A DNA stretch of 47,810 nt from Candidatus Omnitrophota bacterium (GCA_018400015.1 JAGYNB010000006.1:1-47810), one strand, 5' to 3'; shown: positions 1 to 47,810, numbered from the stretch's first letter. The notes: generated by a model not told the origin, from the letters alone. Program-made: numbers and translations.

Positions 1-469
1 AGCTGGCTGCCCCTAAGAATTCCCTTACCAAAGCAACCGCGCATATCGCAAGCGTAAACCCCACACCCATTCCCAGCCCGTCTATAATAGAATAGAATAC
101 GCTATTTTTGGAAGCAAACGCTTCTGCGCGCGCTAAAATTATACAATTAACCACAATTAAAGGAACAAATATGCCAAGAGATTTATTGAGAGCGGGAAAA
201 TACGCCTTCATCAGCATATCGCAGATAGTCACGAATGTTGCGATCACTACGATAAAAGCAGGAAGCCTGACTCTATCAGGTATAATTTTACGCGTAGCGG
301 AAATTATCGTATTTGAACATATTAAAACAAAACTGGCAGCTATTCCCATACCAAAAGCATTTACTAAATTATTTGATACCGCTAAAGCCGGGCAAAGCCC
401 CAACACCAAGCGAAAAATTGGATTTTCCGCTGCCACACCTTTAGTAAACTCTTTTAATATCTTTTTCAT
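1..469 (-). CDS. rnfE: RnfE, electron transport complex subunit E (3' end cut by window)
   Basis: Reading the minus strand from an ATG at 469 gives at least 156 residues that begin MKKILKEFTKGVAAENPIFR and include LGLCPALAVSNN, typical of RnfE/RsxE/NqrD membrane subunits. The visible part holds several hydrophobic segments, and the frame is still open at base 1. RnfE is an integral membrane subunit of the Rnf complex, which moves electrons between reduced ferredoxin and NAD while pumping Na+ or H+. The start lies 5 bases after the rnfD stop, so it is surely co-transcribed and probably translationally coupled. rnfA and rnfB would be expected beyond the left edge. A long open frame on the plus strand covers the same stretch but is only a shadow of this gene. 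Confidence 0.93.
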   Translation of the reverse strand, partial: MKKILKEFTKGVAAENPIFRLVLGLCPALAVSNNLVNAFGMGIAASFVLICSNTIISATRKIIPDRVRLPAFIVVIATFVTICDMLMKAYFPALNKSLGIFVPLIVVNCIILARAEAFASKNSVFYSIIDGLGMGVGFTLAICAVALVREFLGAAS

Positions 470-474
470 TAATG

Positions 475-1431
475 CTATTTTATTTTACCGTATATACGCG
501 GGCGGATATGACGGTCAATTAAAGGAACTGCCGCGTTCATTATTAAAATCGAATAAGACACGCCTTCTGGGTAACCGGTAAACTTTCTAATGATAAAAGT
601 TAATAAACCACAGCCAATACCAAAAACAATCTGCCCGTTGCGGGAAACAGGGCTGGTCACGTAATCGGTGGCCATAAAAAACGCTCCCAGTATTATTCCA
701 CCAGAAAGTATACTAAATAAAAAATCACCTTTAAATAAACCGCTGTAACCAAACACCCAGCTAAACACTCCGGTTGTCAAAATAAAACTAAACGGTATAT
801 ACGCTCTTATAATGCCTCTGGCAAGTAAAAATAATGCTCCTAATATTAACGCGATCACACAAACCTCTCCTAGACACCCGCCGCGATTACCTAATAATAA
901 ATCAATATAAGTTAAATTAAGCTGAGATAATTTTATAACTTTAGCTTCATTAAACATCATCAAAGGCGTTGCCTGGGTAACGCCGTCAACAGCAAAAGGC
1001 TTAACGAAACTAGTCATCTGCTGCGGCCAGCTGGCTAAAAGAAATGCCCGCGCTGCTAAAGCCGGATTAAAAATGTTTCTGCCTAAACCGCCAAAGGCAA
1101 GCTTACATATTGCTATGGCAAAGAAACCTCCCACTACAGGCATCCATAAAGGAATATTTGCCGGCAGATTATACGCAAGCAAAAGTCCAGTCAGGGCAGC
1201 TGAACCGTCATTTATCGTAACGCGCCTATTCATCATTCTCTGCAATAAACCTTCGGTAATTAAACACGCAAGAATAGACACAACTATAACCTTTAAACTG
1301 GATACACCGAAAATAAATACGCCCGCCGCACCCGCTGGAAGAAGTGCGAAAAACACTGTCCACATCACGCTTTTAGTACGCTTATTGGAATGTATATGCG
1401 GAGAACCTTGGACAAAAAGTTTATTCGGCAT
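475..1431 (-). CDS. rnfD: RnfD, electron transport complex subunit D (FMN-bearing)
   Basis: This 318-residue, very hydrophobic protein matches RnfD/NqrB in length and motifs. The SPHIHSN start after a short N-terminus and the GRNIFNPALAAR signature near residues 118-128 are typical. QATPL at 153-157 contains the threonine (T155) expected to carry covalent FMN in this family. It forms part of the membrane core of Rnf and passes electrons through flavins toward RnfG and RnfE. The gene overlaps the end of rnfG by 11 bases. Its position after rnfG rather than before it departs from the common C-D-G-E-A-B order. Confidence 0.95.
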   Translation of the reverse strand: MPNKLFVQGSPHIHSNKRTKSVMWTVFFALLPAGAAGVFIFGVSSLKVIVVSILACLITEGLLQRMMNRRVTINDGSAALTGLLLAYNLPANIPLWMPVVGGFFAIAICKLAFGGLGRNIFNPALAARAFLLASWPQQMTSFVKPFAVDGVTQATPLMMFNEAKVIKLSQLNLTYIDLLLGNRGGCLGEVCVIALILGALFLLARGIIRAYIPFSFILTTGVFSWVFGYSGLFKGDFLFSILSGGIILGAFFMATDYVTSPVSRNGQIVFGIGCGLLTFIIRKFTGYPEGVSYSILIMNAAVPLIDRHIRPRIYGKIK

Positions 1432-1945
1432 TTTTTATTTCCTTTAAATAACCCTTAAAATCTCCTAAAGATTTCTCTATAGAATCTATTACTGCCTTTG
1501 AAGATACGGTTGCGCCGGTTATCGCATCAACATTGTTTAATTGCACTAAATTTTTATTTTGAAACTGCATTAGGAAATCTTTACTTTCAATACGACTTCC
1601 CAACCCAGGCGTTTCAGATTGCGTTAGAATCTTTACATTTACGATATTTAAATTAGTATCGACGCCGGTTAGGATTTCGATAACAGACGAATAACCCTTA
1701 TTAGATGATTTTAGCACAAAACCGATTATTTGTTTATCCTGATAAGCAATATAATAAAATATTCTGTCATTTACTTTGCTAAACTCATCCGCTTTTGGCA
1801 AAACGCTTTTTAAAGCATCTTGTTCTTGTTTTAATTTTTGCTGTTCGATTCTGGGCTTAGTGAATAAATTCACAACAGCCAAAGATGACCCTGTGACAAG
1901 GCAAATCAAACCTAATACGAATGAAAACCTGATAAACTCCTTCAT
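1421..1945 (-). CDS. rnfG: RnfG, electron transport complex subunit G (FMN-bearing)
   Basis: The 174-residue protein has one N-terminal membrane helix (about residues 8-28) and then a soluble extracytoplasmic FMN-binding domain. The segment ETPGLGSRI and the motif DAITGATVSS, with T146 as the expected covalent FMN site, are diagnostic of RnfG/NqrC. It relays electrons on the outer face of the membrane within the Rnf complex. The start overlaps the rnfC stop by 4 bases (ATGA), and the 3' end overlaps rnfD by 11 bases, so the four rnf genes form one tightly coupled unit. Assignment to RnfG rather than RnfD is clear from the single membrane helix and the position of the flavin motif. Confidence 0.95.
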   Translation of the reverse strand: MKEFIRFSFVLGLICLVTGSSLAVVNLFTKPRIEQQKLKQEQDALKSVLPKADEFSKVNDRIFYYIAYQDKQIIGFVLKSSNKGYSSVIEILTGVDTNLNIVNVKILTQSETPGLGSRIESKDFLMQFQNKNLVQLNNVDAITGATVSSKAVIDSIEKSLGDFKGYLKEIKNAE

Positions 1946-3216
1946 CTGGGGATCCTTCTTTTTGCTATCCTTACTGACTCAACCAGGTTAATGCTTTGGG
2001 GGCAAGAATAATTGCACAAACCACACTCCATGCAGTCAAGACAGCCGTAAAGCTTTGCCATAGACCAATCCTGGTTATCAGCATGCAGCTTTATAAAACA
2101 AGGCATGAGTCCCAACGGACAATACTCAACGCAGTTACCACATCTAATACACACAGGACTATCTTCTTCTTCTTTGATTGATGAAAAAAATACTACGCCA
2201 TTGGTGCTTTTTATAATTGGAGTATCCATATCAAACTGAGCAATACCCATCATCGGCCCGCCAAAAATGACTCTTTTTGGCCGTGTGTTAAACCCGCCGC
2301 AAAAATCTATCAAGTCCTTAATTGGTGCGCCGATTGGCGCTAAGATATTTTTAGGATTTTTAACGCAATCGCCAGTTACAGTAACAATTCTTTCAATCAA
2401 AGGCTTATCAAAATACACTGCCTCGTATATGGCAAATGCAGTTGCTACGTTCTGCACGACAACTGAAATATCAAAAGGCAATTTACCGCGGGGGATTTCC
2501 TTATTAATAATATTCTTAACCAGCTGTTTTTCTCCGCCCTGGGGATAGGCCGACTTTAAAACAGCTACCTTATAATTCAGTTTTAATTTCTGCGCTCTAA
2601 AGGCTTTCACCGCTAAAGGCTTATTATCCTCGATACCTATAAATACTTTTTTTACATTAAGACAGCGCTCTATAAGTTCTATGCCTTTAATAATTTCATT
2701 GGTCTTCTCCAGCATCAGCCTGTAATCGCTGGTTAAGAAAGGCTCGCATTCAGCAGCATTTATAATTAAAGTATCTGTTTTATTGGGCGGGTTTAGTTTT
2801 AAATGCGTAGGAAAACTTGCTCCGCCTAAACCGACTATACCAGATCTAAAAACTATATCGCGTATACTATCGGCAGTTAAACTATCTATCTCACTAACAG
2901 CTCTTTGCTTAAAACAAGTGCTATCTTTAAAATCATTCTCGATTATTACAGTATTAGCGACTCCGATGACCGGATGAAAATGTTTCTTTATCGCAATAAC
3001 CTTGCCGGAAACACTACTATGCACTGGACTATAGACTTTGGCATGGGCCTGCGCAAGCTTCTGTCCCTTTGAAACATTATCACCTATCTTAATAATAACC
3101 TCATCGCAGGATTTGCCAACATGCTGCAATAAAGGAATGTAAAGATACTTACTAATATTTAATGATTCGACTTTCGAATCTTTGGTGGCGTCTTTGCTAT
3201 TTTGTAAATGAATCAT
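1942..3216 (-). CDS. rnfC: RnfC, electron transport complex subunit C (NADH- and Fe-S-binding)
   Basis: The 424-residue protein has the RnfC plan: an N-terminal barrel-sandwich-like region, a flavin/NADH-binding NuoF-like core containing VGLGGASFPTHLK and AAECEPFLTSDYRLM, and a C-terminal pair of [4Fe-4S] motifs, CIRCGNCVEYCP and CLDCMECGLCNYSCP. It is the peripheral subunit that exchanges electrons with NAD. The frame starts at an ATG at 3216. Only 36 bases separate it from the end of the MFS gene, and I find no convincing promoter there, so read-through from the tRNA/MFS unit is possible. Cysteine spacing is intact in both clusters. Confidence 0.95.
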   Translation of the reverse strand: MIHLQNSKDATKDSKVESLNISKYLYIPLLQHVGKSCDEVIIKIGDNVSKGQKLAQAHAKVYSPVHSSVSGKVIAIKKHFHPVIGVANTVIIENDFKDSTCFKQRAVSEIDSLTADSIRDIVFRSGIVGLGGASFPTHLKLNPPNKTDTLIINAAECEPFLTSDYRLMLEKTNEIIKGIELIERCLNVKKVFIGIEDNKPLAVKAFRAQKLKLNYKVAVLKSAYPQGGEKQLVKNIINKEIPRGKLPFDISVVVQNVATAFAIYEAVYFDKPLIERIVTVTGDCVKNPKNILAPIGAPIKDLIDFCGGFNTRPKRVIFGGPMMGIAQFDMDTPIIKSTNGVVFFSSIKEEEDSPVCIRCGNCVEYCPLGLMPCFIKLHADNQDWSMAKLYGCLDCMECGLCNYSCPQSINLVESVRIAKRRIPR

Positions 3217-3252
3217 TTAATGATTGTTTATTAAAAAATAACTTCTTGAATA

Positions 3253-4518
3253 TTAATCAGCTGGTGTATTTACTGCATTCTTTTTAAAAAGACTGTACAA
3301 ACTAACTGCACAAAGCAAACTGCCAACAACTATAATTACACTTGTGGAATTATAGTGTTCTGCGATTAAACTACTTATAAACATAAACACTAAAAAAGCA
3401 AAATGCATCACGATCTCAAGAGAACTAAAAACCTTGCCCCTCATCTCCGTATGGCTGGCAGAATGTATAAGAGTATTGGCAATATTCATAATCGGTGAGA
3501 TCACTAAACCCAACAGCACTACTAAAATAGAAGCAACTCTAAAATCAGGAAAATTCTCTAAGGCAAGCGTAAAAACAATTAATAACAACCCGGACAAGAA
3601 CAAAAATACGAACATCGCCTTTTCAAGGGAAAACTTCTGTCCAAACCTACCATAGATAATCGTGCCTAAAAATAAACCGATCCCTAAAAACATAATCAAT
3701 AACCCCAGATCTTTTGTGACCGAACCTAAGGTATTCTGGATGAATACGATCAACACAACATAAACAGAGCCCAACGCCGACCAGAGTAAAAATAATATCC
3801 CGGTTGTAAAACGCACCTCTTTTATCTTAACAAGATAACTGACGCCCTCTTTTATCTCCTGAAAAACGGACTTGCTGATCTCCTTTACAAAGCGGCTGCT
3901 CTGCTCGGCAAAATCTTTAGGCAGAGGCATTATTATCCTGCGCGGGTTAATAAGAAAAATAAGAACTGCGGAAATGAAAAAACTCATGGCATCCAGATAA
4001 AAACCCGCTTGTGATGACCACCATTCAACCAGTATACCGCCTAAGCCAAAACCCAATACAGCAGCGATCATTCCGGTTGTATTAACCAAAGAATTGGTCA
4101 ACAATAACTCTTTCTCCTGAACTAAATCGGGTATAATCGCCAACTTTGCCGGAACAAAAAACCTTCCAATACAGAAAATCAAAAATATCACTATATATAA
4201 AGGAATATTAGAGCCAAGAGTGAATAAAAATAAAGGAATTAATAAAACCAACACTGAGCGCAGAAAATCCGTAACGAACATGGTTTTACGCCTATCCCAG
4301 CGGTCAACATATACTCCGGCAATTGGGCCGATTAAGAATACGGGTATGATCGTAAACGACAGGATCTTGGCCATTTCCAAAGGAGAACCGGGGTTTCTTT
4401 CATAGACAAAAGCGATTAAAGCAATCTGGCCTAAACGGTCGCCCCATTGAGAAATAATCTGGCCTAACCATAGAAGAATAAAATTGCGGTTAGTAAATAA
4501 ATTTTTGAATTTTGACAT
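3253..4518 (-). CDS. MFS efflux-type transporter (DHA3-like)
   Basis: The 421-residue protein begins MSKFKNLFTNRNFILLWLGQ and has about twelve membrane segments. The first loop carries VYVDRWDRRKTMF, the usual signature A of the major facilitator superfamily. Overall it resembles the DHA3 group of drug/macrolide efflux permeases; the substrate cannot be read from the sequence. A longer open frame runs upstream, but it crosses two tRNA genes, so I place the start at the ATG at 4518. That ATG lies 8 bases after the 3' end of tRNA-Thr, and the gap (ATAAAAAA) has no ribosome binding site. The gene therefore appears to share a transcript with the tRNAs and to be translated from a nearly leaderless processed mRNA. 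Confidence 0.86.
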   Translation of the reverse strand: MSKFKNLFTNRNFILLWLGQIISQWGDRLGQIALIAFVYERNPGSPLEMAKILSFTIIPVFLIGPIAGVYVDRWDRRKTMFVTDFLRSVLVLLIPLFLFTLGSNIPLYIVIFLIFCIGRFFVPAKLAIIPDLVQEKELLLTNSLVNTTGMIAAVLGFGLGGILVEWWSSQAGFYLDAMSFFISAVLIFLINPRRIIMPLPKDFAEQSSRFVKEISKSVFQEIKEGVSYLVKIKEVRFTTGILFLLWSALGSVYVVLIVFIQNTLGSVTKDLGLLIMFLGIGLFLGTIIYGRFGQKFSLEKAMFVFLFLSGLLLIVFTLALENFPDFRVASILVVLLGLVISPIMNIANTLIHSASHTEMRGKVFSSLEIVMHFAFLVFMFISSLIAEHYNSTSVIIVVGSLLCAVSLYSLFKKNAVNTPAD

Positions 4519-4526
4519 TTTTTTAT

Positions 4527-4599
4527 AGCCGACGGGGGGAATCGAACCCTCGACCCACGGTTTACGAAACCGTTGCTCTACCAACTGAGCTACGTCGGC
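4527..4599 (-). tRNA. tRNA-Thr (anticodon CGT)
   Basis: The minus strand folds into a complete cloverleaf: acceptor GCCGACG/CGTCGGC, D arm GCTC/GAGC, anticodon stem ACGGT/ACCGT with loop TTCGTAA (anticodon CGT, reading ACG) and T loop TTCGATT. One T-stem pair (positions 50-64) is an A-C mismatch. CCA is not encoded. It is the second tRNA of a two-tRNA unit that runs directly into the MFS gene. Confidence 0.95.
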
Positions 4600-4608
4600 A
4601 GAAAAATA

Positions 4609-4684
4609 TGGTGCCGAGACCCAGACTTGCACTGGGGACGCCGGGCTTTTCAGGCCCGCGCTCTACTACCTGAGCTATCTCGGC
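4609..4684 (-). tRNA. tRNA-Phe (anticodon GAA) with unusual elbow, CCA encoded
   Basis: The minus strand gives acceptor GCCGAGA/TCTCGGC, D arm GCTC/GAGC, anticodon stem CGGGC/GCCCG with loop CTGAAAA (anticodon GAA) and a fully paired T stem CCCAG/CTGGG. The CCA end is encoded (4609-4611). The D loop reads AGGTAGTA and the T loop TGCAAGT. Position 18 is therefore A instead of the near-universal G, and position 55 is G instead of T, so both partners of the normal G18-pseudouridine55 contact are changed. All stems are perfect, which argues against a decayed gene. Confidence 0.93.
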
Positions 4685-4696
4685 ACTTAAGGCATT

Positions 4697-4725
4697 ATTT
4701 TACTAATATTTGCTGTTTCTGTCAA
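4697..4725 (-). promoter_or_regulatory. Sigma-70-type promoter of the tRNA-Phe/tRNA-Thr/MFS unit
   Basis: On the minus strand TTGACA (4720-4725) is followed after 17 bases by TAAAAT (4697-4702). The predicted start is near 4690, about 6 bases before the mature tRNA-Phe 5' end. The -35 box sits directly after the stop codon of the nuclease gene. This is pattern matching only, but the boxes and spacing are close to ideal. Confidence 0.75.
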
Positions 4726-5514
4726 CTAATCTATTATCTCAATCTGCACAGGGTGCCTTACGATAATCTGGGCTGCGCCCTTATATTCGCTTATTCTGCC
4801 TGAAACCCTTATAACCCTGCCTGCAAAGTGTTCAAATATATTAATACCGGCGCGCTCAAAATTTATGATGTCTTTTCTGAAAATAACTACCTTTAAGGCT
4901 TCTTTCCTGGTTTCATCATCAAAGAATACCATAAATAGATTTGGTCTTTCTACTAACCCAGCAAAGCGCCCTTCCACATTCTTAATCGAACCGATAAAAT
5001 CCTTGGCAAGCGCTGCCGGAATAACATCTTTTTCCTGCCAAATACCTTTTCTCAAAGCCCTTGCTTTTTTCTGGGCATCTAAGAATTCATCTACATACTT
5101 AATATTAGGCGGATATGTAAAAATAACCGCCAGGCCTTCATCAAGCAGTTTTTCATTTACGAAAGTTGTATCTTGAAAGCAATACCCCAAAAGCCTGCCA
5201 TACTTATCTTCTTTCTGTACGTCAAACTCTAGTCTTACTTTCTTACCCTCAACAAGCTTACGATTCAATTCCTTGGCCTCTACGGCATACTCTTTTGGAT
5301 CATACTGCCAAGAGCGTCCAACTTTATTCGTTATCTCGGGGGTATCGATTCCGATATACCTGAGCGTCTGGCCATTGGTTAAAACAACCGTATCTCCATC
5401 AATAACCTCCTTAACGACATAGAACTTTTCACCTGGTGTATGGTTAGTGCAGCCGCAGAGAAAAAAAGCCCCCAAGAAAACAAGAATAAAAAACAACCTG
5501 AATCTTTTTATCAT
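4726..5514 (-). CDS. Thermonuclease (SNase)-family lipoprotein with extra C-terminal domain
   Basis: The 262-residue protein starts with a lipoprotein signal ending LCGC (lipidated C22). A staphylococcal-nuclease domain follows (about 30-160), with IDGDTVVL, RYIGIDTPE and DKYGRLLGY. The catalytic arginines (R52, R107), the glutamate (E60) and the metal-binding aspartate of the DGDT loop are all present, so it should be an active Ca2+-dependent nuclease anchored outside the cytoplasm. Residues about 170-262 add a second small beta-rich domain, possibly a nucleic-acid-binding OB fold. It ends the NSS transporter unit and begins 4 bases after the DUF3568-like gene. A role in using extracellular DNA is a guess. 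Confidence 0.9.
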   Translation of the reverse strand: MIKRFRLFFILVFLGAFFLCGCTNHTPGEKFYVVKEVIDGDTVVLTNGQTLRYIGIDTPEITNKVGRSWQYDPKEYAVEAKELNRKLVEGKKVRLEFDVQKEDKYGRLLGYCFQDTTFVNEKLLDEGLAVIFTYPPNIKYVDEFLDAQKKARALRKGIWQEKDVIPAALAKDFIGSIKNVEGRFAGLVERPNLFMVFFDDETRKEALKVVIFRKDIINFERAGINIFEHFAGRVIRVSGRISEYKGAAQIIVRHPVQIEIID

Positions 5515-5518
5515 AGGA

Positions 5519-5908
5519 TTATTTTATTGCCGAAATCTCTTTGTTGATCTTTATGTATATCTTCTGGGCAAGATCTATATTCGGCAAAAGATACTTGGTG
5601 CGTGCAGAAACTCTTAAACGAACGGTGTTTTTTGTAAGCTCTTCTATTCTGATATTAACGTTATTCCTGTCAACCTCCACGGCCAAAGTTCCTTTAGTTC
5701 TGTCTTCGGCTCTAATGATGCCGGTAATTTCACTCACCTTTATTGCCGCGCCCCAAACAGTGCCGACATCTTGAGCAACTTCACCTTGGATAGTATCTTT
5801 ACTCACTGCATAACCGCCTAAAGCACCTACCCCGATAAATAAAGGCAAACAACCAGAAATCGATAAACACAAAAATAATACTACTAGAACTGAAAAAATA
5901 TTCTTCAT
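5519..5908 (-). CDS. DUF3568-like lipoprotein
   Basis: The 129-residue protein has a signal sequence with lipobox SISGC and then a Gly/Ala-rich stretch (FIGVGALGGYAVSKD), followed by a compact alpha/beta domain with repeated beta strands (LAVEVDRNNVNIRIEELTKNTVRLRVSARTKYLLPN). This pattern matches small DUF3568 lipoproteins, for which no function is established. It starts downstream of the 34-residue transporter small-subunit gene, with a good Shine-Dalgarno sequence (AAGGAG), and is followed 4 bases later by the nuclease lipoprotein. Confidence 0.75.
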   Translation of the reverse strand: MKNIFSVLVVLFLCLSISGCLPLFIGVGALGGYAVSKDTIQGEVAQDVGTVWGAAIKVSEITGIIRAEDRTKGTLAVEVDRNNVNIRIEELTKNTVRLRVSARTKYLLPNIDLAQKIYIKINKEISAIK

Positions 5909-5920
5909 TATTATCTCCTT

Positions 5921-6025
5921 TTAATCTATTTTCTTCTTGCTGATTACCTTATAAAAACAAAACACAATTCCAATTATAATAACTGCCCAACTTACACCAA
6001 AAAATATCCACCCGCCTGTATTCAT
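5921..6025 (-). CDS. Small subunit of NSS-family transporter (MetS-like), 34 residues
   Basis: A short frame from ATG 6025 to TAA 5921 starts MNTGGWIFFGVSWAVIIIGI, then a second hydrophobic half, and ends in a basic tail (KVISKKKID). It is a single membrane helix with a charged C-terminus. Small one-helix partners of this shape (MetS type) are known beside bacterial neurotransmitter:sodium symporters that import methionine or alanine. It begins 2 bases after the stop of the adjacent NSS transporter, which strongly supports translation and partnership. I recognise the family by size, topology and position, not by a long alignment. Confidence 0.8.
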   Translation of the reverse strand: MNTGGWIFFGVSWAVIIIGIVFCFYKVISKKKID

Positions 6026-6027
6026 TA

Positions 6028-7590
6028 TTAAACTGCCTTGTTTAATTTTCTTTTTCGCCAAGCGATTTTTACCATAATCGCCAAAGCGATAAGCATGGCC
6101 AATAAAACAATCCTGGTTGTTAAAATATAAGGTCTATTCTCTAAAGAAACATTCTTCATCACTATAATCGGAATCCATTCCTGATAAAACCAGGTTCCCA
6201 GTATTACGAATAAAAAAGCAGGTGTAACGTATTTTATAATAAACTTATACACTCTTGGAATACGGATATCTGCTCCTTTATGTATCTCATCCCAGGCATT
6301 TTCCATACCGAATACCCAGGCAAAAAGTATAGTCTCGATTGTCGCAAACACTACTAAAAAGAATGTACCACCCCAGAAATCAAGCTCGTCGACTACGCCG
6401 CGGGATAAGAAAAATATCGCTCCCTGAGACAGAGTAAAACTCACCAAAGCAAATATAGCAACAGCCTTTTTCCTCGTTAAAGCAAACTCATCTTCTAAAA
6501 ATGCTACGGCAGGCTGCGCTAGAGATACAGCTGAAGTTATACCTGCTAGAAAAAGCAGAAAAAACCACAAGAAACCAAATACCTGCGAAAAGGGAATATT
6601 ATTTAAAATCAAAGGCATGGTTACAAAACCCAGATTAAAGACCCCTGAAGCAGCAATATTCTTTATCTCCATCGGACCAAAAAAAACAAAGGCCGCAGGA
6701 ATAATAATGCTTGCGCCTAAAACAACTTCGGCCATTTCATTAGTGCTGGCTGCTGTCAGGCCTGATAAAGCAACATCGTCTCCTTTAGACAAGTAACTGG
6801 CATAGGTCAAGATTACGCCTATCCCCACGCTTAGCGTAAAGAAAATCTGGCCTGCTGCTTCAAGCCAGACCTTGGCGGACTTTAATGCAGAAAAATCAGG
6901 ATTCCACAAAAATCCAAGGCCATTACTAATATTCCAAGAAGGCCTGGCAACATTAGGTGTGCCAAGAGTAAACACTCTCGCTAAAAGTATAACCGCAAAA
7001 ATCAACAGTAACGGCATGGCTATTTTACAAAGTTTCTCAATCCCGCCTTTTATCCCATAATAAACAACCCAAATAGTTATAATAAACGTGACCAGGAAAA
7101 ATATATAAGCAGGAACTAGACTATTAAAATATTGATTAATTTCTATGCCTTGAAACCCGCGCAAGAATGCCTGCATTGTAGATTGATCAAATATGGAAGC
7201 GTATTTACCGGTTAAAGCAAAAAAACTATAGCCTAATGTCCAGCTGGCAATATAGCCATAATAGGTAAATATTACCAAAGGCCCAAATATACCGATAATA
7301 CCGAAATATTTAATAAAACGGTTCTTTTGTCTGACGCTATGGAAAATCCCCGGAGCTGTGCCATGTTCAAAACCGCCGCCATATCTGCCTAAAGCCCATT
7401 CTACCCATACTAACGGCAGACCTAATAATAGTAACGAAACAAAATAAGGTATCATAAAAGCGCCGCCGCCATTTGAAGCTGCTTTGGCAGGAAAGCGCAG
7501 GAAATTCCCCAGCCCCACGGCAGAACCGGCAACTGCCATAATAATGCCGATACGAGAACCCCAGCTGTCTCTTTTTTTAATTTTACTCAT
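6028..7590 (-). CDS. Sodium-dependent transporter of the NSS/SNF family
   Basis: The 520-residue protein has the N-terminal signature WGSRIGIIMAVAGSAVGLGNFLRFPAKAASNGGGAF, which contains the unwound first helix and the sodium and substrate sites of the LeuT-fold NSS family. About twelve membrane segments follow. It probably imports an amino acid with Na+; the small MetS-like gene 2 bases downstream suggests methionine or a small neutral amino acid. The gene has its own promoter, whose predicted start is about 3 bases before the ATG, so the mRNA would be leaderless. With Rnf in the same window, the cell may run a sodium economy, though the Rnf ion cannot be read from sequence. Confidence 0.95.
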   Translation of the reverse strand: MSKIKKRDSWGSRIGIIMAVAGSAVGLGNFLRFPAKAASNGGGAFMIPYFVSLLLLGLPLVWVEWALGRYGGGFEHGTAPGIFHSVRQKNRFIKYFGIIGIFGPLVIFTYYGYIASWTLGYSFFALTGKYASIFDQSTMQAFLRGFQGIEINQYFNSLVPAYIFFLVTFIITIWVVYYGIKGGIEKLCKIAMPLLLIFAVILLARVFTLGTPNVARPSWNISNGLGFLWNPDFSALKSAKVWLEAAGQIFFTLSVGIGVILTYASYLSKGDDVALSGLTAASTNEMAEVVLGASIIIPAAFVFFGPMEIKNIAASGVFNLGFVTMPLILNNIPFSQVFGFLWFFLLFLAGITSAVSLAQPAVAFLEDEFALTRKKAVAIFALVSFTLSQGAIFFLSRGVVDELDFWGGTFFLVVFATIETILFAWVFGMENAWDEIHKGADIRIPRVYKFIIKYVTPAFLFVILGTWFYQEWIPIIVMKNVSLENRPYILTTRIVLLAMLIALAIMVKIAWRKRKLNKAV

Positions 7591-7599
7591 TATTATAAT

Positions 7600-7628
7600 A
7601 TTATATATAAATGGAAAAACTTATTCAA
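7600..7628 (-). promoter_or_regulatory. Promoter of the NSS transporter unit, predicted leaderless start
   Basis: On the minus strand TTGAAT (7623-7628) is separated by 17 bases from a perfect TATAAT (7600-7605). Counting seven bases on puts transcription start near 7593, only 3 bases before the ATG at 7590. No Shine-Dalgarno sequence lies before that ATG. Confidence 0.68.
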
Positions 7629-7637
7629 GAACCAATC

Positions 7638-7988
7638 TTATTTTTCGCTTACTATTTCCCAACTAATCAAACCATTGTTACTGTCAAAATAGAGGTAGAT
7701 CTTTTCATTTTCGAAGAAATCAAGCGATAATCGATAAAGCCAGGTTTTGCAACCGTCTTTTTCCAGAACAGGCTTGCCGTAGCGGCTTAAAATGTCACTT
7801 TTCATTACGCCTGGATTGATAACGTTATTTTCAATATCCTGTTTTAATCTTTGGAACAAATAATCGTTTTTTTCAATGCTTTTTTGCATCAGCGTACGGT
7901 TTGCCCCAAGATTCTTCAAAACCTTGATCCTTGAACAACCGTTAAAAACGAAAATACTTAGTAATAAAAAATAAATAATATTTTTCAT
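7638..7988 (-). CDS. Small lipoprotein, possibly BamE/SmpA-like
   Basis: The 116-residue product starts at the ATG at 7988 with signal MKNIIYFLLLSIFVFNGC, whose lipobox ends in C18. An upstream start would place 14 charged residues before the signal peptide and overlap the previous gene. The mature part ends with a segment (VMKSDILSRYGKPVLEKDG, then a tryptophan-tyrosine strand and IYLYFDSNNGLISWEI) that has the helix-turn-strand look of BamE/SmpA-type domains. That similarity is suggestive only. It lies one base after the stop of the LEA-like lipoprotein and is the last gene of the long sulfur-centred run. Confidence 0.7.
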   Translation of the reverse strand: MKNIIYFLLLSIFVFNGCSRIKVLKNLGANRTLMQKSIEKNDYLFQRLKQDIENNVINPGVMKSDILSRYGKPVLEKDGCKTWLYRLSLDFFENEKIYLYFDSNNGLISWEIVSEK

Positions 7989-7989
7989 C

Positions 7990-8874
7990 TTATTCCATCT
8001 TGCTTTTTTTGGAAAATAGAGAAAAATCAATTGACTGTATAGATTTTATACTTACCGGTATGGAAATATCTGTCTTAGCAACTTTTAAAAACCCGCAAAA
8101 ATCAATCTTTAATTGAGAAGATTTTATCACAAACTCGTCAAAAATAATCTTCTTTAAACTCTCTTCTATTTTAATCGTATCTTCAAGCTTGGTGGGCTGT
8201 CCCGATCTTAAAAGAACGTTTTTAATTAAGCTTGAACCGATTGTTTTGTCTTTCTCAAAATACAGCTTTATGTCTCCTTCAAGCAGTAAATCGATTTCAA
8301 AAGGGTTAACAAACTCTAGCACATAATTCAATGATATATTGCTCAATAAATCTGGCCTAAGCGCGAAATAAACCGTGGCAATCATCGGACCATTAAGGCT
8401 TTGCCTTAAACTCTTTAAATGCAATACGGCAACTTTATTATCATAAGGTATCTTTAATTTAAGCTTCTTATAAATAATATCAGTCTTTAAAAATAAACTC
8501 AACTCATCGTTATTTAAAACATCTAAATCCAATTTTATATCAATCGGGCAAACCATACTTACATCCGTTGGACTTAGCGGTTTTTGCCAATCAAGTTCAA
8601 GTTTTTTTATTGGATTGCCATTGACATCTTTTATGGAAAGGTAAATTTTTTCTAATTTTAGATCGCTTTTTGCGGGGTTAGTAAGGATAAGCTCGCCCAT
8701 TATTTTAACTGAGTTTGCCTTAAAATACGGTTCGACATTTACCAATATCTGGGGAATTCTTACCAAATTATCCCTATTGGTCAAATACTGCAAACCAATT
8801 GTACAACCGGAAAACAAAATGACCGCAACCAATAACAACAAAATTATGATTTTTGAACTAAAATTTCTTTCCAT
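7990..8874 (-). CDS. Putative lipoprotein with LEA_2/WHy-like beta domains
   Basis: From the ATG at 8874 the product is 294 residues, with signal and lipobox VILFSGC. The mature region appears to hold two similar beta-sandwich units of the late-embryogenesis-abundant type 2 (WHy) kind: VPQILVNVEPYFKANSVKIM with LILTNPAKSDLKLEKIYLSI, and later ISLNYVLEFVNPFEIDLLLEG. The phrases 'N-P-sequence-L-E-I' before a strand are typical of such domains. Function is unknown. The gene overlaps the MazG-like gene by 17 bases. A longer frame starts earlier but would put 28 basic residues before the signal. Confidence 0.6.
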   Translation of the reverse strand: MERNFSSKIIILLLLVAVILFSGCTIGLQYLTNRDNLVRIPQILVNVEPYFKANSVKIMGELILTNPAKSDLKLEKIYLSIKDVNGNPIKKLELDWQKPLSPTDVSMVCPIDIKLDLDVLNNDELSLFLKTDIIYKKLKLKIPYDNKVAVLHLKSLRQSLNGPMIATVYFALRPDLLSNISLNYVLEFVNPFEIDLLLEGDIKLYFEKDKTIGSSLIKNVLLRSGQPTKLEDTIKIEESLKKIIFDEFVIKSSQLKIDFCGFLKVAKTDISIPVSIKSIQSIDFSLFSKKSKME

Positions 8875-9151
8875 GCCTATACGGTCTTGTTTTGTTATAT
8901 TCAATTTTCTTTTCCAGGGCGTCTTCCAAGTCGATTTTCCTTGCGCCGCAATAATCAAAAATCCTTATACAGCAATCGGCCAACTCTTCAGCTATAGCCT
9001 CTTGACCCTGATGGTTACGCATCGCCTCCAAAGCCTCTGAAAGCTCAGAATGCATTAAAGCGATAAGCTCTGCGTCGTTTCTAGAATCCTGCCACCACCC
9101 TTTTTCTTTTGCCACATCATGACACTGTGTTATAAGTTCTTTAACTGTCAT
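8858..9151 (-). CDS. MazG-like nucleotide pyrophosphohydrolase
   Basis: The 97-residue all-helical protein contains the EExxE-type metal-binding helices of MazG-like NTP pyrophosphohydrolases: HSELSEALEAMR, then EELADCCIRIFDYC, with the acidic residues in register. Such single-domain enzymes hydrolyse nucleoside triphosphates to monophosphates and often clean up modified or surplus dNTPs. The start at 9151 has a good AAGGAG sequence ahead, and the ATG shares its first base with the upstream stop (TGATG). Substrate is not predictable. Confidence 0.85.
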   Translation of the reverse strand: MTVKELITQCHDVAKEKGWWQDSRNDAELIALMHSELSEALEAMRNHQGQEAIAEELADCCIRIFDYCGARKIDLEDALEKKIEYNKTRPYRHGKKF

Positions 9152-9465
9152 CAAATCTCCTTTTTGAAAATATCGTATGCTTTCATGCGCGCTGTTATAT
9201 TAGTAAAATCTTTGTAATCTATACAAACAAACTTATCTTTGTATACTTTTAGTTTAGCAAAAAAACTGGTATCCTCAACCATTTCTTGCCGAAAAGTTAA
9301 ATATTTTATTCTGGTACCGCAGCTATCACATTCACAAGTAGATAAATCAGCGATATTATTCTTACATTTCTGGCAAATAGCGCTCCTTAGGCCCAAAACG
9401 GCAATATGGTCTTTTATAAGTTGCGGATCTATATCTTTCCAAACTCTTAAGAAATTAGTACTCAT
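9151..9465 (-). CDS. Unrecognised 104-residue zinc-ribbon-like protein
   Basis: I do not recognise a family. Visible features are a CxxC pair (CQKC, residues about 31-34), a second cysteine cluster (CECDSC, about 44-49) consistent with a small zinc ribbon, and a C-terminal mixed segment rich in Lys, Tyr and Phe (KVYKDKFVCIDYKDF). There is no signal peptide or membrane helix, so it is probably cytoplasmic. It overlaps the protease gene upstream by 11 bases and the MazG-like gene by 1 base, so it is clearly expressed with them. Confidence 0.6.
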   Translation of the reverse strand: MSTNFLRVWKDIDPQLIKDHIAVLGLRSAICQKCKNNIADLSTCECDSCGTRIKYLTFRQEMVEDTSFFAKLKVYKDKFVCIDYKDFTNITARMKAYDIFKKEI

Positions 9466-10558
9466 TAAAATAACTCTTTGCTAATCTTACCCTCGATGAT
9501 ATCGAAGGGTGGTCATACAACAAAAACTCAATAACCCGGTTTGGGTCTTTATCGGATAAATTCTGCTGGCCTAATTTTTCCATAAGCGAAATAAAACTTT
9601 CCTTATCGTTTGTGGCATTAAGCGCAAAAGCATCGGCCTCCCTTTCAAGCTTCCTGGAATACGCGTTCTGCAAAGGCATAACGATCAAACTTGCAAAAAT
9701 AAAAAAAAGAGCGATAAGCGGAAACCCAACAATATCTCCAAAGCCCTGTATGCCTAAAAAAGCAAAATATCTTGCTAAATATATATACATGAAAAATAAA
9801 CTCAACCCAACTATTAAAAACCCAGAGAATAACAACTTGCGGATATGAGCGCATTTAAGATGTCCTAATTCATGGGCAACAACAGCAACAATCTCATCAA
9901 TTGTATAATTATTTACCAAAGTATCGGACAAAACGATCCTTTTTGTCTTTCCCATACCGATTATGGCGGCATTTGCTTTGGATGTTTCTTTACTAAAATC
10001 TATAGTAAAAACATTTAAAACTTTTATATCGTAATTCCTGGCAAGCGCTATTATTCTTTTAGAAAGTTCCTTGTCGTCAACAGGTCTATATTTGTAAAAT
10101 AACGGCAGAATAATAACGGGTAAAATAAAACTCACTAAACTGCTAAAAAGAAAATAAAACAAAGCAAACCAGAACCACCAATAATTGGTTTGGAAATTAA
10201 AAAATAAATAAAGCACTTCCACCATTACTGCACCAAAAATAAAAGAAACAACTGACATCTTTATATTTTTCTTAAACCACTGCGGAAGGTTTTCTCGTGA
10301 AAGATCGAACTTATGTTCTAATAAGAATTGAGAATAAAAATTCAATGGCAAGAAAATAAGATAAAAAATAATACTGAAACAACAAAAATAGATAAATACA
10401 CTTAAATAATATTTATCGCTATGTACAAAAGATATATCTTTTATCCAATGGGAAACCCCGAGAAAAAACAATAAAGAAAGCACTAAAATATTCAAAGAAA
10501 TATTCAAAAAGAAAAGTGAATTCTTTATAGACTGGTATTTTTTAGATTTATCATTCAT
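9455..10558 (-). CDS. M48-family membrane metalloprotease (Ste24/CAAX type)
   Basis: The 367-residue protein has several N-terminal membrane helices, then the zinc-binding motif AHELGHLKCAHIRK (H229, E230, H233), two more hydrophobic segments and the third-ligand region SRKLEREADAFAL. This is the plan of full-length Ste24-like proteases (peptidase family M48), which cut membrane or prenyl-type substrates and act in envelope quality control. I chose the ATG at 10558; an upstream TTG adds only three residues. The start lies inside the end of the DUF3108 gene (8-base overlap). Confidence 0.9.
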   Translation of the reverse strand: MNDKSKKYQSIKNSLFFLNISLNILVLSLLFFLGVSHWIKDISFVHSDKYYLSVFIYFCCFSIIFYLIFLPLNFYSQFLLEHKFDLSRENLPQWFKKNIKMSVVSFIFGAVMVEVLYLFFNFQTNYWWFWFALFYFLFSSLVSFILPVIILPLFYKYRPVDDKELSKRIIALARNYDIKVLNVFTIDFSKETSKANAAIIGMGKTKRIVLSDTLVNNYTIDEIVAVVAHELGHLKCAHIRKLLFSGFLIVGLSLFFMYIYLARYFAFLGIQGFGDIVGFPLIALFFIFASLIVMPLQNAYSRKLEREADAFALNATNDKESFISLMEKLGQQNLSDKDPNRVIEFLLYDHPSISSRVRLAKSYFNEY

Positions 10559-11324
10559 CTTTGGCAATAGAAACGTCTCGCATTCGCATAGAATATTTAT
10601 TCATAAAACTGCTATATTCGAATTTCAAAGGAAAATGGTTTTCATCAGTACTAATCCAGATTCTAAATGCGCCTTTCTTATCCTCTAAAACATAAGCATC
10701 GTGCTTACCGAAAGAAACATCCAAAGTAACCGGCTCTTTTATCTCTAATTCATAGGATTTGGTAGGCAAATTTACGCTGATCGTCTTGCCGGATGAAAAG
10801 TCCTCAATCAGCCTGCAATAATACAAAAGCGAAACACTATTTTGGATAACCGTCGGCTTCTCTATTACCAAATCGGGAATCTGCTTAGAATTTTTTATCT
10901 TCTTTATGGTAACGCTTTTATTTTCGATATCGTAAATTTCGGTTATTTCTTCCTTATCCCAACCCATAGCAAGTTTTCTTTCCACGCGTAAAGGATAAAA
11001 ATTATCCGGATCGACAAATATCCTTTCCGTGCCTTTATAATTTACGGTATCAGTAACCGACTCTATCAAATAATTCAACTGGTCTAACTCGTTAGTTTCG
11101 CCCAAAAAATGAATAAAGCTACTTCCAATCTTGAAATTAAACATATACACATCAAAATCTATTCTTTCCCCGTTTTTAAAGGGAAGATTTATTTTTACTT
11201 TTTGCTCGGCTGTTGATTGCACTATACATTCTTTAGAAAAAGAGCATTTCTTATCTTTTATAATAGATAAAACAAAAACTCCCGCAACAATAAAAAGCGT
11301 AATTAAAATTGATCTTTTTATCAT
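10551..11324 (-). CDS. DUF3108 domain protein, exported
   Basis: The 257-residue protein has an N-terminal hydrophobic anchor or signal (residues about 5-22). A beta-rich domain follows, with INLPFKNGERIDFDVYMFNFKIGSS near the start, a YKGTERIFVDPDNFYPLRVERK segment, and IWISTDENHFPLKFEYSS near the end. These are characteristic of DUF3108 proteins, whose role is not established but which are exported and often grouped with envelope genes. It overlaps nadA by 4 bases (ATGA) and the protease gene by 8. Confidence 0.85.
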   Translation of the reverse strand: MIKRSILITLFIVAGVFVLSIIKDKKCSFSKECIVQSTAEQKVKINLPFKNGERIDFDVYMFNFKIGSSFIHFLGETNELDQLNYLIESVTDTVNYKGTERIFVDPDNFYPLRVERKLAMGWDKEEITEIYDIENKSVTIKKIKNSKQIPDLVIEKPTVIQNSVSLLYYCRLIEDFSSGKTISVNLPTKSYELEIKEPVTLDVSFGKHDAYVLEDKKGAFRIWISTDENHFPLKFEYSSFMNKYSMRMRDVSIAKDE

Positions 11325-12226
11325 GTAATGCTCAGCATTCTTTTAATCGGTTTTATGGCCTTCTTTCTTATATCATCAGCTACTTTTACTTCATATTGCA
11401 TATCTTTAAGTGAAAAAAACAGTTTCTTTAAGGTTATCTTTTTCATATCGTCGCATATTGCCCTTGCGCTTGCTGCAAAAAACTTCTTCCCCGGATTATC
11501 CTTACGAAGCCTATAAAGCATTTCTTTTTCCGTTCCGATTATAAATTCCTTATTTTTCATTTTATTTGCAAGTTTACACATGCCGCTTGTTGAAACTGCG
11601 GCATCCGCTAAAGCGATCACCTCAGACGTACACTCAGGATGCACTAAAACAGCTGCCTGAGGATGAAGCTTCTTCATCCTTTTTATGTGTCCGGGCATTA
11701 TATCAACATGAATCGGACACGACCCTTGCCAGCTGATCAATTTTCTACGGGTTACTTTAGACGCATAATCGCCAAGGCACCTGTCGGGAACAAAAATAAT
11801 CTCTTTTTTATTCTTAAGATGTTTCACCACAGAAATTGCATTACCAGAAGTACACACGTAATCAAGTTCGGCTTTAATTTCGGCAGTAGTATTTACATAA
11901 CCGACACTTATTGCCCTGGGGTTTTTTGCCTGCAATAATCTTAAGTCCTTCACGGTTATTGAATCAGCCAAAGGACACCCGGCGTTTTTATCGGGAATTA
12001 GAATCTTCTTATCCGGACAAAGTATAGACGCTGTCTCGGCCATAAACCTTACGCCGCATAAAACAATAATTTTAGAAGGTAGCCTTGCCGCAATTCTACT
12101 AAGCTCTAAAGAGTCCCCAAGAAAATCAGCTATATCCTGCACTTCCGGCAATTGATAATTATGCGCTAAAATTGAAGCATTACGTAATTTTTTCAATCTT
12201 AATATTTCATCTATTATCTTTTTCAT
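11321..12226 (-). CDS. nadA: Quinolinate synthase
   Basis: The 301-residue protein matches NadA: an N-terminal LAHNYQLPEVQDIADFLGDSLEL block, three pseudo-symmetric domains and three cysteines for the [4Fe-4S] cluster at C84 (AGCPLAD), C170 (GSCPIHV) and C258 (RAICDD). It condenses iminoaspartate with dihydroxyacetone phosphate to quinolinate in NAD synthesis. No nadB or nadC neighbour is visible; iminoaspartate would have to come from an enzyme encoded elsewhere. A Shine-Dalgarno sequence AAGGA precedes the ATG, and the gene lies 12 bases after mnmA in the sulfur-related run. Confidence 0.96.
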   Translation of the reverse strand: MKKIIDEILRLKKLRNASILAHNYQLPEVQDIADFLGDSLELSRIAARLPSKIIVLCGVRFMAETASILCPDKKILIPDKNAGCPLADSITVKDLRLLQAKNPRAISVGYVNTTAEIKAELDYVCTSGNAISVVKHLKNKKEIIFVPDRCLGDYASKVTRRKLISWQGSCPIHVDIMPGHIKRMKKLHPQAAVLVHPECTSEVIALADAAVSTSGMCKLANKMKNKEFIIGTEKEMLYRLRKDNPGKKFFAASARAICDDMKKITLKKLFFSLKDMQYEVKVADDIRKKAIKPIKRMLSIT

Positions 12227-12238
12227 ACAAATCCTTAT

Positions 12239-13306
12239 TTAGAATGATTTCTCGATTGTACCTCCGCCAATAAGGATGTCATCTTTATAAAAAACAGCTG
12301 CCTGCCCGGGGCTAACCCCAAACTGCGGCTTTGAAAAAACCACCCTTACTTTATTATTCTTTATAAACCTTAACTTACTGCGTATTGGAATATGATTATA
12401 TCGTATCTTAACAGCTACTGCAAGACATTGCGAAGAGCGTTTTTTTATAAAAAATTTCACATCTTTTGCAACCAAACCTTTAAACATAACATCATTCTTA
12501 CAGGCAACGGTAATTCTATTTCTTTTTTTATCGATTTTGCACACATAAAGCGGCTCTTTATAACTAAGTCCTAGACCTTCGCGCTGACCTACGGTATAAA
12601 AAGGTACGCCTCTGTGTTTACCGATTATCTTCCCTTTCAGATCAACGATATCACCAGAAGAAAATTTAAACTGACGAAGGAATTGCCGGTAGTCCATACT
12701 GGATAAAAAACATATTTCCTGGCTTCCTTTTTTGTTATCTACGGGAAGTTTAAGACGTTTGGCAATATTTACAGCTTGCTTACGCGTAACGCTTGATAAA
12801 GGAAACAAAAGACGCGGCAAAACTCTTTTATGCACGCCATATAAAAAATAGCTCTGGTCTTTTTCGGTATCTTTTGCTTTCTTAATCAGAAAAGTTTTTT
12901 GCCTTTCGTCAAAATATACCGTGGCATAATGACCAGTAGCAAAATAATCAGCGCCCAAATCCAAAGAGACTTTAAAAAGAGAAGAAAATTTTATATATCT
13001 ATTGCATAATACGCAGGGATTAGGCGTTCTGCCAGAAAGATACTCATTTATAAATTTATCTATTACCTTTTTCTTAAAATCATTTGAAAAGTCTACCTCG
13101 TAATGATTAATTTTTAAGATGCGGGCGATTTTTTTTGCCTGTCGCATGCCTTTATCGCTAAAATACCTATTAAGCCCTAGGTAATTATCTATTTTGGAAA
13201 AACTCGCCGTTAGGGCAATTACCTTAAAACCTTGTTTCCGAAGCAACCAGGCAGAAACAGCGGAATCTATACCTCCGCTTAATGCAATAGCCACTGTCTT
13301 TTTCAC
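12239..13306 (-). CDS. mnmA: tRNA-specific 2-thiouridylase
   Basis: The protein (about 355 residues) has the PP-loop SGGIDSAVSAWLL at its N-terminus, the catalytic NPCVLCN cysteine, the second catalytic cysteine in GSQEICFLSS, and the ATGHYA and VGQREGLGL blocks of MnmA. It activates U34 of Lys, Glu and Gln tRNAs with ATP and inserts sulfur. I prefer the GTG at 13306, which overlaps the receptor stop as GTGA; a TTG one codon earlier is possible. The setting beside Thi4, CysK and HcyS fits a sulfur-handling gene group. Confidence 0.96.
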   Translation of the reverse strand: MKKTVAIALSGGIDSAVSAWLLRKQGFKVIALTASFSKIDNYLGLNRYFSDKGMRQAKKIARILKINHYEVDFSNDFKKKVIDKFINEYLSGRTPNPCVLCNRYIKFSSLFKVSLDLGADYFATGHYATVYFDERQKTFLIKKAKDTEKDQSYFLYGVHKRVLPRLLFPLSSVTRKQAVNIAKRLKLPVDNKKGSQEICFLSSMDYRQFLRQFKFSSGDIVDLKGKIIGKHRGVPFYTVGQREGLGLSYKEPLYVCKIDKKRNRITVACKNDVMFKGLVAKDVKFFIKKRSSQCLAVAVKIRYNHIPIRSKLRFIKNNKVRVVFSKPQFGVSPGQAAVFYKDDILIGGGTIEKSF

Positions 13307-15066
13307 CAATTTAACCTCATTCCTAACCTAACCAACCTTCCCGGAGAAGGAATTCCTTCAATCTGTTCATATTCAACATTAAATAAATTATCCGCTTCTA
13401 AAAAAATACGCTTATTGCTGTTTACTTCAAATACAGTTTTATAATCACATAATACCCAACCGTCCCTGGAGGCTTTTTTCTTATAGCTTAAGCCAAAATA
13501 ATGCGAAAATCTATTCTTTTTAAGATTAACACCCGATGAAATAAGATGCTTTGTGTTGCTCACTCCATACTTATAGTTAAAACCATCCTGGGAATATTTA
13601 TTGGTATAAGTATAATTCAAAACTAATTTAAAATTAGGGTTGATGGTATAGGCAACCATGTTATTTACTCCCAAAATTGAACTATCTAAATTTTCTGCCT
13701 GCCAAAGACTGGAAGTATTAACTTTAACCCAATCAATTTCATTATCCTGTTCTTTTAAGAAAACGCTCTGGATAAAATCAACTTTGTTTAATCTGCTTTT
13801 ATAACCTAATTCATACTTATAGCCTGATTCGCAAGACAGACCGGAATTGCCTATAGTGGTGGAATCGCTGTAATAAAGCTCGGTATAAGACGGAAGCCGT
13901 AAAGACCTGGATGCCTGAACAAATAAAGAACAATGATCATTAACCATTATATCGAATAAAATGCTTCCGGAAGACAACCCTGCATACTCATCACTATAAT
14001 CAAACCTATATCCTAGCGTACAAGCCAAAAATTGGTTAATATCTATTCTGTCATTAATATAAGCGCTGTACATCATACGCCTGTGTTTATTAAGTCTAAG
14101 AGAATTAATCTTTTCTTCCAACAATCTTAAGCCTAGATCTAATTTGCCAAAACCGGATTCTGATTCGATATCTAAATAAGTCGAATATACATCGCTTTTA
14201 TGATTATTCATATAAAGATTGGGATTGGTTCTCTCTAAAATAAAGGTATCTTTATGCTTGCGCATGAGAAAACCCGGTTTTATTTTTATTTGACCGAAGT
14301 CAAACTCGCTATCAGCAATTAAAAACTTTGTTGAAACCATTTCCTTAGAAGCAAACCCGCTGCCAGGCGTATAAAAGTCATATGCGCCCAAATCCTTAGC
14401 AATATAACCAAACCCCAGATCAAAAGAAAAATCATCTTTGAAAATAGAGAAAAAATCGCTAAATTTTAATTGTTTTTGTTCGGTAAATGGCTGAAAGCCA
14501 TCGGATATCATCCTTTCAAAAGTTATCCTATTGCCAAAACTATCATTTGACATAGTTGCGCTAATTAGTCCAGAGAAAGTATCATGATTGCCAACCCCGG
14601 CTTCAAAAATTGTCTTGTTGTCGTTTGCTTTTTTTATCAAAAAATTCACTGCTCCAAAAGAACAGCCCGGCCCCAATTGAACCGCTGAATCGGTATTTTT
14701 TACTTCTGTTAAGGCTATATCCTGATTAGAAAACGGCAAATCAAGATTATAATGCGCTGTTTGAGGATCATTAAAGTTTTTTCCATTAATGGTTATTAAC
14801 ACCTGCTGGAAATTAGACCCCCATAAAGAAATATCCTGTTGTGCAGCGAAAGTACCTCTTGTTTGCAGATCCACACCTGATAAACTATTTAAATAGGAAA
14901 TACTATTTACACTTAAACTATCAAGAACCCGATCTTGGCTTATTTCATGCGGAGAGAATTTATCCTTGCTAACGATTATTTTATCTAAAAACTCATCTTG
15001 GGCAAAACCAGTACAAGTAAGAAAAAATAAACTAAACAAAAATAAAATATTTCTTTTTAAAGACAT
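13303..15066 (-). CDS. TonB-dependent outer-membrane receptor, BtuB-like
   Basis: The 587-residue protein has a signal peptide (MSLKRNILFLFSLFFLTCTG then FAQ), a short TonB-box-like segment (DKIIVSK), a plug domain (LDSLSVNSISYLNSLSGVDLQTRG, GSNFQQVLITINGKNFND, NTDSAVQLGPGCSFGAVNFLI) and a beta barrel that ends in an aromatic strand (LVRLGMRLNW). It imports an unknown ligand across the outer membrane. Its size and plug fit BtuB-type receptors, and its place after the homocysteine and cysteine genes is compatible with cobalamin or another sulfur-pathway cofactor, but this is inference. There is no room for a cobalamin riboswitch upstream. It overlaps mnmA by a few bases. Confidence 0.9.
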   Translation of the reverse strand: MSLKRNILFLFSLFFLTCTGFAQDEFLDKIIVSKDKFSPHEISQDRVLDSLSVNSISYLNSLSGVDLQTRGTFAAQQDISLWGSNFQQVLITINGKNFNDPQTAHYNLDLPFSNQDIALTEVKNTDSAVQLGPGCSFGAVNFLIKKANDNKTIFEAGVGNHDTFSGLISATMSNDSFGNRITFERMISDGFQPFTEQKQLKFSDFFSIFKDDFSFDLGFGYIAKDLGAYDFYTPGSGFASKEMVSTKFLIADSEFDFGQIKIKPGFLMRKHKDTFILERTNPNLYMNNHKSDVYSTYLDIESESGFGKLDLGLRLLEEKINSLRLNKHRRMMYSAYINDRIDINQFLACTLGYRFDYSDEYAGLSSGSILFDIMVNDHCSLFVQASRSLRLPSYTELYYSDSTTIGNSGLSCESGYKYELGYKSRLNKVDFIQSVFLKEQDNEIDWVKVNTSSLWQAENLDSSILGVNNMVAYTINPNFKLVLNYTYTNKYSQDGFNYKYGVSNTKHLISSGVNLKKNRFSHYFGLSYKKKASRDGWVLCDYKTVFEVNSNKRIFLEADNLFNVEYEQIEGIPSPGRLVRLGMRLNW

Positions 15067-15084
15067 CTCTTTTAATAATACTGC

Positions 15085-15492
15085 CTAGAAATGCGCTTCC
15101 ATGGCATGGGTAGGACAAACCTTAATGCAGAGCTCACAGGCAATACATTTATCGTCGTAAAATATGACTTTTCTTGTCTGAGGATCGACCACAAGGGCAC
15201 CCACAGGACAGATAGGCACACAAAGTCCGCAGTCAGTACATTTCTTTTCATTACGCACAATATCCTGGCTCAAAGGCTGAATTTTAACTCCGCTATTCTC
15301 AAGATATTTTATGCCCTTTTCATAATCAGCATCATCTCCGTTTAATTCCAAAATCAAAACACCCTCTTCATTTGGAGTCACATGGGCCTTTAATATATTA
15401 AAAGAAAGATTGAAGTCTTTTACCAGTTTATAGACAATCGGCTGGTCAAGCAAACTGTGTGGAAAATGCAGTACTATTTTTTTAGAAGTCAT
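15085..15492 (-). CDS. NIL-domain 2x[4Fe-4S] ferredoxin, HcyS partner
   Basis: The 135-residue protein has an N-terminal NIL-type ligand-binding domain (about 1-75) and two ferredoxin motifs, CTDCGLCVPICP and CIACELCIKVCP. This matches the NIL-4Fe4S protein (MA1822 type) that is genetically linked with the DUF39 protein in homocysteine synthesis of methanogens. It probably delivers electrons or sulfur to HcyS. It starts 15 bases after the hcyS-like gene with a strong AAGGAG site, so the two are co-expressed. Confidence 0.92.
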   Translation of the reverse strand: MTSKKIVLHFPHSLLDQPIVYKLVKDFNLSFNILKAHVTPNEEGVLILELNGDDADYEKGIKYLENSGVKIQPLSQDIVRNEKKCTDCGLCVPICPVGALVVDPQTRKVIFYDDKCIACELCIKVCPTHAMEAHF

Positions 15493-15507
15493 ACCTACTC
15501 CTTTTTA

Positions 15508-16713
15508 TTATTTAAAAGGTCTTTCTTTCAAAGGTTTTTGTATGTAATTGTCTTTCGCGCCCGGCAAACATGCGACAGGTTCAGATAAATAAAACTTTTT
15601 ATTCTTTATCCACTGTTTTAATATCTCGCAGATTTCCCGTGCTTTGGAATAGCTAGACAAAGCGCCCGTAGGAACATCCTTATTCTTAATCTTGATCATT
15701 CCTGATTTGAGCTGTTCATAATTTACCTCTTGTATCGCATGACTCACGTTATTAGGATAATCTTTGCTATAATCTATAACCTGAGTATATATATCGCTAT
15801 CTTTTACAGCTACACTGCGGCAGGTATCCTCATCGATTATAGGAATAGGTACACCAATTCCGATAGCAAGACTCGCGCCATAACCAAGCATACTCACTCC
15901 CCTTAACCAAGCTGCATCCATATTTTTTAAATCTCCTATGGTGGCAATCGTTCCAGCAGGAGAAGCGGGCACACCATTATTTTTTCTTCTTATGCTGGGG
16001 TTATGCTGTGTTCCCTGCCAGGCAATATAACCAGTTCCACCACCTAAAAATATACGCGTACCTATACCAATAGTCCTGTAATTAGGGTCCTTTAATAATG
16101 GTGAAAGTTGACCTGCAGAACAATAGTTCGCATTGCCTAAGTTAGGCTTCAATGTTCCCATATATGTATGGATTATCTTATCTGACAAATTAACTGCCAC
16201 GTTGTAATTCTGATAAGCGTTTCTTATGTTAAACAGCACCGCTTCGTTTAAGTCTTTTATATTTATTAAAGTTTCCAACTTTTTCCTCGGATAGCAATCA
16301 GTTCCATAAGCTGAGCCGAATAATTTTATGTCTTTGCCAGAAACTAAATCTTCTATGATATGTCCTCCACCGTATTTGAACTCACCAGGATAAACTTGAT
16401 TTCTGGGGTCGTCCTCCAGCAAAGAAGTGGCTCCTATATACACATCGTATGCGGCAAAACCACAATAGGCAGGAACATTATTCAACGAACAACTTCCTCC
16501 GCCTAATTTTATACGCGGCCTTGATGAACCGATATTAAAATAAGCCCCTGATGAACACATCGGGCCAAAAGTACCGGTTGTAACAATATCGACTTTTCGA
16601 GTAGCCTCTTCCACACCTTGCTTTTCCACAATATCGATAATCTCCTCGACAGTAACAACCACTACTTCGCCTGATTTTATTTTTTCATTGATCTCTTTTA
16701 TTGTTCTAGTCAT
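15508..16713 (-). CDS. DUF39 homocysteine biosynthesis protein (HcyS type)
   Basis: The 401-residue protein belongs to the DUF39 family; blocks such as TTGTFGPMCSSGAYFNIGSS, KLGGGSCSLNNVPAYCGFAAYDVYIGA, GIGTRIFLGGGTGYIAWQGTQHNP and LGYGASLAIGIGVPIPI are characteristic. Members with the adjacent NIL-ferredoxin (MA1821/MA1822 in Methanosarcina) make homocysteine from aspartate semialdehyde, bypassing homoserine. Conserved cysteines are present (CSSG, GGSC, AYCG, NYCSAG). It directly abuts the cysK stop (no gap) and has a strong GGGAGG site within the end of cysK. The sulfur source in this family is not fully settled. Confidence 0.93.
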   Translation of the reverse strand: MTRTIKEINEKIKSGEVVVVTVEEIIDIVEKQGVEEATRKVDIVTTGTFGPMCSSGAYFNIGSSRPRIKLGGGSCSLNNVPAYCGFAAYDVYIGATSLLEDDPRNQVYPGEFKYGGGHIIEDLVSGKDIKLFGSAYGTDCYPRKKLETLINIKDLNEAVLFNIRNAYQNYNVAVNLSDKIIHTYMGTLKPNLGNANYCSAGQLSPLLKDPNYRTIGIGTRIFLGGGTGYIAWQGTQHNPSIRRKNNGVPASPAGTIATIGDLKNMDAAWLRGVSMLGYGASLAIGIGVPIPIIDEDTCRSVAVKDSDIYTQVIDYSKDYPNNVSHAIQEVNYEQLKSGMIKIKNKDVPTGALSSYSKAREICEILKQWIKNKKFYLSEPVACLPGAKDNYIQKPLKERPFK

Positions 16714-17649
16714 CTAAGAAACCTCCCTATCAAATAAATCTGTACTTAAGTATCTTTCGCAGGCATCGGGCAAAATAACAACAATTAATTTATTTTTGTT
16801 TTCTTCTCTTTCGGCTACTGTTAAAGCAGCAGACACAGCCGCTCCGGATGAAATCCCGCCAAGAATTCCTTCTTTGGCAATCAAATCTCTTGCCGCAATA
16901 AAGGCCTGCTCATCGCTAACTTGAACGACCTCATCAATAATATCTTTATTTAAAACCTTGGGTATAAAACCTGCTCCTATACCTTGTATCTTATGAGCGC
17001 CGGGTTTTGCCCCGGAAATTACCGCTGAAGTCTTAGGCTCAACTCCTATAATAGAAATATTTTTATTTTTCCTCTTTAGGCTTCTTGCCACGCCAGTTAT
17101 TGTACCGCCAGTACCTATAGCGGAAACTAATATATCAATTTTTCCTTCGGTGTCATCCCAAATCTCCACAGCCGTAGTCAACTCATGAATTTTTGGATTA
17201 ACCGGATTTTCAAACTGTAAAGGCAAAAAAGCATCTTTATGGACTCTCTTTAACTCTTTGGCTCTTTCAACCGAAGCCTGCATTCCGGATTCTTTAGGGG
17301 TTAACTCAACTTCCGCTCCAAGAGTTTTTAAAAGACATATTTTTTCTTTATTTACGCTATCAGGCATAACCAAAATAAGCCTGTACCCTTTTATCGCACT
17401 AATTAAAGCAAGTGCGATTCCCGTATTGCCTGAAGTAGATTCGATAATCAAGAAGCCTTTTTTTAGTAAGCCTTTTTTCTCAGCGTCTTCTATGAGGGCC
17501 AACCCTAAACGATCTTTTACAGAAAAACCCGGGTTAAGAAACTCAAGCTTTGCTACGATTTTAGCCTGAAGGCCATTATTAATCCTATTAAGCTTAACTA
17601 AAGGCGTTTTCCCTATTAATTCTGTTATATCTTTGGCAATGAAACCCAT
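16714..17649 (-). CDS. cysK: Cysteine synthase (O-acetylserine sulfhydrylase)
   Basis: The 311-residue PLP enzyme shows ITELIGKTPLVKLN at the N-terminus, the PLP lysine in FSVKDRLG, the substrate loop ESTSGNTGIALA and the phosphate-cradle GTGGTITGVA, all standard for CysK. It joins O-acetylserine and sulfide to cysteine. I chose the ATG at 17649; an ATG two codons earlier overlaps the Shine-Dalgarno sequence (AAGGA). No cysE is visible in the window. It stands between the PP-loop gene and the DUF39 gene and thus in a group that uses sulfide. Confidence 0.95.
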   Translation of the reverse strand: MGFIAKDITELIGKTPLVKLNRINNGLQAKIVAKLEFLNPGFSVKDRLGLALIEDAEKKGLLKKGFLIIESTSGNTGIALALISAIKGYRLILVMPDSVNKEKICLLKTLGAEVELTPKESGMQASVERAKELKRVHKDAFLPLQFENPVNPKIHELTTAVEIWDDTEGKIDILVSAIGTGGTITGVARSLKRKNKNISIIGVEPKTSAVISGAKPGAHKIQGIGAGFIPKVLNKDIIDEVVQVSDEQAFIAARDLIAKEGILGGISSGAAVSAALTVAEREENKNKLIVVILPDACERYLSTDLFDREVS

Positions 17650-17714
17650 AATCATCCTTAAAATTGTTAAAATTATTATATCACTTGATTATTTGCTTTG
17701 CTATGATTTTTCTT

Positions 17715-18683
17715 CTATATCAGAGATTTGTCTAAAATTGCTCTTTCCTGCAGCGTGGCCTCAAATATCTTCTTAAAGTGACCCTTTTCTCTTGAGACTA
17801 AAATACTTTTTTTTAAAGCACCTCCCTTAACATAATAAGCTATTATTTGGCTGGATAAAAAAAGGTCTATTTCCTTAAAATTGCCTGTGCCTAATCCTAC
17901 AGGACCGGCAGCATCAGGAGAAAACATCACAAAATCGCTTTTTTTTGCAGCTTTTAAGATATTCTCGTTGTCTATCTTGTCGCGGCCAACTATTAATTTT
18001 GCTTTTTTATTAATACGAAAATGCCTTCCTAGTTTTAAAAGACCGATATTTCTAAGGTTTATCTGATTATATTTAAGCAAATCCTTTATTCTCTGGCTGT
18101 ATCTAGGGTCGGTCAATAGGCATCCCCCTGCTGGTTGGCCGTAACCGGCTAAATTGAATTTTTCAGCCAGCTGGACTTGTACTTTTCTTCCCCTGCCGCT
18201 AATACCCAATAAAAGATTTCTATCAACTGTATTGTTCTTTTCTATTTCCGTTTCGGGTAACAACTTAGCCGATAAAGGACGCAGCAATTTTCCTTTTAGG
18301 CCGCTTTCGGTCTCAATTATCCTTAACATCCGCTTATTCTGAGACATTGAACGCTGACCTAGGACATCTCCTGTTGCTATAAATGAAGCATTGAGCTTTT
18401 TTAATAATCCTTTAGCTTTTCTTAACATATAGATATGACAATCTATACAAGGATTGGCGTTTTTTCCAAAACCAAAACGAGGGTTAACTAACAAGTCAAA
18501 ATAATCACTGCCGCATTTAATCGTTTTTAGAGTGATATTAAGCGAATGGGACAGGTCTTTTGGAATCGGTTTTGTAAAGGCAGTTAAAAAATTTATACCT
18601 ATTACTTTAATCCCTTGAGATTGGAGAATCTTTACAACTAAAGCACTATCTAGCCCACCTGAGAGTAAAACTAACGCCTTCAC
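17715..18683 (-). CDS. PP-loop ATPase, thiouridylase/ThiI-like, partner of Thi4 gene
   Basis: The 322-residue protein begins with the PP-loop [16 protein letters not shown] and carries a CxxC pair in [13 protein letters not shown] (C79, C82), [12 protein letters not shown], and a third cysteine in [10 protein letters not shown] (C188). The C-terminal third resembles the NFACT-R/DUF814-type domain found in proteins often named tRNA (5-methylaminomethyl-2-thiouridylate) methyltransferase. Such enzymes adenylate a substrate before sulfur transfer, usually on tRNA. Here it starts with GTG overlapping the thi4 stop (GTGA), which suggests a link with thiazole synthesis or another sulfur transfer. 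The true substrate is unknown, and mnmA is present separately in the same run. Confidence 0.8.
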
Positions 18684-19453
18684 TTCAATTTTTTAATTAA
18701 AGTAGCGGCGATTTTTTTACCTGATAAAAGCATGCCTCCGAAAACCGGACCCATGCGCGAAGAGCCAAACACAGCATTAGCACACATGCCGCAGCTATAC
18801 AGATTTGAGAAGACTTCCCGGGAATTTTTAAGGATAGCCTCTTCCCCAACTTCCGCCCACATTGGTTTTTCACCTTCCACGCGGCCGGATTTAGTTTTTA
18901 ATTTGCTGCCGATCTTCCTGGTAACGATATTGCTCACCTCGGCTGCATGGCCGGTTGCATCGACGACGAATTTAGCCCTTACACAAATTGGATCAACATG
19001 GAGCCGGGCCATCTCAACCGCACTCCAATTAATTACAATACCGGTGATATTATTTTTTCTTATCATTACATCTTCCACCGAAACAAGATTAAAAACCTTT
19101 AACCCTGCCTTAGTTGCCTTTGAACAAAGGGTTGATGTTGCCTCAACAGAATCAGCCGTATAGTAATTTTCTTTGTATAGCTTTGTTTTTATATCAAATT
19201 CATCCAGTATCTTCTTTGCCAGACTCTGCACGACGATTTCATTGAACATAATCCCTCCGGCCCACATACCGCCGCCAAGAGAAATCTTGCGCTCAAACAA
19301 AGCCACTTTTATTTTGTTTTTAGCCAGGTAATAACCGCAAACAATCCCTGCAGGGCCGCCGCCGACAATAGCAACATCCAAATCTAAATTATCGACTAAT
19401 TTATCCGTAAAGGTCTTTATTATTGCCTTTGATATCTTAATCTCATCCAACAT
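18680..19453 (-). CDS. thi4: Thi4 thiazole synthase, sulfide-dependent (His) type
   Basis: The 257-residue protein has the FAD/NAD fold ([15 protein letters not shown]), [13 protein letters not shown] and the signature MARLHVDP followed by [11 protein letters not shown]. In yeast and plant Thi4 a cysteine that is sacrificed as sulfur donor precedes the xDP motif (TQSCMDP); here the position is H152, as in archaeal Thi4. The enzyme is therefore expected to use iron and free sulfide catalytically to make the ADP-thiazole precursor of thiamine. It is the first gene of the long sulfur run, with an AGGAG site and a sigma-70-type promoter. The leader is only about 25 bases, too short for a TPP riboswitch. 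Confidence 0.93.
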
Positions 19454-19484
19454 AAAAAACTCCTCTCATTATTTATAGTGAAAT

Positions 19485-19513
19485 ATCCTATATTAATTGC
19501 TGATTTTTGTCAA
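19485..19513 (-). promoter_or_regulatory. Sigma-70-type promoter of the thi4/sulfur run
   Basis: On the minus strand a perfect TTGACA (19508-19513) is followed after 17 bases by TAGGAT (19485-19490). Transcription would start near 19478, leaving a leader of about 25 bases with an AGGAG ribosome binding site before the thi4 ATG at 19453. Confidence 0.7.
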
Positions 19514-19540
19514 GGCTGGCTCAGGAAGGAACAGCTTAAC

Positions 19541-20467
19541 TTACTGCTTTGGCTGCGCTACACAAACGCGGTTTTTACCTTGCTTTTTAGCCTCATAAAG
19601 TGCAACATCAGCTGATTTTATTAAACTTTCTTTTGTCTGACCGTTCTCAGGGAACGTGGCTAAACCAATACTAGCAGTTATTTTTCCGATCTCATCGCCT
19701 TTATCATCTTTTATAGAAGCTGCTTCAATTGCAACGCGTACCCTCTCGCAGGTAATCTTTCCGCCATCTTTATTTGTCTGTGGCATTATTACCACAAATT
19801 CCTCACCACCATAACGACAAACCAAATCAACCCTGCGAAGACTATTTATTATTGATTGCGCCACCTCCCTTAAAGCACAATCACCTGATAGATGCCCGTA
19901 AGAATCATTAAAACCTTTAAAGTTATCTAAATCCAGCATCATCAGGCTAAAAGCTTGGGGATATCTCGCTGATCGATTAATCTCTCGCACCAAAAGCTCG
20001 TGAAAATACCTGTGGTTATACACCTGCGTTAGCCCGTCAAGTATGGAAAGCTCCCGATAATACTCTTTTTCTTTGGAATCCCTTAACAGGTTTTGTCTTT
20101 CAATTGCGCGTTCGATTATGATTTTCATCTCATCCAAATTATACGGTTTGGAAATATAATCATAAGCGCCTTCTCTTATCGCAGCAATTGCTGTTTCAAT
20201 AGAAGAATAACCGGTAATCACGATAAAGCATACCTCGTCGTTAATTTGGCGTACGCTTCGAATAAGCTCTAAACCGGTCATGCCCGGCATACGCATATCG
20301 GTAATGATCAAATCCAAAGGATTGGTCTTTGCGATATTTAAAGCTATCTCGCCGTTTTCGGCAGTCTGAACTCTGTAACCAATATCACTTAAAAAATCAT
20401 TCAGAAGCGATCGTGAAACTTCCTCATCGTCAACTACAAGTATGTTTGCCTTATGTTGTCTAGTCAT
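19541..20467 (-). CDS. Receiver-GGDEF response regulator (diguanylate cyclase)
   Basis: The 308-residue protein has a receiver domain (1-120) with the phospho-acceptor D57 in LIITDMRMPG and lysine in ISKPY, a linker helix, and a GGDEF domain (about 140-305). The active-site motif is RYGGEEF, and the product-inhibition site RRVD lies the usual few residues before it, so the enzyme should make cyclic di-GMP and be feedback-inhibited. It overlaps the upstream histidine kinase gene by 8 bases, making a cognate pair likely. It is the last gene of the 22.8 kb pilus/signalling run. Cyclic di-GMP commonly controls type IV pili and biofilms, which fits the run. Confidence 0.95.
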   Translation of the reverse strand: MTRQHKANILVVDDEEVSRSLLNDFLSDIGYRVQTAENGEIALNIAKTNPLDLIITDMRMPGMTGLELIRSVRQINDEVCFIVITGYSSIETAIAAIREGAYDYISKPYNLDEMKIIIERAIERQNLLRDSKEKEYYRELSILDGLTQVYNHRYFHELLVREINRSARYPQAFSLMMLDLDNFKGFNDSYGHLSGDCALREVAQSIINSLRRVDLVCRYGGEEFVVIMPQTNKDGGKITCERVRVAIEAASIKDDKGDEIGKITASIGLATFPENGQTKESLIKSADVALYEAKKQGKNRVCVAQPKQ

Positions 20468-21956
20468 TTTTAATAGGTAGTGTTATTGTAAATTTGGTCC
20501 CTTTATTAACTTCGCTGTTAACCGTTATCTCACCGCCATGATCCTGGATTATTTCATAACTGACTGATAATCCCAAACCGGTTCCTTTTGACTCCTGCTT
20601 TGTCGTAAAGAAAGGCTCAAAAAGCTTGGAAAGATTTTCCGCAGATATTCCTTTACCGGTGTCCTCAATCTCCACAATAACACCTTTATCTTTATCGCCT
20701 TCTTTTTTAGTTTTAGTGCGCAAAAATAATTTTCCCCCATCAGGCATAGCATGCTTTGCATTGATCATCATATTAACAATTACCTGCTGCAATTTATTGA
20801 AATTGCCTTTGATAACTGGAAGGTTATCATCATACTCTTCTACGATCTCAATTCTATGCGACCTTAGATCATGGCCGGTTAACGGCATAGTCTCGCTGAT
20901 AACCCGGTTAAAATCCACATCTTCCATTTCTTTCTTCGGTCCACGTGAAAATTTTAATAAGTTTTCTACGATTGTTTTACATCTTAAGGATTCTCTTTCG
21001 ATATATTCAAGATAAGTCTTGCAGGTCTTAAAATCATCTTGCGTAAAATCAGGTTTTTTCACCTTCTGCAGAGTATACTGGGCATAACCTAAGATACCAC
21101 CTAAAGGATTATTGAGTTCATGGGCAACGCCTGCACCAAGCTGGCCTATAGCAGCCATTTTCGATGACTGAACAAGCTTATACTGCGCCTCTTTTAATTC
21201 CTTATTGGTCAATTCTAATTCCTGGGTTCTTTTTTCGAGTTTCCCGTAAGCAGTCTTTAAATTCTCGGTCATTTCGTTAAAAGAAAGCGCCAAATCACCA
21301 AGTTCATCATTGGAATACATTTTTACTTTATAGCTTAGGTCTCCATTGGCAACCTTATGGGTGGCTTCTACAAGACTAAAAAGAGGCCCGATAATTAATC
21401 TGGTCAAGACAACAGTAATTATCAACGCAAGCAGAATTAATGCAATGGTTAAAAATATTGTTTTAGTCTGAATTAGTCTAATTGTATTATATAAGTTCTG
21501 CAGGGAAATCTGTAATCTTGCCTTACCGATAATCTCTTCGGGAAGATCGCCTCTTGGAACAATAGCCATGCCTTCTAAACCCAAAGACTGGGGTATTACC
21601 TTGGTAACCACAGGACTGTCAAATTCATAAATAGAATCTGTATCCCCGGCAATTCCAGCTTCGGCAATAACCATCTCATCGTCGTTTAAAATAGCTGCAT
21701 AGATAACATCTTTTTCTTTTATTATGCCCTGAAGCATATTATTAAGGCTGTCTTTATCATTTGCCAAAACACCTAGCTCACAGTTATAGCTTAAATTCTT
21801 AACCAGAGACTGACCGCGAATCTTCAGTTCCTCTTCAACGGTCCTTATCTGGCTGGTTATACAATTATAACCAAGGATAAAAGCTGTAGTTACCATAAGA
21901 ACAGAAACAGCAATATTAACTTTCAATGCAATATTAAAACGTATTCTATTGGGCAT
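20460..21956 (-). CDS. Membrane sensor histidine kinase with HAMP
   Basis: The 498-residue protein has a first membrane helix (about 13-30), an extracytoplasmic sensor of about 140 residues, a second helix (about 174-195), a HAMP linker, a short coiled coil, a HisKA domain with the phospho-histidine in GVAHELNNPLGG and a HATPase domain (NMMINAKHAM, DTGKGIS, GTGLGLS). It should sense a periplasmic signal and phosphorylate the receiver-GGDEF protein encoded immediately after. The ABC-type binding protein encoded 12 bases before it may be its ligand-presenting partner. Confidence 0.94.
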   Translation of the reverse strand: MPNRIRFNIALKVNIAVSVLMVTTAFILGYNCITSQIRTVEEELKIRGQSLVKNLSYNCELGVLANDKDSLNNMLQGIIKEKDVIYAAILNDDEMVIAEAGIAGDTDSIYEFDSPVVTKVIPQSLGLEGMAIVPRGDLPEEIIGKARLQISLQNLYNTIRLIQTKTIFLTIALILLALIITVVLTRLIIGPLFSLVEATHKVANGDLSYKVKMYSNDELGDLALSFNEMTENLKTAYGKLEKRTQELELTNKELKEAQYKLVQSSKMAAIGQLGAGVAHELNNPLGGILGYAQYTLQKVKKPDFTQDDFKTCKTYLEYIERESLRCKTIVENLLKFSRGPKKEMEDVDFNRVISETMPLTGHDLRSHRIEIVEEYDDNLPVIKGNFNKLQQVIVNMMINAKHAMPDGGKLFLRTKTKKEGDKDKGVIVEIEDTGKGISAENLSKLFEPFFTTKQESKGTGLGLSVSYEIIQDHGGEITVNSEVNKGTKFTITLPIKND

Positions 21957-21968
21957 ATATCCTCCTCA

Positions 21969-22931
21969 TTAATAGATATTGGCAGCTTTACTCAAAGTAT
22001 CTTTAGGCAATGCGATATCGATTCTTTTTGCAGTGTTGGCATTAACCGAAAGTTCAATTTTATCAGGAACGCTTATTGGTATAACCGAAGCGTTTTCTCC
22101 ATTAATTATCCGCAAGGCAATTTCTGCAGACTGCCTTCCAATATCGGAATAACTACAGCTAGGTGCAATCAACGCCCCTGCTTTTACAAAAGCGCTGGAT
22201 ACGCCCATGAAAGGAATCTTATTTCTTAAAGTCTCTAAAATAATAAACTGCGCTGTCTGCGGGCTATAAACTATACTGTCCGCTAGGCCCCAGAGAACAT
22301 CTTCTTTAGACACCAAACCTTTTAATGACTGCATTATGTCTTTTTGGTTTGCTATAGGAATGGATTTAAATTTAATTCCTAACTGATTAGCTACTTTTTC
22401 AGCTCTGGTTACAACATCTTCGGTTTCTCTTGGGCTGTAGAAAACCACAATTCTTCTTAGTGGTTTAACGTTTTCCTGTAACAACTTAAACTGAGTTTCA
22501 ATCGGTATATCCATGGATGCGCCAGTAATATTAGAACCGGGATTGCCTTTCATGCTTTGAACAAACCCGCTGGCAACCGGATTTAACACCATAGAAAACA
22601 CTATCGGAATATGACTGAATTCATCTTTTGCAAAAACAGTTGCTCCGGAGCCGAGAGTAAGGATTAAACTAAAATCATCGTTTTTAATATCACTGGATAT
22701 CTTTGCCTTATCGGCTGGCTTACCGTTACCTTCTAAGTCAAATACTTTCAATTCGATATCTTCCAAACCTTTTTTAGATAAGGTGTTCTCAAAACCCTCT
22801 AAAGCAACGTTGTAAGGTGAGATATTCAGACTTTTTATAACAGCAATCTTTGTTTTACCGTCTTGCGCCAATGCAAGTCCAGTAAAACTCAACAAAAACA
22901 CAGCCATGAAGACAAAGATTTTCTTAGACAT
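21969..22931 (-). CDS. ABC-type substrate-binding protein (ABC_sub_bind family), no permease nearby
   Basis: The 320-residue protein has a signal peptide (MSKKIFVFMAVFLLSFTGLA then LAQ) and a two-lobed periplasmic-binding fold; blocks like SLNISPYNVALEGFENTL, PIVFSMVLNPVASGFV, GNPGSNITGASMDIPIETQF and IPFMGVSSAFVKAGALIAPSCSYSDIGRQSAEIAL are typical of the ABC_sub_bind/TrpX-like family. No transporter permease or ATPase gene is present. Standing between a TonB receptor and a sensor kinase, it more likely presents a ligand to the kinase than feeds a transporter. The ligand is unknown. A Shine-Dalgarno sequence (GAGAGG) precedes the ATG. Confidence 0.9.
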   Translation of the reverse strand: MSKKIFVFMAVFLLSFTGLALAQDGKTKIAVIKSLNISPYNVALEGFENTLSKKGLEDIELKVFDLEGNGKPADKAKISSDIKNDDFSLILTLGSGATVFAKDEFSHIPIVFSMVLNPVASGFVQSMKGNPGSNITGASMDIPIETQFKLLQENVKPLRRIVVFYSPRETEDVVTRAEKVANQLGIKFKSIPIANQKDIMQSLKGLVSKEDVLWGLADSIVYSPQTAQFIILETLRNKIPFMGVSSAFVKAGALIAPSCSYSDIGRQSAEIALRIINGENASVIPISVPDKIELSVNANTAKRIDIALPKDTLSKAANIY

Positions 22932-22985
22932 TTATCGCCTCTCTGTTTTTATTTTTTCTCTACCTGATTCTTAAAAAACTTTACA

Positions 22986-24986
22986 TTAAAACTTCGCTGT
23001 CAATGAAGTATAGATTGCACGCTCGATCTCATCTAAAGCTACAATGCCGGCAGATGAACCTGCCTTAGCTTCAACATGGCTTTGGTCAAGGATATTCTCG
23101 CCTCTTATGGCCCATTCTAAATCACCGTCAAAGAATGTCTTGGCAATACGAAAATCAACCCTAAAATAAGGATCGACTTCAGTGCCTTTATCAGAGGTAT
23201 TCTCAAAATCGCGGGTAACATACGTATCTACATAATACCCGTCGAGATTGATCGTAATTCCTTTTTCTTTTAAATCCAGCCTTGTACCTAAATTAACCTT
23301 GAACTTCGGCATGGAATTTTCATATACAGCCAAGGTATCATTCAATACAGCATGCGTTGCATTAACATAAAACTTACTCCAGTCATTCGGCCTATATTCC
23401 GTGCTTAACTCTATGCCTCTGCCTCTTGCGGTATTGGCATTATTAAAAGTAGCAACTGTTGTCGTAGGCATATAAACATGGAAAAGGTTATTATATTCGT
23501 TATAATATATCTGCGCGTCAAGAGTGAGTTTTTTATCAAGTAAATATGAAGTATAACCTAACTCATATGCATCCACAACCTCATTTTCCAGTTCGCGATT
23601 ACCTTTAGTATAGGTATAAAGAACTGATGGAATAATAGCAATAGCAAAATTCTGCGTATCCTCAAGCATAGTAGGAGTTCTATAGGCTCTTGCATAACTT
23701 GCCCTAAACATCCTATTCTCTGTTGGGGCAAACATTAAACTCACCCTCGGTGAATAAGACTCACCGACAAAATCATTTGTCTCATACATAAGACCGGGAA
23801 TGAATTTCAATTTTTCATTAAGTTTAATTTCATTATTCATAAAAACCCTGAAAATACGATCCGTAACTCCTTTCCCGTCATAACGCGTTGACAAGTCACT
23901 GCTACCATTCATTAGATAAAACTCTCCACTGTTATGCCTAAAGTTACTGCCCCAGACAGTGCTTATAGCATCATCCAGCCAATCAAAACTATGCTGGACT
24001 TCCAAATCATACTGCCTGGTTTCTGAATTATTTTTATCATATAAATATACTGCACCGTGCCTATTCTCAAGCACTTCATTTCTAAACAGCTGTACATAAA
24101 AATCCTGATCATCAAACACTTTAGTATTGTATCTGATCATCTGGAAATCGCTTCTTGTATCAGACTGATTATTCGTACTTTTAGTAGTTACGGCTAACGG
24201 GCGTCCATCGTCTTCCTTATCACCAAAGAAAAACTCTAAATTAGATTCATCATCTATATTATAAACACTTCTCCATGTAAATGTATGATCGCGCTGTTTA
24301 TCATTTAAATCCTTACCATCTCTTGAACCGTAACCGTTGTCAAAATGATACGCGTAAGTTGCGCGGTAATCAAAATTGCCTGTTGAATTGCCAAAACGCA
24401 CCATACTCCTTGTGTAATCATGAGTTCCTATGGTTTGTTTAAGGGTTGTGCCTTGCGTATCCTCAGGCTTTTTGGTAATTATGTTAATAACACCACTGAA
24501 CGCATTGGAACCGTATAAAGTAGCATTGGGCCCGCGGATGACCTCAATTCTTTCAATGTTCTCAGGAAATATGGGAATATAATCCCATTCTGTACCGCCA
24601 AATAACGGCGTATAAGAAGAACGCCCATCAATAAGAAGCTGATTGCGCCTTGTGAACACTTCCGAAAAACCTCGCGGAGCAACAGCACCTCTTCTTCCAT
24701 CATAAGTAGAAACATCCACACCAGGCACTCTTCTAAAAAGATCCCAGAGATTTGCATAATCCATATTCTTTATATCATCGGAGGTAATAACGGATATGGC
24801 AGCAGGCGCTTCTAAAATCGACTGCTCGTGTTTACTAACGGAAGTTACAATCGGGATATCCGTAAACATCAACAATTCTCTCTGAGGAGTAGCTTTAGCT
24901 AAAAGCATCACATCGTCTGCAAAACAATTTAAGGAAAAAAGAACAATCACAAAAACAAATAAACAAATACTTAAAACTTTTTTCAT
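22986..24986 (-). CDS. TonB-dependent outer-membrane receptor
   Basis: The 666-residue protein has a signal sequence, a TonB-box region (MFTDIPIVTSVSK), a plug domain (APAAISVITSDDI, LWDLFRRVPGVDVS, NIERIEVIRGPNATLYGSNAFSGVINIITKK) and a long beta barrel rich in alternating aromatic and polar strands, ending LTAKF with a terminal aromatic. It belongs to the FepA/CirA-like receptors. The substrate cannot be deduced. It begins 1 base after the stop of a single-domain response regulator, an unusual coupling, and is followed by the periplasmic binding protein gene, so the two could act in one uptake or sensing path. Confidence 0.94.
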   Translation of the reverse strand: MKKVLSICLFVFVIVLFSLNCFADDVMLLAKATPQRELLMFTDIPIVTSVSKHEQSILEAPAAISVITSDDIKNMDYANLWDLFRRVPGVDVSTYDGRRGAVAPRGFSEVFTRRNQLLIDGRSSYTPLFGGTEWDYIPIFPENIERIEVIRGPNATLYGSNAFSGVINIITKKPEDTQGTTLKQTIGTHDYTRSMVRFGNSTGNFDYRATYAYHFDNGYGSRDGKDLNDKQRDHTFTWRSVYNIDDESNLEFFFGDKEDDGRPLAVTTKSTNNQSDTRSDFQMIRYNTKVFDDQDFYVQLFRNEVLENRHGAVYLYDKNNSETRQYDLEVQHSFDWLDDAISTVWGSNFRHNSGEFYLMNGSSDLSTRYDGKGVTDRIFRVFMNNEIKLNEKLKFIPGLMYETNDFVGESYSPRVSLMFAPTENRMFRASYARAYRTPTMLEDTQNFAIAIIPSVLYTYTKGNRELENEVVDAYELGYTSYLLDKKLTLDAQIYYNEYNNLFHVYMPTTTVATFNNANTARGRGIELSTEYRPNDWSKFYVNATHAVLNDTLAVYENSMPKFKVNLGTRLDLKEKGITINLDGYYVDTYVTRDFENTSDKGTEVDPYFRVDFRIAKTFFDGDLEWAIRGENILDQSHVEAKAGSSAGIVALDEIERAIYTSLTAKF

Positions 24987-24987
24987 C

Positions 24988-25362
24988 CTAGGCCTCCTTT
25001 TTGCCTACAGAGTTTTGAATCAAATCTAAAATCTCTTTTATATTAAAGGGCTTATGTATACATGTCAAAGCCCCCTTTTTCTCGGTCTCGACAACCAGTT
25101 TATCCGGATAACTGTCTGTCATCACAATCATCAACTCAGGCTGGATCTTTTTCATTTCAATCAACGCCTCAAGGCCATTCATTACCGGCATATGCACATC
25201 CATAAAAGAAATATCAAATTTCTTCTGTTTAACCTTATCAACCGCTTCCTGACCGTTATTAGCTGATTCAACCTCATAACCCTCATCAGTCAATAGATCT
25301 TGAAAAAGGCTCCTGATGACCGGTTCGTCGTCGACAATCAGTATCTTAATTTTTTCTCCCAT
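24988..25362 (-). CDS. Single-domain response regulator (receiver only)
   Basis: The 124-residue protein is a lone receiver domain. Conserved residues are the acidic pair DD (11-12), phospho-acceptor D55 (FMDVHMP), switch threonine (MTDS) and lysine (IHKPF). It has no output domain, so it must act by protein contact or as a phosphorelay intermediate. It lies 26 bases after the 7TM-GAF kinase gene and 1 base before the TonB receptor gene, so the kinase is its likely phosphate source. Confidence 0.95.
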   Translation of the reverse strand: MGEKIKILIVDDEPVIRSLFQDLLTDEGYEVESANNGQEAVDKVKQKKFDISFMDVHMPVMNGLEALIEMKKIQPELMIVMTDSYPDKLVVETEKKGALTCIHKPFNIKEILDLIQNSVGKKEA

Positions 25363-25388
25363 ACCGATCCTTTCATTTGATTTTACAA

Positions 25389-27647
25389 TTAACTCTCTTT
25401 TTGTAAAGGCAGTATAACGCTAATAGTTGTATCTTTGCCTTCTGTACTCTCTACTGAAATATTACCTTTATGTTCTTTTATAATACCCCAGGCAATTGAT
25501 AGACCTAAACCAACTGATTCTCCTGTGTGCTTAGTCGTAAAGAACGGTTCAAAAACCTTATTTAAGTTTACTTCAGCTATTCCTATACCATTATCCCAAA
25601 AGATTATTTCAACTTTTTGCTTATCTTCTGAGATTTTTGTTATGATTTTTATTATACCACTTTTTTCATCGCCCGTCTTGCGTTTTATCGCCCAATGACT
25701 ATTATTTATAAAATTTAAAAATGCCTGCTGTAATCGACCCCTGTGCGCCATGACCATAACAGCTTCGGAACAAAGTTCTTTTTCAACCTTTATTCCGTCG
25801 ACTTCAAGCATATGCTCAATTAAAAGCGTAGTTGCTTTAACCGTTTCATTAAGATCCAGGAGCTGTTCTTTTTTCTGCTTTGTTCTTGCAAAATCCAAAA
25901 GGCTATGTACTATATTGCCGCAGCGGATAGCTGATTTTTCTGCGATATCCAGAAGATTCATGTAATCGGCAACTTTACTTTCCGGCTTAAGCTTTCCTTT
26001 CATCTTAACAAGCTGTATATTGCCTAAAACTCCTGTCAGGGGATTATTGATCTCATGCGCTACGCCGCCTGCTAACTCGCCAACAGCAACTAAACGACTG
26101 TTAGAAACAAGCTGCGTCTGGGTTTTTTTAAGCTCCTCATTAGTTTTCTTTAATTCCTCGTTAGTGCGCTCTAACACAGCCATATATTTTGACTTTGCCT
26201 GCACTTCGGCAAGTTCTTTTGCATTGTTCTTTTCTCTTTCTACCAACATAATATTTTCAATAGAAATACCTATCTGACTGGCAAGTATGCTCAATAAGTC
26301 CAACTCATCTCTTGCAAACATGTCGCCCGAGCGTTTAGCGCCAAGATTTAAAATACCTAAAACCAAATCATTAGAAACAACGGCAACCGATAAAGAAAGA
26401 TTGGAATTCAAAACTTCAAGATTGTTTTTTACGATTCTTAAGTTCTTTTGCAGGTCAAAATCTTTAGCTTCTTTAATCATAAAATCCAACTCTTCTTTGA
26501 TTACGAAATTCTTCTCTTTTAAATAGTCGATCAAAGGATTGTTAATCGCGGGCAATTCTCTAGGAATTTTCAAAGATTCAGGGTAGCGCTTTTTACACTT
26601 GTATTTTTTCTCCTCTTCGTCAAGAAGAAATAAAGACACGCTTTCAACCCTTACCAATTTTATGAGTTTCTCCGTAACAAAATCGACAAGCTTATCCAGA
26701 TCTTTTAAAGAATACAATATCCGCGAAGTCTCCTTTAATGCTTCCTGATAATCTGTCCTACTTCTGAAGAATACTTTTTCAGTAATTTTAGAGAAAAACT
26801 CTTCCAAATGTCTGAATCCGAATACGATCAACAAAATGAAAGTAACATCGATTGTCCACTCAGGAACTCTAATGATAGCAGAAAACACTTCCTTGATTAG
26901 AAAAAGTAAAACTAAATAAACCGCCATTACAGTAAAAAGCAAAAAGCTATAGATTATGCTTTTTTTAATCACCATACCGATATTCATCAAGCGATATTTA
27001 AACCCGGCGTAGGTCAGTATAAACGGATAAAGAATTAAAACAGGTAAAGTCGCAGGGTAGATATCCCAGAGTATTGCCGGAAAATCACTCAAGCCTCCGA
27101 CTAAAGCAGCGATACCAGCAATTATAATATACTTGATCTGTTCCCTTTTTATGCCTGTACTTTGCTTAAAGGCAAATATCAAAAAAGCCGTTGAATAAAA
27201 AGAAACCAAAAAGAAATAAACCGTATAAGGATAATACAACGGCCCTGCCTTACCAAAATACTCAAAACCATACTTACCTTCTACGCCAATAAATGATTTA
27301 GTTGCAAATATTGCAATAAAAAAGAAAACCAAGGCAGCCAAATAGCTTAACCTTAAAAATATAATATTAAACTTATACCTTCCTGTAGTAAGTAAGCAAA
27401 AATGCAAGAATAGTGCTGGTGAAAAACAAGCGCACATATTGCAGGCCATTGCCCAAAACTGTGCCTGATCAATAGCGCCTGCGGATAACTGCATAAATTT
27501 ACTAAAAGACCAACCGGCTATAGAAAGAGAAAGTAACGCAAATATTATATTAGGAAAATTCTTTCTGTTCTTAAAATAAACGAGCAGGGCAAATACAAAA
27601 CCTACTATAGCAATCAGAAGATTACTTATTTTAATAAATTCATTCAT
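25389..27647 (-). CDS. 7TM-GAF sensor histidine kinase
   Basis: The 752-residue protein has about eight hydrophobic helices in residues 1-275, matching the histidine kinase N-terminal 7TM region. A GAF-like domain (about 300-475) follows, then a coiled coil with TNEELKKTNEELKKTQTQ, HisKA with GGVAHEINNPLTG and a HATPase domain (NFINNSHWAI, DNGIGIA, GLGLSIAWGII). It should sense a membrane or small-molecule signal and phosphorylate the receiver encoded 26 bases downstream. It follows pilB/gspE by 14 bases, which ties sensing to the pilus run. Confidence 0.93.
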   Translation of the reverse strand: MNEFIKISNLLIAIVGFVFALLVYFKNRKNFPNIIFALLSLSIAGWSFSKFMQLSAGAIDQAQFWAMACNMCACFSPALFLHFCLLTTGRYKFNIIFLRLSYLAALVFFFIAIFATKSFIGVEGKYGFEYFGKAGPLYYPYTVYFFLVSFYSTAFLIFAFKQSTGIKREQIKYIIIAGIAALVGGLSDFPAILWDIYPATLPVLILYPFILTYAGFKYRLMNIGMVIKKSIIYSFLLFTVMAVYLVLLFLIKEVFSAIIRVPEWTIDVTFILLIVFGFRHLEEFFSKITEKVFFRSRTDYQEALKETSRILYSLKDLDKLVDFVTEKLIKLVRVESVSLFLLDEEEKKYKCKKRYPESLKIPRELPAINNPLIDYLKEKNFVIKEELDFMIKEAKDFDLQKNLRIVKNNLEVLNSNLSLSVAVVSNDLVLGILNLGAKRSGDMFARDELDLLSILASQIGISIENIMLVEREKNNAKELAEVQAKSKYMAVLERTNEELKKTNEELKKTQTQLVSNSRLVAVGELAGGVAHEINNPLTGVLGNIQLVKMKGKLKPESKVADYMNLLDIAEKSAIRCGNIVHSLLDFARTKQKKEQLLDLNETVKATTLLIEHMLEVDGIKVEKELCSEAVMVMAHRGRLQQAFLNFINNSHWAIKRKTGDEKSGIIKIITKISEDKQKVEIIFWDNGIGIAEVNLNKVFEPFFTTKHTGESVGLGLSIAWGIIKEHKGNISVESTEGKDTTISVILPLQKES

Positions 27648-27661
27648 TTATTTTCCTTTTA

Positions 27662-29305
27662 TTATTCCTGCGTTACTCGCAAAACTTCCGATAAGGAAGT
27701 TACTCCGCTTTTTACCTTTGCAAGGCCATCTTCATAAAGAGTCTGCATGCCCAGACTTTGCGCCTTTGTCTTTAATTGGTTTGAAGCGCCTTTATTCAAC
27801 ACTAAATCTTTTAACTCTTCTCTCATAACCATAAGTTCAAAAATACCGGTTCTTCCTTTATATCCGGTGTTATTACATTCGGGGCAACCCTCCGGCTCAT
27901 AGCCTTGTGAAGTTTTCCTTCTACATTTTTTACAAAGCACTCTTACAAGCCTTTGGGCCAATACACCGGTAATAGAAGACGCGACCAGATAAGGTTCTAC
28001 ACCCATATCAAGAAGCCTTGTAACAGCCGAAGATGCATCATTAGTATGCAAGGTAGAAAAAACCAGATGGCCGGTAAGACTAGCATGGATTGCTATTTCG
28101 GAAGTTTCCAAATCACGAATTTCACCGATCATTACAATATCAGGATCTTGCCTTACGATTGAACGTAAACCATTGGCAAAGGTAAGACCTGATTTTACAT
28201 CAATTTGAGATTGTCTGACCCCTTCTAAAACGTACTCAACGGGATCTTCTAAGGTTATTATATTTTTCGTTGGGCTATTAATAAGGTTTAATACGGCGTA
28301 TAAAGTCGTTGTCTTACCTGAACCTGTAGGACCGGTAACAAGAACAATGCCATTGGGTTTTTGTACAAGTTCTTTGAAATTCTTTAAGACTTCTTCTCCT
28401 GCACCGATTTTATTTAAATCAAGAATAATTTTTGATTTATCTAAGATTCTTATAGCGACATTTTCTCCATAAATTGTAGGGAAAGTAGAAATTCTCATAT
28501 CGATTGTCTTGCCCATTATAGACATCTGGATCCTACCATCCTGAGGCAGACGCTTTTCAGCTATGTCCATACCGGCAATTATCTTTATGCGGGAAATCAA
28601 AGCCGCTTCCAATTCTTTGGGAGGATTAGCCACTTCATGTAAGATACCGTCTATACGCATGCGCACCATAAGCCTACTCTGCATCGGTTCTATATGTATA
28701 TCGCTAGCCTCATCCTTAACTGCCTGTTCTATCAAAAGATTAACCATCTTAACAACCGGTTTATCTTCACTTTGGTGAACCAGCTCGTTTATTTTTTCCT
28801 GATCGATCATAGATTGTTTCTTAGCATCTTCGGCGCTTCCTTGATTTACCTGTTGGGCAAAAGCATTCTGTTTGCCGTAATACTTCTCTATGGCATTTTT
28901 TATACCGCTTTCAGTTGCAAAAACCGGATCAAGATTATATTTTACCACTCTTTTTAAGCTATCAACCTTACCAATATCCAAGGGATCAACCATGGCAATG
29001 GTTAAAGTATCATTCATCAAAAATAACGGCAGGCATAAAAATTCTCTGGCGGTAGATTCGTTGACTAAATCAATCACATCTTGATCAACTATGTACGAAT
29101 CGATATCCACATAAGTAATCCCCAGCTGATCGCTTAGAACCTGAACTAAATCTATCTCCTTTACAGCGCCTCTTTCAACTAAAATATCACCTAATCTTTT
29201 ATTGGTTCTTCTTTGTTCTTCCAAAGCGCTATCTAGTTGTTCTTTAGTAATCAGTTCTTTTTTTAAAAGGAGCTCCCCGATTAAAAAACGGCTTTCTTTG
29301 TCCAT
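27662..29305 (-). CDS. PilB/GspE-type assembly ATPase
   Basis: The 547-residue protein has an N-terminal MshEN/GspE-N domain (about 1-150), Walker A GPTGSGKTTTLYAVL, Walker B IVMIGEIRD, the histidine box HTNDASSAVTRL and a C-terminal tetracysteine zinc motif (CKKC, then CPEC). This fits hexameric ATPases that power extension of type IV pili or pseudopili in type II secretion. It is the last structural gene of the apparatus, after the pseudopilins. No retraction ATPase (PilT) or prepilin peptidase (PilD) is visible in the window. Confidence 0.95.
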   Translation of the reverse strand: MDKESRFLIGELLLKKELITKEQLDSALEEQRRTNKRLGDILVERGAVKEIDLVQVLSDQLGITYVDIDSYIVDQDVIDLVNESTAREFLCLPLFLMNDTLTIAMVDPLDIGKVDSLKRVVKYNLDPVFATESGIKNAIEKYYGKQNAFAQQVNQGSAEDAKKQSMIDQEKINELVHQSEDKPVVKMVNLLIEQAVKDEASDIHIEPMQSRLMVRMRIDGILHEVANPPKELEAALISRIKIIAGMDIAEKRLPQDGRIQMSIMGKTIDMRISTFPTIYGENVAIRILDKSKIILDLNKIGAGEEVLKNFKELVQKPNGIVLVTGPTGSGKTTTLYAVLNLINSPTKNIITLEDPVEYVLEGVRQSQIDVKSGLTFANGLRSIVRQDPDIVMIGEIRDLETSEIAIHASLTGHLVFSTLHTNDASSAVTRLLDMGVEPYLVASSITGVLAQRLVRVLCKKCRRKTSQGYEPEGCPECNNTGYKGRTGIFELMVMREELKDLVLNKGASNQLKTKAQSLGMQTLYEDGLAKVKSGVTSLSEVLRVTQE

Positions 29306-29321
29306 CTGGCAGATTCCCTTT

Positions 29322-29696
29322 CTATTCTAAATCTTCTAATAAGGTAGTCAAAATTATCTTTGGTTTCTCCGGCTCATCTTTTCTATAAACCCTTACCTGA
29401 ATCGGCAAAGGGTTTTTGCTTCTAAAAGCCACTCTTTCCACCAACCAGTCAACATTATTTACTGCTAATGTATATTTCTTGTCTGGCTGAATCCTAAACT
29501 GTTGGACAGTGAAGTTCGTATTTTTTGTCTTCTCCATCTCCATGCGCGCTAAATTAAAAGCGACTATGTTATCTTTATTGGCATTTATATTATCTAAAGC
29601 TGATGAATACATTCTCATCAATGGAGCAATAACAATGCCTAATATTACGAGAGTCAGCAAAATTTCAACAAAACTAAAACCTTTTTTTCTAATCAT
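29322..29696 (-). CDS. Minor pseudopilin (GspI/PilV-like)
   Basis: The 124-residue protein starts MIRKKGFSFVEILLTLVILG, a class III prepilin leader with cleavage after G6 and glutamate at mature position 5. A hydrophobic N-terminal helix and a small beta domain follow. Size and order (after the larger pseudopilin and before the ATPase gene) suggest a GspI or PilV role. The start overlaps the stop of the larger pseudopilin gene by 4 bases (ATGA). Family assignment beyond prepilin is uncertain. Confidence 0.85.
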   Translation of the reverse strand: MIRKKGFSFVEILLTLVILGIVIAPLMRMYSSALDNINANKDNIVAFNLARMEMEKTKNTNFTVQQFRIQPDKKYTLAVNNVDWLVERVAFRSKNPLPIQVRVYRKDEPEKPKIILTTLLEDLE

Positions 29697-30901
29697 GGCC
29701 TAAAATAAAGCGTGGCGCTGTCAACATCTAACCGTAATACCTTTAAGTAAATATTCTCTCCCTTAAATATAACTCTATCTGTAAGGCCACTATCATCATC
29801 ATAATCAAATAAGCCATTTTTATCCAATGTAAGCAGATTTAATCCCCTTAAAGGGTCCATTGCTACTGGCCCCGAGCTAAATACGCTTGAGCCATAAGGA
29901 AATTCTATTTTATAATTTTTAATAACCGGTTCACCTTTGGCAAAACCTAAATCTATATTCAACATCCAAGACGGCTCCTGATCATAACCGATACCTAAAA
30001 CAATCTTGTCATTATTCTCAATACCGCTTATGCTATCAATAATCAACCCCTTGATATTGTAGCTATCGGGAATCTTTACCTCGTAACCTTCGGTTAAAAT
30101 CAAACCTCCGGTTAGATTCTTTAAATTTCTTAAAGCAGCAAAAGACATTAACTCAAATTCCTCGGAATTTCTTTTAGCCTTTACTCTTATGCCTATCCCG
30201 GAAATATTGCTTAACTTCCCCGGAACAATTACATCATCATCAAAAGCTATTTTTTCTCCGGTATTTGTAAAATAACTAAATTCACAAGAATCAATATCCA
30301 CTTTTTCAATATCCTGTAGTATTGTCTTGGACACTAAAGCATATTGTCTCATTAAAACGCGTGTTTTATCGTTATAATAAAGCCTCATGGAAACTTCCGG
30401 ATTTACCTGCGAATCAGCTTTATAAGCTAACTTTACTATATCGCCAACAATTAAATCCCCTAAGACATTTACATAATGCTGATGTCTATACGTATCAAAC
30501 CTTAACTCAATAGACCTAGCGATAAAATCCTTTGTATTAGGATGTTTTACCCAACAGATCGGCATTTGAGAGTCTTTTGCCAACTGCTTTGTTAGATAAA
30601 ATCTCTGATCGACTCCTTTATATTCAAAAGTATCCCGCCACAAAGGCAGAACAGTCAGACTTTTCTTTGTCGCTTCTGTTATCGCAAGAGCTTCCCTGAT
30701 GCCGGGATTTTTATCATCTCCTTCAATTATAAAATTTAAAATCTGCTTAGCTGTACGTTCCACTAAAAGCGTATCTGTTGAAAAAGTCCAGCTGAACATG
30801 CTTGTATCAAAAATAAAACTGGAAACACCGGCGATAATACCTATAATCGCAATTACCAATAATATCTCTACTAAAGTTATTCCTTTTCTGTATAAATTCA
30901 T
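29693..30901 (-). CDS. Large pseudopilin (GspJ/PilW-like), 402 residues
   Basis: The protein starts MNLYRKGITLVEILLVIAII, a prepilin leader cleaved after G7 with mature E5 and a first residue of isoleucine. At 402 residues it is much longer than typical GspJ (about 200) and carries a long beta-rich C-terminal part including IENNDKIVLGIGYDQEPSW and two segments with aspartate-glycine turns (DDDSGLTD). The extra domain could sit at the tip of the fibre. It overlaps the PilX/GspK-like gene by 4 bases. Confidence 0.82.
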   Translation of the reverse strand: MNLYRKGITLVEILLVIAIIGIIAGVSSFIFDTSMFSWTFSTDTLLVERTAKQILNFIIEGDDKNPGIREALAITEATKKSLTVLPLWRDTFEYKGVDQRFYLTKQLAKDSQMPICWVKHPNTKDFIARSIELRFDTYRHQHYVNVLGDLIVGDIVKLAYKADSQVNPEVSMRLYYNDKTRVLMRQYALVSKTILQDIEKVDIDSCEFSYFTNTGEKIAFDDDVIVPGKLSNISGIGIRVKAKRNSEEFELMSFAALRNLKNLTGGLILTEGYEVKIPDSYNIKGLIIDSISGIENNDKIVLGIGYDQEPSWMLNIDLGFAKGEPVIKNYKIEFPYGSSVFSSGPVAMDPLRGLNLLTLDKNGLFDYDDDSGLTDRVIFKGENIYLKVLRLDVDSATLYFRP

Positions 30902-31275
30902 TCCACAATGCCTGTAGTAGCATAACTGATCTCAACAGACCTGCGTATCCCATTTACAATACCAGTAGAATTAATAGTAAACAATTGTGGATTGTGCTTC
31001 ACCACATAAACACCATCACCAAGCTCAATAACCGGGGTCTCTCCTATACCTGATGAATCTAAATCAATGTCTGTCTTTAACTCTTTTATCGCATGGCTAA
31101 TTCCGGCTTCAGCCAGGTATAGTGCTTTTATGCTATCAATCTCTAATTCGGCCGAAACAGATAAATTAAAAGTCAGATTTATCAATGCTGCGCCTACTAG
31201 ACTTAAAAATATAATAACTATCAAAATGCCGATTAAAGTAAAGCCATTACCATTCTGAAGGTTTTTGCTCGGCAT
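30898..31275 (-). CDS. PilX/GspK-like pseudopilin lacking glutamate 5
   Basis: From the ATG at 31275, preceded by GGGGAG, the product is 125 residues. It begins MPSKNLQNGNGFTLIGILIV: mature residue 5 after the G/F cleavage is glycine, not the usual glutamate. Lack of Glu5 is typical of tip-starting pseudopilins such as GspK and PilX, and SIKALYLAEAGISHAIKEL matches PilX-type proteins. The gene overlaps the GspG gene by 29 bases. It would sit at the tip of the pseudopilus and begin assembly. Confidence 0.84.
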   Translation of the reverse strand: MPSKNLQNGNGFTLIGILIVIIFLSLVGAALINLTFNLSVSAELEIDSIKALYLAEAGISHAIKELKTDIDLDSSGIGETPVIELGDGVYVVKHNPQLFTINSTGIVNGIRRSVEISYATTGIVE

Positions 31276-31699
31276 ACTCTCCCCAAGATTTGTCCAATGG
31301 AACATCCCAATCTATGTATATCTCAGCCTTATCGGTAAAATAAACCCAACCGCCATTATTGAAAAACGAAGGGGCAACATTAGAAGGCCTATCATCATAC
31401 GTAGAGTTTCCATTCTTATCGCTTATTAACTCTGCTGGAAGATTGTTCAAGTAAGACTTTTGGACTCCAGCATCATAATAAGTTGTTGTGATCAATTCTC
31501 CTAATGAAGCAGGATATCTTCCTTCCTTTGCACGAAATAAACTAATCCGCGTCCTTAAAGTCTCTAAATTGCTTTTAGTAGTAACAACTCTTGCCTCAGC
31601 ATCAAAACCGATAAAATTCGGTATTATCATTATCGCCAAAATAGCTAATATGCTGACAACAACCAATATTTCAATTAAAGTAAAAGCTTTCCTATACAT
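31247..31699 (-). CDS. GspG-like major pseudopilin
   Basis: The 150-residue protein begins MYRKAFTLIEILVVVSIL, a very short leader with cleavage between A5 and F6 (alanine at -1 instead of the usual glycine) and mature E5. The region FRAKEGRYPASLGELI and the later aspartate-rich loop DKNGNSTYDDRPSN resemble the calcium-binding end of GspG. It should be the main fibre subunit of the pseudopilus. A good AAGGAG precedes the ATG. It follows pilC/gspF by 17 bases. Confidence 0.88.
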   Translation of the reverse strand: MYRKAFTLIEILVVVSILAILAIMIIPNFIGFDAEARVVTTKSNLETLRTRISLFRAKEGRYPASLGELITTTYYDAGVQKSYLNNLPAELISDKNGNSTYDDRPSNVAPSFFNNGGWVYFTDKAEIYIDWDVPLDKSWGEYAEQKPSEW

Positions 31700-31716
31700 T
31701 GTTCTCCTTTCATATT

Positions 31717-32934
31717 TTACTGCCTAAAAACCCGTACAAGATTAAATATAGGTAACAATACCGATAAAGCAATAAACGCTACCATTGCTCCCATACTAAG
31801 CAAAAGTATCGGCTCTAACAATGAAGTTAAATTCCTTACGGTGTAATTTATCTCTAAGTCATAAAAATTTGCTATGTCCTCAAGCATACTCTCAAGCTTT
31901 CCGGACTTTTCACCGGCTGACACCATCTGTATTACAAGAGGCGGGAACAAACCGCTTAAACGAAACGGTTCTACTAAATCCTGACCTCCAGAAATAGCTA
32001 CCTGAATATCCCTAATAACTCTTCTGACAACTACATTTGAAATCGTATTCTCAACAACCCTTAAAGCTTCAAGTATGGGTACACCGCTTCTTAAAAGAGT
32101 ACTTATTGTACGTGTAAAACGCGCAATGGTAACTTTCAAAATCAATGTACCGAATATAGGTATTTTTAAAATAATTCTGTGAAAATTATAAAGACCTTCA
32201 TTACTGGAAATATATTTCTTAAAATAATATACTCCTGCAGCAATTCCTAAGATTAACAAATACCAAAAATTCCTAAGGATCATACTGCTGACCAAAAGAA
32301 TCCTGGTTGGCAAAGGCAAGGCAACACCAGTAGCATCAAATAACACACTAAATCTAGGCAATACTTTTATCAAAAAGAAAATTACAACCGATAAAGCAAC
32401 CGCAACCAAAACAGCCGGATACATCAGCGCCGATTTTACCTTACCGCGCAAATCCATTTCTTGAATTCCTAAATCTGAAAGACGTTCCAAAACCTCGACA
32501 AATATACCGCCTTTCTCAGCTGCCTGGATCATACTTTTATATGTTGGTGAAAAAACTTCTGGAAAACGCTCAAGACTCATAGAAAAAGAATTACCTTTCT
32601 GCAAAGAACTAATTATTTCACTTAAAACAAATTTAAACTTTTTGTTTACTGTCTGATCTCTTACTGCTTCAAGACTTGTAATTAAAGGAAGACCTGATTT
32701 AAGAATGGAAGCCAACTGACGCGTAAAAATAACTACTTCATCATGTTTAATGCGACTGAACTTATCTTTAATTCTTTCGATAAAAAGCTCAGTTTGGCTG
32801 GGAGCGCTTATGCTTATAATACTATAACCTAGTTTTTTTAAATTCTGTGCAACCAAGGCAGAATCGGAACTCTCTACTGAGCCGATCAGCAATCCACCAA
32901 GCCTATCCCTTGCCTTGTATCTAAAAAGTGCCAT
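31717..32934 (-). CDS. PilC/GspF inner-membrane platform protein
   Basis: The 405-residue protein has two GspF domains, each with hydrophobic segments, and motifs typical of the family: FTRQLASILKSGLPLITSLEAV, the second-repeat equivalent FTRTISTLLRSGVPILEALRVV, and MVSAGEKSGKLESMLEDIANFYD. It forms the platform in the inner membrane that couples the ATPase to pseudopilin addition. It lies between the secretin and GspG genes. Confidence 0.96.
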   Translation of the reverse strand: MALFRYKARDRLGGLLIGSVESSDSALVAQNLKKLGYSIISISAPSQTELFIERIKDKFSRIKHDEVVIFTRQLASILKSGLPLITSLEAVRDQTVNKKFKFVLSEIISSLQKGNSFSMSLERFPEVFSPTYKSMIQAAEKGGIFVEVLERLSDLGIQEMDLRGKVKSALMYPAVLVAVALSVVIFFLIKVLPRFSVLFDATGVALPLPTRILLVSSMILRNFWYLLILGIAAGVYYFKKYISSNEGLYNFHRIILKIPIFGTLILKVTIARFTRTISTLLRSGVPILEALRVVENTISNVVVRRVIRDIQVAISGGQDLVEPFRLSGLFPPLVIQMVSAGEKSGKLESMLEDIANFYDLEINYTVRNLTSLLEPILLLSMGAMVAFIALSVLLPIFNLVRVFRQ

Positions 32935-32945
32935 GGATTATTATC

Positions 32946-35447
32946 TTATTCTACTGTCTGTAAAGTCTGCTCTACATCTTTTAAAGCCTCTTCCAGCTTC
33001 TTTTTTCTCTCTAATTCCTGCTGGCGTCTTTTTTCTTCACGTATTCGCTCTATCTCTTTCAAACGCTGTTCTTTTTTTAATTCAGCTTCTCTAATCTTTT
33101 TAAGCCTTATTTCTTTTGCTTTCTTTATACGCTCTTCTCTTAACCGCTGCGCTTCCTTTTGGTTACGTATTTTTTCTTGTTCAAGTTGAATGCGACGCTC
33201 TTCTGCTTCTTTTATGCGCTGATCACGAAGCTTTTGAGCTTCTTCTTGCTTGCGAAGCGCTTCCTGCTCGCGCTGCTTTTTAAGTTGCTCTGCCTCTTGT
33301 ATACGCTGCTGGCGCTCAAGTTCACGCTGCTGCTTTAACTCTTCGGCTTCTTTTATGCGCTGTTCTTTTAATTCTTCGGCTTCTTTTATGCGCTGTTCTT
33401 TTAATTCTTCGGCTTCTTTTATGCGCTGATCACGAAGCTTTTGAGCTTCTTCTTGCTTGCGCAATATTTCCTGTTCTTGTTGTTGTTTTAACTCTTCAAC
33501 TTCTTTAATACGCTGATTTTTAAGGTTTTCTTGTTCTTCTTCGCGTTTTTTCTGAAGCTCTTCTGATTCTTTTATACGCTGCTCTTTTTCTAAACGTTGC
33601 TGCTCAACAAGTTTCTCGCGTTCGAGTTCCTGCTGTTTTTTAAACTGTTCTGCTTCTTGGATGCGCTGCTGTTTAAGACGTTTTAACTCATCTTCTTTTA
33701 ATCTACGCTCTTTTTCAATCTGCATACGCTTAAATTCAGCCTTATCCAATTCATCCTGTCTATCGCTTTTGATACTCCTTCTTTTCTCAATTGCCTTAAT
33801 CTGCGACAAGGCATAAGGTGTATACCGACTATCCGGATAATTATTAACAATCATATTAAGTTTTGTTTCATACCTTTCATCATTACCAAGCATTTTCTCA
33901 ATACGAGCGCCTTTAAACAAAGCTTCTACCGCACGAGGACTTTCCGGATAAACATTCCCAACCTGGTCATACAAAAATACAGCCTCATTAAGACGCGTAA
34001 GTTTTGTTTTTTCGCTACTTTCTAAATCTTTGTTTGCTAAAAGATTGTCCGCTCTATTAATGATTTTATCAACGAACAAACGCTGTGCTAAATCATCGAC
34101 CAGAACCTTTTGTTCTGATTCATCTTCTTTAATAGTTTCTGTTGAAGAAGTAATGATCTTAGGAGTTATAAAAACTACAAGTTCTTTCTGTTCTTTATTA
34201 ACGCTTTTGCTGGAAAATAATAGGCCTAGCAAAGGAATATCTCCAACGATAGGAACCTTATTTCTTACAATAGTATCTTCCTCTTTTAAAAGTCCGCCGA
34301 TAACTATTGTTTCTCTATCATTTACCATAACCGTAACATCTGCTTCACGTGTAGTTATGCGAGGACCAGCATCTAAAAGCGAACTTACCGAACTCACCTC
34401 AGGATGGATAACCATAGTAATTGTTTTATCATTGTTTACCTGTGGAGTCACTCTTAAGGTTGTACCAACATCAATATATTTAGTGGTTTCAGTTGTACCA
34501 GTAGTTGTCTGAGTTTTTTCTTTATAAGGTACTTTTTCACCGATAATAATTCTTGCCTCTTGATTATTCAACGTTACAACCGATGGGGTTGCTAGAATTC
34601 TTGCTCTTTGATCCTGTATTAAAGCATCTAAAGTAACATCTATGCTTCTTCCGCCAGCTAATAATGTAGCTAAAGTAAGCTGACTTCCACTTAGGGTTGA
34701 AGAAGGCCCAGCCATAGAAAGCGTAGATGTAATAGATTGATCATTGCCTGAACCGCCGTCATAATCTTCATCTCTTGAAGAAAACAACTTATCAGCCTTA
34801 TAGGTTCCACCCCAGGTAATCCCCATATTTTCCAGATCCTTCAAGGTTACATCAACTATTTTTGCTTCAATCATAACCTGTGTAGGTACGATATCGATTT
34901 CGTTCACAAACTCCTTAATCGCCAACAATCTCTCAATGGTATCGGTTATTACAAGACTATTATTAATACTATCTATTTTTATAGAACCTTTTTCTGAAAG
35001 CATGGAAGAAAGAAGCTCCTTGGCCGAAGATGCATTGGTATATTTAAGCATAAAATAATCGCTTGCAACATCATCCTCTTTTTTGACAATATAGATAATC
35101 GTACCTTTTCTAATAAACTTATAACCATTTATATCCAATATTGCCGTAAGCGCTTCCTCTAATGACACATCGTTAAAATTCACCGTAACTTTACCTTGGA
35201 TATCCCTACCGGCTATTATATTTAAATTATATGATTTAGAAATCCCGCTTAACACAGAATTGATATCCGTTTCTTTAAAATCAAGCGTTACCTTGATCAC
35301 CTCATCTACTTGCTGGCTATCCGCAACCTGATTGGCTACAGGATCTTGTAAAACCTCTTCTTCAGCGCGCATAGAGTTTGCTGATAATAAAAAACAAAAA
35401 ACAAAGAACCCTACAGCCAAAAACTTATGAATTCTTCTGATATTCAT
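32946..35447 (-). CDS. Secretin (PilQ/GspD type) with long C-terminal hendecad coiled coil
   Basis: The 833-residue protein has a signal peptide, an STN-like domain (about 50-122), a secretin N domain (about 130-190), and the secretin core (about 190-435), with VIGGLLKEEDTIVRNKVPIVGDIPLLGLLF near its end. It should form the outer-membrane channel of the apparatus. After the core come a TPR-like stretch (about 480-550, with NVYPESPRAVEALFKGARIE and NNYPDSRYTPYAL) and then about 270 residues (555-825) made almost wholly of charged helix, rich in E, K, R and Q, with 11-residue repeats. Typical secretins lack such a tail. It follows the pilO/pilP-like gene by 15 bases. Confidence 0.93.
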   Translation of the reverse strand: MNIRRIHKFLAVGFFVFCFLLSANSMRAEEEVLQDPVANQVADSQQVDEVIKVTLDFKETDINSVLSGISKSYNLNIIAGRDIQGKVTVNFNDVSLEEALTAILDINGYKFIRKGTIIYIVKKEDDVASDYFMLKYTNASSAKELLSSMLSEKGSIKIDSINNSLVITDTIERLLAIKEFVNEIDIVPTQVMIEAKIVDVTLKDLENMGITWGGTYKADKLFSSRDEDYDGGSGNDQSITSTLSMAGPSSTLSGSQLTLATLLAGGRSIDVTLDALIQDQRARILATPSVVTLNNQEARIIIGEKVPYKEKTQTTTGTTETTKYIDVGTTLRVTPQVNNDKTITMVIHPEVSSVSSLLDAGPRITTREADVTVMVNDRETIVIGGLLKEEDTIVRNKVPIVGDIPLLGLLFSSKSVNKEQKELVVFITPKIITSSTETIKEDESEQKVLVDDLAQRLFVDKIINRADNLLANKDLESSEKTKLTRLNEAVFLYDQVGNVYPESPRAVEALFKGARIEKMLGNDERYETKLNMIVNNYPDSRYTPYALSQIKAIEKRRSIKSDRQDELDKAEFKRMQIEKERRLKEDELKRLKQQRIQEAEQFKKQQELEREKLVEQQRLEKEQRIKESEELQKKREEEQENLKNQRIKEVEELKQQQEQEILRKQEEAQKLRDQRIKEAEELKEQRIKEAEELKEQRIKEAEELKQQRELERQQRIQEAEQLKKQREQEALRKQEEAQKLRDQRIKEAEERRIQLEQEKIRNQKEAQRLREERIKKAKEIRLKKIREAELKKEQRLKEIERIREEKRRQQELERKKKLEEALKDVEQTLQTVE
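33205..33254 (-). repeat. Direct repeat copy A within secretin gene (50 bases, exact)
   Basis: These 50 bases occur again at 33412-33461, 207 bases (69 codons) away and in the same frame. They encode most of KQEEAQKLRDQRIKEAEE. Recombination between the copies would remove or add 69 residues of the coiled coil without shifting the frame. Confidence 0.9.
33327..33425 (-). repeat. Three tandem 33-base units in secretin coiled coil
   Basis: Three consecutive 11-codon units encode RIKEAEELKEQ, RIKEAEELKEQ and RIKEAEELKQQ (residues 675-707). The nucleotides are nearly identical, which suggests recent tandem expansion. Confidence 0.9.
33412..33461 (-). repeat. Direct repeat copy B within secretin gene (50 bases, exact)
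   Basis: Second copy of the 50-base repeat at 33205-33254, partly overlapping the first of the 33-base tandem units. It encodes the same KQEEAQKLRDQ-type segment earlier in the coiled coil. Confidence 0.9.
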
Positions 35448-35462
35448 AATTTCTCCTTTAAA

Positions 35463-36317
35463 TTAATCTTGCAATTCTAATTCGTATATAGTGCCACTCT
35501 GCTCCAACAAGACTTTGTCGGGCATTATGCTTAAAACTCTTTTACCGTTTATAACATCATCGACTTTTAAAGTCATATTATCGATAACAACAATACTTTT
35601 ATCTTTATTAAAAATAATGCCTTCTAACTTCATGCTCTGAGCTAAAGAATTCTTTATTAAATCGAGTTTAAATTCAGAAACAAATGGCTGTATGGCTTTT
35701 TCAAAAGTAGCGTCTTTGCTAAAATTTACTTTTTCTACAAGCTGTGGTTTACCTAAGATTATACTTATGCCTAAAACTACGTTAGTGTATAAAAAGTCTG
35801 CATCTTGAGGAGTACTCATCTGAACGTAGTTAACTCTTAATGACGGGTATAGATCATTAAGCCTTGCAAGATATTTAACAATATCTATAAATCCAGCCTT
35901 AAAAACTATTTCATATTCAAACGAATCGTAAACTTTCTGAGTCTGTTCCTGTTCTATCGGCCTTAAAGAAACAAACTCTATGTTATACTCTTCAGGACGA
36001 GATTGTATAACTTGCTCAATTGCCTTGGACAACTGGTTTGGGTCAAAAAGATCCTTTTCCAAAAGATAAAGATCCTTTTTAAGCTGTTTAATCTGATCCT
36101 GTGAAGTCTCGTATTGTTTTTTGTCTACTTCAACATCCGGAAACTGCATTTTGATTTCCTGAGCTTGGCGTTCAAGCTGCTGGAGCTGCATCTTCAAACC
36201 CTGGGCTCTCTTTACAGAAGGAATATAAACCTTGTTCAAATAAAAACTAAAAATTAACAATGCGCCTAAGGAAACTATCAGTATCTTTTCTCTTTTTTTG
36301 ATTTTAGGAAGATTCAT
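35463..36317 (-). CDS. pilO: PilO with fused C-terminal PilP/GspC-like domain
   Basis: The 284-residue protein has a cytoplasmic start, one membrane helix (about 13-31), a coiled coil (KRAQGLKMQLQQLERQAQEI) and the PilO ferredoxin-like domain (about 95-200, with FEYEIVFKAGFIDIVKYLARLND). A further 85 residues include KLEGIIFNKDKSIVVIDNM and VDDVINGKRVLSIMPDKVLL, the short beta pattern of PilP or the GspC HR domain, which normally docks on the secretin. No separate pilP gene is present, so this looks like a fused alignment-complex subunit. It is next to the secretin gene. Confidence 0.85.
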   Translation of the reverse strand: MNLPKIKKREKILIVSLGALLIFSFYLNKVYIPSVKRAQGLKMQLQQLERQAQEIKMQFPDVEVDKKQYETSQDQIKQLKKDLYLLEKDLFDPNQLSKAIEQVIQSRPEEYNIEFVSLRPIEQEQTQKVYDSFEYEIVFKAGFIDIVKYLARLNDLYPSLRVNYVQMSTPQDADFLYTNVVLGISIILGKPQLVEKVNFSKDATFEKAIQPFVSEFKLDLIKNSLAQSMKLEGIIFNKDKSIVVIDNMTLKVDDVINGKRVLSIMPDKVLLEQSGTIYELELQD

Positions 36318-36328
36318 TTTCTCACCGG

Positions 36329-36916
36329 TTAAATTTTAACCATCTCGAATGACAAACTGATATTAAAATTAACAATATCGGATTTATCATCTTTAGTCGA
36401 AGAAAGCAACTTTGCATTCTTAAAATAAATTGATTTGTTTAAATTATCCATAAATTTAACTATTGTCTTGGTATCGATAGTAGAAGCTTTTATACTTATG
36501 CCGGAATTTTTAAAATCTAACTCATTTAACCAAACTCCTTGGGGCAAAACAGCATTTAATTCCACAAGCATATTAGACCATAAGGGCTTTCTGTAGAAAT
36601 AATTTTCCAAAAGAGATATTTTCTCTTCCAGGTCTTTTCTTGCTTTTTCTAACGTGTCCAGCGGCGATTGCAGGCTTACGCTTATTCCTTTCAAACGTTT
36701 CAATTGCGATGATGCCTGATTAATCTCTTCCGTCTGGCGTCTTACCTGTTTCGAGAAAGAGTTAATTCTAATACTATTTACCATCTGGAACAAAATCAAC
36801 AAAACCAAAACAATAATTGCAAAATAAGCCTGCTTGGAAAGTTTTACTTTTAAAAATTTGAAACTAACAGTTTTCTTTTCTGTAGGCATCAAATCAATAT
36901 TAATTTTCTTTAGCAA
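36329..36916 (-). CDS. pilN: PilN, inner-membrane alignment protein
   Basis: The 195-residue protein has a short cytoplasmic N-terminus containing INLMP-like INIDLMPTEKK (the segment PilN uses to bind PilM), one membrane helix (about 31-48), a coiled coil and a ferredoxin-like periplasmic domain (WSNMLVELNAVLPQGVWLNELDFKNSGISIKAST). It pairs with PilO in the periplasm and with PilM in the cytoplasm. It lies 2 bases after pilM. Confidence 0.92.
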   Translation of the reverse strand: MLKKINIDLMPTEKKTVSFKFLKVKLSKQAYFAIIVLVLLILFQMVNSIRINSFSKQVRRQTEEINQASSQLKRLKGISVSLQSPLDTLEKARKDLEEKISLLENYFYRKPLWSNMLVELNAVLPQGVWLNELDFKNSGISIKASTIDTKTIVKFMDNLNKSIYFKNAKLLSSTKDDKSDIVNFNISLSFEMVKI

Positions 36917-36918
36917 TT

Positions 36919-38016
36919 TTATTCTCCTGTTTCTAAAATACTACAGGCACCGACACTATTAGCAATGGTCGGACCAATTTGTTTTAGATAATCAGCATCG
37001 AACCTTTGTATTACATAAACCAACTTTTTAAAAGGGTCTATTATCTCAACGGGAACATAAAGTCTGGTGGTGATAAAATCGGCTATACCGCGAAGATTCG
37101 CACCCGCACCTAAAAGAACAATCTTGTTCATTTTTTGTATCTTGGAAAATGTTAGTTTAAAAGAAAGATACTTAAAAGACCGTTCTATATCGCTAACCAA
37201 CCTTTCTAATTGTGTGGTTATGGCGTATACGCTCTGTTTATCACTACCCAAAGTAACATAAAAAGACTTGTCTTCAGAATATTTTGGCTCCGTAACTAAA
37301 CCAATACGCCTTTTTGCATGCTCTGCGTCAGTTGGAGCAAAATCGCAATAATCGGAAATAGCCTTTGTAATCATATTGCCGTTTACTGTCAGATTGCGGT
37401 AAAAATGAATATTGCCTTGAAATATAACCGAGAATGAACTCTGGCTTGCGCCCAAGTCTAAAATTCCTACAACTTCATCCTCTTTGATCGCACCCTGATC
37501 AATCAATAAATTCGTAATAGCGACATTAGATGGCTGCAGACTTACCACTTCAACACCAAAATTCTGTATCTCATTTATCAACTTGATTGTTTCATCTTTT
37601 AAAACAGCTAACCCTAAAACATTCAAACGGTTCCCTTGCAAATCTCCTGCCTTGTCCAACAAAATATAATCTATATTTGCCTTCTCAGCCGGAATTTTAA
37701 ATTTATCTGCCATTTCCCACTTCATAATAGAGCTTAATTCATCGTTAGATGCGGAAGCGACACTAAAACGCTCCATCATAACCATTTCATAAGGCAAGGC
37801 AATGCTAACTTTACTATCAGCTAATCTTCTGGAAATAATTTCTTTTAAAAAACCTCTTCTAAAATCTGTGATCTTCTCCTGATTATCATCGGCAAGCAGC
37901 CCGTAAGGAATTTCTTTCAAAAAAAGATTTTCCATACGTAATTCTTTTTTATCTGAAACTATCTCAACAGCCTTAAGATTATAAGAACCTAAATCTATAC
38001 CGATTAAAGAATTCAT
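36919..38016 (-). CDS. pilM: PilM, actin-like cytoplasmic assembly protein
   Basis: The 365-residue protein has the FtsA/actin fold: IGIDLGSYNLKAVEI at the start, VGILDLGASQSSFSVIF in the middle and IVLLGAGANLRGIADFI near the end form the nucleotide-binding site. PilM binds the N-terminal peptide of PilN and couples the inner-membrane complex to the cytoplasm. It overlaps the last of five receiver genes by 4 bases (ATGA), which places those receivers in the same unit as the apparatus. Confidence 0.95.
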   Translation of the reverse strand: MNSLIGIDLGSYNLKAVEIVSDKKELRMENLFLKEIPYGLLADDNQEKITDFRRGFLKEIISRRLADSKVSIALPYEMVMMERFSVASASNDELSSIMKWEMADKFKIPAEKANIDYILLDKAGDLQGNRLNVLGLAVLKDETIKLINEIQNFGVEVVSLQPSNVAITNLLIDQGAIKEDEVVGILDLGASQSSFSVIFQGNIHFYRNLTVNGNMITKAISDYCDFAPTDAEHAKRRIGLVTEPKYSEDKSFYVTLGSDKQSVYAITTQLERLVSDIERSFKYLSFKLTFSKIQKMNKIVLLGAGANLRGIADFITTRLYVPVEIIDPFKKLVYVIQRFDADYLKQIGPTIANSVGACSILETGE

Positions 38017-38378
38017 TTATTAAGTAGCTCCTTTACCTTCTGTATTAAAATCTCGGTTTCAAAAGGTTTAGTGATGTAGGCGTTAGCGCCTACGTCTTCA
38101 CCCAGTTTTTTATCCTTATCCTGGCTTCTAGCGGAAAGAATAATTACAGGAATATTCTTGAATTTCTGGTCAAACTTTAACATCTTGCAAACCGTATAAC
38201 CATCCCGTTTAGGCATCATCAAATCCATAATTATCAAATCAGGATTAACCAATCTTGCCTTATTCAAACCATCATCTCCGTCAATAGCAGTCACAACCTC
38301 AAAACCTTGAGCCTGCAATCTTATCTTTATTGCCGCTACCAACTCAACTTCATCGTCAACTACAAGAATCTTTGCCAT
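38013..38378 (-). CDS. Single-domain response regulator, fifth of five in tandem
   Basis: The 121-residue receiver has DD (8-9... acidic pair in VVDDEVE), phospho-acceptor D52 (IMDLMMPKRDG), switch serine (LSARS) and lysine (ITKPF), so it should be phosphorylatable. No output domain. It stands at the join to pilM (4-base overlap) and is the best candidate for a receiver that touches PilM or another apparatus part. Confidence 0.95.
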   Translation of the reverse strand: MAKILVVDDEVELVAAIKIRLQAQGFEVVTAIDGDDGLNKARLVNPDLIIMDLMMPKRDGYTVCKMLKFDQKFKNIPVIILSARSQDKDKKLGEDVGANAYITKPFETEILIQKVKELLNK

Positions 38379-38381
38379 GAT

Positions 38382-38753
38382 TTAAATCCATTTGTTAAGT
38401 AAATTAAGTAAACTTTGCGTATCAAAAGGTTTATTGATATAACCCTGAGCACCTGCATTATTTATTTTTGATTCTATATCCTTATCTCCTGCAGCTGTGA
38501 ACATTATAACAGGAATTGATTTAAATTTATCCTGCGATTTTATTCTTTTGCATATTTCTAGACCGTCCGCCTTCGGCATAATGTAATCTAATAATACTAT
38601 GTCCGGTTTAAAACTTTCAATCAACGCAATTCCTTCTACCCCATCGGTAATGGTTTTTACCTCAAAACCGCTGGCAGTCAAACGTATCTTTAAAGCCATG
38701 CCCAGCTCTATCTCATCATCAATAACCAAAATCTTTTTTTTTATTTCACTCAT
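38382..38753 (-). CDS. Single-domain response regulator, fourth in tandem
   Basis: The 123-residue receiver has the acidic pair (VIDDEIE), phospho-acceptor D56 (LLDYIMPKADG), switch threonine (FTAAG) and lysine (INKPF). It is closest in look to the next receiver (38013-38378), sharing the MPK-DG loop, which suggests duplication. It overlaps the gene before it by 8 bases. Confidence 0.95.
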   Translation of the reverse strand: MSEIKKKILVIDDEIELGMALKIRLTASGFEVKTITDGVEGIALIESFKPDIVLLDYIMPKADGLEICKRIKSQDKFKSIPVIMFTAAGDKDIESKINNAGAQGYINKPFDTQSLLNLLNKWI

Positions 38754-39120
38754 CTTTAATCATCTTTTTTATTTTTGACTCTAACATGTTAAGCTCAAAG
38801 GGCTTGCTTAAATGATCATACGCGCCTAACTGCATTGATTCTATAGCTGTTTCCATAGTGCCGTGGCCGGTAAGCATCAACACTTTCAAAGACCTGCTTA
38901 TAGTTCTTGAATGTTGCAATACTTCAAGACCCTTCATGTCAGGAAGCTCTATATCAAGCAGCATCAAATTAGGCTGAAAAGTCTTTAAGGCATCAAGTGC
39001 ATCTTTACCACGATTAACCGCCATTACCTCATAACCTTTTTCACCCAAGAAATCCTTTAATAAATTGCATATAACCTCTTCATCATCAACCACTAGTATT
39101 TTATAGTTTTTCTCTTGCAT
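38746..39120 (-). CDS. Single-domain response regulator, third in tandem
   Basis: The 124-residue receiver has acidic pair (VVDDEEV), phospho-acceptor D56 (LLDIELPDMKG), switch threonine (LTGHG) and lysine (LSKPF). Its AIESMQLGAYDHLSKPFEL segment resembles that of the receiver at 39124-39513 (TLEAMQLNVYDYLSKPFEL), so these two are probably paralogues of NtrC-like receivers without the rest of the protein. Confidence 0.95.
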   Translation of the reverse strand: MQEKNYKILVVDDEEVICNLLKDFLGEKGYEVMAVNRGKDALDALKTFQPNLMLLDIELPDMKGLEVLQHSRTISRSLKVLMLTGHGTMETAIESMQLGAYDHLSKPFELNMLESKIKKMIKDE

Positions 39121-39123
39121 AGT

Positions 39124-39513
39124 CTATTGTTTTTTAAAAAGTTTATCGATTCTTTTATCCAACTCTTTAAGCTCAAAAGGCTTAGACAGGTAATCATAAA
39201 CATTTAATTGCATCGCTTCAAGAGTTGTCTTTGTGCTTCCATAAGCCGTAAGTATAATTACCTGTAAATCTTTGTTCAATTTAATAATATCCTTATCTTC
39301 AATTCTTGCCTTTTGCAAAACATGGATGCCATCAATATCAGGCAGCCCCAAATCCAAAAGCATAAGGTCGAATTGCTTTTCTTTTAAAAGTTCCAGCGCG
39401 TCAACACCCTTTAACGCCTTTACCACATTAAAATTGCGCTTTCTTAAATAATGCTCCAAGGAGTCCAAGAAAGATTTTTCGTCGTCTACTAAAAGAATAT
39501 TAAGCTGCTTCAT
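39124..39513 (-). CDS. Single-domain response regulator, second in tandem
   Basis: The 129-residue receiver has acidic pair (LVDDEKS), phospho-acceptor D54 (LLDLGLPDIDG), switch threonine (LTAYG) and lysine (LSKPF). A small insertion (IEDKDIIKLNKD) between the third strand region and the switch makes it longer than its neighbours. It overlaps the first receiver gene by 4 bases (ATGA). Confidence 0.95.
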   Translation of the reverse strand: MKQLNILLVDDEKSFLDSLEHYLRKRNFNVVKALKGVDALELLKEKQFDLMLLDLGLPDIDGIHVLQKARIEDKDIIKLNKDLQVIILTAYGSTKTTLEAMQLNVYDYLSKPFELKELDKRIDKLFKKQ

Positions 39514-39887
39514 TTATTCTTAAGAATACTATCGATTTTCTCAACCAATAATTTAGTATCGAACGGCTTAGCAATATGATCCACTACATTCATGCTAAAT
39601 GCTTCCAGCGCTGTTTTCATTGTACCATAGGCTGTAAGAATTATCACCGGAACCTTTTCGTCGATTTCCCTTATTCTTTTCAATGTCTCAATACCGTCCA
39701 TATCCGGCATCATCACATCCAATAAAATAAGATCCGGAATGACCTCTTTAAACTTCTGCAAGCCAACAGATCCAGAATTGGCAATATTAACTTCATACCC
39801 GCATGCCTTTAACCTTATGTCTAAAGAATTTGCCAGCTCTTCTTCATCATCTATTATCAATATCTTTTTCTTGGCTATCTCTACCAT
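39510..39887 (-). CDS. Single-domain response regulator, first in tandem
   Basis: The 125-residue receiver has acidic pair (IIDDEEE), phospho-acceptor D57 (LLDVMMPDMDG), switch threonine (LTAYG) and lysine (IAKPF). It begins 17 bases after the large histidine kinase gene, with a GGGGGT-type ribosome site, and is the most likely direct partner of that kinase. Confidence 0.95.
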   Translation of the reverse strand: MVEIAKKKILIIDDEEELANSLDIRLKACGYEVNIANSGSVGLQKFKEVIPDLILLDVMMPDMDGIETLKRIREIDEKVPVIILTAYGTMKTALEAFSMNVVDHIAKPFDTKLLVEKIDSILKNK

Positions 39888-39904
39888 AGCAGCACCCCCT
39901 CAAA

Positions 39905-41962
39905 TTAGACAAAAATTTCAAGTAAATTTTTTGCTTTATCAATCAATTCTTCTGCCTGAATAGCATCCTGCGGATAACTTACCTTTGAAAAACCAATCTT
40001 CATATCTTTATATTCCGGTAAAGACTGTTTAAAAGCAAGTAAAGAATTCTTAACCGCGTCTTTAAGCTTAAATATCTGCTGCTCGTTCATATCCATAATA
40101 ACAACCACACACATCTCCGTATCATCTTTAAATCTATAATGAAACATATGGCTTACTTTCCCCTGCACGATATCACGTATAGAAGACTCAATTTCATTAA
40201 ATACCTGTTTTGCGTTTTTCCCAATCTTGGCGCAAAAACTATTTAATTCACTACAGCCAACTGCAAATAGATGCAGCTCTTTCTGAGAATCATGGGCATA
40301 TCTGATCTGATTGGAAAGCTGTTCAACATAGCCTAACTCTTCCCTGTAAACAGGCAATGTGAAAATAAATTTTGTTCCCAAACCAATCTCGCTTTCTACC
40401 CAAATTTTACCTTTATGCAATAAAACAATACTGCGGGTAATCGTAAGTCCTAGGCCAGTTCCTTTTTCTCCTGTGCCGGGCTGCCTATCAAGCTGTGTAA
40501 ACTTATCAAAAACCTTATCTAAACTTTCCTTACTAATACCAACACCCGAATCTTCGACAGAAGACTGAATAAAATCCCCTCTTCTTTCTACGTTTATTTT
40601 TATCGTACCGTCAGATGGAGTAAACTTAACTGCATTACCGACAAGATTGGTAAAGACCTGAATCATTTTATCCGTATCCACAAATACATCAGGGAGATCA
40701 ACAGGGATATTAATCTCTAAGTTAATACCTTTTGTCTCAGCCTGAGTCTTAAAGTTAGGAAGTTCCTGATTGATAATCTTGGCAAGACTGGTTTTTTCTT
40801 TTCTAAACTCAACCTTACCGGCTTCGATCTTAGAAATGTCTAAGAGATTATTAATTATACGGGTTAACCTGGTGATATTATTCTTTACAATCTGTAAATA
40901 ATTACGCTGTTCATCATTTACAGGCCCGGGAATACCATCAAGCATAATAGAAATAAATTCTTTCATAGTTGTTAATGGGGTGCGCAGCTCATGGGAGACG
41001 GTCGAGACGAATTCAGTTTTCATTCTGTCTATTTCTTTACGCTTGGTTATGTCGTGAATCATCGTAACAACTCCGAATTTTTCACCGGAGATATCCCGCA
41101 AAGGAGCCATTTCAATCCTTAAGGTCATCTTAGCAGGAACGGACAAATCAATCTCTTTTACCATCGCATTCTTATTCTGCTGGCTGAATTCCTTCAAAAG
41201 AGGCGTAAAAACAAAATCCCTTATACCCTGGGGCAATTCTGACATTCCCTCCTTAATACCGAAGATTCTTTTTGCTGCAATATTTAATGATATTATCCTG
41301 TCTTTTGAATCCGTAACTAGAATCCCTTCCGTAGCGGACTGAACAATCGCATCTACGATATTACGCTCTTCCTGCACTTGACGATAAAGCTTTGCATTAT
41401 CAATTACTAGCGCGGCCTGGCGACAAAGAATCTCCAGGATATTTACCACCTGTTCGCCAAAAATATTCTTGTTTATATGCGCGATTGCCAAAACAAGATA
41501 ACAATTAGAACGCACTTTTACGGGAATAGATGCGAATGAACCAAGCTCGAACTTATCCTTTTCCAATTCGATACCTTTATCTTTTGAAAAAAGCTCAACG
41601 CTGACTTTATCATCGTCAATCGAATCCTGAATAGATCTAGGAAGAGTGTTTATCGTACGCTGCCTGATATCCTGAACAAGTTCTCTTTTTGGATTAAAAG
41701 GAGTTTCCAAAAACAAATCTACTTTATCGTTTTCCGTAATTAAGATGCTGGCAAACTGAAAATCAATTGTTTTTTCTAATAAATCGAACAAAGACTTAAC
41801 AATTTCTGTAAATTTATAAACGGAAGAAAATAAAGAATTGACCTTATTGACTAATACCAGCTCAAAAAGCTCTTTATCTAAAATTGAATTAATCTCAGAA
41901 AGATATTTATTGGTAAGTTTATTATCGTTGTCTATTGTCTGACCCACTTTGCCTTCTGGCAC
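39905..41962 (-). CDS. GAF-PAS histidine kinase with degenerate GGDEF-like tail
   Basis: I choose the GTG at 41962, which has GGAGGT a few bases ahead (685 residues). The protein lacks membrane helices. Domains: N-terminal helical and GAF-like (about 45-190), PAS (about 200-310), HisKA with phospho-histidine H324 (STVSHELRTPL), HATPase (NLVGNAVKFTP, DSGVGIS, GTGLGLT). The last 140 residues (about 545-685) look like a GGDEF fold without catalytic residues: the expected GGDEF loop reads YRFKDDTEMCVV (609-620), while the final KIGFSKVSYPQDAIQAEELIDKAKNLL matches the usual end of GGDEF domains. It is a likely hub for the receivers around it. Confidence 0.9.
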   Translation of the reverse strand: MPEGKVGQTIDNDNKLTNKYLSEINSILDKELFELVLVNKVNSLFSSVYKFTEIVKSLFDLLEKTIDFQFASILITENDKVDLFLETPFNPKRELVQDIRQRTINTLPRSIQDSIDDDKVSVELFSKDKGIELEKDKFELGSFASIPVKVRSNCYLVLAIAHINKNIFGEQVVNILEILCRQAALVIDNAKLYRQVQEERNIVDAIVQSATEGILVTDSKDRIISLNIAAKRIFGIKEGMSELPQGIRDFVFTPLLKEFSQQNKNAMVKEIDLSVPAKMTLRIEMAPLRDISGEKFGVVTMIHDITKRKEIDRMKTEFVSTVSHELRTPLTTMKEFISIMLDGIPGPVNDEQRNYLQIVKNNITRLTRIINNLLDISKIEAGKVEFRKEKTSLAKIINQELPNFKTQAETKGINLEINIPVDLPDVFVDTDKMIQVFTNLVGNAVKFTPSDGTIKINVERRGDFIQSSVEDSGVGISKESLDKVFDKFTQLDRQPGTGEKGTGLGLTITRSIVLLHKGKIWVESEIGLGTKFIFTLPVYREELGYVEQLSNQIRYAHDSQKELHLFAVGCSELNSFCAKIGKNAKQVFNEIESSIRDIVQGKVSHMFHYRFKDDTEMCVVVIMDMNEQQIFKLKDAVKNSLLAFKQSLPEYKDMKIGFSKVSYPQDAIQAEELIDKAKNLLEIFV

Positions 41963-41980
41963 AATTACCTCCAAAAAAGC

Positions 41981-42349
41981 TTATGCAAACTTTTTTATTT
42001 TTTCATTAATCGCTACCTCTTCTATCGGTTCAGAGAGATAATCGCTTGCCCCCAACTCCATACACCAAAATAGATTCTGTTTTGGTGTTTTATTATCAAC
42101 CAAAATGACTATCGGAAGATGTTTTGTTTCATGCCTAAAACGCAGATATCTGCAAACCTGATGACTCCCAAGATCGCTCATTGCAATATCCAAAAATAAC
42201 ATCATTGGCTGATCGGAAACAATATTTTCCAAACCTCGCACTGAGCTAGTCTCTACTTCGATCTTATACCTTGTCTGATCAAGAGAATTAATTACATCTT
42301 TTAAAAAACCATCTTCCCTTAAAATAAATAAAATTCTTTCTTGCGCCAT
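41981..42349 (-). CDS. Degenerate receiver-domain protein (pseudo-receiver)
   Basis: The 122-residue protein has the receiver fold and keeps a central aspartate D54 (LFLDIAMSDLG). The acidic pair is shifted or weakened (LREDGF), the switch threonine region reads VILVDNK, and the conserved lysine is replaced by glutamate (LSEPIEE). Normal aspartate phosphorylation is therefore doubtful. It is the first gene of the 22.8 kb run and begins about 2 bases after the predicted transcription start, so its mRNA would be leaderless. A signal-independent docking or regulatory role is possible. Confidence 0.88.
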   Translation of the reverse strand: MAQERILFILREDGFLKDVINSLDQTRYKIEVETSSVRGLENIVSDQPMMLFLDIAMSDLGSHQVCRYLRFRHETKHLPIVILVDNKTPKQNLFWCMELGASDYLSEPIEEVAINEKIKKFA

Positions 42350-42357
42350 TTTATTTA

Positions 42358-42385
42358 ATTATAGAATAAATACTATTTATGTCAA
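42358..42385 (-). promoter_or_regulatory. Near-consensus promoter at the head of the receiver/pilus run, predicted leaderless
   Basis: On the minus strand a perfect TTGACA (42380-42385) and a perfect TATAAT (42358-42363) are separated by 16 bases. The expected start near 42351 is only 2 bases before the ATG at 42349, and there is no ribosome binding site in between. It is the strongest promoter match in the window. Confidence 0.8.
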
Positions 42386-42454
42386 TAATTTTATAAGTAT
42401 TTTTTATATAAGGAGTTAGTGTTTCTTCTCTGGCATAAAAATAAATAAAGAAGG

Positions 42455-45400
42455 TTACTTAATTATGCGTATTTTTTGAAGCTTGATTATTGCTTGAGGA
42501 CTAAAAACTTCCCTAATGTTTTTTGAATCTTGAATATTCTTTAAGAAATCTTCGAAGATTGATTTCTCAAACGTAACCCTATTTGACTGGATTGTATTTT
42601 TTATATATTCATGGATGCTTTTATTAGCACATGTCCTCTGGCTGCAAGAAACCCCCCTTTCAGCCACTGACTCAATATAATTATTGGCGAGTTTATTTAA
42701 CTTTTCTTTTTCAGGACTCCAAAAACCTAGTCTTGCCGCATCAAGTAAAACTGTTGTAACATCTTGATAGACATACGGATTTGACTCTGATAAAAACTTA
42801 TCTAATTCCATATCCAGGCTGTCCTCAAAAAAGACTTCCATAGTCTTGTCCCAAACACTCTCAGGCACTGCTTCAGGATTGGTTATCTGCCAACCAAGAA
42901 TATTCTCTACGTATTTTTTCATCTCTACTGCACCGCTTAAATTTTCCTTCATCATTGCTTTTAAATATACCGGATTCCAAAGCCTTGTTATCGCTTCATT
43001 AGCAAGTGCTTCTTTAAGCGTTAACACATCAGGATTATTTACATCGCGGTTATCAACAAAAAATACGCTAGTTTCACTTCCTGTCAATAAATCAGCAGCC
43101 AAGGATAATCCCCCTGAAAATTCATAAGTATGATCTAAAGATAGCGGACCGCCGAGGCGTTTTATCGAACGGGTCTGTACTACCATATCTGTTTCACTAA
43201 ATAAATCTTCCAACAGCGCGCTGTTTTTTTCACCCCAACCGCATGACGAATAAAAATAAGACATGTTGTTCAGATGTGCTTTTGCGATATCGCTTTTTTT
43301 CTGCCAACTGGAAGTATTTTTAAAAAATAAAGAAAGTCCTGTTCCGTAAAAACCTTCTTTAGGACCGAATACTCTTACTGTGCTCAATTTTTTTGCCTTA
43401 TCCTGTTCAACTCCCTGCTGTATTAAATGATCGAACAACTGGGTTGAATTTTCATTTACAAAATTAAACTGCTCCTGCATCTTTGCTTCACTTGCCAACT
43501 TGACAGCTTTTTCGATTAATTCTATTCGCGAAGCAAAGTTATCTCTGTATTCACCTGATATCTGAACCAATACATCAATTCTTGGACGAGCAAGTTCTTC
43601 TTCGGGGATCAATTCAACATTTAACACTTGGCGTTGATTACTATAGACCGGCCTTACACCCAATAAATACAATATCTGCGACTCGGTAATGCCCTGATCG
43701 ATTACAGTATTAACCCCCCAAAGAGTATAGGCAATTTTTTTTGGAAAACGGTTATTTTCTTCAATAAATTTTTTAAGTAATTTATCAGCAGCTAATTTCC
43801 CGGCAATCCAGGCCGGCTGTGTGGGTATCTCTATAGGATTTACACCATAAAGGTTTCGCCCCGTAGGAAGCGAGGCCGGGTTAAAAACAGCGTCCCCGCC
43901 GGTAGAAGGAAAAATATATTTTCCTTCTAAAAATCTTACACAAGCTGAAATTTCATCTTGGGAACTTCTAAGATCATCGATATAACTCCTTGCATTTATA
44001 AAATCCTGTTTTGCAAAAGTATACTCTGGAGAATAATCTTTTAATACCTCATCCAATGTTTCCCCATTAAAAATCCTTGAAATTATTTTTAATGCATCGG
44101 ATTCTATCTCCTGCTCTTTATGGCAGGCTAACTCTTCTTTAGAGCTATTCCCTGAGAAGTTAAATATGTTCTCTTCAAGTGAATTTCTTACCATAGAAAA
44201 AATCAGCCTTTCCTGAAGACTCCTTTCAGGCAATCTGCCATAACTGTGCATCCCTGCAGGAATAAGCTCCCTAGAAAGATGGTGAATCCGGTCATGAATC
44301 TTTTTAACTTCACTCGCAGTAATAAGATTATTTTCGATATTTAATTCGAATAGGCTATCAAGTTTATTTTCCAAAACTGAATCCGTAATTTTACGCAAAT
44401 AACCTTGCTGCAAAGAATCATCATTTATTAATAAAAATTTATGTATATCATCAATTAAATCCTTCATGCCCAATTGGCAGTCCGATTCAATTAACGCCGG
44501 TGCCAAATGAGATAAAATTACCGCCAGGGTTTTTCTTTTGGCAATCAAAGCTTCTGCTACATCATCAACTATATATATATAAGCATGAGGCAAATCCATT
44601 ATCAAAGCGTCGCTATAATTATTTTCATCTAAAAAACTTTCCCTGCCGCGCAAGAACTCCAAAGAACCATGTGTACCAAAATGAATCAAACTATCAGCAT
44701 TAAATCCATATTTTGCCCAAAGATAATTAAGGCAGTAAAAATCACTTGGCGTGTCTATAATATCGTGCTTAATAATACCGTCATCTAACGATTCTGATAC
44801 AGGCGGCTGGGGCATTATGGCAATATTGCCAAACTGCATAACTGGCAGTTTAAATAATTTCTCATCATCTGTTTTTTGAATCATAAAATCGCTTTTCAGC
44901 CAGCGTTTTTTAGCTATAATATCTTCTTTTAGTTTTTCAGGAAGCTCCTGCTTCACCCAACTCTGATAAGTCTGTATGGCCACATTTATAAAATCTTTAT
45001 CGGATAGATTATTGAAATCAACCTCGTGCCAGGGGCCAAAAAATATATTGTTTTGCTCCAATTGAATAGAAAACTCACCCCTAGAAGGCAACTTACCAAT
45101 GTTAAAACCACTCGATTTTAATACTAACAAAAAATTATAAAGGCTTTCGGATAAATTAAGCCCGCTGACATTTACAGAAGATTTTCCAAAATCGCGGTAA
45201 TAAAACACAACAACTTTCTTCTTAGAGTTATCCTTAGTACGCAATATATTCCATCTTTTTAACCTCTTGGCTAACTTATCAATCCTTTCTTCTATCGGAA
45301 CAAGCGTGGCTAAAGCGCCAGCCTCTTCATCGCTAAGCGCTGAAACTGCCACCGGTTCAATCCCGGAATCTACTTCAGGCATCACCAATGACTGAGCCAA

Positions 45401-46291
45401 CAAAGGTGCGACCATACGGTTAAAATTATTTTTCCAATCAGAATAACTTTGTTGCAATAAGTTGACTGCTAAAAAAACCGGAGCATCGATTTGACTGAAT
45501 AAATCTTTTAACTGCTGATCATCAAAAATCCTTCCGTGTGGAGAACATACAATCAAATCGGGTTTTATCTGCTTTAGCAATCTGCCTCTTACATCTTTTG
45601 ATAATCCCATAACCGGAAAAACCAAAAACCCTTCCTGTTCAATACGATTAATTAAGAATCTCAATAGACTTTTATTTACTTCGTTTCTTGGCCCAATATT
45701 AGTAGTAACTAAAGCCAATCTTGGTTTATTTAAGGAATTTTTATCGAGTTTTTTTAAATAAACCATGTAGTCATCTATATTCTGAAAGATATTTTCATCC
45801 AAAACAAATATCCCTGATGAAGGCTTGGCCTTTAAAGAATGATTTTTCTCCTTAAACGTAAAATTATTCTTTATATAATCTAAGATTAATCTGTAATTAT
45901 TTATTCCTGCTGAATAATATGCGCTTTTAATGAAATTTCTCGATTGTATGTCTATGTTGCTGAAAAGGTCTCTTTGGGAATTAAGGTGAATTATTTTTAT
46001 ACCTAAAGTACCAAGCAGTTTTATATTCTTAGTTTCTCTTTCAGATATGTTTTGCCCCATAGTTGAAATAAATAAAACATCCCTAAAGAAAATATCCTTA
46101 AAATATACTGGTATATTTTTTATTGAATCGATCTTTAAATCTTTTTCCTGGCAGGCCTGTTTAAACTGAGAAATATCAAAATCAGCAAAACCATAAAAAA
46201 CAATCTTCGGCTGACGCAAAAACAAAAATAAAACACCGACGATAAAAATTACTATAACGAGGCTAAGGCCAAAAGTCTTAAGTCTTTTCAT
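42455..46291 (-). CDS. Membrane-anchored CobN/BchH-family tetrapyrrole chelatase (HmuS-like)
   Basis: The 1278-residue protein starts with one membrane helix (about 7-25) and then a CobN/magnesium-chelatase H body. Family signatures are LIHFGTHGSLEFLRG (537-548, H541 and E545), AGMHSYGRLP (679-688), PTGRNLYGVNP (809-819) and VLVQISGEYRDNF. Soluble CobN and BchH insert Co or Mg with ATPase partners, but no CobS/CobT or ChlI/ChlD-like gene is nearby and there is no cobalamin-synthesis gene. Known membrane-anchored CobN relatives include HmuS, which removes iron from heme in Bacteroidetes. The gene overlaps the radical SAM gene by 4 bases (ATGA), so the two are a unit. Whether it inserts or removes metal, and which, is open. 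Confidence 0.88.
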   Translation of the reverse strand: MKRLKTFGLSLVIVIFIVGVLFLFLRQPKIVFYGFADFDISQFKQACQEKDLKIDSIKNIPVYFKDIFFRDVLFISTMGQNISERETKNIKLLGTLGIKIIHLNSQRDLFSNIDIQSRNFIKSAYYSAGINNYRLILDYIKNNFTFKEKNHSLKAKPSSGIFVLDENIFQNIDDYMVYLKKLDKNSLNKPRLALVTTNIGPRNEVNKSLLRFLINRIEQEGFLVFPVMGLSKDVRGRLLKQIKPDLIVCSPHGRIFDDQQLKDLFSQIDAPVFLAVNLLQQSYSDWKNNFNRMVAPLLAQSLVMPEVDSGIEPVAVSALSDEEAGALATLVPIEERIDKLAKRLKRWNILRTKDNSKKKVVVFYYRDFGKSSVNVSGLNLSESLYNFLLVLKSSGFNIGKLPSRGEFSIQLEQNNIFFGPWHEVDFNNLSDKDFINVAIQTYQSWVKQELPEKLKEDIIAKKRWLKSDFMIQKTDDEKLFKLPVMQFGNIAIMPQPPVSESLDDGIIKHDIIDTPSDFYCLNYLWAKYGFNADSLIHFGTHGSLEFLRGRESFLDENNYSDALIMDLPHAYIYIVDDVAEALIAKRKTLAVILSHLAPALIESDCQLGMKDLIDDIHKFLLINDDSLQQGYLRKITDSVLENKLDSLFELNIENNLITASEVKKIHDRIHHLSRELIPAGMHSYGRLPERSLQERLIFSMVRNSLEENIFNFSGNSSKEELACHKEQEIESDALKIISRIFNGETLDEVLKDYSPEYTFAKQDFINARSYIDDLRSSQDEISACVRFLEGKYIFPSTGGDAVFNPASLPTGRNLYGVNPIEIPTQPAWIAGKLAADKLLKKFIEENNRFPKKIAYTLWGVNTVIDQGITESQILYLLGVRPVYSNQRQVLNVELIPEEELARPRIDVLVQISGEYRDNFASRIELIEKAVKLASEAKMQEQFNFVNENSTQLFDHLIQQGVEQDKAKKLSTVRVFGPKEGFYGTGLSLFFKNTSSWQKKSDIAKAHLNNMSYFYSSCGWGEKNSALLEDLFSETDMVVQTRSIKRLGGPLSLDHTYEFSGGLSLAADLLTGSETSVFFVDNRDVNNPDVLTLKEALANEAITRLWNPVYLKAMMKENLSGAVEMKKYVENILGWQITNPEAVPESVWDKTMEVFFEDSLDMELDKFLSESNPYVYQDVTTVLLDAARLGFWSPEKEKLNKLANNYIESVAERGVSCSQRTCANKSIHEYIKNTIQSNRVTFEKSIFEDFLKNIQDSKNIREVFSPQAIIKLQKIRIIK

Positions 46292-47619
46292 ACCCTGCCA
46301 AACATATGGTTTAATTTCATTTTTATCAAGCGTAAGATTTGTTTTGGCCTTGAATAAAATTCAAAATAGGCCTTGTCATGCATTTTCTTAACCATCTTAC
46401 CGTCATAACCGGAAAACTCAAAAGGAATCAGATATTTATGATAATTTAAAGATTCAAGATTGCTCTTATAGGCAAACGTTGCCTTTGCGCTTAACTGATT
46501 ATAATATTTAGTCCCGGGTAACGGTGTTGCGATATGAAAACCGGCAATATCCAAAGGCAGGCTTTTGGCAAACTTAATCGTATCTTTCATTGAATTATAA
46601 TCATCATAAACAAACCCGAGCATAAAAAAACCTAACGTATATAAACCCGCTTTTTTCGCTAAGGATATTGTTTTTCCTACCTTTGAAAGATCAAGACGTT
46701 TGCTTACCTTATCCAACACCTTTTGACTGCCTGATTCGATACCAAAAGCAACGAATGAAAACCCTGCTTTTTTCATCAAACGAAACATCTCTTCATCGCC
46801 GATATCTGAACGTATGCCTGCAAAAACAGAAAAAGAAATATCCTTATATCCGCGCTCTATTATCTTTGAACAAATTTCTTTGACCCTATCTGGATAAAAA
46901 GTAAAATTATCATCTGCAATGGAAATTCCTTTTACCCCAAATCTATTAACCAACTCATCGATCTCAGCAAGGATATTTTCAACGCTTCGCAGCCTTAATT
47001 GATACCCATGGATATTTTTTGTACAGAATACACAATCATATGGACAGCCACGGCTTGTTAAAAACAAAACGAATGGCTGTTTTATGTAACCTCTTCTTTT
47101 GACAACAGGCCTGTACTTACCTAAATCAAAATCTTCCCAGGCGGGAAAATTAATAGAATCGATATCATTAATAAATTCTCTTTTTTGATTGATAACAACC
47201 TTGCCTTTATCAAAATAAGCGATTCCTTTGATTTCAGATAAGGCCTTACCCTGCATTATCTCAACAACAATATGTTCGCCCTCTGATAAGACTACAATAT
47301 CGCAATATTCAGGAATCAGCTCCTTATAAATAGCTGCTGCCTGCGGCCCGCCGAAGATTATTTTTTTATCAGGGAATTTTTCTTTAATAAAACCTGCTAT
47401 GGAAACCGCGCTTTCGATATTGCCGATTGTAGCTGTTATGCCCACATAATCAAAAGATGCTGCTAAAGAAAAAATCTTATTTAAATAGTCCTGCTCGATA
47501 TTGCAATCAATTATTTTATAAGCGAATTTTTTCTTTTTTAATGCGCTTGCTAGATATCCAAGTGCCAAAGCAGGCACAAACACATAAGGTTTGTAATCAA
47601 GCGGATTAATTAGGAGCAT
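46288..47619 (-). CDS. B12-binding-domain radical SAM protein
   Basis: The 443-residue protein has an N-terminal B12-binding-like Rossmann domain (about 1-140, with VGITATIGNIESAVSIAGFIK, then IIFGGPQA and VVLSEGEH) and a radical SAM barrel with the cluster motif CPYDCVFC (C192, C196, C199), followed by IADDNFTF and FGIESGSQKVLD. Family members include BchE and many methylases and cyclases; the reaction here is not predictable. It ends in a 4-base overlap with the CobN-like chelatase gene, which points to tetrapyrrole work. I see no ribosome binding site before the ATG at 47619. Confidence 0.92.
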   Translation of the reverse strand: MLLINPLDYKPYVFVPALALGYLASALKKKKFAYKIIDCNIEQDYLNKIFSLAASFDYVGITATIGNIESAVSIAGFIKEKFPDKKIIFGGPQAAAIYKELIPEYCDIVVLSEGEHIVVEIMQGKALSEIKGIAYFDKGKVVINQKREFINDIDSINFPAWEDFDLGKYRPVVKRRGYIKQPFVLFLTSRGCPYDCVFCTKNIHGYQLRLRSVENILAEIDELVNRFGVKGISIADDNFTFYPDRVKEICSKIIERGYKDISFSVFAGIRSDIGDEEMFRLMKKAGFSFVAFGIESGSQKVLDKVSKRLDLSKVGKTISLAKKAGLYTLGFFMLGFVYDDYNSMKDTIKFAKSLPLDIAGFHIATPLPGTKYYNQLSAKATFAYKSNLESLNYHKYLIPFEFSGYDGKMVKKMHDKAYFEFYSRPKQILRLIKMKLNHMFGRV

Positions 47620-47659
47620 AATGATTCAATCAAGGGTGAGTTTGTTTTACGAATAAAGA

Positions 47660-47810
47660 TTACCTGACTTCTCTCCACTGGTATATGGTAGTACCGCCGG
47701 GCTGAATAGCGCCAAAAGTCAACTCACCTTCTTCTATATCGAATATGTCCTGTTCCGGAAGAGGCGTGACTGTAACTTTTTCCGCCATCATATTTTCAAC
47801 CTTAATAATT
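47660..47810 (-). CDS. C-terminal end of an unrecognised protein (5' end outside window)
   Basis: An open frame enters from the right edge and stops at TAA 47660-47662. The last 49 residues end with GELTFGAIQPGGTTIYQWREVR. I do not recognise it; the segment is acidic and then ends in a beta-like stretch. The radical SAM gene begins 40 bases further on, so co-transcription is possible. Because only a fragment is visible, treat as a partial gene of unknown function. Confidence 0.55.
   Translation of the reverse strand, partial: IIKVENMMAEKVTVTPLPEQDIFDIEEGELTFGAIQPGGTTIYQWREVR

Follow-up and report, generated by a model that had tools for sequence, protein, structure and literature searches.

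To our knowledge, HmuS alone among the characterised enzymes of its superfamily takes iron out of heme and leaves the ring intact; it has been described as primarily a Bacteroidota system. In the work on the Bacteroides thetaiotaomicron (B. theta) enzyme, HmuS works anaerobically, yielding protoporphyrin IX (PPIX) and Fe(II) from heme, and the NADH-dependent conversion of heme to these products serves as the criterion of activity (PMC12583661). It resides in the inner membrane and probably faces the periplasm, the evidence being supporting and not definitive (PMC12583661; PMC13227078). Nath et al. treat a methionine-rich insertion as family-defining and delimit their set at at least 50% identity to the B. 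theta protein; by their account, the sequence logo represents relatives of B. theta best (PMC12583661).

In this study, we analysed a window of 47,810 nucleotides, the whole of contig 56 of an Omnitrophota genome (1.41 Mb, 69 contigs, 93.5% complete) that is most closely related to Candidatus Gygaella obscura, likewise of the Omnitrophota. The window carries an HmuS-like gene overlapping a gene for a B12-binding radical SAM protein. The original prediction, made from the sequence of the window, held that this pairing was not a described system, and the accessible literature on HmuS together with radical SAM enzymes likewise gave no account of such a gene pair.

Layout and conservation of the gene pair

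The gene pair, the end of the gene upstream of it and the promoter-like site downstream are all on the minus strand. In the pair, the upstream gene (46288..47619) encodes a B12-binding-domain radical SAM protein of 443 aa, assigned by ORF, Pfam and tree to a Gygaella-specific subfamily. The downstream gene (42455..46291) encodes a putative HmuS-related class I (de)chelatase of 1278 aa with an N-terminal membrane anchor, as judged from ORF, Pfam, structure match, tree and hydropathy. As predicted, the two genes overlap by 4 nt, the ATGA at 46291-46288 (46288..46291) holding the radical SAM stop and the CobN-like start. Order and overlap are identical in Ca. Gygaella obscura (L004 1043-2374 and 2371-6201), where the homologues show 86% (radical SAM) and 80% (CobN-like) identity. 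Since this arrangement is kept at about 80% nucleotide identity between the two species, it is at least tolerated. Both genes are under purifying selection (dN/dS 0.07 for the radical SAM and 0.11 for the CobN-like gene), so neither is a decayed or chance ORF. A foreign origin was not supported by base composition (GC 0.353 vs 0.367 for the window).

Upstream of the pair, only the C-terminal end of a gene for a surface-type protein is present (47660..47810), as the contig ends here. This gene is cut off by a contig end in both Gygaella genomes and is separated from the radical SAM start by 40 nt in both; its surviving end in Ca. Gygaella obscura has a weak DUF6701 match. Downstream, a promoter-like site with perfect consensus (TTGACA-16-TATAAT, 42358..42385; 12/12 match, site at 42385) precedes the next response-regulator gene, and the HmuS-like gene is therefore probably the last in its operon. 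Promoter and terminator scans were overall not richer than shuffles, and this 12/12 site alone was used. From the gene arrangement alone, the radical SAM protein and the chelatase would be co-expressed. Pilus/secretion genes neighbour the pair. In agreement with the original prediction, a Pfam scan of the 32 window proteins detected neither a chelatase ATPase subunit nor a cobalamin-synthesis gene. The suggestion that TonB receptors of the window feed the pathway gained no support: the two receptor genes (13303-15066 and 22986-24986) are real, but they lie roughly 18-29 kb away and are unlinked to the pair.

The pairing was compared in two genomes, Ca. Gygaella obscura being the only sampled genus-mate; the search of genome contigs found this species alone, and plasmid records served as a stand-in for a wider adjacency survey. 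Matches to the CobN-like protein were found in 5/293 class members and 6/384 phylum members examined, so the gene is patchy in Omnitrophota. In four other Omnitrophota genomes (G276, G394, G294, G058) the HmuS-like gene adjoins DUF2149 and ExbB-like genes, with FeoB nearby in two and a TonB receptor in three (some names by resemblance). The order in G294 is Fur-like, FeoB, TonB receptor, ExbB-like, ExbD-like, TonB-like, DUF2162-like, MotA/ExbB, DUF2149, HmuS-like; in these loci, genes with no Pfam call were named by resemblance to annotated plasmid operons. No B12-type radical SAM gene was detected beside an HmuS-like gene in these four genomes or in the annotated plasmid loci. The adjacency expected to be conserved is thus kept within Gygaella, whereas outside the genus HmuS relatives of Omnitrophota and Bacteroidota adjoin ExbB/DUF2149 (and DUF2162-like) genes instead, often with FeoB and TonB genes.

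Relation of the large protein to HmuS

The large protein matches Pfam CobN-Mg_chel with 787 bits over profile positions 6-1089 of 1090, and hydropathy places a membrane anchor at residues about 7-28 (46208..46273), which bears out the proposed CobN/BchH-family giant with an N-terminal membrane helix. Its best solved-structure matches were B. theta HmuS (566 bits), ChlH (306) and CobN (275), and all NCBIfam CobN and BchH equivalogs scored far under cut-off (best 581 vs 1619). A maximum-likelihood tree built from 20 proteins placed both Gygaella sequences with five HmuS-like proteins encoded next to ExbB and DUF2149 genes (Bacteroides, Prevotella, Aureibacter and two Omnitrophota, G276 and G394) with support of 100/100, while CobN, BchH and membrane CobN-like proteins from further ExbB/DUF2149 loci fell outside. 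A tree of this kind had been proposed together with the original prediction, whose view of the protein as HmuS-like and not a cobalamin CobN agrees with the structure matches, the tree and the residues given below. The Gygaella branch is long (1.41) and splits off outside the remaining HmuS sequences, which means that the closest kin of the Gygaella proteins are not the two HmuS-like proteins from Omnitrophota included in the tree.

For the alignment, the chain numbering of the HmuS PDB entry was found to match the literature at HFGTHG 534-539. Met78-Gly79 (46055..46060) aligns with HmuS Met79-Gly80, the axial ligand of the head/neck heme, and His252-Gly-Arg254 (45530..45538) with His254-Gly255-Arg256, the second axial ligand, so that heme site 1 of HmuS is present as a feature. 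The active-site residues His538 in HFG(T/A)HG, which is catalytic, His1209 and Glu1212 correspond to His541 in HFGTHG (residues 537-542; 44666..44683) and to His1054 and Glu1057 in LSLDHTYEFSGG (residues 1050-1061; 43109..43144). HmuS positions Gln299, His506, Glu577 and Asp1208 are kept as well. CobN/BchH-type controls were without the Met79-Gly80 and His254-Gly-Arg sets, one having an isolated His at 254. Positions 1209/1212 are mostly Asp/Gln in the CobN-type controls, and nearly all controls were without His1209 and Glu1212 together, the exception being an Azospirillum membrane CobN-like protein. His1209 alone is not exclusive, as it also occurs in a BchH sequence and in this Azospirillum protein, the one with the isolated His at 254.

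Other HmuS features are changed. The full LSLDHxxEFMGG motif is not found in the window protein, which differs from it by one substitution (M to S) that occurs in both Gygaella species. Further Gygaella changes are Phe502 to Gly, Ser1014 to Gly, Gln1142 to Ser, Glu1146 to Lys, Gln1198 to Ser, Ser1199 to Ile/Thr, Trp1202 to Leu/Phe and Glu1281 to Lys. Those at positions 1014 (Gly), 1198 (Ser), 1199 (Ile in the window protein) and 1202 (Leu in the window protein) alter the propionate pocket, and Ser1067 alone is kept of the strictly conserved HmuS set Ser1014, Ser1067, Gln1198, Ser1199 and Trp1202. Some of this set is also missing from operonic Omnitrophota proteins, e.g. Ser1014 and Gln1198 from G276a. 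The Met-rich insertion (domain IV) is absent: residues 700-790 comprise 90 aa with 1 Met, vs 248 aa with 32 Met in Prevotella. HmuS of B. finegoldii, encoded in a full hmu operon, has a weak insertion of 143 aa with 8 Met; its identity to the large protein is about 30%. By hydropathy, the window protein has no C-terminal membrane helix, the N-terminal one being single. An AlphaFold2 model from two sequences (pLDDT 30.8) was discarded.

Judged by sequence, the large protein is neither a cobalamin CobN nor a BchH. The data support its placement as a sister lineage of HmuS in which the metal site is of the HmuS type but the pocket at the ring edge differs. Under the definition of PMC12583661 it is not HmuS proper, because the insertion and the full motif are absent, four of the five strictly conserved residues are replaced, identity is about 30% (to the B. 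finegoldii protein) where at least 50% to the B. theta protein is required, and no hmu genes stand beside the CobN-like gene, i.e. there is no complete hmu operon.

Possible functions of the two proteins

We propose that the large protein removes Fe(II) anaerobically from heme or a heme-like ring in the periplasm and that FeoB imports the iron, to which we give a probability of about 0.5; the substrate, the direction of the reaction, the periplasmic side and the FeoB link are what we infer here. The membrane-anchored body would face the periplasm. By the mechanism proposed for HmuS, Met78 and His252 would form a docking site for heme or a heme-like iron tetrapyrrole, and at the bis-His site of His541 and His1054 the ring would then be protonated and the metal would leave. 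FeoB, encoded elsewhere in the genome (G000:C5), would import it. Metal removal and insertion cannot be told apart by reading the sequence; removal of Fe(II) is favoured because the HmuS active site needs His538, which is kept here with the facing His1209. Since the pocket at the ring edge is altered, the substrate may be a different ring from heme b, or the range of rings may be broader. Counting against heme-iron removal are the long branch, the absence of the Met-rich insertion and the C-terminal helix, the changed propionate pocket and the lack of a TonB receptor linked to the pair. The usual energising partners are missing, since DUF2149 is absent genome-wide; one ExbB with an ExbD-like gene is encoded elsewhere.

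The genome holds tetrapyrrole genes at C1:155-169 kb, and HemB is clustered with TonB receptor, BtuF/BtuC-like transporter, ABC ATPase, corrinoid adenosyltransferase, SirC-like, HemA-like, HemC-like, CobA-HemD, NirJ/AhbC-like radical SAM, AhbA-like, AhbB-like and HemL genes, where the names HemA, HemC and ABC ATPase go by sequence resemblance alone. At C1:8.8-16.9 kb, NifH/NifE/BchB-like genes form a cluster that includes AhbD-like radical SAM genes, an AhbD-like gene (C1:8759-9793) adjoining the nitrogenase-like genes. Selenocysteine was considered for radical SAM genes of C1 flagged with one TGA and rejected, as the ORFs are intact full-length SPASM proteins with their own stop codons. From the HemB cluster and the Ahb-type gene set, siroheme is probably made by this organism and probably also serves as its route to heme; B12-uptake genes are recognisable too. 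Because the genome makes its own tetrapyrroles, the large protein could serve an internal pathway.

The radical SAM protein has Radical_SAM (84 bits) and B12-binding (45 bits) domains and the CxxxCxxC motif as CPYDCVFC. Its best NCBIfam models were HpnJ (197.7 bits, cut-off 578) and BchE (158.3, cut-off 481), and both identities were rejected because the scores are far under the cut-offs and the protein lies outside both clades. A HutW/ChuW/HugW type was rejected as well, as a B12-binding domain is present and HemW and coproporphyrinogen-oxidase models gave just 21-22 bits. The tree groups it solely with its genus-mate and an unlinked paralogue (C12, 44-46% identity) away from any chelatase, with no resolution of the deeper branching. 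It is one of about ten B12-type relatives that the genome encodes, of which the closest has no chelatase gene near it, and among 293 class genomes orthologues at E < 1e-80 occur only in Gygaella. Relatives on plasmids lie in glycan (glycosyltransferase/epimerase), fatty-acid or hopanoid clusters. Of the predicted B12-binding radical SAM enzyme of the BchE class, the domains are therefore confirmed, but the protein is no closer to BchE than to glycan- or hopanoid-linked relatives. Hydropathy revealed no hydrophobic segment or export signal, so the protein is probably in another compartment than the chelatase; it would be cytosolic and would probably modify a separate substrate. The absence of a direct substrate link is favoured by the different compartments, a phylogeny with no porphyrin signal and a pairing seen in one genus (two genomes).

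The alternative that survives best, for which the chances appear evenly balanced, is that the radical SAM protein acts in making or decorating a lipid, glycan or protein of the cell surface and shares an operon with the chelatase with no functional link. The glycosyltransferase/epimerase or hopanoid clusters around its nearest plasmid-borne relatives, the surface-type gene 40 nt upstream and the neighbouring pilus/secretion genes all fit this; the overlap and order kept between the species speak against it, on the basis of two genomes. As it is compatible with Fe(II) removal by the large protein, the confidences in these readings overlap.

It is unlikely, though worth weighing, that the large protein inserts or exchanges metal in a cell-made non-heme ring, derived from siroheme or produced by a nitrogenase-like reductase cluster. 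The two tetrapyrrole-related clusters on C1, the altered pocket residues and the fact that no CbiX-type chelatase was found agree with such a role. However, the anchor and the kinship to HmuS point to the periplasm, where such pathways do not run, the Met79/His254 heme site is intact, and the CysG-N/SirC-like protein could perform ferrochelation.

More doubtful is a two-step anaerobic pathway in which iron is removed, the porphyrin enters the cytosol and the radical SAM protein modifies or opens the ring. The siroheme route to heme bypasses PPIX, and PPIX that a dechelatase releases would thus reach a dead end and need disposal, which leaves room for a ring-processing partner and by itself demonstrates none. 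The siroheme/Ahb-type genes, the ATGA coupling in both species and membership of the class that includes BchE also fit. A direct reaction would need porphyrin to cross the membrane, because HmuS relatives probably face the periplasm (PMC13227078; PMC12583661) and the radical SAM protein has no signal or helix; moreover, the enzyme lies outside the BchE clade and is not of the HutW/ChuW type, the pairing was not seen outside Gygaella, and the relatives closest to it are unlinked to a chelatase. Slightly less probable again is the specific joint pathway, an undescribed one, in which the substrate of the HmuS-lineage enzyme is not heme b but another iron tetrapyrrole and the ring freed of its metal is modified or opened by the co-translated radical SAM protein. 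That the large protein is an ordinary CobN of cobalamin synthesis, its CobS/CobT partners being encoded elsewhere, is highly improbable, as the Pfam and NCBIfam family names CobN/BchH are outweighed by the low equivalog scores, the tree, His1209/Glu1212 where CobN has Asp/Gln, the membrane anchor and the B12-uptake genes.

A distant sister lineage of HmuS in an uncultured anaerobe, co-translated with an unrelated radical SAM enzyme, suggests that oxygen-free extraction of heme iron is older and more varied than one studied gut system. The Gygaella lineage has kept the ligands but has neither the insertion nor the C-terminal helix, and HmuTUV partners are missing as well; it thus shows which parts the core reaction may need and offers a natural test of what the propionate pocket, the insertion and partners such as ExbB/DUF2149 contribute. 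Should a link to the radical SAM protein be established, this would be a new oxygen-free way to process porphyrins.

Comparison with known systems

HutW/ChuW/HugW, which open heme anaerobically, are class C, HemN-like radical SAM enzymes; the window enzyme is also a radical SAM protein but has a B12-binding domain, and HpnJ/BchE-type models fit it best. With BchE and HpnJ it shares both domains and CxxxCxxC (158 and 198 bits), but it stays far under their cut-offs (481, 578) and outside both clades, and its C-terminus is shorter than that of BchE.

Membrane CobN-like proteins encoded with ExbB and DUF2149 on Trichlorobacter, Azospirillum and Runella plasmids resemble the window protein in CobN family and membrane helices. 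They mostly have LDnDD for LSLDH, form a separate clade and are linked to cobamides, iron transport or hydrogenase.

Like HmuS of B. theta (PDB 9D26; PMC12583661), the window protein belongs by sequence to the six-domain class I chelatase family, with an N-terminal anchor, Met79-Gly80, His254-Gly-Arg, Gln299, HFGTHG with His538, Glu577, Asp1208-His1209 and Glu1212. Unlike it, the window protein has no Met-rich insertion or C-terminal helix, reads LSLDHxxEFSGG and not ...MGG, has Ser1014, Gln1198, Ser1199 and Trp1202 replaced, and is encoded without hmuYRTUV and with a radical SAM partner. The other Omnitrophota HmuS-like proteins (G276, G394, G294, G058) share its phylum, its catalytic positions and the larger clade (G276 and G394 in the tree). 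They carry the DUF2162-like/ExbB-like/DUF2149 set, some of them close to FeoB, Fur-like and TonB genes, and cluster with HmuS of Bacteroidota, whereas the Gygaella protein branches outside them.

Tetrapyrrole genes of the source genome

In the source genome (G000), B12-uptake genes and siroheme/Ahb-type tetrapyrrole genes adjoin each other at C1:155121-168897 (locus L052), where a TonB receptor, BtuF/C-like, adenosyltransferase, SirC-like, HemA-like, HemC-like, CobA-HemD, NirJ/AhbC-like, HemB, AhbA, AhbB and HemL genes are found. On the same contig, a nitrogenase-like cluster (C1:8759-16855, L074) combines nitrogenase-like reductase and tetrapyrrole-type radical SAM genes in the order AhbD-like radical SAM, NifH-like, NifE/D-like, DPOR BchB-like (146 bits) and two further AhbD-like radical SAM genes. 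This cluster perhaps serves an additional tetrapyrrole modification.

Radical SAM relatives and other window genes

About ten B12-type radical SAM relatives are spread over several contigs of the 1.4 Mb source genome, several of them at C1:286-306 kb, which looks like a surface-polysaccharide locus. The Ca. Gygaella obscura (G001) copy of the unlinked C12 paralogue of the window's radical SAM protein is split by an in-frame TAG into two ORFs (C11:43-1314, L051), possibly a pseudogene or an assembly error. At the low-coordinate end of its contig (475-3216), the window also carries Rnf complex genes (RnfD/E-type, RnfC). Five successive single-domain response regulators (38013-39887) adjoin a histidine kinase and pilM, an order conserved in Ca. 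Gygaella obscura.

HmuS-like and membrane CobN-like genes elsewhere

A broader, uncharacterised family is represented at loci L032, L034 and L058, where membrane CobN-like genes occur together with ExbB and DUF2149. Near such genes are found cobamide lower-ligand genes in Trichlorobacter, hydrogenase maturation genes in Runella and iron-transport genes in Azospirillum.

At four loci of other Omnitrophota (L035, L037, L038, L041), HmuS-like genes are accompanied by ExbB/DUF2149 partners, and at several of these by a nearby FeoB or TonB receptor gene. Two of the encoded proteins (L037:7844-11998 and L041:1-3022) have His-Ala at the position of Met79-Gly80, the axial-ligand site of the head/neck heme in other HmuS proteins (HmuS numbering); because of this replacement, their head/neck heme could, judged from sequence, be bis-His ligated. 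With these four Omnitrophota loci, the hmu-like system reaches past Bacteroidota.
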